A stretch of 64,000 nucleotides of DNA from Muriicola sp. Z0-33 (GTDB taxonomy: Bacteria > Bacteroidota > Bacteroidia > Flavobacteriales > Flavobacteriaceae): positions 183,601 to 247,600 of the forward strand of contig NZ_JAFMPW010000006.1 of the NCBI RefSeq assembly GCF_026126425.1. The letters are read 5' to 3'. This document shows positions 1 to 64,000 of the stretch, piece by piece. How positions within the stretch are numbered: the stretch's first letter is position 1; the number at the start of each line of letters is the position of its first letter. The translations under genes were made by a program, and so were the position numbers. The notes under the pieces were generated by a model. That model did not search any database. It saw nothing but the letters and a program-made list of their open reading frames with translations, and was not told where the DNA came from.

Positions 1-1844
1 GGATGAGGATGAAGGTGAAATACTATTTCACCCCCATAAAGCCTTGCATTTTGTTGTCTGTATAGAAAAACTGCATCCTCACCAACAACCTCACCATTGG
101 GCTCTATAAAGATGTAGTCTTTTATGCTATTGTAGAAGCCATTCAGATAAAACTCTACATGCTCATTTTTATATTCCAGTGCAACATCTGTCTGCAGGTT
201 TTTTTCATTTTTTAGATCCGGATCCCCAATTTCAAATCGGTTAGTACCCTCATGGACACCATTTGAAGTAAGCTCCGCCAGGTTGGGTGCTCTGAATCCG
301 GAAGCAAAATTTACTCTTCCGATAAGTTTATCCATAACATCAACTCTATAGCCTAAAGCCGCATTAAAACTAGTGAAATCCCTGTCTAGTGATGCTATAT
401 AGCCTTCTGTGGCGGCTATTCCGCTTTCTTCACCAGTTATGGCCCTGTGATCAAAACGAAGGCCAAATTGAATATCGCTTTTGTCAAAATGTAAGTGGGA
501 ATTTGCTAAAACTCCAATATCTGAGGTGGTGGCGTCTGGAATCAGGATTTCTTCGCCAAAGTTTTTATTGGTTTGCCGCATCCCCTGGATACCCACAATG
601 GTTTCCAGACGTTTGCCCTTAGGGAGATTGTAGAGAAGGTTATAATTAAATGTAGAAAGATGCATATCGAGAGCTGCCCCTTCCTCTTCCTCTTCCTCTT
701 CCATTCCTTCTTCCTCCTCATGGTCTTCAAACTCCTTCCGATCATTAAAGATATATCCTAATGTAATTTTCAGGCTGGATTTGTTAAAGAATATACTGGT
801 TGCGGAGCTCAATATATGATTATGGAGTTCCTGGTATGGAAGGGTGGGGGTTCTGTCTCTGGTCTGAGCCCCTATCTCTTCTGGGATTCCCAATTCGGAT
901 GCATTATAATTGTATCTGAATTCTGTTTTTAGAATGCCTGCCTGGTAACCCATTCCAGTTTTAAGGTCATATTCTCTGAATCGAGAATTGGTAACTCTTA
1001 ATCCATCTCCGCCCTTATAGTCGGTATGAGTAGTATGCCCTCCTCTGACCAAAAACTTAAATCGTTCTCCGGAAGATTTAAACCCCAAATTTGTACCAAG
1101 CCCCGTAGTATTGGAATAATAATTCATATTGATATCCCCCGAACTGGTATTGGCAAGCGCAAACCTTTCCGGATTCAGATAAAGGACCCCTCCAAGGGCA
1201 TCTGAACCGTAAAGCAGGGAAGCGGGCCCCTTGATAACTTCCACACTTTCTATTCCGGCCTCTCCTATGCCCAGGCCGTGTTCATCTCCAAATTGTTGAT
1301 TTTCTAGTCGTATACCCTGGGTATAGACCAAAACCCTGTTAGCACTTAAACCCCGTATCACGGGTTTCCCAATTCCCACCCCGGTAGAAACGGTTTCAAC
1401 CCCGGCAATATTTGTAATACCATCGGCCAGAGTAATGGCTCCACGGGTTTTTAAATCGGCTATTTTCGCCTGTTCTACCTTCATTACATTTTCACGCTGT
1501 AATTTGTGGAAGGGAGTAGATACAATTACTTCTTCCATTTCAATGACACTTGGAATCAGTTGAACTTCTAGATTATTAACTCCTGTTGTAATTTCAAAAG
1601 TTTTGGAAAAAGTTTGGTAGCCTATATATGATACCACCAGTTTGTAGGAACCTAGGGGCAGGCTGGATACCTGGAAAACCCCTTCAGAATTTGTAACCGC
1701 ACCTCTTTCCAATTGAGGGAAATACACGGATACCTGCTCTAAAGGAGCATTATTCTCGGCATCGGTTATTTTTCCTGAAACTGAATTTTGGGCATGGGTT
1801 ACTGATATAGATATTGCAAAAAGCAATGAACAAAAATATTTCAT
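1..1844 (-). CDS. TonB-dependent outer-membrane receptor, 3' end beyond window
   Basis: The first 614 residues are visible and the gene runs off the left edge. Translation gives a signal peptide (about 1-18, ending THA), a carboxypeptidase-regulatory-like beta-sandwich (about 20-98), then a plug domain (about 115-225) with the typical VIRGLSANRVLVY and SVEVIKGPASLLYGSDALGG stretches, followed by alternating aromatic beta-barrel strands. It should import a metal chelate or similar ligand across the outer membrane using TonB energy. A strongly acidic run (about residues 373-388, nearly all Glu with one His before it) lies in the barrel and is probably an outer loop. The gene follows a small His/Cys-rich secreted protein, which favours a metal substrate (inference). 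Start ATG at 1844 is chosen because it opens the signal peptide. Confidence 0.93.
   Translation of the reverse strand, partial: MKYFCSLLFAISISVTHAQNSVSGKITDAENNAPLEQVSVYFPQLERGAVTNSEGVFQVSSLPLGSYKLVVSYIGYQTFSKTFEITTGVNNLEVQLIPSVIEMEEVIVSTPFHKLQRENVMKVEQAKIADLKTRGAITLADGITNIAGVETVSTGVGIGKPVIRGLSANRVLVYTQGIRLENQQFGDEHGLGIGEAGIESVEVIKGPASLLYGSDALGGVLYLNPERFALANTSSGDINMNYYSNTTGLGTNLGFKSSGERFKFLVRGGHTTHTDYKGGDGLRVTNSRFREYDLKTGMGYQAGILKTEFRYNYNASELGIPEEIGAQTRDRTPTLPYQELHNHILSSATSIFFNKSSLKITLGYIFNDRKEFEDHEEEEGMEEEEEEEGAALDMHLSTFNYNLLYNLPKGKRLETIVGIQGMRQTNKNFGEEILIPDATTSDIGVLANSHLHFDKSDIQFGLRFDHRAITGEESGIAATEGYIASLDRDFTSFNAALGYRVDVMDKLIGRVNFASGFRAPNLAELTSNGVHEGTNRFEIGDPDLKNEKNLQTDVALEYKNEHVEFYLNGFYNSIKDYIFIEPNGEVVGEDAVFLYRQQNARLYGGEIVFHLHPH
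681..702. repeat. TTCCTC hexanucleotide repeat inside the TonB receptor
   Basis: About 3.7 direct copies of TTCCTC encode Glu-Glu pairs on the minus strand. Because the unit is six bases, gain or loss of copies would lengthen or shorten the acidic loop without breaking the frame. Confidence 0.75.
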
Positions 1845-1883
1845 ACTTAGAATTTTAATTAACCAAATTGTAAAATTGTCGAA

Positions 1884-2216
1884 CTATGAAATATTCGGGG
1901 GCCCTCTGAGAGAGAAATGAAGTTTTTGAAAGGAACTTAAAAATGAATAATAATTACTATTGATACTGAACTGCCTGATGGGGGAGTAAACCTCAAAATT
2001 TACAATAGGGGGGTAAAATTGCTGTGTAAGCTTAAACTTCTGAAACTCACAGTCAAATTCGGCCTCATGAATGTGAACAGCAATGTTTTCGACACATTTC
2101 TGATTTTTATGCCCGTGCACAGCATGGGCTAATTTCATGATATTCGGCAGTGCCATAAAGGCGATAAGCGTAAAAGAAGCAAGGGATAAGTAAAGGTCTC
2201 TTTTAATAGCCATCAT
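1884..2216 (-). CDS. small secreted His/Cys-rich protein beside TonB receptor
   Basis: About 110 residues, uncharacterised. A hydrophobic N-terminal segment (about residues 7-27) looks like a signal peptide or anchor. After it come HAVHGHKNQKC and HIHEAEFDCEF, which put four His and two Cys in a short stretch and resemble a transition-metal site. It ends in an RGPP-containing tail. An upstream ATG at 2249 adds 11 residues but lies before the hydrophobic signal; ATG 2216 or 2213 is preferred. It ends 39 bases before the TonB receptor start, so the two are probably co-transcribed. From memory, similar small proteins recur next to TonB receptors in Flavobacteriia; the proposed role of handing metal to or from the receptor is inference. 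Confidence 0.7.
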   Translation of the reverse strand: MMAIKRDLYLSLASFTLIAFMALPNIMKLAHAVHGHKNQKCVENIAVHIHEAEFDCEFQKFKLTQQFYPPIVNFEVYSPIRQFSINSNYYSFLSSFQKLHFSLRGPPNIS

Positions 2217-2267
2217 GCTGCAAATTAATTCAATATAGACGTGCCACAATGTTAAGGAAATTATAAT

Positions 2268-2585
2268 TTACTTTAAAAGAAATCCGAGCCCCATTCTTTG
2301 TAGCATCTTCTTTTCAAAATTCCAGAAAAATCTGAATTGTCCGAAAACCCAGCCAAAGACAACTAGTAATACCTGGTATATCGGGAATATAATCAGTAAT
2401 CTGATGGTCCAGTAGATCCACCCACTCCACCAACTATCCGGGAAAATTGATCTGTCAAATCCAATCCATTCTAGAAACGGACGTGCCACATAAACAGAAG
2501 ATGATCCTGTAATTGCAAAAACAACGAAGATGATGATCAGCTGAAAGGTAGACTCAATGCCCCAACGACTTTTTAGTTTATCCAT
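2268..2585 (-). CDS. small membrane protein, DUF6787-like
   Basis: 105 residues with two hydrophobic segments: about 15-35 (QLIIIFVVFAITGSSSVYVA) and about 58-85. A Trp-rich linker (DSWWSGWIYW) lies between them, with basic residues at both ends. The N-terminus MDKLKSRWGI and overall pattern resemble the flavobacterial DUF6787 family as I remember it; function unknown. It lies 32 bases downstream of the DUF6146-like lipoprotein gene in the same direction, so probably in one transcript. Confidence 0.75.
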   Translation of the reverse strand: MDKLKSRWGIESTFQLIIIFVVFAITGSSSVYVARPFLEWIGFDRSIFPDSWWSGWIYWTIRLLIIFPIYQVLLVVFGWVFGQFRFFWNFEKKMLQRMGLGFLLK

Positions 2586-2617
2586 AGGAATTTAAAAGAG
2601 CTGGCAAATATATTCAA

Positions 2618-3085
2618 TTAAATCCTTGGCACAAAAGGTCCCAGACGTTGATTGTATTTACGCTGGAAATAGATAAAGTAATTGTAGAGTTTGAAATTTA
2701 CCTCATAACCATAGTCTATATGCGGCTCATAGTCTATTTGCATCTGATATAGGTTAGGGTCAAATCGCATGGGCTGCAGCACCCTTTGGTTCCAATTAGA
2801 AACAAGTATCCGGTTTCTGGTTTCCAGGTACGACTGGGAATAATACCCTTCGGGCTTTGCAATACTTTGCAGCCAGAAATTAAAACCAGGTTCAATTATT
2901 ATTATCTCATATTCGGTCTTATCGCTTTTAATCTCAATTGTATCTTCCGTAGTTTGTTGAAATGCTAATTTTTCATCTTCACTAACAACAACGGCCTCCT
3001 TTGAGCTTTTACAGCCAATTGCAAACCCTAATGCAACCACAAAAATACTCAGCAACACCCCTTTCGTCCTATTCATCTTTTGCAT
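2618..3085 (-). CDS. lipoprotein, DUF6146-like
   Basis: 155 residues (152 if the ATG at 3076 is used). The N-terminus is a lipoprotein signal, with a hydrophobic stretch ending in AIGC before KSSKE, so the Cys at about residue 25 would be lipidated. The mature part has a DUF6146-type pattern: EPGFNFWL near 65-75, a YLETRNR..V.NWN segment, and an aromatic-rich end containing IDYGYEVNFKLYNYFIYFQRKY. Function unknown; likely membrane-anchored on the periplasmic or outer-membrane side. An intrinsic terminator just upstream separates it from the DUF937 gene, so it probably has its own promoter. Confidence 0.8.
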   Translation of the reverse strand: MQKMNRTKGVLLSIFVVALGFAIGCKSSKEAVVVSEDEKLAFQQTTEDTIEIKSDKTEYEIIIIEPGFNFWLQSIAKPEGYYSQSYLETRNRILVSNWNQRVLQPMRFDPNLYQMQIDYEPHIDYGYEVNFKLYNYFIYFQRKYNQRLGPFVPRI

Positions 3086-3116
3086 TTTAATAAATCAATA
3101 ATCTCTAATAAAAGAT

Positions 3117-3148
3117 ACAAAAAAAGCCATTCGCACCGGCGAATGGCT
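3117..3148 (-). terminator. intrinsic terminator after the DUF937 gene
   Basis: A perfect 10-bp stem (AGCCATTCGC / GCGAATGGCT) with a 4-base loop is followed on the minus strand by seven or more T. It lies about 33 bases after the DUF937 stop codon. Confidence 0.88.
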
Positions 3149-3181
3149 ATGTTAAATAACGTTAAGTTTTATTGCGTTTAA

Positions 3182-3820
3182 TTATTTCCCAAAAAGACCT
3201 CCCAGTAACCCTCCCAGGCCACCGCTTTTCTTTTTAGATCCACCGCCCATTACCATGCCGGCGACGTCATCCAGGATGCTTCCGTCACCATCTGCATCAA
3301 GCAAAGTGGTAATAAGACTTTGGTTTTGTTCTGGCTGCCCCCCGAGCATACTGCCGAGCAAGCCGTTCATTCCCTGGGCATCCTGTACATTGCTTTGTGC
3401 TTTCTGTTTTCCGAGAAAGCCCATTACAATAGGAGCGGCTATTTTTAAAATTTGCCCTATAGAGCCAGCATCTACGCCAGATTTCTGACTCAATGCATTT
3501 TCTACCTGTGGTTGTTTGTTTCCAAATACGTGGCCTAAAATTCCTGCTCCATCATCAACAACTTCCTTGTTAACGCCTCCGCCGAATAAACCCTGCAGGT
3601 TATCCAAAATACTGCCATCGTGTTTGGAGGATAACGCACTCATTAATCCTTCAGCACCTCCGGGTTGTGCTACATTTTTTTTCATTGCCCCAAGAAGCAG
3701 TGGCATAGCCATGCTAAGAACATCAGAAGTCTTGTTTTCGGCCTGCCCTGTTTCGCTTGCCACCCCGCTGATTAATTGTTTGCCCATTGGGCTGTTTAGT
3801 AAATCTAGTAATCCAGACAT
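3182..3820 (-). CDS. DUF937 (YidB-like) protein
   Basis: 212 residues, no signal peptide. It starts MSGLLDLLNSPMGKQLISG and carries repeated LL/GG-rich segments (PLLLGAMKKN, LSSKHDGSILDNLQGLFGGG, LLDADGDGSILDDVAGMVMGGG) typical of DUF937. The tail is Gly/Lys-rich (GGGSKKKSGGLGGLLGGLFGK). The internal GSILD repeat suggests an ancient duplication. It is the last gene of the acyl-CoA reductase-serC-serA group and is followed by a terminator. Cellular function is unknown. Confidence 0.88.
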   Translation of the reverse strand: MSGLLDLLNSPMGKQLISGVASETGQAENKTSDVLSMAMPLLLGAMKKNVAQPGGAEGLMSALSSKHDGSILDNLQGLFGGGVNKEVVDDGAGILGHVFGNKQPQVENALSQKSGVDAGSIGQILKIAAPIVMGFLGKQKAQSNVQDAQGMNGLLGSMLGGQPEQNQSLITTLLDADGDGSILDDVAGMVMGGGSKKKSGGLGGLLGGLFGK

Positions 3821-3907
3821 TTTTATAGTGTTTAATAATTAGTAGGGTAATGTACAAAAATTGTCTTAGAAAACAGTTGTTTAAAAGGGCTTGTGTGTTA
3901 TTTTGAT

Positions 3908-4858
3908 TTATTTCAACAAAGTAGAAATCTGGCTGGCCAATTCCTCGCCAATCCTGTCTTGTGCCTCTCCGGTTGCGGCTCCGATATGAGGAGAGAGTGA
4001 AATATTCGGATGCATTAGGATTTTTAATTCCGGACTGGGTTCAGATTCAAAAACGTCCAGGCCGGCAAAGGCTACCTTACCACTTTCTATGGCATTGATA
4101 AGGGCCACTTCATCTATGACACCACCTCTTGCTGCATTTACGATGCCGACACCGGTCTTCATTTTATCGAACTCCGCTTTCCCAATCACATATTCTTTTT
4201 GGGCAGGTACGTGCAGGGTAATGAAGTGTGCTTCGGCCAGGATGCTTTCCATAGCGCTGCTTTGTAGCTCAAATGAAACTTTCTGACCATCAAAAAAGTC
4301 AACTTCAATGCTGGCTTTCTCTATAAAAGGATCAAAATAAACTACCTTCATACCTACACCCAATGCGATCTTTGCTGTAGCCTGACCAATACGGCCAAAG
4401 CCTATTACACCAAGGGTTTTACCTCTTAATTCTATCCCTTTCGCATAGGCCTTTTTTAATTTTTTAAAATTACTGTCTCCTTCCAGAGGCATATTTCTGT
4501 TGGCATCATGAAGAAATCTAACCCCACCAAATAAATGGCCAAATACCAATTCGGCTACTGAACTAGATGACGCCGCCGGAGTATTGATTACATGCAATCC
4601 TTTTTGCCTGGCATATTCCACATCAATATTGTCCATCCCAACACCGCCACGACCAATTAATTTAAGGCTAGGGCAAGCATCAATAAGGTCTTTACGCACT
4701 TGTGTTGCGCTTCTTACAAGTAGCCCTACAATGGCATTTTCATTAATGTAGTTTGGCAGCTGCTCCTGTGCTACGGTAGTAGTAATTACCTCAAAACCTT
4801 CTTTTTCAAGGGCGCTTATTCCACTTTGGGAGATTCCGTCATTAGCAAGTATCCTCAT
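3908..4858 (-). CDS. serA: D-3-phosphoglycerate dehydrogenase, short form
   Basis: 316 residues. It oxidises 3-phosphoglycerate to 3-phosphohydroxypyruvate with NAD, the first step of serine synthesis. The D-2-hydroxyacid dehydrogenase signature is complete: LVRSATQV, the Rossmann motif GVIGFGRIGQATAKIA near 148-163, VNAARGGVIDE with the catalytic Arg region, and the catalytic His in LSPHIGAATGEAQDRIG near 290-300. The C-terminal ACT domain of the roughly 410-aa enterobacterial enzyme is absent, so serine feedback through that domain is not expected. It follows serC by 51 bases on the same strand, which supports the serine role over other hydroxyacid dehydrogenases. Confidence 0.92.
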   Translation of the reverse strand: MRILANDGISQSGISALEKEGFEVITTTVAQEQLPNYINENAIVGLLVRSATQVRKDLIDACPSLKLIGRGGVGMDNIDVEYARQKGLHVINTPAASSSSVAELVFGHLFGGVRFLHDANRNMPLEGDSNFKKLKKAYAKGIELRGKTLGVIGFGRIGQATAKIALGVGMKVVYFDPFIEKASIEVDFFDGQKVSFELQSSAMESILAEAHFITLHVPAQKEYVIGKAEFDKMKTGVGIVNAARGGVIDEVALINAIESGKVAFAGLDVFESEPSPELKILMHPNISLSPHIGAATGEAQDRIGEELASQISTLLK

Positions 4859-4909
4859 GTAATTTGCAGTTTATAATTATAAAAACTTTGATTTTTTATT
4901 CCCAGTTTG

Positions 4910-5974
4910 TCAGGCATTCCGCTCTAAATCGCTCATTATATCTACCAATACGCCTACGCTTTCAAGAGAGAGTGCATTGTACATTGATGCCCGATAACCT
5001 CCAACAGAACGGTGGCCGTTGATTCCGTTGATACCTGCGGCTTTGCACATAGTATCGAAAGTTTCTTTAAGGCGCTCATCGGTCAGTGTAAATGTAGCAT
5101 TCATTGCTGACCTGTCTTCTTTTTCCGCGAAACCTGTAAAAAGTGGATTAAGATCAATTTCGGAATAAATAAGGCTGGCTTTCTTTTCATTGATTTCCTC
5201 AATGGTCGAAATGCCTCCCATATCTTTTAACCATTGTAGGGTCAGCATGGAGGTATATACTGCAAAAACAGAAGGAGTATTAAACATGCTGTCTTTTGAT
5301 ATATGTACCTGATAATCTAACATGGAAGGGATCTGACGTGAGACCTTACCAAGAATGTCTTCTTTAACTACCACCAATGTAGTCCCAGCCGGACCCATAT
5401 TTTTCTGAGCACCAGCATAAATCAGATCGAACATAGAAAAGTCTATCTGCCTCGAGAAAATATCCGAACTCATATCACAAACCAAGGGGATATCCGTGAC
5501 AGGAAGTGCTTTCACCTGAGTGCCGAAAATGGTGTTATTGGAAGTAAGGTGCAGGTAATCTAAATCTCCCGGCACCTCATAGTTCTTAGGGATATACTTG
5601 AAATTCTTATCTTTTGATGAGGCCACCTCAATGATGTCTCCAAAATATTTAGCTTCTTTAATGGCTTTATCGCTCCAGGTACCTGTATTGATGTAACCTG
5701 CTTTGTTTTCGAGCAAGTTGTAAGCAACCATTAGAAATTCAAGACTTGCCCCGCCCTGTAAGAACAATGCCTGGTATCCTTTTCCTTCCAGGCCAAGTAG
5801 TTCTAATGCCAAAGCCCGTGCAGATTCCATAATAGCCACAAATTCTGTACTTCTATGTGAAATTTCGATGAGAGAAAGCCCAATTCCGTCTAATTCTACC
5901 ACTGCTTCAGAGGCCTTTTTTAAAACTTCCTGTGGTAATACACAGGGGCCCGCACTAAAATTGTGTTTTTTCAT
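4910..5974 (-). CDS. serC: phosphoserine aminotransferase
   Basis: 354 residues, close to the family's usual length. A PLP enzyme that transfers the amino group of glutamate to 3-phosphohydroxypyruvate; the family also acts in pyridoxal phosphate synthesis. Diagnostic stretches are the N-terminal HNFSAGPCVLPQEVL, LFLQGGASLEFLMVAYNLL, CDMSSDIFSR, the PLP-lysine motif YAGAQKNMGPAG near residue 190, and the C-terminal INGHRSVGGYRASMYNA. It lies between the acyl-CoA reductase gene and serA in one minus-strand group; 87 bases separate it from the upstream gene. Confidence 0.96.
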   Translation of the reverse strand: MKKHNFSAGPCVLPQEVLKKASEAVVELDGIGLSLIEISHRSTEFVAIMESARALALELLGLEGKGYQALFLQGGASLEFLMVAYNLLENKAGYINTGTWSDKAIKEAKYFGDIIEVASSKDKNFKYIPKNYEVPGDLDYLHLTSNNTIFGTQVKALPVTDIPLVCDMSSDIFSRQIDFSMFDLIYAGAQKNMGPAGTTLVVVKEDILGKVSRQIPSMLDYQVHISKDSMFNTPSVFAVYTSMLTLQWLKDMGGISTIEEINEKKASLIYSEIDLNPLFTGFAEKEDRSAMNATFTLTDERLKETFDTMCKAAGINGINGHRSVGGYRASMYNALSLESVGVLVDIMSDLERNA

Positions 5975-6061
5975 CTTGCAAGAGTTTAGTTATTTTTTTG
6001 CTTTTTAATTTAAGCCCGTAAAGGTCATAAATAAAGCTGAAAGATTATTGTCAATTCCGGA

Positions 6062-7132
6062 TTAATTATGTGATGTTTTTAACAAGAATTCAACAGTGTC
6101 TATCCCATCTGCATAATCTTCCAGACCAGGCTGTTGTGTTTGCCCAAAGGCCACCTCATCAGAAAACAGACCATTTGCTACTATACACTGAACGGAATCC
6201 CTGTTTAAGCTAAGTTTTTCTTTAAGTGCTTCCCTGGAGCTATACTTTTCGTAGAAGAGTGTAGCAATGGGTGAGCCGAAATTCTCATCCTCTTTCAGCA
6301 TTAAGAAACCGTTATCCAGGAAGTTGAATTCGCTCATCAGGTATACGGCTTTATTGTAATCGTAGTTATTTGCGTATTTAGTAAGGTTTATAATATCCTT
6401 ATGGGGGTACATGGCATTGAATAAGCCGTCAAAATTATAGTCATCTGGCACATAAATTTTGGAGACACTTCTGCAACCCAATCCAAAATAGGTGAAAACA
6501 TCCTCGCCTAATGCTTGCAATGTATCTGCGCTTTCTTCACCGGTAAGCACGGCAACGGAGGTTCTGTTTCTTCTTATTATACTGGGTTTGTCTTTGAAAT
6601 AGTAGTCAAAATAACGGGCTGTATTGTCGCTGCCAGTAGCGATGATGACATCAAAATTCTCCAATCGGTCTTCCTGGAATTTAATCAAGGGCTTAAATTC
6701 GGGTTCAATTTGTATGAGGTAATCAGCCATAAAAGGCAGTAGTATTTGATCATTAGAAGACAGTTTCACCAGGACTTTGTGGCCTAAAATTAGTGCACTC
6801 AGGAAATCGTGAAATCCTACCAGAGGTATATTGCCGGCCATTATAATAGCCACCGTTTTTTGCTCAGTTCTATCTATTGGGTACTTATTTAGCCATTCTG
6901 ACAGTATTTCTTCCGTAAGCAGTTGGCTCCATTGGCCCAGTGCAAAAGTGACATTGGTTTTGGTAAACCATCCATTTTTATGGCCAGCCAGCTCGATCTT
7001 ATTTTCTAAATCTGCAAAAACAGTGTTGCTATTAGTTATTTTATTGTATGTGTTATTGGCATATTCGCAGTATTCCCGGAAAAAATTGCCAAGTTTAACA
7101 AAAGCTTGTATTCTACGATGCAGGTGGGCCAT
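6062..7132 (-). CDS. acyl-CoA reductase, LuxC family
   Basis: 356 residues of the LuxC-like aldehyde-dehydrogenase superfamily, which reduces activated fatty acids to aldehydes. Visible marks are IIMAGNIPLVGFHDFLSALI near 95-114, VLVKLSSND, the nucleotide-binding IIATGSDNTARYFDYYF near 165-180, RRNRTSVAVLTGEES and the candidate catalytic Cys in YFGLGCRSVSKIYVP near 220. No luciferase genes are present, so light production is not implied; the actual substrate is unknown. It heads the serC-serA group and is divergent from a ferredoxin gene whose promoter overlaps its own. A link between the ferredoxin and this reductase is inference from position. Confidence 0.85.
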   Translation of the reverse strand: MAHLHRRIQAFVKLGNFFREYCEYANNTYNKITNSNTVFADLENKIELAGHKNGWFTKTNVTFALGQWSQLLTEEILSEWLNKYPIDRTEQKTVAIIMAGNIPLVGFHDFLSALILGHKVLVKLSSNDQILLPFMADYLIQIEPEFKPLIKFQEDRLENFDVIIATGSDNTARYFDYYFKDKPSIIRRNRTSVAVLTGEESADTLQALGEDVFTYFGLGCRSVSKIYVPDDYNFDGLFNAMYPHKDIINLTKYANNYDYNKAVYLMSEFNFLDNGFLMLKEDENFGSPIATLFYEKYSSREALKEKLSLNRDSVQCIVANGLFSDEVAFGQTQQPGLEDYADGIDTVEFLLKTSHN

Positions 7133-7136
7133 TATA

Positions 7137-7168
7137 TTTGTCCAGAATTTTATTAGGATTTACCTTTG
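7137..7168 (+). promoter_or_regulatory. Bacteroidota-type promoter for ferredoxin gene
   Basis: TTTG (7137-7140), a 20-base spacer, then TACCTTTG (7161-7168), matching the TTTG-N(17-23)-TAnnTTTG consensus of Bacteroidota housekeeping promoters. Transcription would begin near 7175, 46 bases before the ferredoxin ATG. Confidence 0.7.
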
Positions 7169-7170
7169 CG

Positions 7171-7178
7171 CAAAAATA
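7171..7178 (-). promoter_or_regulatory. candidate -7 box for acyl-CoA reductase gene
   Basis: TATTTTTG on the minus strand, a perfect -7 match, two bases from the opposed ferredoxin -7 box. No convincing -33 element was found at the expected distance. Transcription would begin near 7164, about 32 bases before the acyl-CoA reductase ATG. Confidence 0.5.
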
Positions 7179-7220
7179 AGCATGCTTAAAGGAATTTTAG
7201 GCTAACAGAAAGAGAAAATT

Positions 7221-7574
7221 ATGGCAATTGTTATAACCGATGAATGTATTAACTGTGGTGCTTGTGAGCCAGAATGTCCCAATACCGCAATTTATGAAGG
7301 TGCAGATGAGTGGAGATATGGCGATGGCACTTCTCTAAAAGGTGATGTTGTTCTTCCAAATGGTAAGGCGGTTAATGCCGATGAGGTACAGGAACCTATA
7401 AGTGACGAAATATATTATATATCTCCGGATAAGTGTACAGAATGCATGGGCTTCCATGAAGAACCTCAATGTGCTGCGGTATGCCCGGTAGATTGCTGTG
7501 TTCCTGATGATGATCATGTAGAGTCCGAAGAAACACTTTTGGGCAAACAGCGCTTTATGCACCCGGACGGGTAG
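7221..7574 (+). CDS. 4Fe-4S dicluster ferredoxin
   Basis: 117 residues. A soluble low-potential electron carrier. The first cluster motif [12 protein letters not shown] is at about residues 9-20, and the second region [22 protein letters not shown] is at about 72-93, with the extended spacing of Allochromatium-type ferredoxins. An acidic tail follows. Start ATG at 7221 places the cluster motif directly after a short MAIVITDE strand, as usual. It is monocistronic by position: the next gene (agmatinase family) converges on it. The partner enzymes are not evident. Confidence 0.94.
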
Positions 7575-7620
7575 AACAAATACCTCCTGTTACCTCAGCC
7601 TATTATATTGGGATTTGCTT

Positions 7621-8400
7621 TTATTGTAAACATTTGGCAGCAATTTCCTTTAAGATTTTGGCGCAAACCATGGCGGTCATATTATTTATATCTCTTTCCG
7701 GATTATATTCCACTAAATCGGCCCCAAGAACAGGCACATTGATACGATGAATTATACTGATCAGCTCTCTGGTGGTAAGTCCGCCAGGTTCATAGTGTGA
7801 CACCCCGGGAGCAAAAGCAGGGTCCAGGACATCCATGTCCAGGGACAAATAAACAGGCCTCTTAAATTCCGGGATCTTATTCAGGTGGTAGTCTTTCATT
7901 TCCACTACCTTAACACCATATTTTTTAGCTTGTTTACGCTGATGTGAATTTAATGTTCTGATCCCAACCTGGTGGAGCTCCCCCGCGAGACCCTCCTCCA
8001 TAATTCTGGCAAAAGGACAGGCATGGGAATATTTATCACCTTCAAAGCTGTCATAGAGATCGCCATGAGCATCCAGGTGAAGGATGTCTACAGGGCCATA
8101 TACTTTATGTATTGCCCGTAGAACAGGATAGCTTATAGAGTGGTCTCCACCTAAAGTAATTAAAGGTGTATTCTTGTTTAGATTAGAAGATGTAATAGAC
8201 TCTATATCAAAATATTCCACTATTTCAAAATCGCCTTTATCATCAAACACATCAGGAGTAATTTCTACACCCGATTCAGCAAAGAAATTTGCAGAATTAC
8301 TTCGATATGCCTGCCGGATTAGAGGAGGGGCTTTGGCCGGGCCACGCAGGTAGGACGACTTGTCATCGTACACAATTCCCTGAAGTATAATTTTGCTCAT
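7621..8400 (-). CDS. agmatinase/arginase-family ureohydrolase
   Basis: 259 residues, a little shorter than typical members (about 290-320). All manganese-ligand motifs of the ureohydrolase fold are present: GGDHSISYP near 83-91, HLDAHGDLYD near 106-115 and SLDMDVLDPAFAPGVSHYEPGG near 178-200. The family hydrolyses agmatine, arginine, formiminoglutamate or related guanidino compounds. Sequence alone does not settle the substrate; an agmatinase-like role in putrescine formation is the usual guess. It ends 46 bases from the ferredoxin stop (convergent) and is divergent from ychF. Confidence 0.88.
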   Translation of the reverse strand: MSKIILQGIVYDDKSSYLRGPAKAPPLIRQAYRSNSANFFAESGVEITPDVFDDKGDFEIVEYFDIESITSSNLNKNTPLITLGGDHSISYPVLRAIHKVYGPVDILHLDAHGDLYDSFEGDKYSHACPFARIMEEGLAGELHQVGIRTLNSHQRKQAKKYGVKVVEMKDYHLNKIPEFKRPVYLSLDMDVLDPAFAPGVSHYEPGGLTTRELISIIHRINVPVLGADLVEYNPERDINNMTAMVCAKILKEIAAKCLQ

Positions 8401-8443
8401 ATATAATTCTACAGTTCGCTGTACTAAATATACTAGTAAAAAC

Positions 8444-8451
8444 TATCTTTG
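8444..8451 (+). promoter_or_regulatory. -7 box for ychF
   Basis: TATCTTTG is a perfect TAnnTTTG match 60 bases before the ychF ATG. No clear TTTG at -33. It also argues against a more upstream start at 8449 for ychF. Confidence 0.5.
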
Positions 8452-8511
8452 CAGCCAAAATTACAAGAAGTCAGAATACAACTGACATTTTCTCGTATAA
8501 GATCCTTAAGA

Positions 8512-9606
8512 ATGAAAGCAGGTATAGTAGGATTGCCCAATGTTGGAAAATCTACCCTTTTTAATTGTTTATCTAATGCAAAAGCGCAGAGCGCAAATTT
8601 TCCATTTTGTACTATTGAGCCAAATATTGGCGTAGTCAATGTTCCCGATCCGCGACTCCAGAAATTGGAGGAATTGGTCAACCCTCAACGCGTGTTGCCT
8701 GCTACGGTTGAGATTGTAGATATAGCCGGACTGGTTAAGGGAGCCAGCAAAGGAGAAGGATTGGGGAATCAGTTTCTTGGGAATATCCGCGAAACAGACG
8801 CGATACTGCACGTATTGCGCTGTTTTGACAATGATAACGTGGTGCACGTTGACGGTTCGGTAGACCCGATAAGAGACAAGGAAACCATAGATATGGAACT
8901 GCAGTTAAAAGACCTGGAAACCGTTGAAAAAAAGCTCGACAAAGTAAAAAGAGCAGCAAAAACGGGTAATAAGGATGCTCAGAAGGAGGCCGATGCATTA
9001 ATGCAGTTAAAAACAGGACTGGAAGCGGGTATTTCCGTTCGGGCAATTGAAATAGAGAAGGATGCACGTAGAGATTTTGTTAAACCTTTGCAGCTAATTA
9101 CAGATAAACCGGTCTTGTATGTTTGTAATGTAGATGAAGATGCAGCGGTAACTGGGAATGCTTATGTAGAAAAGGTGAAATCTGCAGTTGCCAATGAAGA
9201 TGCGGAAGTCATTGTCCTGGCCGTAGGCACAGAAGCGGATATTACGGAATTGGAAACTTACGAAGAAAGGCAGATGTTTCTGGAAGATCTGGGATTAACC
9301 GAACCGGGTTCGGCCAAGTTAATCAGGGGAGCCTATAAACTGTTAAACCTGGAGACTTACTTTACTGCCGGGGAAAAAGAAGTCAGGGCCTGGACCATCC
9401 CAATTGGTGCAACGGCCCCTCAGGCAGCTGGGGTAATTCATACCGATTTTGAGAAAGGATTTATCAGGGCAGAGGTGATCTCCTATGATGATTATGTCTC
9501 CTACGGTAGTGAGGCTAAAGTAAAGGAAGCGGGAAAAATGCGGGTTGAAGGTAAGGAATATGTGATGCAGGATGGCGATGTCATGCATTTCCGATTTAAT
9601 GTCTAG
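8512..9606 (+). CDS. ychF: redox-regulated ATPase YchF (Obg-family)
   Basis: 364 residues, the family norm. An Obg-related P-loop NTPase that prefers ATP and binds ribosomes. The first residues MKAGIVGLPNVGKSTLFNCLS give the P-loop; NFPFCTIEPN is switch I, DIAGLVKGASKGEGLGNQFL is switch II, and the C-terminal TGS domain ends GKMRVEGKEYVMQDGDVMHFRFNV. An upstream in-frame ATG at 8449 would add 21 residues ahead of the conserved MKAGIVG start and falls inside the -7 box, so ATG 8512 is chosen. It stands alone, divergent from the ureohydrolase gene. Confidence 0.97.
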   Translation: MKAGIVGLPNVGKSTLFNCLSNAKAQSANFPFCTIEPNIGVVNVPDPRLQKLEELVNPQRVLPATVEIVDIAGLVKGASKGEGLGNQFLGNIRETDAILHVLRCFDNDNVVHVDGSVDPIRDKETIDMELQLKDLETVEKKLDKVKRAAKTGNKDAQKEADALMQLKTGLEAGISVRAIEIEKDARRDFVKPLQLITDKPVLYVCNVDEDAAVTGNAYVEKVKSAVANEDAEVIVLAVGTEADITELETYEERQMFLEDLGLTEPGSAKLIRGAYKLLNLETYFTAGEKEVRAWTIPIGATAPQAAGVIHTDFEKGFIRAEVISYDDYVSYGSEAKVKEAGKMRVEGKEYVMQDGDVMHFRFNV

Positions 9607-9742
9607 AGTGCTTTTGTTCAGGCTGCAAATAGCCGGCAACAGCTTAAGATAAGGAGTACAGCTATCAACAAAATGCAGAAATGATTGTTAATTACTTTCC
9701 GTAGCCTGCATTTTGATTTCTGACCTATAATTTTATATTAGC

Positions 9743-9756
9743 GGGGGTAAACCCCC
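9743..9756 (+). promoter_or_regulatory. GC hairpin directly before parE start
   Basis: GGGGGTAAACCCCC forms a 5-bp all-GC stem with a TAAA loop. It ends 7 bases before the parE ATG in otherwise AT-rich DNA. It would sit on the ribosome-docking region of the mRNA; an effect on translation is inference. Confidence 0.5.
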
Positions 9757-9763
9757 AAGTAAA

Positions 9764-11617
9764 ATGGCACAATCACAATATACAGAAGAAAATATTCGAT
9801 CTCTGGACTGGAAGGAGCACATCCGACTGCGTCCTGGAATGTATATTGGAAAGTTAGGAGATGGTTCTTCTGCCGATGATGGGATTTATATTCTTCTTAA
9901 AGAAACCATAGACAATTCTATTGACGAATTTGTCATGGGGGCCGGTAAAACAATTGAGATATCTATTCAGGGAGACAAGGTAATTGTTCGCGATTATGGC
10001 CGGGGTATTCCCCTGGGGAAAGTTGTGGACGTAGTTTCTAAGATGAATACAGGAGGTAAATATGACACCCGGGCGTTTAAGAAATCTGTTGGATTAAATG
10101 GGGTGGGGACCAAAGCAGTGAATGCCCTGTCTACCTTTTTTAGGGTAGAATCTACAAGAGACGGCAAATCTAAATCGGCCGAATTTAACCTGGGGGAGCT
10201 TAAAAATGAGGAATTGTTAGAATCAACCTCGCGAAGAAGGGGGACAAAGATCACCTTTACTCCTGATGAAGCTATTTTTAAAAAATACAGGTTCAGAAAT
10301 GAGTACGTAGAACGGCTGCTAAAGAACTATGTTTACCTTAATCCGGGACTTACCATCTTATTTAACGGAGAAAAGTACTATTCCGAAAATGGCTTAAAAG
10401 ACCTGTTGGAGGATAATAATAGTACGGAGGATATGCTTTATCCTATTATCCACCTTAAAGGAAACGATATTGAAGTGGCCATTACCCATAGTAAAACTCA
10501 GTACAGTGAGGAATACCATTCTTTCGTCAATGGTCAGCACACCACTCAGGGAGGAACACATCAATCTGCTTTCAGGGAAGCCATAGTGCGCACCATCCGT
10601 GATTTTTATGGAAAGAACTATGATGCTTCTGATATTAGAAAATCCATAATTTCTGCTATCTCTATAAAAGTAATGGAGCCGGTTTTTGAAAGCCAGACCA
10701 AAACCAAACTAGGTTCTACTGATATGGGTGGCAACCTACCTACCGTTCGAACCTACATAAATGATTTTATTGGGAAACAACTAGACAATTACCTGCACAA
10801 GAATCAGGAAACGGCAGAGAAGATTCAGCGCAAGATAATGATGGCAGAAAAGGAGCGCAAAGAATTGTCCGGGATACGTAAACTTGCCAGAGAAAGAGCA
10901 AAGAAGGCAAGTCTTCATAACAAAAAACTGAGAGACTGCAGAATACATCTGGGAGACATGAAAAACGAAAGGCGGCTAGACAGCACCTTATTCATTACCG
11001 AAGGAGATTCTGCTTCCGGGTCTATTACAAAGTCTAGAGACGTAAACACCCAGGCGGTATTCAGTCTTAGAGGAAAGCCCTTAAATTCTTATGGGATGTC
11101 AAAGAAGATCGTTTATGAGAATGAGGAATTTAATTTACTTCAGGCTGCCCTGAATATTGAAGAATCCATGGAGGATTTACGTTATAACAACATCGTAATC
11201 GCTACTGATGCTGATGTAGATGGAATGCACATCAGGCTATTGCTAATTACTTTCTTTCTGCAGTTTTTTCCCGAACTAATTAAGGAGAATCATCTTTATA
11301 TTCTTCAAACCCCATTATTCAGAGTAAGGAACAAGAAGGAAACTATTTATTGTTATAGTGATGACGAAAAATATTCGGCCCTGAATAAACTTACAGGCAA
11401 AGCCGAAATAACAAGGTTTAAAGGGTTGGGAGAAATTTCGCCCGATGAGTTCAAGCACTTTATTGGAGACGATATCCGCCTGGAGCCTATCATGCTAGAT
11501 AAAGCCCTTTCTATTGAAGAATTACTTAAGTTCTACATGGGAAAGAACACTCCGGACAGGCAGGAATTTATCATAAATAACCTTAAAGTAGAGGTTGATC
11601 TGGTTGAAGACAATTAA
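9764..11617 (+). CDS. parE: DNA topoisomerase IV subunit B (type IIA, ATPase subunit)
   Basis: 617 residues. ATPase/TOPRIM subunit of the decatenating type IIA topoisomerase. The GHKL ATPase domain shows [22 protein letters not shown] and [16 protein letters not shown]; the transducer has [12 protein letters not shown]. The TOPRIM domain has TEGDSASGS near 412 and [18 protein letters not shown] near 482. The length fits ParE rather than the longer GyrB of many bacteria, and the next gene is ParC. The 31-base gap to parC indicates one transcript. A GC hairpin lies just ahead of the start codon. Confidence 0.95.
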
Positions 11618-11648
11618 ATATAAACCCAAATAATACGAATCTTTCTAT

Positions 11649-14330
11649 ATGGAAGAGAATGAAGAAGTAAACGAAGTGCAGGAAGAGGATCAGGCTGGTG
11701 GCGGCGAAGCACTTGTACGCGTCACCGGAATGTACAAAGATTGGTTTCTTGACTATGCTTCTTATGTTATTTTGGAAAGGGCAGTACCCGCAATAGAAGA
11801 CGGTTTTAAGCCTGTTCAGCGGAGAATAATGCACTCCCTGAAAGAATTAGATGATGGCCGCTATAATAAAGTTGCCAATGTAGTTGGGCACACCATGCAA
11901 TACCATCCTCACGGCGATGCAAGTATCGGGGATGCGATGGTACAGATTGGTCAGAAAGACCTGCTCATAGATACCCAGGGAAACTGGGGAAACATACTTA
12001 CCGGTGATAGAGCAGCTGCTTCCAGATATATAGAGGCGCGACTTTCAAAATTTGCCCTTGATGTTGTTTTCAGTCCTAAAATTACGGAGTGGCAAATGTC
12101 TTATGACGGTAGAAAAAAAGAACCCGTTAATTTGCCGGTTAAATTCCCGTTGTTATTGGCTCAGGGTGCCGAAGGTATAGCAGTAGGGTTATCGACAAAA
12201 ATTTTACCTCATAATTTTAATGAACTAATAGACGCCTCAATCAAGCACCTTAGAGGCCAGCGATTTAAACTTTTTCCAGATTTTCCTACGGCAGGCATTA
12301 TAGATGTTACCAATTATAATGAAGGGCTAAGGGGAGGTAAGATCCGCGTTAGGGCCAAAATTTCTCAGCTAGATAAAAAAACCTTGGTGATCAACGAGAT
12401 TCCGTATGGAACTAACACTTCTTCTCTTATAGACTCTATTTTGAAGGCCAACGATAAAGGTAAAATCAAAATAAAGAAAATAGAAGATAATACAGCAGCG
12501 GATGTTGAAATCCTGGTGCATATTCCAACAGGGATTTCCCCGGATAAAACAATTGATGCCCTCTACGCTTTTACTTCCTGCGAATCATCTATTTCTCCAT
12601 TGGGGTGTATTATTGAAGACAATAAACCTTTGTTTATTGGGGTGAGGGAGATGCTTCAACGCTCTACAGATTATACGGTAGAACTGCTTAAGGCAGAATT
12701 GGAAATTCAGCTTTCAGAATTGGAAGAGCAGTGGCATTTTGCCTCTTTGGAAAGGATTTTTATTGAGAAGAGGATCTACCGGGATATAGAAGAAGAAGAA
12801 ACCTGGGAGGGTGTCATTGCAGCTATTGATAAAGGGCTTAAGCCCCATGTAAAACATCTTAAAAGGGCGGTTACAGAGGAAGATATTGTGCGGTTAACTG
12901 AAATCCGTATTAAGAGAATCTCCAAATTTGATTTAGACAAGGCACAGCAGCATATTGAAAGTCTTGAAGACAGAATAGCCGAAACCAAAAACAACCTTGA
13001 AAACCTTATAGATTTTGCCATTGACTACTTTAAAGATTTAAAGAAGAAATACGGCAAGGGAAGAGAGCGTAAATCGGAGATCAGGATTTTTGATGATATC
13101 GAGGCAACTAAAGTCGTAATTAGGAATACCAAGCTCTATGTGAATAGGGAAGAAGGCTTTGTCGGCACCTCATTGAGGCGGGATGAATATGTAACAGACT
13201 GTAGTGATATTGATGATATTATTGTCTTTACCAAGAATGGAGAAATGATGGTTACCAGGGTAGATGCAAAAACCTTTATCGGTAAAAATATCATCCATGT
13301 TGCGGTTTTCAAGAAAAAAGATAAGCGTACCACTTATAACATGATTTATAAGGATGGAAGGGGTGGCGCCAGTTATGTAAAACGATTTAACGTTACGGCA
13401 GTAACCAGGGATAAGAGCTATAGCCTGACCACAGGCAAACCCTCTTCTTATGTGCATTATTTCTCTGCGAATCCCAATGGAGAGGCAGAAGTGGTGACTG
13501 TCAATTTACGGCAATCCGGAAGTATTAAAAAATTGAAGTGGGATTTGGATTTTGCTGATGTCATGATCAAAGGCAGGGGTTCCAAGGGAAATATAGTTAC
13601 AAAGTATCCTGTTAAGCGCATTGAATTAAAAGAGAAAGGCTTATCAACCCTGAAGCCACGTAAATTATGGTTCGATGATACTGTTCAGCGACTTAACGTG
13701 GACGAAAGAGGAGAACTGCTAGGTGAATTTACCAGCGAGGACATGTTGCTGCTTGTTAATCAGAAGGGAATTGCTAAGACTGTTATTCCGGAGGTTACTA
13801 TGCGTTTTGATGATGATATTATCGTACTCGAAAAATGGAAACCAAAGAAGCCATTATCTGCCATTTACTACGATGGTGATAAAGAGCGTTACTATGTTAA
13901 GCGATTTCTGATAGAGAAGGAAAACAAAGAAGAATTATTTATCACCGAACATCCAAAGTCGTTTCTGGAACTCATCTCGACCGACTGGCGACCGGTGATT
14001 GAAATAGAGTTTCCTAAACCCAGAGGGAAAGAGGCCAAACCCAATCTAACTGTCGATTTGGAAGATTTTATAGCTATTAAGGGAATCAAAGCTTTAGGTA
14101 ATCAACTGACATCTGAGAAGGTTAAAAACATAAATGCCTTGGAGCCATTGCCTTACGAAGAGCCGAAAGCTCATGATACCATGGAGATAGAAGTGGTAGA
14201 TGAAGAAAATGTGGCAGCGCCGAAAGAGTCCCTGGCCAAGACTCCAAAATCTACAGCCAAAACATCCGGGAAGTCAACTGCTGATGACAAAGGCAAGAAC
14301 GATGAAGAAGGCCAAACAAAGCTTTTTTAG
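11649..14330 (+). CDS. parC: DNA topoisomerase IV subunit A
   Basis: 893 residues. The DNA breakage-reunion subunit partnering ParE. The catalytic tyrosine is in AAASRYIEARL (about Tyr127), and the winged-helix region YHPHGDASIGDAMVQ precedes it. A coiled-coil tower region lies around 430-480, and beta-propeller-like blades follow to about 810. The first 20 residues are acidic, and the last 45 are a low-complexity Lys/Ser/Thr/Pro/Glu tail ending EEGQTKLF. Its position after parE supports ParC over GyrA. mscL begins 12 bases later and may be co-transcribed. Confidence 0.95.
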   Translation: MEENEEVNEVQEEDQAGGGEALVRVTGMYKDWFLDYASYVILERAVPAIEDGFKPVQRRIMHSLKELDDGRYNKVANVVGHTMQYHPHGDASIGDAMVQIGQKDLLIDTQGNWGNILTGDRAAASRYIEARLSKFALDVVFSPKITEWQMSYDGRKKEPVNLPVKFPLLLAQGAEGIAVGLSTKILPHNFNELIDASIKHLRGQRFKLFPDFPTAGIIDVTNYNEGLRGGKIRVRAKISQLDKKTLVINEIPYGTNTSSLIDSILKANDKGKIKIKKIEDNTAADVEILVHIPTGISPDKTIDALYAFTSCESSISPLGCIIEDNKPLFIGVREMLQRSTDYTVELLKAELEIQLSELEEQWHFASLERIFIEKRIYRDIEEEETWEGVIAAIDKGLKPHVKHLKRAVTEEDIVRLTEIRIKRISKFDLDKAQQHIESLEDRIAETKNNLENLIDFAIDYFKDLKKKYGKGRERKSEIRIFDDIEATKVVIRNTKLYVNREEGFVGTSLRRDEYVTDCSDIDDIIVFTKNGEMMVTRVDAKTFIGKNIIHVAVFKKKDKRTTYNMIYKDGRGGASYVKRFNVTAVTRDKSYSLTTGKPSSYVHYFSANPNGEAEVVTVNLRQSGSIKKLKWDLDFADVMIKGRGSKGNIVTKYPVKRIELKEKGLSTLKPRKLWFDDTVQRLNVDERGELLGEFTSEDMLLLVNQKGIAKTVIPEVTMRFDDDIIVLEKWKPKKPLSAIYYDGDKERYYVKRFLIEKENKEELFITEHPKSFLELISTDWRPVIEIEFPKPRGKEAKPNLTVDLEDFIAIKGIKALGNQLTSEKVKNINALEPLPYEEPKAHDTMEIEVVDEENVAAPKESLAKTPKSTAKTSGKSTADDKGKNDEEGQTKLF

Positions 14331-14342
14331 ACAACTATTTTC

Positions 14343-14789
14343 ATGAAGAATTTTATCCAGGAATTTAAAAATTTTGCCATAAAGGGCAATATGATCGATA
14401 TGGCCATAGGTATCATAATTGGTACTGCCTTCAACAATGTGGTAAACACCCTGGTTAAAAAGATAATTATGCCCCCTCTTTCATTACTGACGGCAAGAGT
14501 TAGTTTGGCAGAACAGAAATATGTGCTCAGAACAGCTTCGGAGGGTGTGGATGAAGTGGCCATTGGATATGGAGCGCTTTTGGAGGTGCTTATAGACTTT
14601 GGAATTATTGCACTCACAATATTTTTGGTGATTAAGTTTATCAATAAGATCAGAACTAAGGCGGAAGACCCCCAAAATGTGGAGGAGGTTACGCCAAAAA
14701 ATATAGAACTGCTATCGAATTTGGAGGAATTAATGAAGGAACAGAATGCTTTATTGAGAAATATGAAGGACGATTCTGGCGAACAATAG
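14343..14789 (+). CDS. mscL: large-conductance mechanosensitive channel
   Basis: 148 residues. A homopentameric inner-membrane valve that opens on hypo-osmotic shock. The N-terminal MKNFIQEFKNFAIKGNMIDMAIGIIIGTAFNNVVNTLVKKIIMPPLS is the amphipathic S1 helix plus the pore helix TM1. A periplasmic loop follows, then TM2 (about 75-100, VLIDFGIIALTIFLVIKFIN) and a charged cytoplasmic helix (KNIELLSNLEELMKEQNALL). It follows parC by 12 bases. Confidence 0.95.
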   Translation: MKNFIQEFKNFAIKGNMIDMAIGIIIGTAFNNVVNTLVKKIIMPPLSLLTARVSLAEQKYVLRTASEGVDEVAIGYGALLEVLIDFGIIALTIFLVIKFINKIRTKAEDPQNVEEVTPKNIELLSNLEELMKEQNALLRNMKDDSGEQ

Positions 14790-14882
14790 AAAATAGTATG
14801 CTTGCGATAAACTAATTCTATTTCTTTTTCGCTATACTACTAAAGATAACATTATATTTAGGCGCTTTAAGCCAAAGAAAAT

Positions 14883-15842
14883 ATGGATTTTACCAACCCC
14901 CTGGTATACGGAGTACCTTGTTTTATTGCCTTTATTCTTTTAGAACTTACCTATAGTAAAACGCATGGCGATGATCATCTTTACCAATGGAAAGATCTTT
15001 TTGCCAGTGGCTTTATGGGGGTAGGTTCCGCAATAATAGGTCCGTTGTTCAAGGTCATTTTTGCTATTTTCCTTTTCGAATTTACCTACGAATTTTTTAA
15101 TCCTGAGAGCCTTGATGGTACAAGAACCAATGTGTTTGGATATACTTCTTTTGGCTATGCATGGTACGTTTGGCTGCTATGCCAGCTGGCTGATGATTTT
15201 ACCTATTATTGGTTTCACAGGGCCAATCATGAGATCAGGGTTTTATGGGCCGCACATATCGTACATCATTCATCTGATAATTTTAATTTAGGGACAGCTG
15301 TGAGAAACGGATGGTTCACTATTCTTTACAAGCCTTTGTTTTATATGTGGATGCCGGCAATAGGATTTCCACCGGAAATGGTTTTGGTATGTTTGGGGAT
15401 AGAGGCACTATGGCAATTTCAACTGCACTCTGTTTATGTTCCAAAGATGGGATTTATCGAGAAAATTTTTAATACGCATACGATGCATCAGGTGCATCAT
15501 GCACAGAATGTGGAATACCTGGACAAAAATCACGGTGGATTTCTAAATTTCTTTGATAAGATCTTTGGCACCTGGAAAGAATTGGACGATTCTATAGACG
15601 TACAGTATGGTGTTATTCATTCTCCGCAGTCTTATAACCCCATGGTTATTCTCACTCATGAGTATAAGGATATATGGAACGATATGGGGAAATCTAAAAA
15701 ATTATCAGACAAACTCATGTATGTGTTCGGACCTCCGGGATGGAGTCATGACGGCAGTACGTTGACGGTAAGGCAACAGCAAAGGGAGTTTGAGAAACAG
15801 AAGGAATTGAATCCCGAGATGGCATTCAACAGGCCAAATTAA
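14883..15842 (+). CDS. sterol desaturase/fatty acid hydroxylase-family protein
   Basis: 319 residues, integral membrane di-iron oxygenase superfamily. The histidine clusters are visible: YYWFHRANHEIRVLWAAHIVHHSSDNFN near 105-132, and HTMHQVHHAQNVEYLDKNHGGFLNFFDKIFGTW near 200-232. Hydrophobic segments lie at about 5-20, 40-65, 95-110 and 150-180. Members hydroxylate lipids, carotenoids or sterol-like molecules; the substrate is not readable here. The C-terminal 40 residues are polar and charged. It is a single plus-strand gene converging on terC. Confidence 0.9.
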   Translation: MDFTNPLVYGVPCFIAFILLELTYSKTHGDDHLYQWKDLFASGFMGVGSAIIGPLFKVIFAIFLFEFTYEFFNPESLDGTRTNVFGYTSFGYAWYVWLLCQLADDFTYYWFHRANHEIRVLWAAHIVHHSSDNFNLGTAVRNGWFTILYKPLFYMWMPAIGFPPEMVLVCLGIEALWQFQLHSVYVPKMGFIEKIFNTHTMHQVHHAQNVEYLDKNHGGFLNFFDKIFGTWKELDDSIDVQYGVIHSPQSYNPMVILTHEYKDIWNDMGKSKKLSDKLMYVFGPPGWSHDGSTLTVRQQQREFEKQKELNPEMAFNRPN

Positions 15843-15896
15843 AAGGGCGTACTACTGATAAAATATATTCAACTACTTTATTAGCAATAATATAAG

Positions 15897-16715
15897 CTAC
15901 TTATCCTCAATTATTTCTTCAACATCGGATTTGTTATTCTTCTTTATTCTCATGTCAAAAAATTCTACCATTAGCGAGAAGGCGATTGCAAAATAAAGAT
16001 AGCCTTTGGGGATGGCGCCAATCTCATTTCCAAACACTATAAGGTGCGAAATATGCGCAGCTTCAGCGATAAGCATAAACCCGATTAACAATAGAAAAGA
16101 CAGTCCAAGGACTTGTATGGATGGATGTTTGGTAACAAATTCTCCTACCGGGTTCGCAAACAGCATCATGATAACAACAGAGACCACCACGGCAATTACC
16201 ATCAAAACCAGCGCGTCATTAGGGTTGGGAGATATCCCATTGGTCATCCCTATGGCCGTTAAGATTGAATCAAATGAGAATACGATATTGATGACGGTAA
16301 TTTGAACAATGGCATTTGTGAGAGAGGTAGACCTGGCTTTTTTCACTTCATTTTCGTCATGGCCTCTGTCTTCTATCTTTTCATGAATTTCCCGTGTACT
16401 CTTATATAGTAAAAACAGACCACCGCCAAATAGTATTATGGCCTGCCAGCTTAAAGCACCGCTGATCCAGGATTCGTTCAAAACCATAAAAGGTTTTTTC
16501 ATGGTGGTAAGCCATGTTATTCCAAAAAGCAACACTATCCGCATAACCATAGCCAGAACAAGCCCTAAATTCGTGGCGCGCTTTCGCTGGTTTTTCTCGA
16601 GTTTACCGGCAGCAATTGAAATAAAAATAATGTTGTCTATACCCAGTACTATTTCCAGGAATGTTAAGGTTAATAGGGCAATCCAGGCATCCGGACTTGT
16701 AAAAATTTCAAACAT
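15897..16715 (-). CDS. TerC-family integral membrane protein
   Basis: 272 residues with seven to eight membrane spans. The TerC signature is at the start: LTFLEIVLGIDNIIFISIAAGKL near 17-39, and its repeat-like counterpart TVINIVFSFDSILTAIGMT near 139-157, each with acidic residues in the membrane. The family is implicated in metal (manganese) export at the inner membrane and loading of secreted metalloenzymes; 'tellurium resistance' is a historical name. The C-terminus is charged (RIKKNNKSDVEEIIEDK). It is the third gene downstream of the XRE regulator and lipoprotein on the minus strand. Confidence 0.9.
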   Translation of the reverse strand: MFEIFTSPDAWIALLTLTFLEIVLGIDNIIFISIAAGKLEKNQRKRATNLGLVLAMVMRIVLLFGITWLTTMKKPFMVLNESWISGALSWQAIILFGGGLFLLYKSTREIHEKIEDRGHDENEVKKARSTSLTNAIVQITVINIVFSFDSILTAIGMTNGISPNPNDALVLMVIAVVVSVVIMMLFANPVGEFVTKHPSIQVLGLSFLLLIGFMLIAEAAHISHLIVFGNEIGAIPKGYLYFAIAFSLMVEFFDMRIKKNNKSDVEEIIEDK

Positions 16716-16746
16716 TGATAGTGTTTTGAACCATATAGAACTTCTG

Positions 16747-17127
16747 CTACGGCAAAGTTTTTATGGCAGTTCCTCTTAATTTTCTGCTGTCTCCAATTCT
16801 ACTATACTCAAATGTATAGGAATTATCCGTGGTTGACAATATTTTAATATGAATGGCCTGCTCTTCGGCCTTGTTCTTTGGTTGTAGCTTTGTAGCCACA
16901 AATTCACAATCGTTAATCCATCGAATATTAGAACTATCAGCCTTGCCATTGAAATAGTCTATTTCCAGGTCTCCGTTACGTACGAATGTGGTTGTGCTTT
17001 CTTTTCCGTCGATAATTGATTTAAAAGTGAAAGTCCCATCTTTAAAGCCTTGGCAGTCTCTTTGAGGTTGGTAACAGCCGCTAAGGAGTACCGCTAAAAC
17101 AAGTGGAATTATAGTTCTGATTTGCAT
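16747..17127 (-). CDS. small lipoprotein, function unknown
   Basis: 126 residues. Signal MQIRTIIPLVLAVLLSGC gives a lipobox (LLSGC) with Cys18. The mature part has two further Cys (in RDCQGF and NDCEF) that could form a disulfide. It reads as a small beta-sheet domain with the line DGTFTFKSIIDGKESTTTFVRNGDLEIDYF. I recognise it only as a recurring flavobacterial lipoprotein type. It lies 31 bases upstream of terC and 53 bases downstream of the XRE regulator gene, same strand. Confidence 0.72.
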   Translation of the reverse strand: MQIRTIIPLVLAVLLSGCYQPQRDCQGFKDGTFTFKSIIDGKESTTTFVRNGDLEIDYFNGKADSSNIRWINDCEFVATKLQPKNKAEEQAIHIKILSTTDNSYTFEYSRIGDSRKLRGTAIKTLP

Positions 17128-17180
17128 AGCGGAAAAATAGGGAATACTTCTAATATTTCCCAGCGGGGAAGAAGATCAAT

Positions 17181-17555
17181 TTAAAGTGTATCCAGGTTTT
17201 TGTCAAAGGCCTTGAAGCTCCCGTCTTCATAAAAAATGATGATCTTATGAATGGTTTTTGCGTCTGAAGTTGTGGGAATTTCGTCTTTAGGCTTTGTTTT
17301 TGTGCCGGGGGTAGGGGCAGCTGTGCTCTTTTGAGGAAAGCTACCCTTGCCATTTAATAACCAATAAAGGTTTACTTCGGGGAAGGTCTTTACAACCTTG
17401 AGTACAAACTCCAGACTGGGTTTGTTTCTTCCTGTAAGCAGGTGCGAAATGCTGGATCTTTGCACTTGTATCTTATCTGCAAATGCAGCAGCCGACATGC
17501 TGTAATAACTCAAAATTCGCTCAAGTCTACGAACAAACTCATCTGTGTTTACCAT
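17181..17555 (-). CDS. XRE-family helix-turn-helix regulator
   Basis: 124 residues. The helix-turn-helix spans about 5-60 (RILSYYSMSAAAFADKIQVQRSSISHLLTGRNKPSLEFVLKVV), followed by FPEVNLYWLLNGKGSF, a segment shared by small flavobacterial repressor-like proteins. The middle is Thr/Pro/Lys-rich, and a short beta segment (KTIHKIIIFYEDGSFKAF) ends it. It faces the M14 peptidase gene across 281 bases that hold three CAATTG boxes, and a TACTTTTA pair lies upstream of its own start. Self-regulation and control of the peptidase gene are inference. Confidence 0.88.
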   Translation of the reverse strand: MVNTDEFVRRLERILSYYSMSAAAFADKIQVQRSSISHLLTGRNKPSLEFVLKVVKTFPEVNLYWLLNGKGSFPQKSTAAPTPGTKTKPKDEIPTTSDAKTIHKIIIFYEDGSFKAFDKNLDTL

Positions 17556-17591
17556 TGTAACTTGTTTCGGTTATTCTAATTCAAATTATAG

Positions 17592-17636
17592 TTTAAAAGT
17601 ATCTGAATATACTAATATATGTTAATTTAAAAGTAT
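17592..17636 (-). promoter_or_regulatory. duplicated TTTAAAAGTAT element upstream of XRE gene
   Basis: The 11-base TTTAAAAGTAT occurs at 17592-17602 and again at 17626-17636, 34 bases apart. Read on the minus strand each contains TACTTTTA, one mismatch from the TAnnTTTG -7 box, so these may be tandem promoters or a regulator site. Confidence 0.4.
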
Positions 17637-17718
17637 ATATAAAGTTTCTTAATATTCTGAATAACAATGTAAAACAAAACAAATATTAATTCTATTAGAC
17701 CGAAAGCAATTTTTGTTT

Positions 17719-17791
17719 ACAATTGTATTCAACAACGCGGAATTACGAACCAATTGTTGTTTACAAATGTAACTAATTTAGTAACAATTGT
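17719..17791. promoter_or_regulatory. three CAATTG-centred boxes (candidate operators)
   Basis: Two perfect ACAATTGT palindromes (17719-17726 and 17784-17791) flank a third core, CCAATTGTTG, with CAATTG at 17751-17756. Core spacings are 31 and 34 bases, about three helical turns. The last box overlaps the -33 region of the M14 peptidase promoter. The spacing and position suggest operators for the divergent XRE regulator. Confidence 0.45.
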
Positions 17792-17814
17792 AATTTAAAT
17801 TGCAACTACTTTTG
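17787..17814 (+). promoter_or_regulatory. promoter for M14 peptidase gene
   Basis: TACTTTTG (17807-17814) is a perfect -7 box. ATTG ends at 17790, giving a 16-base spacer, one short of the usual range. The predicted start near 17821 leaves a leader of about 16 bases before the ATG at 17837. Confidence 0.55.
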
Positions 17815-17836
17815 TCCTAAATAATTCCTATTCAGT

Positions 17837-18946
17837 ATGGAGGTTACAACAGTCCGGTACGAGGCCATTAAAGAGAAAAATATTAAAGGCAGGTATATTA
17901 CAAATATCGAACTGGAAAATTTCATGCAGCGCTATTCAGAAGTGTTAACAAATAAAAGTACCGGCACTTCTGTTGAAGGGGTTCCGATTCATATAATTAC
18001 AATTGGTAATGGTCCTATAAAAGTGTTGATGTGGTCTCAGATGCACGGCAATGAGTCTACCACTACTAAAGCACTTTTAGACCTGCTTGCTTTTTTTAGT
18101 AAAGGGAGTGGCCTTGCAAATCAAATTCTGAACAATTGTACTTTAACCCTGATTCCCATATTGAATCCGGACGGGGCGGCGATATATACCAGATTTAATG
18201 CCAATAAAATAGATCTGAACAGGGATGCTCAGGATAGAAGTCAGCCTGAAAGTAAGCTGTTGCGCAGTATATATGACACTTTTGAGCCAGATTATTGTTT
18301 TAACCTGCACGATCAAAGAACTATTTTTAATGTGGGTACAACATCTAAACCGGCAACTGTTTCTTTTTTAGCACCTGCAGCTGATACCGATAGATCTGAA
18401 ACAGCATCAAGGATAGTCAGTATGCAGCTTATTGCAGTAATGAATAAAGTACTTCAGAATATTATTCCTGGAGCTGTAGGCCGCTACGATGACTCCTTTA
18501 ATGCCAATTGCATTGGTGATTGCTTCCAGATGCTGGGCACTCCTACTGTACTTATTGAGGCAGGACATACAGCCGGTGATTATCAGCGCGAGTACACCAG
18601 ACAATATGTCTTTTTTGCAATATTGGCCGGATTAAAAGGAATCGCTGAACAAAGTTTGGCCCAAGAGAAGAAATTGGAATACCACAATATTCCTGAAAAC
18701 AACAAATTGTTTTTTGATCTGCTTATCCATAATATCCATAGTATCCATCCTCAGTACCAAAAGGGAGAAAGCATAGGAATACTTTACAAGGAAGTTTTGA
18801 AAGAAAATAAGATCGAATTTCATCCATATATAGAAGCGTCCGGAAGACTTACTGATAAACTGGGCCATGAAGTTTTTGATTGTAAAAACATTTCTGACCT
18901 GGAAAAACTTAAAAAACACAGAGCCGTTTATGAACTGTGTATTTGA
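17837..18946 (+). CDS. M14-family zinc carboxypeptidase-like protein
   Basis: 369 residues, no signal peptide, so probably cytoplasmic. The zinc-ligand pattern of M14 enzymes is present: QMHGNEST near 73-80 (His and Glu), a second His in NLHDQR near 156-161, and NPDGAAIYTRFN and NLNRDAQ-like DLNRDAQDRSQPES between them. A candidate catalytic Glu is in LIEAGHTAGDYQREYTR near 240. The C-terminal 100 residues form a non-catalytic extension. Substrate is unknown: a peptide, amide or amino-acid conjugate. It sits opposite the XRE gene and just before an Lrp regulator. Confidence 0.85.
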   Translation: MEVTTVRYEAIKEKNIKGRYITNIELENFMQRYSEVLTNKSTGTSVEGVPIHIITIGNGPIKVLMWSQMHGNESTTTKALLDLLAFFSKGSGLANQILNNCTLTLIPILNPDGAAIYTRFNANKIDLNRDAQDRSQPESKLLRSIYDTFEPDYCFNLHDQRTIFNVGTTSKPATVSFLAPAADTDRSETASRIVSMQLIAVMNKVLQNIIPGAVGRYDDSFNANCIGDCFQMLGTPTVLIEAGHTAGDYQREYTRQYVFFAILAGLKGIAEQSLAQEKKLEYHNIPENNKLFFDLLIHNIHSIHPQYQKGESIGILYKEVLKENKIEFHPYIEASGRLTDKLGHEVFDCKNISDLEKLKKHRAVYELCI

Positions 18947-19027
18947 ATTTTATATGAAAAAACTAGCTAAGAATTACATATATTTCAAAAAAACACGATT
19001 TTTATTACATTTAATTTCTTAATGTTT

Positions 19028-19035
19028 TATTTTTG
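19028..19035 (+). promoter_or_regulatory. -7 box for Lrp-family regulator
   Basis: TATTTTTG is a perfect TAnnTTTG match 17 bases before the ATG at 19053. No clear -33 element. It implies that the regulator is transcribed separately from the M14 gene 100 bases upstream. Confidence 0.5.
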
Positions 19036-19052
19036 CTAAAATTTCAATTAGA

Positions 19053-19532
19053 ATGGGGAAAGTTAAATTGGATGAAATAGATCATCAGATTCTGGATATG
19101 TTAATAGACAATACCAGGACTCCTTTTACGGATATTGCAAAAAAATTGCTAATCTCCGCAGGAACTGTTCATGTAAGGGTAAAGAAAATGGAGGAAGCCG
19201 GTATTATACGAGGCTCATCCTTAACGTTGGATTATGTGAAACTCGGGTATTCTTTTATTGCTTATGTCGGGATTTTTCTTGAGAAGACCCATCAGACAAA
19301 ATTTGTTTTGGAAAGGCTTACTCAGATCCCTAATGTCACAGTTGCCCATATCACTACAGGCAAATTCAATATATTTTGCAAGATTAGGGCGAAGGATACC
19401 AACCATGCGAAGAATATCATTTTTAAGATTGATGACATAGATGGTATTAGCAGAACAGAAACGATGATTTCTTTAGAAGAGAGTATCAATGATAAAAAAC
19501 GCCTGATGCATACCATCTTTGGTGAACTGTGA
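19053..19532 (+). CDS. Lrp/AsnC-family transcription regulator
   Basis: 159 residues. The N-terminal helix-turn-helix is KLDEIDHQILDMLIDNTRTPFTDIAKKLLISAGTVHVRVKKMEEAGII (about 4-51). The RAM/AsnC ligand-binding domain follows (about 65-150), with YVGIFLEKTHQTKFVLERLTQIPNVTVAHITTGKFNIFCKIRAKD. The family senses amino acids and forms octamers on DNA. It may act on the upstream M14 peptidase or elsewhere; no target is evident. It is followed by an intrinsic terminator. Confidence 0.95.
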   Translation: MGKVKLDEIDHQILDMLIDNTRTPFTDIAKKLLISAGTVHVRVKKMEEAGIIRGSSLTLDYVKLGYSFIAYVGIFLEKTHQTKFVLERLTQIPNVTVAHITTGKFNIFCKIRAKDTNHAKNIIFKIDDIDGISRTETMISLEESINDKKRLMHTIFGEL

Positions 19533-19555
19533 TCAGAGCGTACATAATTACTAAT

Positions 19556-19586
19556 ATCCTGATCATGAATACTGATCAGGATTTTT
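19556..19586 (+). terminator. intrinsic terminator after Lrp-family gene
   Basis: A 10-bp stem (ATCCTGATCA / TGATCAGGAT), a 7-base loop and five T, starting 24 bases after the stop codon. Confidence 0.88.
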
Positions 19587-19597
19587 AATTTATAGCT

Positions 19598-20113
19598 ATG
19601 CAAACATCTGCACTTCAACCCGGTGATTTCCTTCCATATTCCCAACCGTATATCGATATCGTTGGAGAGGCGGAACTAAAAGAGCTCATGAGCAAACAAC
19701 TAAACAATTTTCCTCAATTTATTGAGAGTCTCCCTGATGAGAAATTGCAATATGCTTATGCAGAAGGCAAATGGACCATTTTAGAAACATTGGTGCATAT
19801 CCTTGATGCTGAAAGGGTATTTCAGTACAGGGCACTTAGGTTTGCCAGGAAAGATGATACTCCTCTTCCGGGATTTGATCAGGATATTTATGTGCCGAGT
19901 TCCATGGCGAATCAGCGCACAAAAAAGGATATTATAGAAGAATATAAGGCGGTCAGAAGCTCATCTATAGCATTGTTTGCTCCTTTAAATGAGGAGGCTT
20001 TACACAGATTTGGCACAGCGAGTGGTGGTAAAATGACAGTTGCCGCACTTGGTTTTATGATTTGCGGGCATCAGAAGCATCACAGGAATATCATAAGAGA
20101 AAGATACCTATAG
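19598..20113 (+). CDS. DinB-family protein
   Basis: 171 residues, a predicted four-helix bundle of the DinB/YfiT type. Candidate metal ligands are His in ETLVHILDAERVF near 62 and the C-terminal GHQKHHRNIIRERYL (His near 158 and 162). Such proteins are metal-dependent thiol transferases or hydrolases; the substrate here is unknown. Because a terminator lies directly upstream, it must have its own promoter or depend on read-through. It converges on the next minus-strand gene. Confidence 0.88.
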   Translation: MQTSALQPGDFLPYSQPYIDIVGEAELKELMSKQLNNFPQFIESLPDEKLQYAYAEGKWTILETLVHILDAERVFQYRALRFARKDDTPLPGFDQDIYVPSSMANQRTKKDIIEEYKAVRSSSIALFAPLNEEALHRFGTASGGKMTVAALGFMICGHQKHHRNIIRERYL

Positions 20114-20163
20114 TAGCACTTACAGAAAGCTTCTGCTTTTATAGCACTTTAGTAGAAATAGAC

Positions 20164-20517
20164 TTAATCTAGTCCGGCTTCTTCATCGAGCTCGTGTTCC
20201 GTATTTAATTCCAATTCTACGCTATCAGTACCAGAATCATTTTCTGAACTAAAATCGGTTTCGGAAACTTTTGATTTGTTTTCAAGTTCTCTTTCAATCG
20301 AATCATCAAAATTAGCAATGAAGTGAGAAAGGCTCTGGCTAATCTTCACCATATAAAGGGTGTCATCGGTTCGAAGCTCCACAGCTTCGATAAATTCACC
20401 TTTACCATTTCTGAATGCGATGATGTCATCATCTCCATAACCGTCGGGATAAGTTTCGATGAGTAGCGTGGCTATTTCACGGCTCAACTTTTTGTAGTCT
20501 ATAAGTACACGTTTCAT
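20164..20517 (-). CDS. acidic hypothetical protein
   Basis: 117 residues. The ordered N-terminal part (about 1-75) includes MKRVLIDYKKLSREIATLLIETYPDGYGDDDIIAFRNGKGEFIEAVELRTDDTLYMVKIS. The remaining 40 residues are low-complexity and very acidic. Similar flavobacterial proteins sometimes carry a 'DNA primase' label, but none of the primase motifs (zinc finger, TOPRIM) is present, so I do not use it. It lies 143 bases downstream of aroB on the same strand. Confidence 0.75.
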   Translation of the reverse strand: MKRVLIDYKKLSREIATLLIETYPDGYGDDDIIAFRNGKGEFIEAVELRTDDTLYMVKISQSLSHFIANFDDSIERELENKSKVSETDFSSENDSGTDSVELELNTEHELDEEAGLD

Positions 20518-20660
20518 AAGCAGGTCAGTTTTGCTGGTGTTATTTTTAATATTTCTGCCGAACCTGGTCAGGATTGGCTTTAAACTGTACCTAAACTAAA
20601 ATATTTTTTCTTTGGTTTTTGTAAAGAGTTGTCAACTGCTCTTTTTAGTATATGAAGATG

Positions 20661-21722
20661 TTATTCTTTGTAGTATGCAAATGCCCTGGCATAAAATTCG
20701 TTGGGTACCTGGCAGTCTATTTCCGTTTCTCCAATAGCTTTTAGCAATACAAAATTGATATTGCCATGTGTATTTTTCTTGTCGTATTTTAAAAGAGAAA
20801 TAATAGCATCTATATCACTATCGCTAAATGAAACCTTTCTATAGCGTTCCAGGAAGGTACTTTTAATATCCTTCAAATGTTCTTTATCCAGGCCGGTAAG
20901 TTGGCTGGAAAGATAAGCTTCCAGGATCATCCCAATGGCAATTGCCTCACCATGCAAGAGGGTCTCTTTGTTATCACTGGTTAGGAAATGTGTTTCTATA
21001 GCATGCCCCAGCGTATGTCCAAAATTCAAAATCTTTCTTAAATGTTGCTCAGTAGGATCTTTGAGCACTACTTCATTTTTAATAACAACAGAATCAAAAA
21101 TAGGAGCATCCAGGCTCTCGAAACTATTTAACTGCTTTAAATTCTTCCAGTACTTTTCACTTTTGATCAGGCCGTGTTTCAACATTTCCGCAAATCCGCT
21201 TTGCAATTGCCTTGTTTCCAGTGTCCTCAAAAATGCTGGGGCTATCAGTACCATCTGAGGTTGGTTAATTACCCCAATCTGATTTTTCAACATCCCCAGG
21301 TCGACTCCTGTTTTGCCGCCTACTGAAGCATCTACCATGGCAAGTAAAGAAGTAGGTACATTTATAAAATGTATCCCCCTTTTAAAAGCCGAAGCCACAA
21401 AACCACCAAGGTCCGTAATCACTCCACCTCCCAGGTTTATAAGCAGGCTTTTTCTGTCCCCATCCAGTTCGGAAAGTGCTTCCCAAACCCCCGTACAGGT
21501 ATTTATGTTTTTATTTTCTTCTCCCGATTCTATCTCAATAATCTCATAGTCCCTCAATTCCTCTAATTGGGATAAAAACAGGGGGAGGCAATGCTTATGG
21601 GTGTTTTCATCTACAAGGATAAATATCCTAGAGTAATTGAACTCTTTCAGCTGTGTGTTCAACGCTTTATATCCGGCTTCATTAAAGTGAACCGCATAAG
21701 AAGATGTGGTAATAGATTCCAT
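20661..21722 (-). CDS. aroB: 3-dehydroquinate synthase
   Basis: 353 residues. Converts DAHP to 3-dehydroquinate, the second shikimate-pathway step, using NAD and a divalent metal. Visible: IESGEENKNINTCTGVWEALSE, the glycine-rich LLINLGGGVITDLGGFVASAFKRGIHFINVPTSLLAMVDASVGGKTGVD near 95-140, and the metal-binding HGLIKSEKYW, NFGHTLGHAIET and HGEAIAIGM stretches. It is divergent from the proline dehydrogenase gene. Confidence 0.96.
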   Translation of the reverse strand: MESITTSSYAVHFNEAGYKALNTQLKEFNYSRIFILVDENTHKHCLPLFLSQLEELRDYEIIEIESGEENKNINTCTGVWEALSELDGDRKSLLINLGGGVITDLGGFVASAFKRGIHFINVPTSLLAMVDASVGGKTGVDLGMLKNQIGVINQPQMVLIAPAFLRTLETRQLQSGFAEMLKHGLIKSEKYWKNLKQLNSFESLDAPIFDSVVIKNEVVLKDPTEQHLRKILNFGHTLGHAIETHFLTSDNKETLLHGEAIAIGMILEAYLSSQLTGLDKEHLKDIKSTFLERYRKVSFSDSDIDAIISLLKYDKKNTHGNINFVLLKAIGETEIDCQVPNEFYARAFAYYKE

Positions 21723-21803
21723 GATACTGACAATTTGTATTAGCAGAACAGATCCAAGGCAAAATAAAGGCTATTTTTCATTAATCGATTAGATTTTGTG
21801 TGC

Positions 21804-21811
21804 TATTTTTG
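21804..21811 (+). promoter_or_regulatory. -7 box for proline dehydrogenase gene
   Basis: TATTTTTG, perfect -7 match, 22 bases before the chosen ATG at 21834. It lies inside the longer reading frame that begins at 21798, which argues against that upstream start. Confidence 0.5.
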
Positions 21812-21833
21812 GTCTGATAAGAATTTAGTAATA

Positions 21834-23000
21834 ATGGACCAGATTTTTGAGGATACCGCAACTGCTTTCGCCCTAAAAACAGATTCTGAATTGGAACGTG
21901 CCTACTTCCTGTTCAAGATGATTGCCAATGAGCCACTTGTTCGCATTGGGACTGCAGTAACCAATTTTGCTATTAAAGCACATTTACCGGTAGACGGACT
22001 TATACGTGCTACGGTATTTGATCATTTCTGTGGGGGAGTAAGTGAAGAGGATTGCATGCCGGTAGTAGATAAGATGTGGAATAACGGGGTGTATTCTGTA
22101 CTGGATTATTCCGTGGAAGGCAAGGATACCGAAGATCCGCTAGACGATGCCCTGGAAAAGAACTTGCAAATACTCAACTTCGCTAAGGAGAAGCAGGCTA
22201 TGCCCTTTGCTGTATTTAAACCCACCGGTTATGGACGGTTTGCCCTATTTCAAAAGATAGGGGAGGGCAAAGCATTAAACCCCGCCGAGCAAGCGGAATG
22301 GGGGAGGGTAAAAGAAAGGTTCCAGGCAACCTGCAAAAAAGCACATGAACTGGATGTATCACTGCTAATAGATGCTGAGGAAAGTTGGATGCAGGACGCC
22401 GCTGACGAATTGGTAGAGGAAATGATGCGCATATATAATAAAGAGAAAGCCATTGTTTTTAATACGTTGCAGATGTATCGATGGGACAGGATGGACTATC
22501 TGAGAAAATTACATGAAACAGCCAACAAAGATGGTTTTAAAATAGGGGTAAAAGTTGTTCGCGGGGCCTACCTGGAAAAAGAAAATGAGCGTGCAGAAAC
22601 AATGGGATACCCAACGCCAATTTGTCCTTCTAAAAAAGCTTCGGATGAGAATTTTGATGTGGCCGTAGAGTATATCGTTGATCATCTTGATACCATTTCC
22701 CTATTTGCCGGAACCCATAATGAAACCAGTTGTTATAGATTAATGCAATTGATGAGCGATAGAGGTATTGATAATAAAGATCAGCGCATTGGTTTTGGAC
22801 AGCTCTACGGAATGAGCGACCATATCTCCTTTAATTTAGCGGCTAAAGGCTATAATGTGGCTAAGTATGTTCCGTTTGGGCCGGTACGTGATGTGATGCC
22901 CTATCTTATTCGCAGGGCGGAGGAAAACACTTCCGTAGCTGGTCAGACCAACAGGGAACTGGAACTTTTGAAAAAAGAACGGAAAAGGCGAAAAATTTAG
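21834..23000 (+). CDS. proline dehydrogenase (PRODH), stand-alone
   Basis: 388 residues. FAD enzyme oxidising L-proline to pyrroline-5-carboxylate. The TIM-barrel PRODH motifs are present: LLIDAEESWMQDAADEL, GVKVVRGAYLEKENERA near 240, FAGTHNETS, and the flavin-proximal RIGFGQLYGMSDHISFNLA near 313-331, with RRAEENTS near the C-terminus. It is monofunctional: the P5C dehydrogenase domain of PutA is absent. The longer start at 21798 overlaps the -7 box, so ATG 21834 is preferred. It ends 3 bases from the convergent downstream gene. Confidence 0.94.
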   Translation: MDQIFEDTATAFALKTDSELERAYFLFKMIANEPLVRIGTAVTNFAIKAHLPVDGLIRATVFDHFCGGVSEEDCMPVVDKMWNNGVYSVLDYSVEGKDTEDPLDDALEKNLQILNFAKEKQAMPFAVFKPTGYGRFALFQKIGEGKALNPAEQAEWGRVKERFQATCKKAHELDVSLLIDAEESWMQDAADELVEEMMRIYNKEKAIVFNTLQMYRWDRMDYLRKLHETANKDGFKIGVKVVRGAYLEKENERAETMGYPTPICPSKKASDENFDVAVEYIVDHLDTISLFAGTHNETSCYRLMQLMSDRGIDNKDQRIGFGQLYGMSDHISFNLAAKGYNVAKYVPFGPVRDVMPYLIRRAEENTSVAGQTNRELELLKKERKRRKI

Positions 23001-23003
23001 TAC

Positions 23004-23921
23004 TTATTCTTTAACCTTGATCACTACTGCCTCGCAGCTTTGAAGATCGGAATTCAGCACAATGTTTTCCGACTTATTGCCATCTACAATTTCTATTGCA
23101 ACTGTATTAGGGGCAAATCTTCCCAGATTATGTGCATATAGAAAGAGGTCATTTGGAGTATCTGACTTTAAATTAATCTCGTAGACTTTCTTTTTATATG
23201 TAAGCAAATGCTTATATACAACGGCTTCACCATTGAGGTAGATAGAAACGATATCCCCATCTGTTCTCCCATGGTCCCAAAGGCTAATTACCAGAGTAGT
23301 ATGGTCTACCTCTAAAACTTTATTGTAAGAAATACTTCTTCCGTCAAAAGTATGACGCAATTTGGGTGTATCTTCCTTAGCTACTTCTTTCTTGCTTTCA
23401 ATTTTCTCCGTAGTTACAGGCGCTTTCTTAAGTACTTTAGCCTCTTTTCTCTTCCTTGGAGCTTTAATTATGGTAAAAAACGGTGTAGAATATTTGGCAA
23501 CATGCAATTTGTTGGCCGGGTTTTGTTCTATGCCCATCACGCGATAGTTATTTCCGGTAGCCAGCCCTCTGTCTAACCTGATACTATCCTCGCTTTTGGA
23601 ATTCTGATAGATCCCAAGATCTTGTACTACCACATCATCCTTTACCAGGTAGAACCTAATCTTCTTACTTTGATCAATGTTAGCCGTCTGCCAATCTATT
23701 TTAGCAAATCTTGGCAGGGCCCAGGTGGTTCTGGCATTTGGATAGGTTATTTTAATGTCCGATTTTGCTGTATCACCATTATCGGATTGATCAATTACGT
23801 TATATTTCTTTACTTCTGTGATATAATCGTAAATGGGAGGTAAGGCAGCAAACCCCTTAGACATGGTAGCTAAGAGTAAAAAGCTTAATAGTAGGATAGT
23901 GTTTTTCATGGCTTTCATCAT
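23004..23921 (-). CDS. secreted two-domain protein of unknown function
   Basis: 305 residues (301 from ATG 23909). Signal peptide about 1-26 (LLLSFLLLATMSKGFA). A first beta-sandwich (about 50-150) resembles the Kre9/KNH-type Ser-Thr-rich surface domain, with KITYPNARTTWALPRFAKIDW and RGLATGNNYRVMGIEQ. A basic Lys/Glu-rich linker follows (about 155-190). The second domain (about 195-300) has DGDIVSIYLNGEAVVYKHLL, LYAHNLGRFAPNTVAIEIVDG and LNSDLQSCEAVVIKV, a pattern I have seen in Bacteroidota periplasmic proteins. No C-terminal sorting signal is visible. Confidence 0.72.
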   Translation of the reverse strand: MMKAMKNTILLLSFLLLATMSKGFAALPPIYDYITEVKKYNVIDQSDNGDTAKSDIKITYPNARTTWALPRFAKIDWQTANIDQSKKIRFYLVKDDVVVQDLGIYQNSKSEDSIRLDRGLATGNNYRVMGIEQNPANKLHVAKYSTPFFTIIKAPRKRKEAKVLKKAPVTTEKIESKKEVAKEDTPKLRHTFDGRSISYNKVLEVDHTTLVISLWDHGRTDGDIVSIYLNGEAVVYKHLLTYKKKVYEINLKSDTPNDLFLYAHNLGRFAPNTVAIEIVDGNKSENIVLNSDLQSCEAVVIKVKE

Positions 23922-24151
23922 AATGCCTTTAATCGGCTATTTTACATATAGTAAAAGTCTGGTTATATAATAGTTAACTAAAAATTGAGCCAAATAGTAT
24001 TTATCGTATAAAATCCTTTTTAATTTAATGAAATAAGTAGGAAAATTCTTCAATATTTCCATATTGCAATGCGCTTACCCATTTTAGGATCAGTACTCGT
24101 TCTGGTAAGAGGTAATACGCAGATTGCACCAATGGCGCAATAATGAAGTGC

Positions 24152-24595
24152 TTAATCCTTGGCCTTTCCCAGTGTAATGCTAATTGATTTTGAATCGGAT
24201 AGTTGGAAAGCGGCTTTTTCAAAAGATGGAGGTCCAAAACTTCCTTTTGCATTGTTCGAAAAGCCTACTAGCTCTTTCGGAATACCAAAAAACCCGGTTT
24301 TTAGCTCGCCGTCTTTATCTTCATCATAAAAGACACTAATGGCATAGATTCCACTATTGAGCTGATCTATACTTAAAGTAACACTGCTTTGTGATTTTAC
24401 CGCTTCGGTTTTACTCAATAAAGGGACTTTCATAAAAGTGTCTTCCGAGTTGAACAAAGTTACCACTACCTGGCCATGGTTGGGTGAGAGTCCTTTTATA
24501 TGAATAGTCAGGGTGTGCGTATCTATGGGTGAAAAAGCAAAAGTGCAAAAAACAAAGAGCTTGCAAGCCAGGCCATATAGTGCGTTATTTTTCAT
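24152..24595 (-). CDS. DUF2141 secreted protein
   Basis: 147 residues. Signal peptide in the first 27 residues (CKLFVFCTFAFSPIDT). The mature domain has LTIHIKGLSPNHGQVVVTLFN, LNSGIYAISVFYDEDKDGELKTGFFGIPKELVGFSNNA and FQLSDSKSISITLG, which is the DUF2141 pattern, with an Asp-rich loop (DEDKDGE) that may bind calcium. Function unknown. The start codon overlaps the end of the upstream small membrane gene by 11 bases, implying translational coupling. Confidence 0.88.
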   Translation of the reverse strand: MKNNALYGLACKLFVFCTFAFSPIDTHTLTIHIKGLSPNHGQVVVTLFNSEDTFMKVPLLSKTEAVKSQSSVTLSIDQLNSGIYAISVFYDEDKDGELKTGFFGIPKELVGFSNNAKGSFGPPSFEKAAFQLSDSKSISITLGKAKD

Positions 24596-24836
24596 CTAGT
24601 TTATTCTTTATATCCCTAAGACATATATAAGTTTGATACCTGATGATTAAACTTTCAAAAATTAACCGAGTTACCAAGATTCCGAATACCAGCGCCATAA
24701 TCCACGCCCAGTTATCATTTGTGTATAACCAGTAACTGCCATATAATACGCCACCAATTCCGCCCCAGAATAAAAATTGAAGCACAAAAGGCATCATAAA
24801 CTTTTTGAATAGCAGATAATTCTTTAGATTTTTCAT
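24585..24836 (-). CDS. small membrane protein, DUF4282-like
   Basis: 83 residues, two transmembrane helices (about 14-36 and 43-63). It has the DUF4282 pattern: FMMPFVLQFLFWGGIGGVLYGSYWLY, then ALVFGILVTRLIFESLIIRYQTYICLRDIKNKL with a basic tail inside the cell. It overlaps the DUF2141 gene and is divergent from the 830-aa protein gene. Confidence 0.82.
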   Translation of the reverse strand: MKNLKNYLLFKKFMMPFVLQFLFWGGIGGVLYGSYWLYTNDNWAWIMALVFGILVTRLIFESLIIRYQTYICLRDIKNKLDEK

Positions 24837-24977
24837 GACTTTTATATTTACTTCTAGCTAAGGTAGAATATAAATCTCAATCTAATTAAATATAAGAGTT
24901 CGGGGCTTTAGAGCTGATTTCATTATCTTTATTTGCAGTCAAAATGGCACTGTTTCTTTTAAAACCTCAAGAAAGCT

Positions 24978-27470
24978 TTGAATTCATTTTTATTCAGGAT
25001 ATTCAACATATTACTATGGATATTGTCCACTACTACCTTCGCACAGGATTTTGAAGCAGCGGAAGCCACCGCGGAGAAAATCTACCTGCAATTAAGTGCC
25101 AAAACTGTTAGTATTGATCAGACGATCTGGTTTAAAACAATAGTAACCGACGCAGAAAATCACCTCCCCTCAAGTATGAGTCAGGTGCTCCATGTAGAAC
25201 TTATAGATGCCCGGGAGCAAATCGTTAAACGCAAAATGATAAAACTAACAGGAGGAATTGGGTGTGGACATTTTGAACTAAATCGGAATTTCCGCCCCGG
25301 TCGATATCTCATCAGGGCATATACACAATGGAATAGAAATTTTGGAACTGACTTTGTGTTCTCGACTTATATAAATATTTATGATGGATCAAGGGTTAAA
25401 AGCATTAACTCAAGAACCGATCTATTACCGGCAACCAAAGCTGTCTCTAACTGGGGTCCAGATCCCAAGACTTCTTTTCAATTGAATTTCTTTCCCGAGA
25501 GTGGGAAGCTGCTCCATGGGGTTAAGAATAAAATTGGATTTAAAGCAGAGGGGGTAGCAAGCTTGGCGAACAATTTTTCGGGAGTAGTATTTGATGCAAA
25601 TGGGGAAAAAGTTTCAACTTTTAGCAGCAATCATTTGGGCATGGGTTTTTTTTATATCCATGCAGACAGCGCTACAACGTACAGGGCAGAAATCAGCACC
25701 CCCTTTATGGCGATGCCAATTGCAATTGTTGATCTTCCCGAGGTATCGGCAAAAGGAAGTATATTAAGTGCACGCAAAATAGGTGAAGAGATAAGTTTAA
25801 ATGTATGCTCTAATACTCTGGAAGGAACTGTTTTAATCAAAATTAGTTGCAGGGGCGCAGATTATTATTTAATTAAGGGTCAGCTTGAGGATGGTAAAAT
25901 GCTTACAAAAATGGAAGCATCAAGTTTGCCTGAGGGTATTATTGTAATTACGCTTTTAGATAATAATAAAATGCCGGTCGCAGAACGATTATATTTTAAC
26001 ACTTCCATCAAAAATCGACTCCTAATTGATTTGAATACGGACAAGGCCCTCTATAAAAAGCGGGAGCTATTAAAATTGAATATTCGGCATACGAATAATA
26101 CGGAAAGTATCCTCAATTCTAATATTTCTGTCATGGCCACAAATAAAGCACAATGGTCTGGTAAATGGCAGGAGAGTATACTTTCCTATTTTCTTTTGGA
26201 TTCAGAGCTAAGGGGAAGGATAGAACAACCTGGGTATTATTTTAGTGGAGGAAAGACTGCCCATCGGGACCTTGATGCATTGATGTTGACACAGGGTTGG
26301 CGGAATTATAAATATCCAATTAATCATAGTGCCAATACTTTCTCTAACCTAGAAAGGGGCATAACAATTAAAGGAAGAGTTGTTTCAAATTCACCTAAAA
26401 GTAAACCATTGACAGATCTAGACCTCAGCCTGGGTGTGTTTACCGAATCGCCCATTTATTACAAACAGCAAACAGATAGTTTGGGCAGATTTCGATTTTT
26501 GCTCGATGATATTTACGGGATACAGCCCAGGGTGTTGTTACAAGGAAATATCAAGGGCAATGCATACAAAAATATTAGGATAATACTTGATACTCTTCAA
26601 CCTCCAAAAGTACATTTCGAAAACAATAATATTAGTGAATTAATTGTATCACCTGCTTTGGAAGAGGCGGTAGTGGCTGCGCAACAAAGACGAAGTGTTT
26701 TCCAAACAGCCGCTGATTCACTATTAGGAGGTATCCAATTAGATGAGGTGGTACTTGAAGAGTACAGTTTAACCTCAGAAAGGGAACGGGCGTATGAAGA
26801 TTTTGGAAGACCAGATGCCATAATTAGAGGTGATTCTCTTCAAAAACAAGAGCAAAGCTGGTCTTACGGCATTTACAGCATTTTGCTTTTTGAGTATCCC
26901 GAATTGATACAAATAGAGCGGTTTCCGGACGGATTTATGCGAGCACAGGTTAACAATGATTCAACACTGATTGCAGTTGATGGAAGGTTATTACGCGCTT
27001 ACGAATATGACTATGTTCAAGATATTTCACCAGCAGTGATTGAAAGTGTAGAGATTATGCAATTTGTTCCATTTTTTAGGAATAAATTTTTGGATGTTTT
27101 TCCTGATGCGGATCCCTATGACGCTCCAACTGTAGGGCACATAATTGCCATTTTCACAAAAAACAAGGTTGGCCTTGGAGGCACCGGCAAACCAATTCGT
27201 GGAATGTTAGGAACTACAATCCCGGTATTTTCACCAGCTAAAGAGTTTTATATTCCGGTGTATGAGAGCATTGAAGAATTGAACGAGAAAAAGCCAGACT
27301 TGCGTTCCCTGTTGTATTGGCTGCCAAACCTGCCTACTAATGTGAAGGACGAGACTTCATTAAGTTTTTACAATGGCGATGTACCAGGGGATTACATAAT
27401 AATTGTAGAAGCCATATCTCAGGATGGCAAAATAGGATACAAAAAAATAGAATATAAAATTGAGGAGTAA
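24978..27470 (+). CDS. 830-aa secreted protein with macroglobulin-like and plug-like parts
   Basis: The start is TTG at 24978: it opens the signal peptide (about 1-22, ending TFAQ), an in-frame stop lies 18 bases upstream, and no ATG fits. Domains: an MG2-like N-terminal region (EKIYLQLSAKTVSIDQTIWFKTIVTD, GRYLIRAYTQW; about 32-135), then several beta-sandwich segments. A carboxypeptidase-regulatory-like domain (ITIKGRVVSN; about 458-520) follows. A TonB-plug-like segment (about 620-725) contains LLFEYPELIQIERFPDG and ISPAVIESVEIMQF, with no beta-barrel after it. Resembles large Bacteroidota envelope proteins expressed near SusC-type systems; actual function unknown. Base composition is AT-rich. 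Confidence 0.75.
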   Translation: MNSFLFRIFNILLWILSTTTFAQDFEAAEATAEKIYLQLSAKTVSIDQTIWFKTIVTDAENHLPSSMSQVLHVELIDAREQIVKRKMIKLTGGIGCGHFELNRNFRPGRYLIRAYTQWNRNFGTDFVFSTYINIYDGSRVKSINSRTDLLPATKAVSNWGPDPKTSFQLNFFPESGKLLHGVKNKIGFKAEGVASLANNFSGVVFDANGEKVSTFSSNHLGMGFFYIHADSATTYRAEISTPFMAMPIAIVDLPEVSAKGSILSARKIGEEISLNVCSNTLEGTVLIKISCRGADYYLIKGQLEDGKMLTKMEASSLPEGIIVITLLDNNKMPVAERLYFNTSIKNRLLIDLNTDKALYKKRELLKLNIRHTNNTESILNSNISVMATNKAQWSGKWQESILSYFLLDSELRGRIEQPGYYFSGGKTAHRDLDALMLTQGWRNYKYPINHSANTFSNLERGITIKGRVVSNSPKSKPLTDLDLSLGVFTESPIYYKQQTDSLGRFRFLLDDIYGIQPRVLLQGNIKGNAYKNIRIILDTLQPPKVHFENNNISELIVSPALEEAVVAAQQRRSVFQTAADSLLGGIQLDEVVLEEYSLTSERERAYEDFGRPDAIIRGDSLQKQEQSWSYGIYSILLFEYPELIQIERFPDGFMRAQVNNDSTLIAVDGRLLRAYEYDYVQDISPAVIESVEIMQFVPFFRNKFLDVFPDADPYDAPTVGHIIAIFTKNKVGLGGTGKPIRGMLGTTIPVFSPAKEFYIPVYESIEELNEKKPDLRSLLYWLPNLPTNVKDETSLSFYNGDVPGDYIIIVEAISQDGKIGYKKIEYKIEE

Positions 27471-27537
27471 GAGCATTAAAAAGCTATCGTCGTGACAACA
27501 TCATTATAAGTGCTTGTATTGAAGCTTCGCGGATACA

Positions 27538-27921
27538 TTATTCAATTTTAAATTCCTGCACTTCTGTTTTCTGCTCACAGTTCGCTATCTTCATTACACC
27601 AGTATTTCCATTGAATTTAGCTTTTATTATATAGGTCTTACATGGTTTAGAGGAGGTGTCACTATTTTTAAAATCAATATTTCCATCACTTAAAAAATAG
27701 GCGATATCGGTTGAATCAAGACCTTTGGCTTCAATTTCGGTAGCCGCTTGGTCTGAAAAACTAATTGGTTTAGACCTGATGTCTTTAAGCACTCTGCAGT
27801 TGGGAAAATAACAAAATGAAGTGCCTGTCTCTTCAGATTTCTTTTTAAAGAAGAAAGCAAGGAATACAAGACCTATAGACAAGCCAACTAAATAGAATCC
27901 CAATCGTTTTAAAAATGGCAT
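27538..27921 (-). CDS. DUF4258-domain protein, membrane-anchored
   Basis: 127 residues. One N-terminal transmembrane helix (about 7-26) precedes FCYFPNCRVLKDIRSKPISFSDQAATEIEAKGLDSTDIAYFLSDGNIDFKNSD, the DUF4258 pattern. Four Cys (two in CYFPNC, one in KPCKTY, one in ANCEQ) suggest disulfides in an exported domain. It starts 15 bases after the alanine dehydrogenase stop and is probably in that transcript. Function unknown. Confidence 0.82.
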   Translation of the reverse strand: MPFLKRLGFYLVGLSIGLVFLAFFFKKKSEETGTSFCYFPNCRVLKDIRSKPISFSDQAATEIEAKGLDSTDIAYFLSDGNIDFKNSDTSSKPCKTYIIKAKFNGNTGVMKIANCEQKTEVQEFKIE

Positions 27922-27936
27922 GGTGTGCTGGGGAAT

Positions 27937-29136
27937 TTAAAATATAAGAAAGTTAATATCGCTGTATTTAAGATCGAACCATTCACCGACCGACTTGTTC
28001 GTCAGTATTCCGTGATACATATAGAGGCCATTGCGTAGCCCTTTATCAAATCTCAAAGAATTTTCCAAGCCACCCTCCTCACCAATCTTTAATAGGTAAG
28101 GGGTAAAAATATTGCTTATAGAGACCGAAGAGGTTTTAGGGTAACGGGCTGGCATATTGGGAACTCCGTAGTGAATGACCCCGCATTTTTCCTGGGTCGG
28201 ATTATCGTGGGTGGTAACTTCACTGGTTTCAAAACAGCCACCCATATCAATGCTAACGTCTATGATCACTGCTCCCTTTTTCATTTGCTCTACCATAGTC
28301 TGAGTTACCACGACTGGGGCCCTATCTCTGCCACGTACGGCTCCTATAGCCACATCACAGCGGCGCAATGCTTTTAAGAGGTTTTTGGGTTGCAGAGTGG
28401 AAGTATAGACCGTCTGATTAAGACTGGTCTGTATGTTGCGAAGCTTGGTTATAGAATTGTCAAACACCTTTATATTAGCGCCGAGGCCAAGGGCAGAACG
28501 CGCTGCAAATTCCCCAACAGTACCAGCACCCAGAATAACCACCTCTACTGGAGGCACCCCACTGATATTGCCAAACATTAAGCCGTTACCATTGTTAGTC
28601 GCCGCCATAATTTCGGCCGCGATCAGCACGGAAGATATTCCGGCAATTTCACTTAGTGAACGCACGGCGGGGTATTTACCATCTTCGTCCCGGATGTATT
28701 CAAAAGCAATTGCCGTTATTCGTTTGCGGGCCAATTCTTCAAAATAGGCCTTGGACTGGGTTTTGATTTGCAAGGCAGAGATGATAATCGCCTGCGGGTT
28801 GAGCAGCCGTATTTCCGAAAGGGTAGGGGGCTCTACTTTCAGTAATAGCGGACATGAAAAGACTTTTTTATTGTCCTTTGTAATTTTCCCGCCTGCCTCG
28901 GTATAGTCTTTGTCAGAATAATTAGCCCCTTCGCCTGCGCCAGATTCTATCAACACTTTATGACCGTTGGCTGTAATAGCATTCACCGCATCTGGTGTAA
29001 GGCATACTCTTTTTTCCTGGTATTGGTTTTCTTTTGGAATACCAATAAATAATTCCCCTTTCTGTTTTAAAATCTCGAGGGTTTCTTCCTGGGGAAGCAA
29101 TTGTTGTTTACTGAAAGGTGATGAAGGTTGGTTCAT
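27937..29136 (-). CDS. ald: alanine dehydrogenase
   Basis: 399 residues. NAD-dependent interconversion of L-alanine and pyruvate plus ammonium. The N-terminal AlaDH/PNT domain has GIPKENQYQEKRVCLTPDAVNAITANGHKVLIESGAGEGANYSDKDY. The NAD-binding part has PPVEVVILGAGTVGEFAARSALGLGANIKVFDN near 198-230, and the catalytic-side MGGCFETSEVTTHDNPT follows near 298-315. It lacks the membrane part of transhydrogenase. The N-terminal 28 residues (QQLLPQEETLEILKQKG) extend beyond classical Ald, as in Bacteroidota homologues. Confidence 0.9.
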   Translation of the reverse strand: MNQPSSPFSKQQLLPQEETLEILKQKGELFIGIPKENQYQEKRVCLTPDAVNAITANGHKVLIESGAGEGANYSDKDYTEAGGKITKDNKKVFSCPLLLKVEPPTLSEIRLLNPQAIIISALQIKTQSKAYFEELARKRITAIAFEYIRDEDGKYPAVRSLSEIAGISSVLIAAEIMAATNNGNGLMFGNISGVPPVEVVILGAGTVGEFAARSALGLGANIKVFDNSITKLRNIQTSLNQTVYTSTLQPKNLLKALRRCDVAIGAVRGRDRAPVVVTQTMVEQMKKGAVIIDVSIDMGGCFETSEVTTHDNPTQEKCGVIHYGVPNMPARYPKTSSVSISNIFTPYLLKIGEEGGLENSLRFDKGLRNGLYMYHGILTNKSVGEWFDLKYSDINFLIF

Positions 29137-29195
29137 AAGCTGTAATTCTATAAGCCCTGCCCAGGGAAGCGGAGATTACTGTATAAAATTACAAC

Positions 29196-29229
29196 AATAA
29201 AATGAAAATCCCTGCTATTGCAGGGATTT
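29196..29229 (-). terminator. intrinsic terminator after the 215-aa membrane gene
   Basis: A perfect 10-bp stem (AAATCCCTGC / GCAGGGATTT) with TATT loop, followed on the minus strand by a T-rich run. It starts 23 bases after the membrane-protein stop and separates it from ald. Confidence 0.85.
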
Positions 29230-29252
29230 GAGAATATCGTTTTACAAAGAAT

Positions 29253-29900
29253 TTACAGGAAAAGGTTAAACAGACTTTTTAACGAATGTTGTAGTTGTGT
29301 AAATAAGCCACTAAGTGTTTTATCTGTTGTTTTTTTTGTGAGATCGTCTTCTTTTGCTTCTGTTTCCTTAACTTTAATACCAATCTTCTCTAATTCCTGC
29401 CTTTCTTTTTCTTTATAATAACTAAGTTCTAGGTCCATGGCTTCCAAGTCAATCCCGTGTACATGTTTATCGTATAATTTAATCCTAATAAAGTAGACGA
29501 ATGGAATTACGATCATACAGAATGGAAGAAGCCAAAGTACATTGTCAGTATCAATATAATTATCTTCTGAAATTACACCCTCAAAAATTTGAAAGGCATA
29601 CATTAAAATTGGAATTAATATTATATGGTACCACCAATGTTTACAAGTGAAAAACCAAATAAGTAGTAAATAAAGAGGTACAATTTTTCCTAAAAGAAAC
29701 CAGATATAAACATTAATATTTGGAAATCCATTTTTATCAATCGTAATGCCAAGAAAATTTATTGTAGCTTCGGGGTCACTAGATACATATTCATGCATCT
29801 TAAAAATAAAGGGAGAAACCAAGATAAAAATCACCATTAAGGATTCTAAAAGAATTCTTCTTCTAGCCTTATTTCTTTTTTCGTTAGTAGGTTTTTTCAT
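29253..29900 (-). CDS. four-helix membrane protein, WW-motif family, copy A
   Basis: 215 residues, family not recognised by name. Basic N-terminus, then four predicted transmembrane helices (about 16-35, 62-82, 87-107, 122-142) and a charged cytoplasmic tail with coiled-coil character (YYKEKERQELEKIGIKVKE). The hallmark is IWFFTCKHWWYHIILIPI between helices 2 and 3, preceded by FLGITIDKNGF. Both features recur in the two units encoded at 30701-31944, so this is a local three-member family. It has its own terminator. Function unknown; the short extracytoplasmic segment after helix 1 (GITIDKNG) is the most conserved feature besides the WW motif. Confidence 0.72.
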   Translation of the reverse strand: MKKPTNEKRNKARRRILLESLMVIFILVSPFIFKMHEYVSSDPEATINFLGITIDKNGFPNINVYIWFLLGKIVPLYLLLIWFFTCKHWWYHIILIPILMYAFQIFEGVISEDNYIDTDNVLWLLPFCMIVIPFVYFIRIKLYDKHVHGIDLEAMDLELSYYKEKERQELEKIGIKVKETEAKEDDLTKKTTDKTLSGLFTQLQHSLKSLFNLFL

Positions 29901-29934
29901 TATTAAAAACTGGGGACAATTAGGTTTTTATAAC

Positions 29935-29963
29935 GAAAAAAAGGGCAATTTATGATTGCCCTT
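29935..29963 (-). terminator. intrinsic terminator after the 61-aa lipoprotein gene
   Basis: A 9-bp stem (AAGGGCAAT / ATTGCCCTT) with a 5-base loop, then seven T on the minus strand. Confidence 0.85.
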
Positions 29964-30011
29964 AACGGAATTTATCTGAATACTCGATAAATTGGTATAA
30001 TATATCGGCGA

Positions 30012-30197
30012 TTAACCCTTCTTATTATCGCCGTTTATGATTTTTGTTTTGTCAACACTTTTTTTATCTCCATTGACCAGCTCAGTTTTATCAACTCCAT
30101 TTTCGTATAGTTGATCATCCGCTGTATTAGCTGTGCACGCAGATCCAACTAGAACTAAGAAGGCGCAAATGCCAAATAATAATTTTTTCATGTTCAT
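30012..30197 (-). CDS. small lipoprotein with duplicated motif
   Basis: 61 residues. Lipoprotein signal LFGICAFLVLVGSAC places the acylated Cys at about 21. The mature 40 residues contain an imperfect duplication: VDKTELVNGDKK and VDKTKIINGDNKK. Start is ATG 30197 or 30191. A -7 box upstream and a terminator downstream make it a complete single-gene unit. Function unknown; it lies between copies of the WW-motif membrane family and could belong with them. Confidence 0.65.
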   Translation of the reverse strand: MNMKKLLFGICAFLVLVGSACTANTADDQLYENGVDKTELVNGDKKSVDKTKIINGDNKKG

Positions 30198-30238
30198 CGT
30201 TCAAAGATTTTGGTTCAAGATTTGTTAATGTTCTCTTA

Positions 30239-30246
30239 CAAAAGTA
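30239..30246 (-). promoter_or_regulatory. -7 box for small lipoprotein gene
   Basis: TACTTTTG on the minus strand, a perfect -7 match 41 bases before the ATG. No -33 element recognised. Confidence 0.45.
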
Positions 30247-30700
30247 AGAAAAAAATGACTCTGTTAAGCCCATTTACCGGCAAAATACTACACTTTATCG
30301 GATAAATCAAGCTTTTTATCGATTATTTCGCAGGTCATCGAAAAAAATACAATAAAAATGACGGACGGACGATATGCACATCATGTTTAGATCTGATAAT
30401 GATTATTTGGCAGTATAATGCATTAACTTGCTTGACCATAGGCTTTTAATAAAATTAGATAGCAAGACATTATTTTTTCGACGGTCTAGCATCATTTGGC
30501 GAGTGGGGTTAGGATATTTGGAATTAGCCAATCTTAGCCTTTTGTACTTTTAAAATTCACATATATAGACTATTTTCTGTATTTTATAGTAAAATATATT
30601 ATATTAGAGATTAATTTCTTAAATAATTGTAATTTTTCATTCTAATTGTTCAGGTAATTATACCTTGTTTAATATTCTAATGCTACTTAGGGATTATAGT
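30247..30700. other. AT-rich gap without recognisable gene
   Basis: About 450 bases between the small lipoprotein gene and the WW-motif gene pair. I see no reading frame with family resemblance, no tRNA-like fold, no strong hairpin and no perfect TAnnTTTG box on the plus strand. In-frame upstream starts (TTG 30665, ATG 30680) extend the next gene only slightly. Confidence 0.6.
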
Positions 30701-31408
30701 ATGGTAACTAAGCTTTACACTTTCAAGAAAGAAGTTCATATAATCCATATTGGACTAGCATTCCTTATTCTAATACTACCGTTTGCTCTCTTTCTTCATT
30801 TATTTTTTAGTGATGATGTTAATATCATGACACTTTTTAATTTTAAGATTGATCACGGTTTTAATAATAACAGAGGCTGGGCCTGGAATTTTCTGTCAAT
30901 TATTATCCCTCTTGTACTTATGTTGATTTGGTTTAGTACAAGTTACGATTGGTGGCGTTATGTTTTGCTTGTTCCGATATATCTATATATTACTCGAATT
31001 ATAGTAAAGATTTTCAGATATCCAAACCTTATCGAAGACAACCTTGCAATCTTTTCAATAATAATCGCACTAGTTTCAATCTTAGTTATAGTGTTTTTGG
31101 ACTTAATTATTTTAACTAGATATAGGGAGAAGGGATTTCTGCTTGTAAGGCTTAAATTATTTAATAGTAAAAGAATGAGATTATTTTCTTGGCTTAAATC
31201 TAAAATGATTTTCGCAGAAAATTTAATGTCATTTGAAGATAAAAATAGACACTTTAAAAAGTTATACTACGCAAAGTCCATTCTTGAAAGTGAAATTGAA
31301 AAATACTCGAAATTTGACTCCTTAGATTTTGCTCGAAAGAAGAAATGGGATTTTGGAATTACATTATTCATTTTAATTTCGTGTGCTTTTTTTTTGCCCA
31401 TACATTAA
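30701..31408 (+). CDS. WW-motif membrane protein, unit B (5' part of a frameshifted gene)
   Basis: 235 residues from ATG 30701 (ATG 30680 would add seven). Four transmembrane helices (about 12-34, 66-84, 89-109, 119-141) carry the family mark LIWFSTSYDWWRYVLLVPI; a long charged linker follows. The last 20 residues (WDFGITLFILISCAFFLPIH) match helix 1 of the related proteins, but the frame then stops. The matching continuation lies in the next frame from a run of nine T. With one extra T, or a -1 slip there, a single 414-residue two-unit protein results. So this is either a frameshifted (broken or switchable) gene or a sequencing error. Function unknown. Confidence 0.7.
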   Translation: MVTKLYTFKKEVHIIHIGLAFLILILPFALFLHLFFSDDVNIMTLFNFKIDHGFNNNRGWAWNFLSIIIPLVLMLIWFSTSYDWWRYVLLVPIYLYITRIIVKIFRYPNLIEDNLAIFSIIIALVSILVIVFLDLIILTRYREKGFLLVRLKLFNSKRMRLFSWLKSKMIFAENLMSFEDKNRHFKKLYYAKSILESEIEKYSKFDSLDFARKKKWDFGITLFILISCAFFLPIH

Positions 31409-31944
31409 TTCCGCCAGATGTACAAACTTATGATATTTCTGGCATAACAATTACTACGCATGGCTTTGCAGACGTCCGAAGTTTTGTTTATTATTTCAAT
31501 GTTAAATTATTGATAATTAGCCTATTGTGCACATGGTTCATTAGTTCAATTTATTGGTGGCGATATGCTATTCTTTCAGGAATAATATTAAATACCTATC
31601 AGCTTTGGGAAGGATTTCAAGAAAATTTAATGTTAATAGACGAGGCCGAATATCTATATTCCTTGCCTTATATTTTCATTCTAGTGACCGTACTTATTAT
31701 CACATCGGAAACGATTAAATATCATTCAAAAGTCCTATTGCTGTATAAAACGATATGCGGGGAAATTGAGCAAATTATTGGGGAAATGAACGGTCCTATT
31801 AAGGCGGTAAAGAGACAAAAGATTAAGTTCTTTAATTTAAAAAGATCAATTAATCAAAACGGAGTTACTCTGAAAAAATTTAAAGATCTCCAGAAATTAC
31901 GAGAGGAGCTTATCAATGAAATAAATGCGGGTGCGGGCAGTTAA
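31345..31944 (+). CDS. WW-motif membrane protein, unit C (3' part of a frameshifted gene)
   Basis: 199 residues if started independently at ATG 31345, which overlaps the upstream frame by 64 bases. Homology to copy A (GITITTHGF matches GITIDKNGF; CTWFISSIYWWRYAILSGI matches the WW motif) begins right after the T run, so the natural N-terminus of this unit is probably supplied by the upstream frame. Three further helices (about 51-70, 75-92, 109-128) are followed by a basic coiled-coil-like tail. It overlaps the convergent regulator gene by 4 bases. Function unknown. Confidence 0.65.
   Translation: MGFWNYIIHFNFVCFFFAHTLIPPDVQTYDISGITITTHGFADVRSFVYYFNVKLLIISLLCTWFISSIYWWRYAILSGIILNTYQLWEGFQENLMLIDEAEYLYSLPYIFILVTVLIITSETIKYHSKVLLLYKTICGEIEQIIGEMNGPIKAVKRQKIKFFNLKRSINQNGVTLKKFKDLQKLREELINEINAGAGS
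31387..31396 (+). other. T9 run / slippery heptamer at the frame junction
   Basis: Nine consecutive T (31387-31395) followed by G. Read in the upstream frame, the end is T-TTT-TTG, a classical -1 slippery heptamer, and a T9 run is long enough for transcriptional slippage. A -1 shift joins units B and C exactly where their homology to copy A continues. Confidence 0.7.
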
Positions 31945-32336
31945 TCTTTGTTCTTTAGGTGTTTTTGGGCGCGTTCTATCTCGGCCGTAACTTCTTTTAA
32001 AAGTCCCTGCAGTTCTTCTTCATGTCTTTCCCTTATTTTCATTTCGATAATGCGCTCTATTTGTTCCTGCCTTGCCTTGGGTAATTGATCAAAATCCAGG
32101 ATGTCTTCCTCCTGGTCCTTTTTCAGCATTTCGCCTTCACCGGTCAATAGCCATACTACATTTAATTGAGGATAGGTTTTAATGATGCTTTCTATTACAT
32201 CGCTGCCAATAGAAGCATTATTTTTTTTCATTCGTAAAGTGTAGCCGTTACCGGCACCTATGGAAATATCAAACTGTCGGGCACTGAGCCCTGCAAATTT
32301 GATAAATTCCATCAATCGATCTATCGTTTTAAACAT
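31941..32336 (-). CDS. XRE/CI-like DNA-binding protein
   Basis: 131 residues. A degenerate helix-turn-helix lies at about 5-60 (RLMEFIKFAGLSARQFDISIGAGNGYTLRMKKNNASIGSDVIESIIKTYPQLNVVWLLTGEGEML), followed by an acidic stretch and a long helical tail (about 80-131, KARQEQIERIIEMKIRERHEEELQGLLKEV) likely to form a coiled coil. The VVWLLTGEGEML segment parallels LYWLLNGKGSF in the XRE regulator at 17181-17555. Targets unknown. It ends overlapping the membrane gene on the other strand. Confidence 0.8.
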   Translation of the reverse strand: MFKTIDRLMEFIKFAGLSARQFDISIGAGNGYTLRMKKNNASIGSDVIESIIKTYPQLNVVWLLTGEGEMLKKDQEEDILDFDQLPKARQEQIERIIEMKIRERHEEELQGLLKEVTAEIERAQKHLKNKD

Positions 32337-32543
32337 ATAAGAGAAAATAATCTATTGGTTGTTCAAAAATCTGAATAAATATACAATAAAAAAAGAGACG
32401 GAAAGAAAGTTAGTCATTTAAATATGCCATTTTGATTAGCTCAGAGAAAAATGCACGCAAATTTGTTTATGTAGAAAATATTCTATATACTTGTTATGAG
32501 ATCAGCAGTGACTACCCCTCTAATCCCTACAAATTTGTCCGTT

Positions 32544-32861
32544 ATGAGCTCCATCAAAATCCTGGAACGCATGCAAAGGTTGCATTCGTTAATTTCACAA
32601 GAGTGCACAGGTTCTCCACTAGAACTTTCCCGAAAATTACGTATTAGTGAACGTTCAGTTTATAACCTTTTAGATCATCTAAAAGACTTTAATGCTGAAA
32701 TAAACTATGACAGAAGCAGGAAGACCTATTATTATCAAAACGATTTTAAACTCGAAATTCAGCTGTCATTTTCCGTTATCACAAATAATGAGCTTACAGA
32801 AATTCTTAGTGGTAGCTATCTTTCAAAAAAGAAGGATGGCTATAGTACTTCCACTAATTAA
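32544..32861 (+). CDS. small winged-helix (HTH_11-like) protein
   Basis: 105 residues from ATG 32544. The DNA-binding part MSSIKILERMQRLHSLISQECTGSPLELSRKLRISERSVYNLLDHLKDFNAEINYDRSRKTYYY (about 1-65) has the DeoR/HTH_11 pattern, with recognition helix SERSVYNLLDHL. No effector domain follows. ATG 32544 is favoured because it begins at the conserved helix; the frame can start 48 bases earlier. Such stand-alone proteins often accompany CheY-like regulators in Bacteroidota, as here. Confidence 0.78.
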   Translation: MSSIKILERMQRLHSLISQECTGSPLELSRKLRISERSVYNLLDHLKDFNAEINYDRSRKTYYYQNDFKLEIQLSFSVITNNELTEILSGSYLSKKKDGYSTSTN

Positions 32862-33008
32862 TTTTACTGGCAAATCTACTTGTCAGCTATACTGGTTAGC
32901 ATCATATAAGTTTCATGAAATATACCTTACATATAGATTTTCATTTAATTGGTCTATATTATATGGGTATTTGGCAATATTATATTACCTCTGCACAACC
33001 AAATTATT

Positions 33009-33404
33009 ATGAAATTGACCATTTGTATTATCGACGATGACCTTGTCTCCCAGTTTGCCACTACCTATAGTATAGAGCAAAGCGGTCATCCCTGTTCTAT
33101 TATTACCTGCGACAGTGCCGAAGACTGCCTGGAGACTTTTAATTCGCTTTTGGAGCAAAAAAGAGAATTGCCAGATATAATACTCCTGGATCTCGTGATG
33201 GGAGATATGAGCGGTTGGGATTTCCTTGAACGTTTTAAACAGATTCCCAATTGGCCCAAAGAAACGGCCATTTATATTCTATCTTCATTTACCAATTCCA
33301 AAGACAGAAGAAGAGCCAAAGAACACACGCTAATTAGTGGGTATTTTGATAAACCCGTAAGTAACAACGATTTGGATAGCATCCTTTCGTCTATGGTAAA
33401 ATAG
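33009..33404 (+). CDS. stand-alone CheY-like response regulator
   Basis: 131 residues from ATG 33009. Receiver domain only: acidic pocket IIDDD (Asp9-11), phosphoacceptor Asp61 in IILLDLVMGDMSGWDFL, conserved Thr/Ser region ILSSFTNS, and Lys115 in GYFDKPVS. No output domain, so it acts through protein contacts. No cognate kinase is adjacent. The upstream frame from 32949 is not conserved in pattern. It ends 17 bases from the convergent GIY-YIG-like gene. Confidence 0.9.
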   Translation: MKLTICIIDDDLVSQFATTYSIEQSGHPCSIITCDSAEDCLETFNSLLEQKRELPDIILLDLVMGDMSGWDFLERFKQIPNWPKETAIYILSSFTNSKDRRRAKEHTLISGYFDKPVSNNDLDSILSSMVK

Positions 33405-33421
33405 CCGCCACTGGCTGTTTA

Positions 33422-33772
33422 TTAATTAAACCATACCGCATAGCGTTGTCTTCGAAGTGAAAGCGCAAGCGCTTCCTCGAGCTTTAAGGCTTCATCCCTG
33501 CTTGCTACCGGAGCAATATGATTATAAAGGCTTGGCCTAAGATAAAGCCCGTATTTCTGAACAATACTGGAGGCGAGTTTGTGGCCTTTACGGTTGACAT
33601 AGCCCGTTTTATGTTGCGTAAAACGTTCTTTGGGTGTTTTGCTGGTCATCCCGACATATACACATTGTAGCACCCCGTTAAACTGGGGATTAGCTTCCCG
33701 AAATCTGCGGTTTTCCGTAAATACGCGTTTAGACAATTCTATCACATAAACCTGATAATGTACCCTTGGCAT
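33422..33772 (-). CDS. GIY-YIG-like protein
   Basis: 116 residues. The pattern VYVIEL (near 8-13), CVYVGMTSKTPKERFTQHKTGYVN (near 38-61) and KLEEALALSLRRQRYAVW (near 96-113, with Glu99/Glu100) follows the order of a GIY-YIG nuclease fold, with YVI and YVG replacing the motif tripeptides. A catalytic Arg (KERF) and Glu are plausible. Whether it cleaves DNA is uncertain; it does not resemble a homing endonuclease with target-binding domain. Confidence 0.65.
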   Translation of the reverse strand: MPRVHYQVYVIELSKRVFTENRRFREANPQFNGVLQCVYVGMTSKTPKERFTQHKTGYVNRKGHKLASSIVQKYGLYLRPSLYNHIAPVASRDEALKLEEALALSLRRQRYAVWFN

Positions 33773-33809
33773 ATAATTCTTATCTGATTATATCAATGTC
33801 AGCTTCATC

Positions 33810-35018
33810 TTATTTATGTGCTTTTTCCAAATGTTGGCGGAGTAAGTCTTTTCCATAATCATTCCCATTGGGTGTTCTTAACATGGTATGAATATGATTT
33901 CTGGTTGCCCCACTTACTTCACTGGGGACACCAACGGCCCGCTGATGATCAAATTCTATAAGTATTACGGGGGAGTGAATGCGATAGTAGAATACAGCAT
34001 CCTCATCGGTATGGCCCACCCAGGCAAACCAGGTATGATCCAAATGCTGAAGTACTTCTTCCATTCTAATCTGCTGATGCCCTTCCCTAATATTATTTAC
34101 GTACATGGCAATTAACTTTGTGAGTTCTTCTTGCTGATCGCTGGTCATTTCTGAAAGTTGCAGTCCTTCATAATTAAGTATCAGGTTGTCTTTGTTGGCC
34201 GCTGCAACATTATTATTATGGGCCTTGCTGCTGTCAAGTATAGCTTTTTTCTGTTGCTCTTCTGAAAGCGACTGCATAAACGCCAGTCCGACATTCTGTT
34301 CATCCTGAAAGATTGTATTTCCTTTGTATTTACCACTGGTAGTGATAATTGGTTCTCCACCCATAAATACTGGCGACATTACTATCTGATCTCCCAAAAT
34401 AAAATAATTGATGATTAAATGATGACCGTCTAATTGCCAGCCCCAGGGCTGAGTCTCTGAGGGTGTTCCCATAAGGGTAAAGAAATACAGCTCTTCATCA
34501 TAATCATCAGAACCATTATTTATTTCTTTTAAGGTTTGGTCTGTTTTCATAATATCCTTACTGAGCTGAAGGCCTTTGGCGCTTAGCGCCTCCTGCATCA
34601 AATGAAATGCTGCCTTTTTTTGATTTGCCGTCATTTCCATCAGACTCACCCCTTGTCTTTCGTAGATACCATTGTCTACATTAGACCATTTTCTCCACTC
34701 CACATCGTCAATCTCAAATTTGATGCGCTTACGCTGATTTGCATCCAAGCTAGCTAGAAAAGCGGTTGCGGCTTTCTGAATACCTGAGGTAGAGACACCA
34801 CTTGCCTTAATTGGAAATAAATCCGACAGCTTTCCATCGTCTGTAAAGATGCCATCATAATCTTTCTTTAAAGCGTCTGCTTCCATTTTGGCAAAGCGAG
34901 CCTTTACAGGATTATCTTCGGTTTGTGCTGCTTCATTGATGATTACCTGGGCCTCTGCGGTTTTCTGTTTACAACCAAAAACCAATACTAATAGTAATAG
35001 CAAATATGTTTTTTTCAT
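33810..35018 (-). CDS. DUF3500 lipoprotein
   Basis: 402 residues. Lipoprotein signal MKKTYLLLLLVLVFGC gives Cys16. The body carries DUF3500-type stretches: RKRIKFEIDDVEWRKWSNV, RQGVSLMEMTANQKKAAFHLMQEALSAKGLQ, TPSETQPWGWQLDGHHLIINYFILGDQIVMSPVFMGGEP, and a C-terminal RNHIHTMLRTPNGNDYGKDLLRQHLEKAHK with several His. Function is unknown; probably an extracytoplasmic enzyme or binding protein. It is followed downstream by the GIY-YIG-like gene and preceded by the AtoE-like transporter, which points the same way but ends 89 bases away. Confidence 0.88.
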   Translation of the reverse strand: MKKTYLLLLLVLVFGCKQKTAEAQVIINEAAQTEDNPVKARFAKMEADALKKDYDGIFTDDGKLSDLFPIKASGVSTSGIQKAATAFLASLDANQRKRIKFEIDDVEWRKWSNVDNGIYERQGVSLMEMTANQKKAAFHLMQEALSAKGLQLSKDIMKTDQTLKEINNGSDDYDEELYFFTLMGTPSETQPWGWQLDGHHLIINYFILGDQIVMSPVFMGGEPIITTSGKYKGNTIFQDEQNVGLAFMQSLSEEQQKKAILDSSKAHNNNVAAANKDNLILNYEGLQLSEMTSDQQEELTKLIAMYVNNIREGHQQIRMEEVLQHLDHTWFAWVGHTDEDAVFYYRIHSPVILIEFDHQRAVGVPSEVSGATRNHIHTMLRTPNGNDYGKDLLRQHLEKAHK

Positions 35019-35106
35019 GATACGTTTTCTATAAAATTAATTTTCATCCTTTGGGTCTTAAGAAATTGATAACTACAGTCACCTCAAGCAAAAAGATACT
35101 TCCTTT

Positions 35107-36504
35107 TTATAGTGGCATCCATACCACCATTGCCGATTGAATAATAAAAAATAACACAAAAGGAATTACAAAATAACCCATGATATCCCTTGCCTGAATT
35201 TTAATGCCCTGGCCCATAATGGGAAGCACAATCAGTAAATAGAAGGGTTGCAGTAAATTACTAAGGCTTTCACCGTAGGCCACAGACATCGATGCTCTGG
35301 AAATCATCTTAGTCAGCTGTTCCTGAGGAAGTCCGGCACCAAGCTCCTTTACAGCATCAATAATGCTGGGTCCGACTACCGCAAATTCACCCCCTGCAGA
35401 GGGAATGGCAAAATTAATTACTCCCCCTGTCAGATAAGCAAAAAAGGGATAGTTGTCTATGGTGGCCACTGCAGCCAAAATTTGTCCCAGTTGAGCGCCC
35501 AGTCCGGTATATAGCATTATCCCCATGATTCCGGCATAAAAGGGATATTGAAATAAAATGCCCGAAACATTACTGCTGGCCCGTTTCATAGCAATTACAT
35601 ACCTGGACGGTGTCTGGTGTAATAACAGGCCCACAATCAAAAAAATAAAGATCATGATGTTAAAGTTTAGATCGAGTCCACGGGAAGCAAAATGATACAC
35701 GATATACACCAGGCCCATCAGAACAATAACCATCTGAATCAGGGAATTGTTATTTAATTTGTCAGAAACAGCATTAAACGGAAGTTTTAAGTCGGACGCT
35801 TCTTCTTTAATGCTTTTAGATTCTGACACAAAATCTGATGACATTAAATCTTTTAACTCTTTATTCTCCGCGGATTTTGGTTTTATAAACAGCAGTAGAA
35901 GGGGAGAGCCTATCACGATAATAGCCATCATAGCAATGTTTAAACCAGACTGCAATGTGTAGCTGGTAGCAATTACATCATTAAGTACCCCTGTACTAAT
36001 TAGAAAATTATTCTCCGAGTTGAGCAATAAAGGAATACTGCTCGATAATCCCAGTACCCAGCTACCCATTGAAAAATATACACAGGCTACCAGGTATGGA
36101 TAATTTACGCCCTCAACCCTTTTTGCTAATTCTCTTGCAAGCACACAGGCTATTACCACCCATCCAAAACTTATCAGACAAAGCAGGCTACCCATAAGTA
36201 CAACAAAAAAGTAAACCTGAGCCGGAGTTTTAATGTGTCTTGCCAGTTTGTCTATTCCCTTTTTTATAACAGGAGACAGGGCAATGCTAAAACCGGTGAT
36301 GATAATCAGCACAATCTGCATAGCAAATGCCAGTAAATCAAAAAAACCTTTGTACCAGGATGATACAACCTCAAGCGGTTCCGCACCTATCCAGAATAAT
36401 GCGCCTAAGGCGGTTATAAGAGTTAGAAGTATGGCAAAGACAAAGGCATTGGGCATGTATTTCAGAAAGAGGAGTGTAAATTTCTCGCCTAATATTTTTA
36501 TCAT
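35107..36504 (-). CDS. short-chain fatty acid transporter, AtoE/TIGR00366 type
   Basis: 465 residues from ATG 36504 (473 from 36528). About twelve transmembrane segments. Motifs of the AtoE family: FLKYMPNAFVFAILLTLI near 14-31, SFGWVVIACVLARELAKR, YPYLVACVYFSMGSWVLGLSSSIPLL, and FAIPSAGGEFAVVGPSIIDA near 375-395. Expected to move acetoacetate or short-chain fatty acids across the inner membrane. No acetoacetate-degradation genes adjoin it. Confidence 0.88.
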   Translation of the reverse strand: MIKILGEKFTLLFLKYMPNAFVFAILLTLITALGALFWIGAEPLEVVSSWYKGFFDLLAFAMQIVLIIITGFSIALSPVIKKGIDKLARHIKTPAQVYFFVVLMGSLLCLISFGWVVIACVLARELAKRVEGVNYPYLVACVYFSMGSWVLGLSSSIPLLLNSENNFLISTGVLNDVIATSYTLQSGLNIAMMAIIVIGSPLLLLFIKPKSAENKELKDLMSSDFVSESKSIKEEASDLKLPFNAVSDKLNNNSLIQMVIVLMGLVYIVYHFASRGLDLNFNIMIFIFLIVGLLLHQTPSRYVIAMKRASSNVSGILFQYPFYAGIMGIMLYTGLGAQLGQILAAVATIDNYPFFAYLTGGVINFAIPSAGGEFAVVGPSIIDAVKELGAGLPQEQLTKMISRASMSVAYGESLSNLLQPFYLLIVLPIMGQGIKIQARDIMGYFVIPFVLFFIIQSAMVVWMPL

Positions 36505-36594
36505 GTAAACTTTTTTTGAGTTTACCACATATCCTAAGTGCGGTTGCTTCTAAATATACCACAAATGCAATTAAGATTACAATAGAAAAGTTAC

Positions 36595-37005
36595 TTAAAC
36601 GATTTCCAGGCGCCTGGATTGCCGATCTATAATTTCAATATGGATTTCTGTTCTATTGGCCGGTAATAAGGAAGTTATCTTTTCAGGCCATTCTATAAAG
36701 ATCCATACATCCTGATAAAGATAATCTTCCAGACCCATATCCAGGGCCTCCGTTTCTTCTTCAATCCTGTAAAAATCAAAATGGTATCCAAGGAGTTCAC
36801 CGGCTGTTGTATGGTATTCGTTAACCAAACCAAATGTCGGACTACTGGCAGGGTCAGCACCCTCCAGCTCTTTAACCATGGCCTTAATTAGAGTAGTTTT
36901 TCCGGCCCCCATCTCCCCGTAAAAACACAGGGTTTTTGAAGCAGCATTAGCTAATATTTTGGCCGCAGTTGCCGGCAACTCTTCTTCTGTGTATGCTATA
37001 TTCAT
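36595..37005 (-). CDS. tsaE: tRNA threonylcarbamoyladenosine biosynthesis ATPase
   Basis: 136 residues. P-loop ATPase partner of TsaB/TsaD in making t6A at position 37 of ANN-decoding tRNAs. Walker A is FYGEMGAGKTTLIKAM near 29-44; SSPTFGLVNEYHTTAGELLGYHFDFYRIEEETEALDMGLEDYLYQDVWIFIEWPEKI contains the conserved Ser-Pro-Thr-Phe, Asp-Tyr-Arg and Glu-Trp motifs. It starts 13 bases after the porX stop, so is co-transcribed with it. Confidence 0.95.
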   Translation of the reverse strand: MNIAYTEEELPATAAKILANAASKTLCFYGEMGAGKTTLIKAMVKELEGADPASSPTFGLVNEYHTTAGELLGYHFDFYRIEEETEALDMGLEDYLYQDVWIFIEWPEKITSLLPANRTEIHIEIIDRQSRRLEIV

Positions 37006-37018
37006 TTAAAATATCAGG

Positions 37019-38563
37019 CTATCTCGGGTCCAGTACAACAAACGGAATTATCATTTCTTCCAGGGATACTCCTCCGTGCTGGTAACTGTTGCGGTAATAG
37101 CTCACATAATGGTTATAATTATTAGGGTAAGCAAAAAACAAATCGTTCTTGGCAAAAATAAAAGAACTGCTCATATTTATGGTGGGTAAATGAATTTTAC
37201 CAGGATCGCGGGCTTCCAGAACATCCTTTTTTTCATAGGTAAGGCTGCGCCCGGTTTTATACCGCAGATTTAAACTGGTTTCTTTATCTCCTATTACTTT
37301 GGATGGCTGCTTTACATTAATAGTGCCATGATCTGTTGTTAATATCAGTTGCATGCCCATTTGTTGCGCCTGCTGTATAATTTCTAAAAGCGGAGAATTC
37401 TTAAACCAGCTTTTTGTCAGTGACCTGTAGGCTTTATCATTAGATGCCAGTTCTTTAATTACTTCCATTTCTGTTTTTGCATGGGATAGCATATCTACAA
37501 AATTATAGACGATTACCGTAAGATCATTGTCTTTTTGAGATCTGAAGTTTTGTGATAAATGCCTGCCCTGCTTCAGGCTGCTTATTTTGTGATATTCCCA
37601 TTTAATATCCAGACCAAGTCTTTTGAGTTGTGCCTCCAGAAACTTATTTTCAAAGAGGTTTTTACCTCCTTCATCCGTATCGTTCTTCCACCATTCCGGG
37701 TATTTCTTTTCCATGTCTAATGGCATAAGCCCGGAGAAAATTGCATTCCTTGCATATTGGGTAGCCGTGGGGAGTATACTGTAAAAGGGCTTTTCTTTAA
37801 TTTTTTTATAGAAGGGGTTCAGGGCATCCTCAAAGGCAAACCATTGGTCGTACCGTAAGTTGTCTATAACTACAAGTAAAGTTGGTTTATCCTTTATTAC
37901 AGGTTGTATCCATTCACGAAAAAGCGTGTGAGACATCACAGGGGCATCATTTTCATTAAACCAGTCGGCATAGTTTTTTTCCACAAACTTCCCAAACTGA
38001 CTGTTCGCCTCTACTTTCTGCGATTCCAGTATTTCAAACATGCCGGAATCTTCAATTTCTTCTAGCTGTAATTCCCAATAAATCAATTTTTTGTAGAGTT
38101 CTGCCCATTCCTCATAGGTATTTACCATGGAAAGATCCATGGAAATTTTTCTAAATTCCTGTTGATAGTTAGACGTGGTCTTTTCTGAGATCAATCTTGA
38201 ATGGTCCAGGTTTTTCTTTAATGAGAGTAATATTTGATTAGGATTTACAGGTTTTATAAGGTAGTCTGCTATTTTGGAGCCAATGGCTTCCTCCATAATG
38301 TACTCCTCTTCACTTTTGGTGATCATTACCACAGGAAGTGTAGCATCAATAACTTTGATTTCATTGAGTGTTTCCAGTCCTGAAATACCCGGCATATTTT
38401 CGTCCAGGAATACAATGTCAAAACGGGTATCGTTTATTTCCTGCAGGGCATCTTGTCCGCTTTTACATGTAACTACTTCATAGTTTTTTGCTTCCAGAAA
38501 TAGTATATGCGGTTTTAGCAAATCTATTTCGTCATCTACCCAGAGGATTTTTATTTTAGTCAT
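37019..38563 (-). CDS. porX: PorX, two-component regulator with PglZ phosphatase domain
   Basis: 514 residues. Receiver domain (1-120) with Asp10/Asp11, phosphoacceptor Asp54 in FDIVFLDENMPGISG and Lys104 in YLIKPVNPN. A helical linker (about 120-205) leads to an alkaline-phosphatase-superfamily PglZ domain: LLVVIDNLRYDQW near 229-241 (metal Asp), the nucleophile-Thr region LPTATQYARNA near 264-274, and LTTDHGT near 400. PorX is the known response regulator of type IX secretion in Bacteroidota, and the PglZ part of the Porphyromonas protein hydrolyses oligonucleotides. Divergent from the HD hydrolase gene. Confidence 0.95.
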   Translation of the reverse strand: MTKIKILWVDDEIDLLKPHILFLEAKNYEVVTCKSGQDALQEINDTRFDIVFLDENMPGISGLETLNEIKVIDATLPVVMITKSEEEYIMEEAIGSKIADYLIKPVNPNQILLSLKKNLDHSRLISEKTTSNYQQEFRKISMDLSMVNTYEEWAELYKKLIYWELQLEEIEDSGMFEILESQKVEANSQFGKFVEKNYADWFNENDAPVMSHTLFREWIQPVIKDKPTLLVVIDNLRYDQWFAFEDALNPFYKKIKEKPFYSILPTATQYARNAIFSGLMPLDMEKKYPEWWKNDTDEGGKNLFENKFLEAQLKRLGLDIKWEYHKISSLKQGRHLSQNFRSQKDNDLTVIVYNFVDMLSHAKTEMEVIKELASNDKAYRSLTKSWFKNSPLLEIIQQAQQMGMQLILTTDHGTINVKQPSKVIGDKETSLNLRYKTGRSLTYEKKDVLEARDPGKIHLPTINMSSSFIFAKNDLFFAYPNNYNHYVSYYRNSYQHGGVSLEEMIIPFVVLDPR

Positions 38564-38662
38564 ATAGGATACTTAATTTAAAGTGTCGGCAAAAAAGCTT
38601 CATATTACTGTTAGGCTTAGTTTAAGGGAATGCCTGTTAGATAGTCTCTAATTTCATTTGCA

Positions 38663-38670
38663 TAACTTTG
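38663..38670 (+). promoter_or_regulatory. -7 box for HD hydrolase gene
   Basis: TAACTTTG, perfect TAnnTTTG match. A TTAG ends at 38640, 22 bases upstream, as a weak -33. It overlaps a possible TTG start at 38668, which therefore cannot be the start if this promoter is used. Confidence 0.55.
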
Positions 38671-38697
38671 AACTTTAAAGCGATTAAAAATCTGAAC

Positions 38698-39933
38698 TTG
38701 AAAAAACAGAACAAGCTTAAAATATTGAACGATCCAATTTACGGATTTATTAGAATACCAAATACGCTTATCTTCGAGATCATAGCCCAACCTTATTTTC
38801 AAAGACTCCGCAGAATTTCGCAAATGGGGCTTTCCTATTTGGTATATCCGGGAGCACATCATACCAGGTTTCACCATGCTATAGGAAGTATGCATCTTAT
38901 GAAGCAGGCCATACAAGTGCTTCGTTTTAAGAAAGTTGCTATCTCTGAGGAAGAAGAGAAAGGACTGCTTTGTGCTATACTGTTGCACGATATTGGGCAT
39001 GGCCCTTTCTCCCATGCGATGGAAAATAGCATAGTGGAAGGAATTAATCATGAGCGCATTTCCGGATATTTTATGGAGGAACTCAATACCAAGTTTAACG
39101 GAAGTTTAACGCTTGGCATCCGGATATTTAAAGGGACATATGACCGAAAGTTCTTAAATCAATTAGTGTCTAGTCAATTAGATATGGACAGGTTGGACTA
39201 CCTTAAACGGGATAGTTTCTATACAGGAGTTGCAGAAGGCAATATAAATGCCGAACGTTTAATTACAATGCTAACCGTTCATAATGATGAATTAGTGGTT
39301 GAGGAAAAAGGAATTTATTCCGTAGAAAAATTTCTAATGGCACGAAGATTTATGTATTGGCAGGTATATCTTCACAAAACGGGCCTGGTAGCCGAACAAT
39401 TACTTATTCGTACATTAAAAAGGGCCAAGGAACTTCATTCTGAAGGGATTAGATTGTCCTGTAGTAAACCGTTGCAATTTTTTATTGAAAACAAAATAAC
39501 CAATGAAAATTTTGATGCTGATAAGCTAAAGCTTTTCGCTCAATTAGACGATGTGGATATTCTTTCTGCCATAAAAGTATGGCAATTTCAATCAGACTTT
39601 GTGCTTTCCAGCTTATCTAAAATGATATTAAATCGGGAGTTGTTGAAGATTACAATAAAAGACAAACCAATTTCTGATGCTAAATTCAGATCCCATTTAG
39701 ATGATTTTATGGACAGACATGGACTCTCTGCACATGAGGCCGGTTATTTTGTATTTACCGGGACCATATCTAACAAGGCGTACGACCAGGATTACCAGAA
39801 TATAAATATCCTTAAAGGAAACGGCAAAATAGTAGATGTAGCTAGGGCTTCGGATCATTTAAACCTGGCAGCTCTTACCAAAACAGTTGAAAAGTACTAT
39901 ATGTGTTTCCCCGAAGATGATTTAATAAAATAG
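38698..39933 (+). CDS. HD-domain phosphohydrolase (dGTPase/SAMHD1-like)
   Basis: 411 residues from TTG 38698 (421 from TTG 38668, which overlaps the -7 box). The N-terminus is then KKQNKLKILNDPIYGFIRIPN, the usual beginning of this family. The HD signature is complete: HHTRFHHAIGSMHLMKQAI near 58-75, CAILLHDIGHGPFSHAMEN near 95-113, and SSQLDMDRLDYLKRDSFYTGV near 155-175. Likely a dNTP triphosphohydrolase or related nucleotide phosphohydrolase; nucleotide specificity is not readable. No ATG is available near the expected start. Confidence 0.9.
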   Translation: MKKQNKLKILNDPIYGFIRIPNTLIFEIIAQPYFQRLRRISQMGLSYLVYPGAHHTRFHHAIGSMHLMKQAIQVLRFKKVAISEEEEKGLLCAILLHDIGHGPFSHAMENSIVEGINHERISGYFMEELNTKFNGSLTLGIRIFKGTYDRKFLNQLVSSQLDMDRLDYLKRDSFYTGVAEGNINAERLITMLTVHNDELVVEEKGIYSVEKFLMARRFMYWQVYLHKTGLVAEQLLIRTLKRAKELHSEGIRLSCSKPLQFFIENKITNENFDADKLKLFAQLDDVDILSAIKVWQFQSDFVLSSLSKMILNRELLKITIKDKPISDAKFRSHLDDFMDRHGLSAHEAGYFVFTGTISNKAYDQDYQNINILKGNGKIVDVARASDHLNLAALTKTVEKYYMCFPEDDLIK

Positions 39934-40052
39934 GAATGTCGAAGAATGACCGTAACTATTGATTTTCTTTTTGGGCAATCCTAAAAACCAGGATGTACTA
40001 TACAGGTATTTTGGATGATAGAAACAGATAGAATCCATTAAGCAATTTTTCT

Positions 40053-40060
40053 TACTTTTG
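40053..40060 (+). promoter_or_regulatory. -7 box for lpxD operon
   Basis: TACTTTTG, perfect -7 match. No TTTG at -33 distance. Its last base is the first base of a possible GTG start at 40060, so translation must begin further downstream, at TTG 40096. Confidence 0.55.
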
Positions 40061-40095
40061 TGCACATCGATCACATAGGCACTAATTTTTTACTA

Positions 40096-41121
40096 TTGGA
40101 ATTCACGGCTAGTCAGATTGCAGGTATTTTAGAGGGAGAAGTAGAGGGGAACCCAGAGATTGCCGTTCACAAATTAGCAAAGATTGAAGAAGGCGAAGAG
40201 GGCTCTCTTACATTTTTGGCAAATCCTAAGTATACCCCTTATATATATAGTACTGCCGCTTCCATTACAATTGTAAATCGCGATTTTGTTCCTGAACATA
40301 CCATATCTACTACCTTGATCAAGGTGGATGACGCCTATCAGTCATTTTCCAAAATACTGGAATATTACAATGAGGTTAAATTCAACAAGTCGGGAATAGA
40401 AAGTCCGGTTTACGTTTCAGAATCTGCTTCTCATGGCAAGGATTTTTATATGGGAGCCTTTTCCTACTTAGGGAATAATGTCGTCATTGGCGATAATGTA
40501 AAAATATTCCCCAATGTATATATAGGCGACAACGTTAGCCTTGGGGATAATGTAATTGTTTTCGCAGGTGCAAAAATATATTCTGAATCTATAATAGGTA
40601 AAGGCTGTGTAATACATAGTGGAGCCATTATAGGAGCTGATGGTTTTGGCTTTGCTCCCAGTAGAAATGGAGAATTTAGTAAAATACCCCAGACCGGTAA
40701 TGTCATCCTGGAAGATCATGTGGATGTCGGAGCTGGCACAACAATAGACAGGGCCACTCTTGGGTCTACTATTCTTAGAAAGGGTGTAAAACTAGATAAT
40801 CAGATTCAGATTGCACATAATGTAGAAATTGGGGAACATACTGTAATAGCTGCACAGACGGGGATTGCAGGTTCAACAAAAATTGGCAAAAACTGCTTAA
40901 TAGGAGGACAGGTTGGAATTGTAGGTCATATCACCATAGGGGATCGCGTTAAAATTCAAGCGCAATCGGGAATAGGAAGAAATGTAAAGGATGGTGAGAT
41001 TTTACAGGGATCACCTGCTTTAAATTATGCAGATTACAACAAATCATATGTCCACTTTAAAAATTTGCCTAAGATCGTAAATAGATTAGACCACATTCAA
41101 AAAACTGAAGACAGTGAGTGA
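40096..41121 (+). CDS. lpxD: UDP-3-O-acylglucosamine N-acyltransferase
   Basis: 341 residues from TTG 40096. Adds the second 3-hydroxyacyl chain during lipid A synthesis (cytoplasm). The N-terminal uridine-binding domain starts EFTASQIAGILEGEVEGNPEI. The left-handed beta-helix of hexapeptide repeats spans about 90-300 and holds the catalytic His in LDNQIQIAHNVEIGEHTVIAAQTGIAGSTKIG near 243. The GTG at 40060 gives 12 extra residues that do not fit the family start and overlaps the -7 box. The stop codon overlaps the start of lpxC/fabZ. Confidence 0.94.
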   Translation: MEFTASQIAGILEGEVEGNPEIAVHKLAKIEEGEEGSLTFLANPKYTPYIYSTAASITIVNRDFVPEHTISTTLIKVDDAYQSFSKILEYYNEVKFNKSGIESPVYVSESASHGKDFYMGAFSYLGNNVVIGDNVKIFPNVYIGDNVSLGDNVIVFAGAKIYSESIIGKGCVIHSGAIIGADGFGFAPSRNGEFSKIPQTGNVILEDHVDVGAGTTIDRATLGSTILRKGVKLDNQIQIAHNVEIGEHTVIAAQTGIAGSTKIGKNCLIGGQVGIVGHITIGDRVKIQAQSGIGRNVKDGEILQGSPALNYADYNKSYVHFKNLPKIVNRLDHIQKTEDSE

Positions 41122-42520
41122 TACTACTGCAAGGCAACGCACTATTGCTAAGGAAATAACGCTTACCGGTGTAGGATTACATACCGGTGAAAATGTTACA
41201 ATGAAATTTGTCCCCGCTCCGGAGCATCATGGATATGCCTTTAAACGGGTCGATCTGGAAGGGGAACCCATCATTGAAGCCGATGCCAATTTTGTTATTA
41301 ATACCCAAAGGGGAACCAATCTGGAAAAGCACGGGGTAAAAATCCAGACTTCGGAACACGTTTTGGCCGCTCTAGTCGGCCTGGAAATAGACAATGTGCT
41401 TATAGAATTAGATTCTCCGGAACCGCCAATTATGGACGGTTCTGCAAAATACTTTGTCGAAGCGCTGGAAAAAGCGGGAATTGTTGAGCAGAAGGCCGAG
41501 CGGGAAGAGTATGTTGTAAAAGATGTCATCAGTTATAAAGATGAGGGTACCGGAAGTGAAATTACTATTATCCCTTCAGATGAGTACCAGATTACCACAA
41601 TGGTAGATTTCGGCACTAAAGTTTTGGGAACACAAAATGCAACCCTGGAGCACATCACAGACTTTAAAACCGAGATCGCCGATGCCCGAACATTTAGTTT
41701 TCTGCATGAATTGGAGATGTTACTGGAACACGGGTTAATTAAAGGGGGCGATCTTAATAACGCCATAGTATATGTGGATAAGGAGATTTCCGACACAACT
41801 ATGAAACGTCTGGAAAAGGCATTCAACAAAAAGAAATTATCTGTAAAGCCCAACGGGATACTGGATAACCTGACCTTGCATCAGCCCAATGAAGCAGCTC
41901 GTCATAAATTACTTGATGTAGTCGGGGACCTTGCCCTTGCTGGCACCAGAATTAAGGGTAAAGTAATTGCAAACAAACCCGGTCATTTTGTGAATACCCA
42001 ATTTGCTAAAAAACTTGCCAAGATTATCAAGCAGGATAAAAGGAATAATGTTCCAAATTACGATCTAAATAAAGCTCCCCTAATGGATGTTACGGAGATT
42101 ATGAAGATGTTACCGCACAGACCGCCTTTTTTGCTTGTAGATAAGATACTGGAACTTTCAGAATCTCATGTGGTAGGAGTCAAAAATGTGACCATGAACG
42201 AGCCTTTTTTCGTTGGTCATTTTCCAGGAGCTCCGGTGATGCCCGGGGTACTTCAGGTGGAGGCAATGGCCCAGACAGGAGGTATTCTTGTTTTGAGCAC
42301 TGTCCCTGATCCTGAAAACTACCTTACCTTCTTTATGAAAATCAACAATGTGAGATTTAAGCGACAGGTGGTGCCGGGAGACACACTAATTTTTAAATGT
42401 GATTTGATTTCCCCTATTCGCAGGGGAATTTGCCATATGCAAGCCTATGCTTATGCCAATGGAAAGTTGGTATCAGAGGCCGAGCTGATGGCTCAGATTG
42501 TAAAAACCAAATCGGACTAG
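41114..42520 (+). CDS. lpxC/fabZ: LpxC/FabZ fusion: lipid A deacetylase plus 3-hydroxyacyl-ACP dehydratase
   Basis: 468 residues; GTG start overlapping lpxD by 8 bases. The LpxC part (about 1-305) deacetylates UDP-3-O-acyl-GlcNAc, the committed lipid A step: RTIAKEITLTGVGLHTGENV, the zinc-ligand TSEHVLAALVGLEIDNVLIELDSPEPPIMDGS near 79-111, and NEAARHKLLDVVGDLALAG near 255-273. The FabZ part (about 320-468) dehydrates 3-hydroxyacyl-ACP: MKMLPHRPPFLLVDKI near 331-346 (catalytic His) and GHFPGAPVMPGVLQVEAMAQTGG near 370-392 (catalytic Glu). The fusion is characteristic of Bacteroidota. Confidence 0.96.
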   Translation: MSDTTARQRTIAKEITLTGVGLHTGENVTMKFVPAPEHHGYAFKRVDLEGEPIIEADANFVINTQRGTNLEKHGVKIQTSEHVLAALVGLEIDNVLIELDSPEPPIMDGSAKYFVEALEKAGIVEQKAEREEYVVKDVISYKDEGTGSEITIIPSDEYQITTMVDFGTKVLGTQNATLEHITDFKTEIADARTFSFLHELEMLLEHGLIKGGDLNNAIVYVDKEISDTTMKRLEKAFNKKKLSVKPNGILDNLTLHQPNEAARHKLLDVVGDLALAGTRIKGKVIANKPGHFVNTQFAKKLAKIIKQDKRNNVPNYDLNKAPLMDVTEIMKMLPHRPPFLLVDKILELSESHVVGVKNVTMNEPFFVGHFPGAPVMPGVLQVEAMAQTGGILVLSTVPDPENYLTFFMKINNVRFKRQVVPGDTLIFKCDLISPIRRGICHMQAYAYANGKLVSEAELMAQIVKTKSD

Positions 42521-42521
42521 G

Positions 42522-43307
42522 ATGAATCAACCACTGGCATATGTTCACCCGGGGGCAAAAATTGCAAAAAATGTAGTAATTGAACCCTTTTCCACCATTC
42601 ATAATAATGTACGTATTGGTGAGGGCACCTGGATAGGTTCTAACGTCACCATTATGGAGGGGGCTAGAATAGGAAAGAATTGTAATATTTTCCCAGGAGC
42701 GGTCATATCTGCCCCTCCTCAGGATCTTAAATACAGGGGAGAAGAAACCACTGTAGAAATTGGCAATAACACTACAATCAGGGAATGTGCCACTATACAT
42801 AAAGGCACATCTGACAGGATGAAGACGGTAGTTGGAAAGAATTGCCTAATCATGGCCTATTGTCATATTGCTCATGACTGCCTTATTGGAAACAATTGTA
42901 TTTTTTCTAACAATTCTACTCTTGCAGGTCATGTTACCATTGGCGATAATGTTATTCTTGCCGGTTTGGTAGCTGTCCATCAATTTGTTTCTATTGGAAA
43001 CCACGCCTTTGTTACCGGGGGCTCCCTGGTAAGGAAAGATGTGCCTCCCTATGTGAAGGGTGCAAGAGAACCCATGTCTTATGTTGGGATCAATTCTGTT
43101 GGACTCAGACGCCGGGGATTCAAATCTGACAAAATCAGAGAGATTCAAAATATTTATAGAATACTATATCAGAAAAATTACAATAATACACAGGCCGTTC
43201 AGATCATTGAAGCAGAGATGGAAGCAACTCCAGAAAGGGATGAAATTCTTCAGTTTATAAGAGATTCTCAGCGCGGTATAATGAAAGGCTATTTTAGCAC
43301 AAGTTAA
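42522..43307 (+). CDS. lpxA: UDP-GlcNAc acyltransferase
   Basis: 261 residues. First lipid A step, placing a 3-hydroxyacyl chain on UDP-GlcNAc. Hexapeptide repeats fill residues 5-185, including VHPGAKIAKNVVIEPFSTIHNNVRIGEGTWIGSNV. The catalytic His is in MAYCHIAHDCLIGNNCIFSNN near 121-130. The C-terminal helical domain has PMSYVGINSVGLRRRGF and the helical end. It starts 1 base after the lpxC/fabZ stop codon, so translation is coupled. Confidence 0.96.
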   Translation: MNQPLAYVHPGAKIAKNVVIEPFSTIHNNVRIGEGTWIGSNVTIMEGARIGKNCNIFPGAVISAPPQDLKYRGEETTVEIGNNTTIRECATIHKGTSDRMKTVVGKNCLIMAYCHIAHDCLIGNNCIFSNNSTLAGHVTIGDNVILAGLVAVHQFVSIGNHAFVTGGSLVRKDVPPYVKGAREPMSYVGINSVGLRRRGFKSDKIREIQNIYRILYQKNYNNTQAVQIIEAEMEATPERDEILQFIRDSQRGIMKGYFSTS

Positions 43308-43311
43308 GAAT

Positions 43312-43875
43312 ATGGCAAGTACATCAGACATTCGAAAAGGGTTATGCATCAGGTATAACAACGATATTTATAAAATTATCGAGTTCCTTCATGTTAAGCC
43401 GGGCAAAGGCCCTGCTTTTGTTAGAACTAAACTGAAAAGTGTTACCTCTGGTAAAGTCCTGGACAATACTTTCTCTGCCGGGCATAAAATTGAAGATGTC
43501 AGAGTAGAGACCAGATCGTACCAGTTTCTTTATTCGGATGGAGAGACCTACCATTTTATGAATACAGACGATTACAATCAGATTGCGCTTCAGGAAAGCG
43601 CTTTAGATGCTCCTGGTTTGCTAAAGGAAGGAGAAGTGGTCACCATCCTTTTTAATACAGAGGATGCCATGCCATTGTCCGTAGATATGCCTGCTAGTGT
43701 GGTGCTCGAAGTTACTCATACAGAACCTGGTGTAAAAGGAAATACAGCAACAAATGCCACCAAACCAGCAACCGTGGAAACCGGGGCCAGACTTAATGTC
43801 CCGCTATTTATAAATGAAGGAGATAAGATTAAGATAGATACCGGTAGTGCCACCTATATGGAAAGAGCAAAGTAA
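43312..43875 (+). CDS. efp: elongation factor P
   Basis: 187 residues. Relieves ribosome stalling at polyproline. Three domains: KOW-like N-terminal (1-65) with the tip loop VKPGKGPAFVRTKLK where Lys32 is the modification-site residue, a central OB fold, and the C-terminal OB fold with GARLNVPLFINEGDKIKIDT. It begins 4 bases after lpxA, an arrangement familiar from flavobacterial lipid A clusters. No EpmA/EpmB or YmfI genes are in the window to tell which modification is used. Confidence 0.96.
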   Translation: MASTSDIRKGLCIRYNNDIYKIIEFLHVKPGKGPAFVRTKLKSVTSGKVLDNTFSAGHKIEDVRVETRSYQFLYSDGETYHFMNTDDYNQIALQESALDAPGLLKEGEVVTILFNTEDAMPLSVDMPASVVLEVTHTEPGVKGNTATNATKPATVETGARLNVPLFINEGDKIKIDTGSATYMERAK

Positions 43876-43916
43876 TTGTCATTAACAAGATTTAATTTAA
43901 CGCTAATACATTTCGT

Positions 43917-44852
43917 TTGAAATTCCCAGAACCCCAGGCCTTAAAACAAATCGCTGCAATTCTCCAGTGCGAATATGAAGGAGCAGATGATTTTGAAGTA
44001 TTGGGCATGAATGAAATCCATGTAGTGACTCCTGGTGATATTGTCTTTGTTGATCATCCAAAGTATTACGATAAAGCCCTTGAGTCTAAGGCTACAGTGA
44101 TATTAATTAATAAAAAAGTAAGCTGTCCACCCGGAAAGGCATTACTAATCTCAGAAGACCCATTTAGCGATTTTAATAAACTAAGCAGTCATTTCAGGCC
44201 ATTTGTCAGTGCCAGTTCGTCAATTTCCCCTTCAGCCAAAATTGGTCGGGATACCATTTTGCAGCCCAACGTTTTTATTGGTAATAATGTAAGTATTGGA
44301 GATAACTGTATTATACATGCCAATGTATCTATCTATGACAACAGCATAATAGGTGATAATGTCATTATACATTCAGGTACAGTTTTAGGAGCAGATGCAT
44401 TCTATTTTCAGAAACGCCCCCACGGCTTTGATAAACTGCTTTCCTGTGGCCGTGTAGTTATTGAAGATAATGTTGAAATTGGTTCACTTTGCAGTATTGA
44501 TAAAGGGGTTACGGGAGACACTATAATAAAAAAAGGAACCAAATTAGATAATCATGTGCAGGTAGGCCATGATACAGTGATAGGAGAAAACTGCCTTATT
44601 GCGGGTCAGGTTGGGATTGCAGGCTGTGTAGTTGTTGAAGACGAAGTTACCCTCTGGGGTCAGGTAGGTGTAATCAGCGCAATTACTATTGGCAAGAAGG
44701 CAGTAGTTTTGGCCCAATCCGGAATTGCAAAATCGCTTGAGGGAGGTAAAACCTATTTTGGCAGTCCGGCCGAAGATGCTCGGGAAAAGATCAAGCAGCT
44801 GACGACCATGAAAAAATTGCCCGAGATCATTCAAAAACTAAAGGAACAATAG
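43917..44852 (+). CDS. second LpxD-like N-acyltransferase
   Basis: 311 residues from TTG 43917 (no ATG nearby). An LpxD paralogue: N-terminal domain FPEPQALKQIAAILQCEYEGADDFEVLGMNEIHVVTPGDIVFVDHPKYYDKALES, then a hexapeptide beta-helix with the catalytic-type His in LDNHVQVGHDTVIGENCLIAGQVGIAGCVVVED near 218. It differs from LpxD in a shorter N-terminal domain and in GADAFYFQKRPHGFDKLLSCGRV, which replaces the GADGFGFAPSRNGEFSKIPQTG region. Probably a second acyltransferase or a sugar-nucleotide acyltransferase of the envelope pathway; exact substrate unknown. Confidence 0.88.
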   Translation: MKFPEPQALKQIAAILQCEYEGADDFEVLGMNEIHVVTPGDIVFVDHPKYYDKALESKATVILINKKVSCPPGKALLISEDPFSDFNKLSSHFRPFVSASSSISPSAKIGRDTILQPNVFIGNNVSIGDNCIIHANVSIYDNSIIGDNVIIHSGTVLGADAFYFQKRPHGFDKLLSCGRVVIEDNVEIGSLCSIDKGVTGDTIIKKGTKLDNHVQVGHDTVIGENCLIAGQVGIAGCVVVEDEVTLWGQVGVISAITIGKKAVVLAQSGIAKSLEGGKTYFGSPAEDAREKIKQLTTMKKLPEIIQKLKEQ

Positions 44853-44886
44853 CGGCAGAAAACTTTAATAATCGTCGGCAAACACA

Positions 44887-44894
44887 TATTTTTG
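44887..44894 (+). promoter_or_regulatory. -7 box for sucD
   Basis: TATTTTTG, perfect -7 match, 24 bases before the sucD ATG. No TTTG at -33 distance. It suggests sucD is transcribed independently of the lipid A operon. Confidence 0.5.
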
Positions 44895-44918
44895 TCAAAC
44901 ATATAAAACCAACAATAA

Positions 44919-45791
44919 ATGAGTGTTTTAGTAAATAAGAATTCCAAGATTATCGTTCAGGGTTTCACAGGCAGCGAAGGAACGTTTCATGCTCAACAAA
45001 TGATAGAATATGGCACTAATATAGTGGGTGGTGTTACCCCGGGTAAAGGAGGGCAGGAGCATCTTGGAAAACCTGTTTACAATACTGTTGAAGAGGCTGT
45101 ACAAAAAGCGGGGGCAGATACTACAATTATTTTTGTGCCTCCGGCATTTGCTGCTGACGCTATTATGGAAGCGGTTGCTGCCGGGATTAAGGTAATTATT
45201 ACCATTACAGAAGGCATCCCAATTGCAGATATGGTTAAAGCGTATGATTACATAAAAGGAAAGGACTGTACCCTTGTGGGGCCTAATTGCCCGGGAGTCA
45301 TTACGCCGGAAGAGGCTAAGGTAGGGATCATGCCAGGATTTGTTTTTAAGAAAGGTGGTGTAGGGGTTGTTTCTAAATCGGGGACGCTTACCTATGAAGC
45401 TGCTGACCAGGTTGTTCGCCAGGGACTAGGAATAACGACGGCTATTGGGATTGGTGGTGATCCTATAATTGGAACCACTACAAAAGAGGCTGTAGAGTTG
45501 CTTATCAATGATCCTGAGACAGAATGTGTTGTAATGATTGGAGAGATAGGAGGACAACTAGAAGCAGATGCAGCACAGTGGTATAAGGCCAGTGGAAGCA
45601 AAAAGCCTATCGTAGGTTTCATTGCAGGGGAAACAGCTCCTGCCGGAAGAACCATGGGGCATGCAGGGGCAATTGTAGGTGGAAGTGATGATACAGCACA
45701 GGCCAAAAAGCAAATTATGCGAGATTGCGGCATACATGTAGTAGATTCACCAGCAGAAATTGGCATTAAGGTCAAGGAAGTGATCGGATAG
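44919..45791 (+). CDS. sucD: succinyl-CoA synthetase alpha subunit
   Basis: 290 residues. Substrate-level phosphorylation step of the TCA cycle. CoA-binding Rossmann domain (1-120) with [33 protein letters not shown]; ligase domain with [20 protein letters not shown] near 123-142; active-site His near 248 in [12 protein letters not shown]. The beta subunit (sucC) is not next to it, as is usual in Bacteroidota. Followed by a strong terminator. Confidence 0.96.
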
Positions 45792-45832
45792 TCCTAAGTA
45801 TGTTAAAGTTTTTACAATAGATTAAAATTTTG

Positions 45833-45871
45833 ATCCATCAGCCTTTATTTTAGATTGATGGATTTTTTTTT
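45833..45871 (+). terminator. intrinsic terminator after sucD
   Basis: An 8-bp stem (ATCCATCA / TGATGGAT) with a 15-base loop, then nine T. Starts 41 bases after the sucD stop. Confidence 0.85.
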
Positions 45872-45924
45872 GCCTTATTAGATCATCGTGAGAAATGATT
45901 ACTATTTTTAGTTGTCCTGACATT

Positions 45925-45932
45925 TATTTTTG
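45925..45932 (+). promoter_or_regulatory. -7 box upstream of fabG
   Basis: TATTTTTG, perfect -7 match, 129 bases before the fabG ATG. No matching -33. It would give a leader of about 120 bases in which I see no distinct fold. Confidence 0.4.
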
Positions 45933-46061
45933 CAAGCTTCCAGAATTATAATAACCTGGGAGTACAATTGCGGGTCCATGATTACTTTTTCAATTGCGAA
46001 AAACTATTACCGCTTAAATCTTTATATACAGAAAGAATAATAACAGCCTAAATAAGACCAA

Positions 46062-46808
46062 ATGAAACTTTTAGAAGGAAAAAATGTAATTATAACTGGT
46101 GCCAGCAGAGGTATTGGGATGGGAATTGCAAAGGTTTTTGCCGAACATGGGGCAAATGTTGCCTTTACCTATAGTTCTAGTGAAGCTCCGGCCTTAGCCC
46201 TTGAAAAGGAACTCACCGCCAAAGGGGTAAAAGCAAAAGCGTATAAGAGCAATGCCGCAAGTTTTTCTGATGCCGAGGAGCTTGTAGCCAATGTGCTTGA
46301 AGACTTTGAAGGAATAGACGTCCTTATAAATAATGCTGGGATAACAAAGGATAATCTATTGATGCGCATGGGAGAGGAAGATTTCGATACCGTAATTGAA
46401 ATCAACTTGAAATCCGTTTTCAATATGACCAAAGCGGTACAGCGTACCATGTTAAAACAACGGAAAGGGTCTATAATTAATATGAGTAGTGTTGTTGGTG
46501 TCAAGGGAAATGCGGGCCAGGCCAATTATGCTGCCTCAAAAGCAGGTATGATAGGGTTTACTAAATCTGTTGCTCTGGAACTTGGGTCAAGAAATATTCG
46601 GTGCAATGCAATTGCTCCTGGTTTTATCGAAACTGAAATGACCGGTAAACTAGATGAAAAAACAGTTCAGGGATGGCGAGATGCTATTCCATTAAAACGG
46701 GGAGGAACACCTGAAGATGTAGCCAATGCCTGTTTGTTTCTTGCATCAGATCTTTCGGCCTACGTCACAGGACAAGTGATGAACGTAGATGGGGGTATGT
46801 TGACTTAA
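46062..46808 (+). CDS. fabG: 3-oxoacyl-ACP reductase
   Basis: 248 residues. NADPH-dependent reduction in fatty acid elongation. Short-chain dehydrogenase motifs: VIITGASRGIGMGIAKVFAEHGANV near 7-31, DVLINNAGITKDNLLMRM near 86-103 and the catalytic triad in INMSSVVGVKGNAGQANYAASKAGMIGFTKS near 139-168 (Ser, Tyr, Lys). The FabG-type RCNAIAPGFIETEMT and C-terminal VTGQVMNVDGGM are present. Lies between sucD and the YbjQ gene, 16 bases before the latter. Confidence 0.94.
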   Translation: MKLLEGKNVIITGASRGIGMGIAKVFAEHGANVAFTYSSSEAPALALEKELTAKGVKAKAYKSNAASFSDAEELVANVLEDFEGIDVLINNAGITKDNLLMRMGEEDFDTVIEINLKSVFNMTKAVQRTMLKQRKGSIINMSSVVGVKGNAGQANYAASKAGMIGFTKSVALELGSRNIRCNAIAPGFIETEMTGKLDEKTVQGWRDAIPLKRGGTPEDVANACLFLASDLSAYVTGQVMNVDGGMLT

Positions 46809-46824
46809 TGATAAAAGTGGAAGT

Positions 46825-47139
46825 ATGATTTTTGTAACAACTGAAGGAGTCGCTGGGAAAGAAATTGCCGAAACCCTGGGAACGGTAAGAGGTAGTACGG
46901 TGCGTGCGAGAAACATTGGCAGGGATGTATTTGCCGGGCTAAAGAATTTAGTAGGAGGGGAGATCTCTGAATATACCAGTCTGTTAGCAGATGCCAGAGA
47001 GCAAGCCATTTCCAGGATGCTCTCGGATGCAGAACGCATAGGGGCGGATGCCATAGTAAATGTAAGGTTTAACACCTCCCAAGTGATGCAGGGTGCTGCC
47101 GAGATGCTGGCCTACGGGACGGCGGTTAAATTAAAATAG
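46825..47139 (+). CDS. YbjQ/UPF0145-family protein
   Basis: 104 residues, the family's usual length. The whole protein is one YbjQ-type domain: VTTEGVAGKEIAETLGTVRGSTVRARNIGRDVFAGLKNLVGGEISEYTSLLADAREQAISRMLSDAERIGADAIVNVRFNTSQ. It forms oligomeric rings; 'heavy-metal-binding' is a predicted label only and no Cys/His cluster is visible here. It lies 16 bases after fabG and 7 bases before a 41-aa peptide gene. Confidence 0.9.
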   Translation: MIFVTTEGVAGKEIAETLGTVRGSTVRARNIGRDVFAGLKNLVGGEISEYTSLLADAREQAISRMLSDAERIGADAIVNVRFNTSQVMQGAAEMLAYGTAVKLK

Positions 47140-47146
47140 TATAAGA

Positions 47147-47272
47147 ATGGAGGTATTTCCCATTTTGTTGATCATTGCATTCTATGCAGCGATAGCAGCA
47201 ATTCTTATCTATTTAATTGTTAAAAGAATAGAAGCGAAAGGCAAAGAAGATTTTGAGAAGCGAGATAACTAA
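47147..47272 (+). CDS. 41-aa single-span membrane peptide
   Basis: A 41-residue frame with one predicted transmembrane helix (about 4-26, FPILLIIAFYAAIAAILIYLIV) and a charged C-terminal tail (KRIEAKGKEDFEKRDN). It fits exactly between the YbjQ gene (7 bases before) and the VWA gene (3 bases after) with no other coding option, which supports it being real. A small regulator or assembly factor of the neighbouring membrane proteins is possible; function unknown. Confidence 0.7.
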   Translation: MEVFPILLIIAFYAAIAAILIYLIVKRIEAKGKEDFEKRDN

Positions 47273-47275
47273 TAG

Positions 47276-49309
47276 ATGCAAATAGCAACGGTACTACTTA
47301 TCATATTGTCGGCCATAATTGCCCTGGCCATAGTATTTTACCAGTATTTTTATAAGACGAAACGAAATAATACTCTTTATATCCCACTAGGATTACTAAG
47401 ATTTCTGGCCATATTCTCTTGCCTGCTCTTACTCATCAATCCAAAATTTACCAAGACAGATTATACCCTGGAGAAAGCCAATCTGGTATTACTATTAGAT
47501 AATTCCTCTTCAATAGATAGCGAAACAGAAAAAGCACAATTAACTACCTTACTGGAAACTTTACAATCCAATAAAGAGGTTCAGGATAATTTCAGATTCG
47601 GTTCATTTGGTTTCGGACAGTTTCTCAATGCTTCCGACAGTCTTTCACATGCTGAAAAAACCACGAATATCAGCAGGGCGCTATCATCTGTAAATGACAT
47701 TTATTCTGCGGGTATAACCGCTGTTATTTTGGCTACTGATGGCAACCAAACCCTGGGAGAAGATTATGAATACTTTGGAGGAAAACAGCAACTTCCTGTA
47801 TACCCCATTGTGATTGGCGATACTACGAGGTACTCAGATTTACGTATAGACCAATTGAATATCAATAAATATGCTTTCCTGAAAAATCGGTTTCCAGTAG
47901 AAATTTATAGTTCCTACCAGGGTGAAGGAAATATCAATAGTTTTCTTACCATTACCATGGACGGGCAAACAGTGCATAGAGAACAATTGCGGTTCGACAA
48001 TACAACCACTTCCAGAATTACCAATACATTAATTACGGCAAGTACTGTTGGAATAAAAGAAATAAAAGTGAATATCTCAGCTCTGGAAAACGAAAAAAAC
48101 CTTGCTAATAATGTTAGAGAATCAGCGATTGAGGTGATAGATGAAAAAACAAACATCGCCATTATTTCTGAGGTGCTTCATCCGGATATAGGAGCTTTAA
48201 AGAAAGCAATAGAAAGTAATGAGCAAAGGTCTGTTGATATATATTACCCCGGTACCTCTGTAAAAGACCTGGAAGAGACAGATCTTTTTATTCTTTACCA
48301 ACCGGGGCGTTCTTTTAGAACTGTTATGCAGTATATCAAGGACAAAGGGGCGGCCAAATTTACCATTACTGGGGCTAGAACAGATTGGCGGTTTCTGAAC
48401 GAAGTTCAAAATAGCTTTATAAAAAACAGCTTTAATCAAACTGAAGAAGTGTTTCCTTTACAGAATGCCGGATTTGGAATTTTTGACGCAAGTAGTTTTT
48501 CTGTGGAGGATTTCCCACCTCTTGAAGGTTTTTTAGGCGAAATATTGATAACCAAATCCCATGATGTGATTCTTGAACAGCAAGTAAAAGGGATTGCTAT
48601 AGATGAACCATTGCTTTCTATTATTGGCAATGAAAATGAAAGGGAAGCTGTACTTTTTGGGGAAAACATCTGGAAATGGAGGGCACAGTCCTATCGGAAT
48701 AATAAGGACTTTAAAAATTTTGATGATCTCATTTCCAGGATTGTCCTCTACCTCTCTTCCAATGCACCCAAAAGTAGACTAACACTGGATTACCAGAACA
48801 CCTTCCAGGAGATTGGGGAGGCGTCTATTTCTGCCTCTTATTTTGATGAAACCTTTGTTTTTGACAACAATGCGAGCATAAGTCTCATGCTGAAAAATAC
48901 TGAAAATGGTGCCTCCCGTGAGATCCCAATGTTACTTATGAATGGTTACTATAAAGCAGATCTTAGCAACCTACCCCCGGGGCCTTATAATTTTACAGTG
49001 AAAGTAGCTAATGAGAATATTACCAAATCTGGAAATTTCAAAATGCTGGATTTTGATGTTGAAAAACAATTCTTTTCAAGCGATTATGAAAAGTTACAGC
49101 GATTAGCAAATGCCACCAATGCCGAATTGTTTTTTCCAAATGAAGTAGAGAATTTAATTGACAATTTACTGGCCAGCCCACAATTTGTTCCCACGCAAAA
49201 AAGCAATCAAAATGTCGTATCTTTAGTTGATTTTCGACTGTTGTTAGGGATTATAATCGCATCTTTGGCAGCCGAATGGTTTATAAGAAAGTATAACGGA
49301 CTAATTTAA
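47276..49309 (+). CDS. large VWA-type membrane protein
   Basis: 677 residues. Two N-terminal transmembrane helices (about 4-24 and 37-58) lead into a VWA-like domain: NLVLLLDNSSSIDSETEKAQLTTLL near 69-93 (MIDAS-type DNSSS) and GITAVILATDGNQTLGEDYEYF near 142-163. Long beta-rich segments follow and a final hydrophobic helix (about 650-668, FRLLLGIIIASLAAEWFI) lies just before the C-terminus. It resembles BatA/BatB-related membrane proteins with an extracytoplasmic middle portion; no Bat operon genes are adjacent. Function not known. Confidence 0.8.
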   Translation: MQIATVLLIILSAIIALAIVFYQYFYKTKRNNTLYIPLGLLRFLAIFSCLLLLINPKFTKTDYTLEKANLVLLLDNSSSIDSETEKAQLTTLLETLQSNKEVQDNFRFGSFGFGQFLNASDSLSHAEKTTNISRALSSVNDIYSAGITAVILATDGNQTLGEDYEYFGGKQQLPVYPIVIGDTTRYSDLRIDQLNINKYAFLKNRFPVEIYSSYQGEGNINSFLTITMDGQTVHREQLRFDNTTTSRITNTLITASTVGIKEIKVNISALENEKNLANNVRESAIEVIDEKTNIAIISEVLHPDIGALKKAIESNEQRSVDIYYPGTSVKDLEETDLFILYQPGRSFRTVMQYIKDKGAAKFTITGARTDWRFLNEVQNSFIKNSFNQTEEVFPLQNAGFGIFDASSFSVEDFPPLEGFLGEILITKSHDVILEQQVKGIAIDEPLLSIIGNENEREAVLFGENIWKWRAQSYRNNKDFKNFDDLISRIVLYLSSNAPKSRLTLDYQNTFQEIGEASISASYFDETFVFDNNASISLMLKNTENGASREIPMLLMNGYYKADLSNLPPGPYNFTVKVANENITKSGNFKMLDFDVEKQFFSSDYEKLQRLANATNAELFFPNEVENLIDNLLASPQFVPTQKSNQNVVSLVDFRLLLGIIIASLAAEWFIRKYNGLI

Positions 49310-49319
49310 AATAGAACAC

Positions 49320-50135
49320 ATGGACAAATTACCAAGGATTGCCTTACCGGCAATATTTATTATCATATTATTAATCATACTGGTTTCAAAATCAGCTGTA
49401 GTTATTGGCTCTGGTGAAGCCGGGGTATTATACAAAACACTTGGAGACGGAGTGGTAACCGATGAACCACCTCTCGGAGAAGGTTTTCATATCGTAGCCC
49501 CATGGAACAGGGTCTTTGTCTATGAAGTTAGACAGCAGGAGGTTTTTGAAAAAATGAAAGTACTTTCCTCTAACGGATTGGATATTCAACTCGATGCATC
49601 AACCTGGTTTCAGCCAAAATATGAGGATTTGGGTAAATTACACCAGGAAAAAAGTGAACAGTATAAAGAACGAATCCTTTTACCTGCTATAAGATCAGCT
49701 GCACGCTCCGTGGTGGGTAGATATACTCCGGAGCAGCTATACTCCAGTAAAAGGGATGCCATCCAGGTAGAAATTTATGAGGAAACCAAGAAAATAGTAG
49801 ACGACCAATACATTCAGTTGAATGAAGTCCTGATCAGGGATGTTACATTACCCCCTACAATTAAGGAGGCTATTGAGCGTAAATTAAAGCAAGAGCAAGA
49901 ATCACTGGAATATGAATTTAGACTTGTTACTGCTGCAAAAGAAGCTGATAAAGTCCGAATTGAGGCTCAGGGTAAAGCAGATGCCAATAAGATTTTAAGC
50001 GCATCTCTTACAGATAAGATATTACAGGATAAAGGGATAGACGCCACTTTGAAAATGGCCGAATCCCCTAATTCAAAAGTAGTAGTAATAGGATCTGGTG
50101 GAGATGGCCTGCCATTGATACTGGGTAACAATTAA
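49320..50135 (+). CDS. prohibitin/SPFH-family membrane protein
   Basis: 271 residues. One N-terminal membrane helix (about 8-26), then an SPFH domain: VIGSGEAGVLYKTLGDGVVTDEPPLGEGFHIVAPWNRVFVYEVRQQEV (prohibitin-like, about 29-76) and RSAARSVVGRYTPEQLYSSKRDAIQVEIYEETKKIV. A coiled-coil stretch follows (KEAIERKLKQEQESLEYEFRLVTAAKEADKVRIEAQGKADANKIL). Expected to form large ring assemblies in the inner membrane and to modulate FtsH-type proteolysis. It follows the VWA gene by 10 bases and precedes the his leader. Confidence 0.92.
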   Translation: MDKLPRIALPAIFIIILLIILVSKSAVVIGSGEAGVLYKTLGDGVVTDEPPLGEGFHIVAPWNRVFVYEVRQQEVFEKMKVLSSNGLDIQLDASTWFQPKYEDLGKLHQEKSEQYKERILLPAIRSAARSVVGRYTPEQLYSSKRDAIQVEIYEETKKIVDDQYIQLNEVLIRDVTLPPTIKEAIERKLKQEQESLEYEFRLVTAAKEADKVRIEAQGKADANKILSASLTDKILQDKGIDATLKMAESPNSKVVVIGSGGDGLPLILGNN

Positions 50136-50147
50136 TTGGAATAAATT

Positions 50148-50177
50148 TTTGAGATTTCAAAATAAATTCTACTTTTA
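50148..50177 (+). promoter_or_regulatory. promoter of the histidine operon
   Basis: TTTG (50148-50151), 18-base spacer, TACTTTTA (50170-50177; one mismatch from TAnnTTTG). Transcription would begin near 50183, so the leader-peptide ATG at 50185 would be almost at the 5' end of the mRNA. Confidence 0.6.
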
Positions 50178-50184
50178 CAGTGTA

Positions 50185-50238
50185 ATGAAAGGAATTAAAG
50201 TACATCATCATTTTTACTCTGGCACTCGAGCGAGGTAA
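50185..50238 (+). CDS. histidine operon leader peptide
   Basis: A 17-codon frame encoding MKGIKVHHHFYSGTRAR, with three consecutive His codons (CAT CAT CAT), placed between the promoter and an intrinsic terminator ahead of hisG. This is the arrangement of ribosome-mediated attenuation: scarce charged tRNA-His stalls the ribosome on the His codons and allows read-through. Its size and His run resemble known his leader peptides. I did not work out the alternative antiterminator pairing. Confidence 0.75.
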   Translation: MKGIKVHHHFYSGTRAR

Positions 50239-50268
50239 TAATGTATTGTTGTATTTCAAGATATATCT

Positions 50269-50297
50269 ACCCGTTTGAGTAATCAAACGGGTTTTTT
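50269..50297 (+). terminator. attenuator terminator before hisG
   Basis: A 10-bp stem (ACCCGTTTGA / TCAAACGGGT) with GTAA loop and six T, 31 bases after the leader-peptide stop and 63 bases before hisG. It lies inside the operon's 5' leader, so it must be conditional. Confidence 0.85.
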
Positions 50298-50359
50298 AAT
50301 TATTGGTTTGTTGGTTTTCAAAAATCGAGAAACTGTTTTATTTTTTAAATAGAAGTGCT

Positions 50360-51217
50360 ATGGATAAGATAAAAATTGCCATTCAAAAATCTGGTCGTCT
50401 TAATGAAGACTCTTTAAGGATATTAAAAGACTGTGGAATTTCTATAGATAATGGAAAAGATCAGTTAAAAGCTCAGGCCAGAAATTTCCCCATGGAAGTG
50501 CTCTACCTTAGAAACGGTGATATTCCGCAGTACCTGCGGGATGGGGTGGTAGATATAGCAATTATTGGGGAGAATGTATTGATAGAGAAAGGAACAGACA
50601 TCCAGTTTATGGAAAAGCTGGGATTCTCCAAATGCAGGGTGTCTCTCGCAATACCTAAATCTACTTCCTATAGTGGAATAAATGATCTGGATGGTAAACG
50701 GATTGCTACTTCCTATCCAAATACAGTTAATAGGTATCTGGAAGAGAGGGGAGTATCAGCAGAATTACACATCATTAATGGCTCGGTGGAAATAGCTCCT
50801 AATATAGGGCTTGCCGATGCCATATGTGATATTGTTTCCAGTGGGAGCACGCTCTTCAAGAACAACCTTAAGGAAGCCGAGATAATGCTGAAAAGTGAAG
50901 CAGTGCTTGCAGTTTCTCCAAAAATTGATCAGGAGAAATCAGAAATTCTCGAAAAACTCAGATTCAGGATTAATTCTGTTTTGCAAGCCAGGCAATCCAA
51001 ATACGTTCTAATGAACGTTCCAAACGATCGATTGGAAGACATATTAAAACTTCTTCCTGGCATGAGAAGTCCAACAGTTTTACCCCTTGCAGAAGCCGGG
51101 TGGAGTTCGGTACATACTGTTATAAAGCAAGATACTTTTTGGGAGGTAATAGATGGTCTGAAATTGGCAGGTGCAGAAGGTATACTGGTATGCCCTATCG
51201 AAAAAATGGTGCTATGA
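50360..51217 (+). CDS. hisG: ATP phosphoribosyltransferase, long form
   Basis: 285 residues from ATG 50360. First step of histidine synthesis (ATP plus PRPP). Catalytic domains: IKIAIQKSGRLNEDSLRILKDCGI, RNGDIPQYLRDGVVDIAIIGENVL near 51-74, and the PRPP loop region SVEIAPNIGLADAICDIVSSGSTLFKNNL near 139-167. The C-terminal ACT-like regulatory domain (about 208-285) is present, so this is the HisZ-independent long form, expected to be inhibited by histidine. The upstream extension to 50303 overlaps the terminator region and is not conserved. Confidence 0.96.
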   Translation: MDKIKIAIQKSGRLNEDSLRILKDCGISIDNGKDQLKAQARNFPMEVLYLRNGDIPQYLRDGVVDIAIIGENVLIEKGTDIQFMEKLGFSKCRVSLAIPKSTSYSGINDLDGKRIATSYPNTVNRYLEERGVSAELHIINGSVEIAPNIGLADAICDIVSSGSTLFKNNLKEAEIMLKSEAVLAVSPKIDQEKSEILEKLRFRINSVLQARQSKYVLMNVPNDRLEDILKLLPGMRSPTVLPLAEAGWSSVHTVIKQDTFWEVIDGLKLAGAEGILVCPIEKMVL

Positions 51218-52500
51218 TGAATAAGATAATGAATCCTGAAAAATCTTCCTGGGAGACTCTCCTGGAGCGTCCAACGCAAAACCTGGACGATATTGAGGAA
51301 ATTGTAAATTCAGTTTTTCAGGAGGTAAAAGCAAAAGGGGACAAGGCTGTAAAGAATTATACAAAGCAATTTGATGGGGTTACACTAAGTAATCCTAAAG
51401 TAGGCGAGGTAGAAGTTAGCGAGGCCTGTGCAATGGTGCCGGATGCTCTTAAAAAAGCTATCAACGCAGCCAAAAACAACATCGAAAAATTCCACGGGGC
51501 GCAAAGGACTACTAAAATAGAAGTAGAGACCACCCGCGGGGTACAATGCTGGCAGGAAAAAAGGCCTATTCAGAAAGTAGGATTGTATATTCCGGGAGGG
51601 ACAGCCCCATTATTTTCGACAATATTAATGTTGGCGGTACCAGCGGGCCTGGCGGGATGTAATCAAATAGTATTGGTTTCTCCACCTGACAAAAATGGGA
51701 AGATTCACCCGGCAATTTTGTATACCGCCCAATTATGTGGCATTGAGGAAATATACAAAATAGGAGGTATACAGGCGATAGCGGCGCTGACCTTTGGCAC
51801 GGAAACAGTACCATCTGTTTATAAAATTTTTGGTCCTGGCAACCAATATGTTACGGTGGCTAAACAAATTGCAACCAAACACGGAGTTGGGATAGATATG
51901 CCGGCTGGCCCAAGTGAACTCCTGGTAGTTGCAGACCGGAGCGCCAATGCATCCTTTATTGCATCAGATTTACTAAGCCAGGCAGAACATGGTACGGATA
52001 GTCAGGTTATTCTTGTTACTACTTCCGAAAAATTAATGCAGGAAGTGGAAGCAGAAATTGCCGTGCAAATTGAAGATTTACCCAGGAAGAAGATTGCCGA
52101 AAAAGCGATTGAAAACAGTAAACTGATCTATTTAGAAAATGAATTCCTGGCCATAGAATTAATCAATAATTATGCGCCTGAACACTTGATAATTTGCAGT
52201 AATAAGGAAGATTTTTATTTAGAACAAATTAGCAATGCAGGCTCTGTGTTTATAGGTAATTATACCCCGGAAAGTGCCGGGGATTATGCTTCGGGTACTA
52301 ACCATACTTTACCAACAAATGGTTATGCAAGACAATACAGTGGCGTAAATCTTGACAGTTTTATGAAAAGCATCACCTTTCAGAAAATATCAGAGAGCGG
52401 GTTAAAAAATATTGGTCCGACCATTGAGTTGATGGCCGAAGCTGAAGGGCTTCAGGCACATAAAAATGCGGTAACCATAAGATTAAATAGTTTAAAATAG
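51214..52500 (+). CDS. hisD: histidinol dehydrogenase
   Basis: 428 residues from ATG 51214, which overlaps the hisG stop (ATGA); ATG 51217 or 51229 are alternatives. Zinc enzyme making the last two oxidations to histidine. Motifs: PIQKVGLYIPGGTAPLFSTILMLAVPA, KIFGPGNQYVTVAKQ, GIDMPAGPSELLVVAD, the zinc ligands in LSQAEHGTDSQV near 254, APEHLII near 321, and ASGTNHTLPT near 368-377. Full length. Confidence 0.96.
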   Translation: MMNKIMNPEKSSWETLLERPTQNLDDIEEIVNSVFQEVKAKGDKAVKNYTKQFDGVTLSNPKVGEVEVSEACAMVPDALKKAINAAKNNIEKFHGAQRTTKIEVETTRGVQCWQEKRPIQKVGLYIPGGTAPLFSTILMLAVPAGLAGCNQIVLVSPPDKNGKIHPAILYTAQLCGIEEIYKIGGIQAIAALTFGTETVPSVYKIFGPGNQYVTVAKQIATKHGVGIDMPAGPSELLVVADRSANASFIASDLLSQAEHGTDSQVILVTTSEKLMQEVEAEIAVQIEDLPRKKIAEKAIENSKLIYLENEFLAIELINNYAPEHLIICSNKEDFYLEQISNAGSVFIGNYTPESAGDYASGTNHTLPTNGYARQYSGVNLDSFMKSITFQKISESGLKNIGPTIELMAEAEGLQAHKNAVTIRLNSLK

Positions 52501-52559
52501 ATGTACTTCCTATTACGGTTGGATACTACATTTCTAAATGGAGATTTAAGTTAGTTTGT

Positions 52560-53612
52560 ATGAAGTCGAATTTCAACATTGATGCGCTGGTAAGGGAAAA
52601 TGTAAAATCATTACAACCTTATTCTTCCGCCAGGGACGAATTTAAAGCTTCCTGGAGTGAAGACCTTGTATTTTTAGATGCCAATGAAAATCCGTTCGAA
52701 AATGGAGTTAACCGCTATCCGGATCCTCAGCAGCACATTTTGAAATCTAAAATGGCCGAAATTAAAAACATTGAGACAGCACAAATGCTCCTGGGAAATG
52801 GGAGTGATGAAGTGTTGGATCTGCTATTTCGGGCGTTCTGTGAACCCAATGAAGACAATGTTATAACCATGCCTCCAACCTACGGTATGTACGGAGTGCT
52901 CGCAGGAATAAATGCGGTTGAGAATAGAACTGTTTTCCTGACGGATGACTTTGAGCCCAATACAGATGAAATTTTGAAAAAGGTCGATAGCAACACCAAG
53001 ATTATTTTTATTTGCTCACCGAATAACCCGACTGCAAATAGTTTTTCAGATGAGATAGTGGCAGAGATTATAGAAAAATTCAATGGCCTGGTGGTGATAG
53101 ATGAGGCGTATATCGACTTTTCTGAACATGAAAGTTGGACACGAAAATTATCGAGCTTTCCTAATTTGGTGGTAACGCAGACATTATCTAAGGCCTATGG
53201 AATGGCCGGGATTAGACTGGGAATATGCATGGCCTCTGAAGAAATAATAAATATCTTAAACAAGATAAAACCGCCTTACAATGTCAATGAACTGACACAA
53301 ACAAGGGCATTAGAACAAATTTCGAACCCTGAATTGATAGCTGCTGAAGTAGCTGATATTCTAAGGGAAAGAAAGCTCTTGATTAAGGCTTTAGAACCAA
53401 TTGGATGTATAGAGCATATTTTTGACACAGATGCTAATTTCCTTCTGGTCAGGGTTGATGATGCCCAAAAACGTTATATACAGCTTATTGAAATGGGCAT
53501 AGTGGTAAGAAACAGGAGTAAGCAGCCACTTTGCAATAATACTCTGCGATTCACTGTAGGGACACCAAGTGAAAATAAAAGACTAATCAGTACCTTAAAA
53601 GCATTGGACTAA
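52560..53612 (+). CDS. hisC: histidinol-phosphate aminotransferase
   Basis: 350 residues. PLP enzyme converting imidazole acetol-phosphate to histidinol phosphate. Visible: [77 protein letters not shown], and the PLP-Lys motif [21 protein letters not shown] near 205-225. The stop codon shares one base with the hisB start (TAATG). Confidence 0.95.
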
Positions 53613-54748
53613 TGGGAAAAAAAGTACTATTCATAGATAGGGACGGCACAATAATTAAGGAGCCCGAGGATGAACAAATTGATAGTTTTGAGAAGTTGGA
53701 ATTCTATCCAAAAGCGTTTGCTTTCCTTGGTAAAATAGCCAGAGAACTCAATTTTGAACTCGTTATGATAACCAATCAGGATGGACTTGGAACTGAAATT
53801 TTTCCGGAGGCATCTTTCTGGCCTGTTCATAATTTTATAGTAAAGGCCTTTGAAAATGAAGGAGTGGAGTTTAAGGAGATTTTTATAGATAGGACTTTCC
53901 CAAAAGACAATGCCGATACCAGAAAGCCGGGAACAGGAATGTTGACCAGCTATTTTGACAATGCGTATGACCTGGGTGCTTCATATGTAATTGGAGACAG
54001 GCTTACAGATATAGAACTGGCCAAAAATCTCGGAGCCAGGGGTATATTTATGAATGATAATACTCAGCTTGGGGTAGAAGAGATCACAGTGGAGAAAAAG
54101 GAACTGTCTAACTATATAGCGTTGGAGAGTAATGATTGGGAGAAAATATACGAGTTTTTAAAAGTGGAATCCCGTATTGCTGAAATTTCCAGAAAGACCA
54201 AAGAGACAGATGTTTTTATAAAGTTAAATCTGGATGGCAGCGGAAATAGCGACATTAAAACCGGACTTGCTTTTTTTGATCATATGTTAGATCAGCTTGC
54301 CAGACACGGGCAAATGGATCTTGAAATCAAGGTCAAAGGAGATTTGGAGGTAGATGAGCACCATACTATTGAAGATACGGCAATTGCCCTTGGAGAAGTT
54401 TTTCACAAAACCCTGGGAAATAAATTAGGGATAGAGCGCTACGGGTTCTGCCTGCCAATGGATGATAGTCTGGCGCAGGTTGCCATAGATTTTGGCGGCC
54501 GTAATTGGTTGGTTTGGGAAGCAGAATTCAATAGGGAAAAGGTAGGGGACATGCCCACAGAAATGTTTCATCATTTCTTTAAATCTTTTACAGATGGCGC
54601 AAAGGCCAATCTAAATGTTAAAGTTGAAGGGGCCAATGAACACCACAAGATCGAAGCCGTGTTCAAGGCTTTTGCCAAAGCCATAAAAATGGCGGTAAGA
54701 CGCGATGTGGAAAAAATGATTTTACCCAGTACAAAGGGAATGTTGTAA
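53612..54748 (+). CDS. hisB: bifunctional histidinol-phosphatase / imidazoleglycerol-phosphate dehydratase
   Basis: 378 residues. The N-terminal HAD phosphatase (about 1-165) has [38 protein letters not shown] and [20 protein letters not shown]. The zinc-loop Cys/His residues found in the E. coli enzyme between these last two parts are absent ([17 protein letters not shown]). The C-terminal IGP dehydratase (about 185-378) has [41 protein letters not shown] and its repeat [41 protein letters not shown]. Both activities should be intact. Confidence 0.95.
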
Positions 54749-54824
54749 ATGAACTTAAAGTGTTCCACCATACAGACGACAAATAGTTCATTAGCAGTGA
54801 GGAGTCTCACTAAATTCAGAATCA

Positions 54825-55409
54825 ATGAAAATTGTAATAATAAATTACGGCGCAGGTAATATTCAAAGCATAAAGTTTGCCATAGAGCGGCTAGGCTATG
54901 AGGCCTACCTAAGCGACGATCCTCAGGAAATTATTGCGGCCGATAAAGTAATTTTCCCCGGAGTTGGTGAGGCAAGTAGTGCAATGAGGAAGTTAAATAA
55001 TAGCGGACTCAAGCAAATAATCAGAGACCTTAAACAGCCTGTCCTGGGGATATGTCTGGGAATGCAACTTATGTGTAATTATTCTGAGGAAGGTAGCACG
55101 GAAGGCCTGGGGATTTTTGATATAGATGTACTTAGGTTTTCTAATGCAGTAAAAGTTCCACAGATAGGATGGAACCAGATAAGCCAACTAAAAACACCTC
55201 TTTTTGAAGGGATACGGGATAAGGAATATGTGTATTTAGTTCATAGTTATTACGCCCCGGTTTGTAAGGATACCATTGCAATATCGGAATATGAGCTCCC
55301 TTATAGCGCAGCTTTGGGCAGGGACAATTTTTACGGCACACAATTCCATCCCGAAAAGAGCAGTTCTCCCGGGGAAAAGATGTTGAAGAATTTTTTAGAA
55401 AAAATATGA
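54825..55409 (+). CDS. hisH: imidazole glycerol phosphate synthase, glutaminase subunit
   Basis: 194 residues. Class I glutamine amidotransferase feeding ammonia to HisF. Motifs: VIINYGAGNIQSIKFAIERLGY at the start, KVIFPGVGEASSAM, the nucleophile Cys in VLGICLGMQLMCNYSEEG near 78, and the His/Glu pair in YGTQFHPEKSSSPG near 175-185. The 76-base gap after hisB is the largest in this part of the operon. Confidence 0.96.
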   Translation: MKIVIINYGAGNIQSIKFAIERLGYEAYLSDDPQEIIAADKVIFPGVGEASSAMRKLNNSGLKQIIRDLKQPVLGICLGMQLMCNYSEEGSTEGLGIFDIDVLRFSNAVKVPQIGWNQISQLKTPLFEGIRDKEYVYLVHSYYAPVCKDTIAISEYELPYSAALGRDNFYGTQFHPEKSSSPGEKMLKNFLEKI

Positions 55410-55412
55410 ATC

Positions 55413-55820
55413 ATGAATTGCAGCATTTCCACAAATAAAGACAAATTAGATGTGATGGCGATTTATGAATATATACACATAAAATCGTATTGGGGTAAGA
55501 ATCGGACATTAGAGGACGTACAGCTCTCCATAGACAATAGTCTTTGTTTTGGAATGTATGATCAGAATGATAAACAAATAGGGTTTGCGAGAGTTGTTAC
55601 AGACTTTGTTGTGTTTGCATATTTGATGGATGTGATTATTTTCCCGGAGGTTCAGGGTAAGGGATATGGGAAACAACTTATGCGCTTCATTTTGAAACAT
55701 AAGTCCCTTAAAAAAGTGCAGACTTTTGCTCTTAAGACCAGGGACGCTCAAGGGTTGTATACACCATTTGGGTTTCAAAGCGTGGGGAACTCAAAGCTGT
55801 GGATGGCCATGGATAGCTAA
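55413..55820 (+). CDS. GNAT-family N-acetyltransferase inside his operon
   Basis: 135 residues. Acetyl-CoA-dependent acyltransferase fold: [39 protein letters not shown] (about 50-88) contains the V/I-x-x-x-x-GxGxG/A pyrophosphate loop as [11 protein letters not shown], and [23 protein letters not shown] is the usual C-terminus. It starts 3 bases after hisH and ends 17 bases before hisA, so it is an operon member. It has no known place in histidine synthesis; substrate unknown. Confidence 0.9.
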
Positions 55821-55837
55821 GTTTATTTATAGATGTT

Positions 55838-56614
55838 ATGAGAATAATACCGGCGATAGATATTATAGAAGGAAAATGTGTCAGGCTCTCTAAAGGGGAT
55901 TATAGCACCAAAAAAATATATAATGAGCGCCCTTTGGAAGTAGCCAGAGAATTTGAGGCCAATGGTATTCAGTACCTGCATTTGGTAGATCTTGATGGGG
56001 CTAAATCCAGGCATATTGTAAATCATAAAGTACTGGAGGAGATTGCTTCTAAAACCAATCTCAAGATAGATTTTGGCGGGGGGCTTAAAACTAATGAAGA
56101 CCTTAGAATAGCTTTTGAAAGCGGGGCCGATCAGATTACCGGAGGAAGCATTGCCGTAAGCGATAAAGAAACTTTTAAAACCTGGATCGCTGGTTATGGT
56201 CCTGATAAAATAATACTGGGAGCAGATGCGCTAGATGAGAAAGTTGCAGTTTCCGGCTGGCAAAAGGAATCCGGAGAAGATTTACTGCCTTTTATAAAAT
56301 CTTACCTAAAGCAAGGAATTAAATATGTCATTTGCACCGATATCAGTAAAGATGGGATGTTGCAGGGACCATCTTTTGATTTGTATAAAAAGATTATTGA
56401 TCAAACGGCTATAAACAAGACAACTGTAGGATTAAGTGGGGTGGAGGACCAGAAAGTACCTGGTTTAAAACTCATCGCCAGTGGGGGAATTTCCTCCTTT
56501 GACGAACTGCCCCAGCTTAAAGAAATAGGTTGTGATGGGGTAATAATAGGAAAAGCCATTTACGAGAATAGAATAACATTAAAACAGTTGCAAGACTATA
56601 TTATAAGGCTATGA
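55838..56614 (+). CDS. hisA: ProFAR isomerase
   Basis: 258 residues, a little longer than the usual 240-245. Beta-alpha barrel isomerase. Catalytic Asp8 in [20 protein letters not shown] and the second Asp near 166 in [17 protein letters not shown] are present. Between FDLYKKI and [15 protein letters not shown] there is an insertion of about 15-18 residues ([18 protein letters not shown]) not usual for the family. It overlaps the next gene by 4 bases (ATGA). Confidence 0.95.
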
Positions 56615-57126
56615 AAAAAGCAAATGAACTGCGACAGGAAATTATTGAAAATGCGCTTTATAGGTTAGATGAGAGCACCAGAATGATCCGAAGCAGCCTT
56701 TCTTTTCTGCAGGAGGAGGATATTTGGAAGAAGCCTAATCCCAACTCCAATAGTGTAGGAAATTTAATCCTCCACCTTTGCGGTAATATGCATCAGTATG
56801 TATTGGCAGCTTTAGGAAACACTGAGGACATCAGAGAACGCGATAGCGAGTTTTCCTCAGAACCAGGTCTTTCGTCATCAGCGCTAATTGATATGCTTCA
56901 AAGAAAGGTAGATAAAGTAAAAGAGACCATCAGTTCCTGTACGTTAAAAAATATGCTATTTAGACGAAAGGTACAGGGGTTTAATTTATCCGGAGCAGGT
57001 ATAATAATGCATGTAGTGGAGCACTATTCTTATCATACCGGACAGATAGCATACTGGACAAAAATTTTAAAAGATCAGGACCTTGGATTTTATGATGGGA
57101 TCGATTTAACCACAAAAAACAATTGA
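56611..57126 (+). CDS. DinB-family protein inside his operon
   Basis: 171 residues, predicted four-helix bundle. Candidate metal ligands: His in [23 protein letters not shown] near 50-60, and [16 protein letters not shown] near 135-150. It overlaps hisA by 4 bases and ends 5 bases before the hisF start, so its translation is tied to the operon. Not related closely to the other DinB protein at 19598-20113 apart from the fold. No known role in histidine synthesis. Confidence 0.88.
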
Positions 57127-57131
57127 TAAAA

Positions 57132-57887
57132 ATGTTGGCAAAAAGAATCATTCCTTGTCTCGATATCAAAAATGGCCGTACCGTAAAGGGCGTAAATTTT
57201 GTTGACCTAAGAGATGCCGGAGACCCTGTGGAGCTCGCTGATATATACGCAAGAGAAGGGGCAGATGAACTAGTGTTTCTAGATATTTCAGCAACAGAAG
57301 AACGCAGAAAAACCCTTGCTGAACTTGTTTATCATGTAGCCGAAAAAGTTAATATTCCATTTACTGTTGGCGGAGGCATTTCGTCTGTTGAAGATGTGGA
57401 TGTCTTGCTGCATAACGGTGCAGACAAAGTATCTATTAACTCCTCGGCCGTAAAAAATCCACAATTGATAAATGATCTTGTCGCAAAATTTGGATCGCAA
57501 TGCATAGTTGTGGCCATTGATGCAAAGCAAATTGATGGCGAGTGGAAGGTACACCTGGTTGGAGGTAAGGTCCCTACAGAAATAGATTTGTTCAAATGGG
57601 CTAAGGAAGTAGAAGAGCGCGGAGCCGGGGAAATACTATTCACCTCAATGGACCATGACGGCACTAAAGAAGGTTTTGCGAACGAAGCCCTGGCTAAACT
57701 ATCAACTTTATTAAACATTCCCATAATTGCTTCGGGAGGAGCAGGAAATATGCAGCATTTTGTAGATACCTTTACCAGTGGAAAAGCAGATGCGGCATTG
57801 GCTGCAAGTGTTTTTCACTTTAAGGAAATGGAAATAAAACACCTCAAAGAAACATTGCAAAATAAAGGAATAGCAGTAAGATTATAA
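57132..57887 (+). CDS. hisF: imidazole glycerol phosphate synthase, cyclase subunit
   Basis: 251 residues from ATG 57132. Beta-alpha barrel partner of HisH. Family start [22 protein letters not shown] with catalytic Asp11; [31 protein letters not shown]; second catalytic Asp near 130 in [43 protein letters not shown]. The upstream TTG at 57123 adds three residues and is not preferred. Confidence 0.96.
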
Positions 57888-57932
57888 CGGTCCGAGCCGG
57901 GTTCTCACCGTATCGGGCAAAAATAAATACAT

Positions 57933-58538
57933 ATGAATGTAGATTTTAGTAAAACTCAGGATGGTCTTGTACCGGCCATAATACAAGACAATGTTACATC
58001 CAAAGTGCTTATGCTTGGTTATATGAACGAAGAAGCACTTACTAAAACACAGGCTACCGGGAAAGTTACTTTTTATAGCCGAAGTAAAAATCGGTTGTGG
58101 ACCAAGGGAGAAGAGAGTGGCAACTTTTTACATCTTACTGATGTTAAGCTGGACTGTGACCGCGATACTTTATTGATATCGGTGCAACCCGAAGGCCCAA
58201 CATGCCATACAGGAAGTGATACCTGCTGGGATGAAAAGAATGATCCAAATTTTGGGTTTTTAACCATTTTGGAAGAGATCATTTCTGAACGCAAGAACAA
58301 CACCCAAAACCAGAAGAGCTATGTGGCATCCCTTTTCCGGTCTGGGATCAACAAGATTGCCCAAAAAGTGGGGGAGGAAGCAGTTGAAACGGTAATAGAA
58401 GCGAAAGACGATAACGACGACTTATTTCTAAATGAAAGTGCGGATCTATTATTCCATTATCTTATTCTCCTGCAGGCCAAAGGATTCAGACTTAATGATA
58501 TCGCAGCGGTCCTGAACAGCAGGCATTCTTCATCTTAG
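57933..58538 (+). CDS. hisIE: bifunctional PRA-CH cyclohydrolase / PRA-PH pyrophosphatase
   Basis: 201 residues. HisI part (about 1-105): VLMLGYMNEEALTKTQATGKVTFYSRSKNRLWTKGEESGNFLHL, then the metal-binding DVKLDCDRDTLL and PTCHTGSDTCW. HisE part (about 110-200): FLTILEEIISERK, KIAQKVGEEAVETVIEAK and SADLLFHYLILLQAKGF. It carries out the second and third pathway steps and closes the operon. Gap after hisF is 45 bases. Confidence 0.96.
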   Translation: MNVDFSKTQDGLVPAIIQDNVTSKVLMLGYMNEEALTKTQATGKVTFYSRSKNRLWTKGEESGNFLHLTDVKLDCDRDTLLISVQPEGPTCHTGSDTCWDEKNDPNFGFLTILEEIISERKNNTQNQKSYVASLFRSGINKIAQKVGEEAVETVIEAKDDNDDLFLNESADLLFHYLILLQAKGFRLNDIAAVLNSRHSSS

Positions 58539-58574
58539 TTAAGATTTCTTAAAAATATTCTGACGCTGGTCTAA

Positions 58575-59753
58575 ATGTCTTATTTTTATAAGATGTCTAT
58601 GATTCAAAGAAAAGGTTTTAGATTTTCTGCTTTCCAGGCAAAGGAACAGTCTCCCTTCGAAAAACTTTTTGATATTTTTCAGGAACTCATTACCCATACT
58701 TCAGGCGACTTTGATGAGGCTATCGATTGGTTGCGTGAACTCGACAAAGAGTATGAACTGACAGATGACGATTATACCATAGATGATTTCATTGAAGACT
58801 TAAAGGCCAAAGGGTATATTCGCGAAGAGTTTAAAGATGGTGGTGGAGACATGAATGAAGGCGATGAGGGTGAGGAAGGATCAGGTGGCGGTAGTATCTC
58901 GATCACCGCAAAGATGGAGCGTATCATAAGACAGCGCGCTCTGGATCAGATTTTTGGCAAGCTCAAACGCAGTGGTTCCGGGAACCATAAAACAGGGAAG
59001 TCCGGACAGGGTGACGAACATACAGGAGATTTCAGGGAGTATAGATTTGGCGACGGACTAGAACAAATTTCCATGACCGAAAGCCTCAAGAATGCACAGA
59101 TTAATCATGGAATAGGAAATTTTCAATTGGGTGAAGATGATCTGGTCGTAGAAGATACACAGTACAAAGCTCAGATGAGTACGGTGTTGATGATAGATAT
59201 TAGCCATAGTATGATTTTATATGGAGAAGACCGTATAACACCTGCAAAAAAAGTGGCAATGGCCCTGGCCGAACTGATAACCACCAGGTACCCCAAGGAT
59301 ACCCTCGATATTCTGGTATTTGGTAATGATGCCTGGCCCATCGCTATTAAAGAATTACCATACCTGAAAGTGGGGCCATATCACACCAATACAGTGGCAG
59401 GGTTACAACTGGCTATGGACATGTTGAGAAGAAAAAGGAATACCAACAAACAGATCTTTATGATTACCGATGGGAAGCCAAGTTGTCTTCGAATGCCCGA
59501 TGGAGAATATTACAAAAACAGTGTTGGCCTGGACGATTTTATTGTTGAAAAGTGCTATAATATGGCCCGACAGGCAAGAAAACTTCATATTCCTATTACC
59601 ACCTTTATGATTGCTCAGGACCCGTATTTAATGCAATTTATAAGGCATTTTACGGAAGCAAACAAGGGCAAAGCTTTCTTTACCGGATTAAAGGGGCTGG
59701 GAGAAATGATTTTTGAGGATTATGAAGCCAACAGGAGAAAAAGGCTAAAATAA
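58575..59753 (+). CDS. VWA-domain protein of a MoxR-like pair
   Basis: 392 residues from ATG 58575; ATG 58593 or 58599 would also fit the conserved part (RKGFRFSAFQAKEQSPFEKLFDIFQELITHTSGDFDEAIDWLRELDKEYEL). The middle has an acidic glycine-rich linker (about 92-112). The VWA domain (about 195-375) has the MIDAS motif VLMIDISHSMILYGEDR and IFMITDGKPSCLRMPDGEYY. It is followed 4 bases later by its likely AAA+ partner. Such pairs act as chaperone-like complexes that insert metals or remodel proteins; the target is unknown. Confidence 0.88.
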   Translation: MSYFYKMSMIQRKGFRFSAFQAKEQSPFEKLFDIFQELITHTSGDFDEAIDWLRELDKEYELTDDDYTIDDFIEDLKAKGYIREEFKDGGGDMNEGDEGEEGSGGGSISITAKMERIIRQRALDQIFGKLKRSGSGNHKTGKSGQGDEHTGDFREYRFGDGLEQISMTESLKNAQINHGIGNFQLGEDDLVVEDTQYKAQMSTVLMIDISHSMILYGEDRITPAKKVAMALAELITTRYPKDTLDILVFGNDAWPIAIKELPYLKVGPYHTNTVAGLQLAMDMLRRKRNTNKQIFMITDGKPSCLRMPDGEYYKNSVGLDDFIVEKCYNMARQARKLHIPITTFMIAQDPYLMQFIRHFTEANKGKAFFTGLKGLGEMIFEDYEANRRKRLK

Positions 59754-59778
59754 AGTATTGATAAATACATTAAAAAAA

Positions 59779-61248
59779 ATGGAATTGGATTATAAGAAAA
59801 TTAAAAACCTAGGAGCACTAAAAAAAGCGGGTTACCAAAGCAAGGGAATCAGAGAAGAACTCCGCCAAAATCTGATATCCCGAATAAAAGCGGGAGAAGA
59901 GACCTTTGCAGGGGTCTGGGGTTACGAGAACTCTGTAATCCCCGAATTGGAAAGAGCCATATTATCCAGGCATAATATTAATCTTTTAGGTCTTAGAGGG
60001 CAAGCCAAGACCAGGTTGGCCAGGCTAATGGTAGACTTGCTAGACGATTGGATTCCTGTAGTTGAAGGATCTGAGATCAATGACGACCCATTAAAACCAC
60101 TGTCGCGCTATGCCAAAGAACTTATTAAGGATCAGGGAGATAGTACCCCTATTCAATGGTTGCACAAATCGGATAGATTTTATGAGAAATTAGCTACCCC
60201 GGATGTTACCGTCGCAGATCTCATTGGTGATGTTGACCCTATTAAAGCTGCTAATTTAAAACTCTCCTATGCCGATGACAGGGTGATTCATTTTGGTATG
60301 ATACCAAGGGCCAATCGCTGTATTTTTGTAATAAATGAACTTCCAGATCTTCAGGCAAGGATACAGGTTTCTCTTTTTAATATTCTGGAAGAAGGTGATA
60401 TTCAAATCAGGGGGTTTAAGCTCAGGTTACCGCTGGATATGCAATTTGTTTTTACAGCCAACCCGGAAGATTATACCAACAGAGGAAGCATAGTGACACC
60501 ACTGAAAGACAGAATAGGATCTCAGATCTTGACCCATTACCCCGAAGATATTGCGACTGCAAGGAAGATTACGGACCAGGAAGCCAGGCTCGATAACAGC
60601 CAGGTGAATATGGTCTATGTATCCGAATTGGCCAAAGACCTGTTAGAGCAGATTAGTTTTGAAGCCAGGAACAGTGAATATGTAGATGCTAAAAGTGGCG
60701 TTAGTGCGCGAACCAGTATAACTGCTTTTGAAAACTTATTAAGTACTGCCGAACGAAGGGCCCTTAAGCTGGGGGCAGATCAAACTGCCGTCCGTTTAAG
60801 CGATTTTGTAGGGGTAATTCCGGCCATTACCGGGAAAATAGAATTGGTTTATGAAGGTGAGCAGGAAGGGGCTGATGGTGTTGCATCTATATTGATTGAT
60901 GATGCTGTTAAAACCATGTTTCCAATGTATTTTCCGAAAATCAACAAGTTGGAACGAAAGGATGCCGAAACGCCTTATGACGAATTGTTACATTGGTTCT
61001 TTGAAGGCAACGGATTTGAATTGCTCGATGAGCTTACTGAAGAAGAGTACAAGAGGCAGTTAGATGCCATTTCTCCTTTAAATGAACTCATTAAAGTTCA
61101 TCAACCCGATATAGACAAAAAAGACAGCTATTTTCTAAAAGAATTGCTTTTATGGGGACTTGTAGCGCACAAAAAGTTAAGCAGGCAGCGCTTTTCCGAA
61201 GGCTACCAATTTAAAGACCTTTACGGAAGTTTTATCAGTAAGTTATAA
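59779..61248 (+). CDS. AAA+ ATPase, magnesium-chelatase/MoxR-like
   Basis: 489 residues from ATG 59779 (TTG 59758 would add seven). Walker A: NLLGLRGQAKTRLARLMVDLL near 71-90. The Walker B position reads CIFVINELPDLQARIQVSLFNILEEGDIQIRGFKLRLPLDMQFVFTANPEDYTNRG, with Asn-Glu where Asp-Glu is usual. The sensor region (FTANPEDYTNRGSIVTPLKDRIGSQI) and VSARTSITAFENLL helical lid follow; the last 100 residues are helical. It pairs with the VWA protein upstream. No chlorophyll or cobalamin chelatase H subunit is near. Confidence 0.88.
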   Translation: MELDYKKIKNLGALKKAGYQSKGIREELRQNLISRIKAGEETFAGVWGYENSVIPELERAILSRHNINLLGLRGQAKTRLARLMVDLLDDWIPVVEGSEINDDPLKPLSRYAKELIKDQGDSTPIQWLHKSDRFYEKLATPDVTVADLIGDVDPIKAANLKLSYADDRVIHFGMIPRANRCIFVINELPDLQARIQVSLFNILEEGDIQIRGFKLRLPLDMQFVFTANPEDYTNRGSIVTPLKDRIGSQILTHYPEDIATARKITDQEARLDNSQVNMVYVSELAKDLLEQISFEARNSEYVDAKSGVSARTSITAFENLLSTAERRALKLGADQTAVRLSDFVGVIPAITGKIELVYEGEQEGADGVASILIDDAVKTMFPMYFPKINKLERKDAETPYDELLHWFFEGNGFELLDELTEEEYKRQLDAISPLNELIKVHQPDIDKKDSYFLKELLLWGLVAHKKLSRQRFSEGYQFKDLYGSFISKL

Positions 61249-61251
61249 TTC

Positions 61252-61280
61252 AAAAAAACCCTGACTATTACATCAGGGTT
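61252..61280 (-). terminator. intrinsic terminator after the histidine kinase gene
   Basis: An 8-bp stem (AACCCTGA / TCAGGGTT), 8-base loop, and seven T on the minus strand. It may also halt transcripts from the convergent AAA+ gene, though the T run is on the minus side. Confidence 0.8.
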
Positions 61281-61308
61281 CTCCGCTCTCATAGCAATTA
61301 TTTTCCCT

Positions 61309-62802
61309 TTATACCTGGTAAGCAGGTAAATTGAAAATAAAAGAACTTCCTTCCTTGGGTTTGCTCAATACCGTAATAGAGGTATCGTGTAAATCCATTA
61401 TCTTTTTGACTATGGCAAGTCCGAGGCCATATCCCTGTTTTTTAGTATTCTTCTCTACCTGCTTGTACCGATCAAATATATAGGGTTGTTCACTTAAGGG
61501 TATGCCTGTTCCTGTGTCGGTAATATTTATTTCAACATTCTCGTCCTTGCGCTTAATAGATAAAACCACCCGACCCTTAGGTTCTGTAAATTTTATGGCA
61601 TTCTCTATAAGGTTTTGTAAGGCACGTTCAACCAGGCTGACATCAGCGAAAACAATACTATTTTCACTGGGGTTGTCTAAAACCAGGTCTATATTCTTTT
61701 TAGCCGCTATTACCTTGAATTTAGCAACCAGGTCATGAGATAATTCGGTAATTGAAAAAGGCTCCTTTACCGGGCTCACCTGTTCTGCTTCCAGTTTGGA
61801 GTATTCAAACAGCTGATTGATAAGATTGGATAATTTATCAACATTATCATGAGTAATTTGGAGGTATTCATCTTTTTCAGTTTCCGAAAGCGAATCTTTT
61901 TTCATCTGCATGGTCTCCACATAACCCTTTAAGATAGCCAAGGGTGTCCTCAGGTCGTGAGAGACATTTGCAATAAGCTCGCGTCTTAATCCATCAACCG
62001 ACTTCATCTTATCAATATTTCCTACTATAGTATCGGCCATTTCGTTAAAGGAATGGGCAAATACTTCTATGTCAGATTTATCAGGGTCTTCTATTCTGGC
62101 AGCCAGATCTCCTTCCCTGAATTTTCTAACAGTATCAGTAATTAACCTAAGGTTTTTGGTAAGAAACCAAATGCTGAGTAGTGCAATAATAGCTGCAAAC
62201 AGCATCGTTAGCAGGGTAGCACCTATCCCCAATTTTACAAAGTACTGGGCCATTAAATTATCGCTGGTCAATTCAAAATTCTGGCCCGCAAGAATGATGT
62301 AAATAAAACCCTCTTTTCCATCTACATTAAAGGGAGCTGCAGAGAATATCTTTTGTTTTCCGGGATTTCTGGGATCATCACCCAATATATAGTTTTCTCC
62401 TTTGTCTTTTATAAATTCCCGGATGGGGGCCAGGGATACTTTTTTGATGGGGGCATTGTCGCTGTGGTCTAGCACAACAGAATACATAATTTCTCCTCCG
62501 GTATCCAATAAATATACTTCAATGCTCCTGTTGACGGCCATCATGTCGTGCATCAAGTCGCCAAATAATTCTTTGTTAGGGCTGCCATCTTCCAGAAAAG
62601 GTGACGCATTCTGAAACTTCTCTTCAATCAGGTGGGCTGCGATATCCGCATTAACACGCTGAGCTGTAGCTTCATTGTGTTTGTTTGCAAAATACCCTGT
62701 GATTAGCACATAGGAAGCCCCCATGAGTACAATGATCAATATAAAAGCTAACCAAAGCTTCTTTATTAATTTAGGGGTTAAGGTTTTTTCCGGGCTGTTC
62801 AT
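61309..62802 (-). CDS. membrane sensor histidine kinase
   Basis: 497 residues. Transmembrane helices at about 14-32 and 190-215 enclose a periplasmic sensor domain (about 35-188) resembling a PAS/Cache-type fold. HAMP domain (about 215-268), HisKA with the phosphorylated His in IANVSHDLRTPLAILKGY near 287, and the HATPase domain with NLIENAIKFTEPKG (N box), DTGTGIPLSEQPYIFDRYKQ (G1/F) and GYGLGLAIVKKIMD (G2). Its start overlaps the stop of the response regulator gene by 4 bases, so the pair is translationally coupled. Confidence 0.95.
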   Translation of the reverse strand: MNSPEKTLTPKLIKKLWLAFILIIVLMGASYVLITGYFANKHNEATAQRVNADIAAHLIEEKFQNASPFLEDGSPNKELFGDLMHDMMAVNRSIEVYLLDTGGEIMYSVVLDHSDNAPIKKVSLAPIREFIKDKGENYILGDDPRNPGKQKIFSAAPFNVDGKEGFIYIILAGQNFELTSDNLMAQYFVKLGIGATLLTMLFAAIIALLSIWFLTKNLRLITDTVRKFREGDLAARIEDPDKSDIEVFAHSFNEMADTIVGNIDKMKSVDGLRRELIANVSHDLRTPLAILKGYVETMQMKKDSLSETEKDEYLQITHDNVDKLSNLINQLFEYSKLEAEQVSPVKEPFSITELSHDLVAKFKVIAAKKNIDLVLDNPSENSIVFADVSLVERALQNLIENAIKFTEPKGRVVLSIKRKDENVEINITDTGTGIPLSEQPYIFDRYKQVEKNTKKQGYGLGLAIVKKIMDLHDTSITVLSKPKEGSSFIFNLPAYQV

Positions 62803-63497
62803 ACCTTTATATCTTCGTTAAACTTATAACCTACTCCCCAGGTGGTGAGGATATAGGTTGGATTGGCCATATCCGACTCAATTTTAGCCCGCAATCTGTT
62901 AATGTGCGAATTTACAGTATGCTCATACCCTTCAAAATTATAGCCCCAGATCATGTTTAACAGATCACTTCTGGAATAATTGCGTCCCGGATTTGAGGCC
63001 ATCAGCACAAGCAGTTCAAATTCCTTTGGTGAAAGTTCTATACGTTGTCCGTTCACCGTAATTTTTCTTTTCTCAACATCAATCTGCAGGCCTTCAAAGT
63101 TTAAGGACGAATTAGATTTTTCGGCTTGGGCCGGGGCACTTGTTCTTCGAATTACGGCTTTTATCCTGGCCAATAATTCTCTTATACTAAAAGGTTTTGT
63201 AATATAGTCGTCCGCCCCAATTTCCAGACCCAGTACACGGTCTATTTCTTCAGACTTTGCGGTCAGCATAATGATAGGGGTGCTTTTCTTTGCGCGCAGT
63301 TTACGGCACACTTCAACCCCGTCCATTATGGGCAATGTCAGATCCAGGATGATAAGGTCATAATTATTATCCAATGCCATCTGCAGTCCGGCTGCACCAT
63401 CCATTGCCTTTTCTGTACTATATATAAGGTCTGTCAGGTGAATTTCGAGCAGTTTTATAATCTCGGGATCGTCTTCTATGATGAGTATTTTTTTCAT
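62799..63497 (-). CDS. OmpR-family response regulator
   Basis: 232 residues from ATG 63497. Receiver with Asp9/Asp10, phosphoacceptor Asp52 in YDLIILDLTLPIMDG and Lys101 in DDYITKPFS; C-terminal winged-helix DNA-binding domain with IELSPKEFELLVLMASNPGRNYSRSDLLNMIWGYNFEGYEHTVNSHINRLRAKIE. The upstream extension to 63533 is not conserved in pattern. It shares a 4-base overlap with the kinase gene. Target genes unknown; the divergent surface-protein gene is one candidate by position. Confidence 0.95.
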   Translation of the reverse strand: MKKILIIEDDPEIIKLLEIHLTDLIYSTEKAMDGAAGLQMALDNNYDLIILDLTLPIMDGVEVCRKLRAKKSTPIIMLTAKSEEIDRVLGLEIGADDYITKPFSIRELLARIKAVIRRTSAPAQAEKSNSSLNFEGLQIDVEKRKITVNGQRIELSPKEFELLVLMASNPGRNYSRSDLLNMIWGYNFEGYEHTVNSHINRLRAKIESDMANPTYILTTWGVGYKFNEDIKV

Positions 63498-63740
63498 AAG
63501 CTGTACAATGCGAAAAAAGTTAAAAAGTATCACATAAATATCACGTGGTCATAAAATTAACCGAAAGCCTGTCAATCCCTGACCTGGCTTGAAAGTAATA
63601 ATATCTCAGGACAAAGTGAATCAAAATCAAATCAAATGATCACAAAATTATTGCAAACCGCTTTTAAAAGTTTAAGGTTTTGTGACTCCCGATAGATAGA
63701 AAGTCGATTAGTTTGGTATGGAATCTAAAAACTGATTGAT

Positions 63741-64000
63741 ATGAAAAGAAATTTACTCATTAAACCAAGTTTTATCCTTGAAAACACCTATGGAAACTTC
63801 CTGTTTCTGTTGTTTTTAGGAACAATGCTCCTTAGCAGTTTTATCGCTAAGGCATCGGACACAGTTGTTGTCCTTCCTCCAATTCAGGCTACGGTAAACG
63901 GGGGCACCTTAAGTGAAGATCCTTTCTTTTTCTGTGTAGGTGATGGCCAGCCAGACCACGTTTCTCTGGTGAGTGTAGAAGGGGCAGAAGGCCCTAATGC
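63741..64000 (+). CDS. secreted surface protein, 5' end only
   Basis: Only 86 codons are visible; the gene runs off the right edge. Signal peptide with an extended N-region (about 1-38, hydrophobic core FLFLLFLGTMLLSSFIAKA). The mature start includes LSEDPFFFCVGDGQPDHVSLVSVEGAEGPN. The phrase FCVGDG-x-x-DHV/M followed by GAEGPN resembles repeat units that, from memory, occur in large flavobacterial surface proteins exported by type IX secretion; the C-terminal sorting domain would lie outside the window. Start ATG 63741 opens the signal peptide. Confidence 0.7.
   Translation, partial: MKRNLLIKPSFILENTYGNFLFLLFLGTMLLSSFIAKASDTVVVLPPIQATVNGGTLSEDPFFFCVGDGQPDHVSLVSVEGAEGPN

Follow-up and report, generated by a model that had tools for sequence, protein, structure and literature searches.

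A T9 run at the frame break of a two-unit membrane protein gene: a candidate homopolymer frameshift in Flavobacteriaceae

The window, a 64,000-nucleotide stretch of the Muriicola sp. Z0-33 genome (4.15 Mb in 49 contigs), carries at 30701-31944 a membrane protein gene divided between two overlapping reading frames. The upstream frame (ORF1, 30701..31408, + strand, 235 residues) encodes a first unit of four predicted helices, a linker and the predicted first helix of a second unit; the rest of unit 2 continues in the -1 frame (ORF2, 31396..31944, + strand). The frames change at a run of exactly nine T (31387..31395, + strand), with C before and G after it. Across the run, frame 0 reads GCT TTT TTT TTG CCC ATA CAT TAA, ending at 31408, with the TAA stop (31406..31408, + strand) 10 nt from the run; the -1 frame stays open over 31318-31944 (208 codons), and, as read from the frames, a single inserted base brings both into register. 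An earlier, sequence-only reading of this DNA had claimed the exact T9, the -1 relation and a slippery heptamer, and the window bears these claims out: T TTT TTG (31390-31396, + strand) lies in phase within the run, as does T TTT TTT (31387-31393, + strand). The second T9 of the window, at 45863-45871, lies between listed ORFs.

The same reading had proposed tandem units, and this was confirmed: ORF1 is related both to unit 2, as read in the -1 frame, and to the product of a one-unit membrane gene at 29253..29900 (- strand), to which it aligns. By hydropathy, one unit comprises four predicted helices, as in the one-unit gene, and a fifth helix, WDFGITLFILISCAFFLPI, is predicted at the end of the ORF1 product. 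The predicted first helix of unit 2 is thereby split by the break, and ORF2 alone is without that helix both in the window and in the split relative described below. Past the T9 run the -1 frame reads FFFAHTLIP, which aligns with the helix end of relatives in which both units are fused in one frame (LLFVHYLIP in the fused relative P0002); the H of this H-x-x-[ILFA]-P pattern was seen by eye in 8 of 16 fused rows. When 16 fused relatives are aligned with the window, its two pieces abut at P0002 residues 223/226, a point that falls within a single helix (208-229) of the P0002 structural model, where residues 211-230 have pLDDT values of 92-93. In the model as a whole (mean pLDDT 78.6), eight helices reach membrane length; simple hydropathy gives fewer, 6 or 7, in three fused relatives tested. 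The membrane units matched no Pfam or NCBIfam family above curated cut-offs, with matches below cut-offs only, and had weak matches only in PHROGs and PADLOC (best PADLOC E-value 0.0011, 1/20 members). A PDB sequence search gave a best E-value of 0.048, Foldseek found no chain at E 0.001 or better among those listed, and the VIA-align rows were mostly unrelated helical proteins. The membrane gene family is uncharacterised; the type of mechanism considered here is already known.

Searched against about 5.8 billion proteins, ORF1 had two matches, the fused P0002 and P0001 (233 residues); ORF2 matched P0003 (185 residues) and the partial P0004, which does not extend to the T9 run. ORF1 and P0001 agree at both ends, starting MVT[KR]LY (which makes ATG 30701 the common start, the ORF list having used TTG 30665) and finishing at matching places, SCAFFLPIH in the window and SCAFFLPIR in P0001. 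P0003 starts MCFFFTHTLIP, compared with VCFFFAHTLIP in the window. P0001 and P0003 are both ENA-listed on a contig of 118,394 bases, and were placed on one contig from the equal contig size and the fit of their overlap. The DNA of the relative was reconstructed from these two proteins: of 114 out-of-frame overlaps of 10-179 nt tested between their coding sequences, a single one was consistent, 28 nt long with a -1 offset and forcing C-T9-A. The forced sequence is TCATGTGC-T9-ACCCATACG, compared with TCGTGTGC-T9-GCCCATACA in the window; when the same procedure is run with the true offset on the proteins of the window itself, its result matches the real DNA. P0001 and P0003 look, from their sequences, like two halves of a split relative, and the pair illustrates how gene callers turn a locus of this kind into two separate protein entries. 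By this reconstruction the T9 run is retained while its flanks change, and the comparison of run length and frame in relatives that had been proposed comes out in favour of a shared site: the split relative also has T9 and the same -1 offset, so that one inserted base would restore its register too.

The two pieces differ in conservation, with 116/235 residues identical between window and relative upstream (49%) and 114/180 downstream (63%). Conservation of the downstream piece above the upstream one is not expected of an untranslated end, and ORF2 is therefore apparently under purifying selection. Among 397 genomes of the family, the best match of P0001 outside the Muriicola sp. Z0-33 genome is 28% identical. 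The broken genes found number two, both with T9 and out of frame, and the break site is conserved between them; the GeneTack criterion, as described in PMC3711429, asks for a cluster of at least five genes that share a conserved frameshift site. A further protein, P0034 (184 residues; longest JGI contig 1856 bases), is a second unit starting inside the first helix (MPIFFNIHLLIP), like P0003, and is perhaps, judging by this start, the product of a third split gene.

The overlap raises the alternative that two polypeptides are made, ORF2 re-initiating just before the T9 run and the halves assembling in the membrane. TGC-T9 is preceded by the codon GTG in the window (31381..31383, + strand) and by ATG in the relative, the 28-nt frame overlap reaches from that start codon to the stop, and relatives with separate, slightly overlapping unit genes exist. 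This GTG is moreover the sole possible independent ORF2 start in the stretch common to window and relative: a start in the ORF2 frame upstream of T9 requires a frame-0 codon beginning TG, a rule that leaves only the ATG adjoining T9 in the last 60 residues of P0001, so that the ATG of the ORF2 frame at 31345..31347 (+ strand) is without a counterpart there. However, ORF2 started at GTG 31381 would lack the first helix of unit 2, leaving it as the end of ORF1, whereas in the separate-gene relatives later units start ahead of their first helix and keep it whole. The shared start is itself weak evidence, because, ahead of a TGT cysteine codon, three of the four possible TCN serine codons create ATG, GTG or TTG. 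Under start-codon context rules from PMC8710568, as far as given there, an A at -3 is absent here and also in 5 of 9 other ORF starts (window and locus L046), so the context is not decisive on re-initiation. We regard synthesis as two polypeptides as unlikely.

Two units that are always separate genes with their own conserved starts would have spoken against a joined protein, as the sequence-only reading had noted, and this is not the pattern in the family. Searched through 397 family genomes, a two-unit profile identified 32 full-length genes, with nearly the whole profile covered, in 24 of the genomes, all of these genes being single-frame; 8 of the genes were part of the profile itself, and two rows of genome G218 that are marked with a TAA finish at their own stop codon. 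Some profile match was present in 274 of the 397 genomes, largely to one-unit genes, weaker matches being only partly listed. On this sequence evidence, the two-unit gene usually takes the form of a single-frame fusion. Units encoded by separate, successive genes also occur, two in G168, G005 and G277 and four in G148. Homologues bear names such as Muriicola, Cellulophaga, Robiginitalea and Sediminicola, and one is named as Flavobacteriaceae bacterium. Tandem arrays were observed as well, with four separate one-unit genes at L149 (G148), four fused two-unit genes at L082 (G369) and three at L088 (G255), suggesting frequent duplication of units. Fusion, separation and duplication of units are thus all seen in the family, and the window represents a third form.

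A T run above 8 occurs in 0/33 distinct single-frame two-unit genes (43 loci scanned), and T9 is therefore associated with the break; A9 is found in two of the 33. Within this genome, 74 distinct A/T runs of at least 9 were taken from the window and 70 sampled loci, excluding runs within 300 nt of a locus end (the whole genome has 123 overlapping 9-mer matches). By length criteria only one of the 74, the run at 31387-31395, lies at a frame break. Thirty-four of the 74, this T9 included, lie inside open frames of at least 200 codons, counted with strand not resolved. The 33 other runs in long open frames indicate that such runs are tolerated and that slippage on them may be weak; they argue against strong slippage at every such run, and against a genome ridden with homopolymer errors.

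These counts bear on whether the break is a decayed gene or an assembly error. Some relatives are without the gene at this locus, as decay would allow, and homopolymers are generally known to be error-prone in some sequencing methods. However, the same break is present in a second taxon with its second half conserved, and 73 of the 74 sampled runs show no frame break. Two pairs among 20 contig ends share exact stretches of 77 and 95 bases, a pattern that suggests a short-read k-mer assembly and also counts against an assembly error. Because the relative is split alike, none of the 33 fused genes has such a T run and a single run of 74 sits at a break, random decay and base-calling error are unlikely, and we assign this explanation the smallest probability of all. 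Phase variation, in which the length of the T9 run changes in the DNA and a cell has either the two-unit or the truncated protein, is improbable to much the same degree as two polypeptides. A long T run in a membrane protein gene is a plausible contingency site (general knowledge; see also PMC3711429, in the part concerned with such sites), and the run is retained while its flanks change. Against this, both copies are T9 and out of frame, a point that is weak at n=2, and none of the 33 fused genes is an in-frame copy with more than 8 T in a row. Sampling within genera, this one included, yielded a single genome each. The sequence-only reading had left several of these explanations side by side; the conserved break now favours a programmed or recoding site and disfavours decay and base-calling error.

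Signals for ribosomal frameshifting were sought around the run. A hairpin is predicted at 31413..31443 (+ strand), 16 nt downstream of T TTT TTG, with z-scores of -2.78 on 65 nt, -1.56 on 100 nt and -0.20 on 149 nt. As a conserved downstream hairpin it was rejected, 4/11 of its pairs being impossible in the relative for any codon choice. No GGAG, AGGA or GAGG was seen by eye in the 20 nt before T9, and the comparison of window and relative yielded no closely placed or conserved stimulator of -1 ribosomal slippage, hairpin or Shine-Dalgarno-like. Stimulators are not always found in prokaryotic -1 frameshifting, and U_UUU_UUU is among the E. coli motifs that exceed 0.10% without stimulators, U_UUU_UUG being absent from that list as presented in PMC4066793. 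Ribosomal -1 slippage may thus occur at the in-phase T TTT TTT.

Taken together, the evidence makes a recoding site the best-supported explanation, because the break has been kept between proteins that are 49%/63% identical, and we consider it probable, from the sequences compared, that this is a two-frame gene joined by slipping one base at T9, most probably during transcription by RNA polymerase. The polymerase would insert one extra U at T9, or the ribosome would slip by -1, and either route would join the frames into the same fused protein. The joined frames would encode a predicted eight-helix two-unit protein beside a five-helix truncated one, a pair of products that is likely because ORF2 alone is without a helix of its unit and ATG 31345 is not shared; the ratio of full to truncated product would presumably matter. 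Between the two routes, transcriptional slippage is favoured slightly, because the search for a conserved stimulator of -1 ribosomal slippage found none and because T9 is a known slippage length and the E. coli polymerase favours poly-T and insertions. That polymerase slips more on poly-T, and on four runs it inserted bases about three times as often as it deleted them, according to the data given in PMC6260861. One insertion is the change needed at T9, which fits this bias.

The proposed transcriptional slippage resembles that of Shigella mxiE, in which two overlapping frames are joined by an inserted nucleotide at a U run and slippage is needed for the longer product, as described in PMC1088944; the mxiE run is named as T9 in PMC6260861. 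As in mxiE-type genes, an A/T run of about 9 or more stands here where two overlapping frames meet. In contrast with mxiE, a regulator gene with reported slippage, the window encodes an unrelated membrane protein for which we infer slippage. Citrobacter rodentium tssM1 is likewise the gene of an inner-membrane protein interrupted after a homopolymer, with two length variants that are both needed; it differs in having A11 rather than T9, in encoding a secretion-system component and in that frameshifting was experimentally shown (PMC4256274, in the parts on tssM1). A nine-base run (A9) leads to two product lengths in Thermus thermophilus dnaX, as summarised in PMC1088944, although slippage gives the shorter product there and would give the longer one here. 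The in-phase T TTT TTT and T TTT TTG resemble the X_XXZ_ZZN sites of programmed -1 ribosomal frameshifting, but a conserved stimulator is missing and the frameshift product is here a predicted one. A literature search on frameshifting in Flavobacteriaceae found only the prfB frameshift among the matches listed, and one on programmed ribosomal frameshifting in this family found no paper. The gene at 30701-31944 is a testable candidate for conserved homopolymer frameshifting in the group.

The locus also draws attention to a gene pair in which a tandem-unit membrane protein and a putative DNA-binding protein are encoded tail-to-tail. The convergent gene at 31941..32336 (- strand), putatively helix-turn-helix-like, overlaps the two-unit gene by 4 nt in the window. 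We take its product to be putatively DNA-binding by sequence type and from weak PHROG hits, which include PHROG 8, transcriptional regulator, at an E-value of 0.0013. The partner stands tail-to-tail with a full-length two-unit gene in 24/25 of the relatives' loci, the 25th being at a contig end, with 6-332 nt between the matched parts. At E 1e-15 or better it occurs in 51 of 397 genomes, 24 of which, this genome included, have a two-unit gene. It is not confined to two-unit genes, occurring also in G168, G005, G277 and G148, which have separate unit genes, and no two-unit gene was seen around it in G246, G306 and G057. At locus L147 (G057), the putative DNA-binding gene is present three times within 1920-3781, and a two-unit gene was not seen at that locus. 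Both genes are missing from G120 (the closest locus compared by the one-unit gene, 84%), G080 and G018, and the pair looks like an accessory module, next to genes that are presumably ald and porX. A literature search found no description of the tandem-unit membrane and putative DNA-binding pair, and we know of none for this tail-to-tail arrangement.

More tentatively, T9 could serve as a dosage device, polymerase slippage fixing the ratio of eight-helix to five-helix product in one lineage. Such a device would be a third way of linking units, beside fusion and separate genes, in a membrane family whose two-unit genes almost always have a convergent putative DNA-binding gene as partner; we hold it possible but doubtful.

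A small lipoprotein-like gene adjoins the one-unit gene in the window (30012-30191, - strand) and in two relatives (L140:5280-5501; L141:5029-5310). The number of its V-D-K-T-Q-L-I-N-G-D repeats differs between relatives, and the size of the gene seems to vary by tandem repeats.
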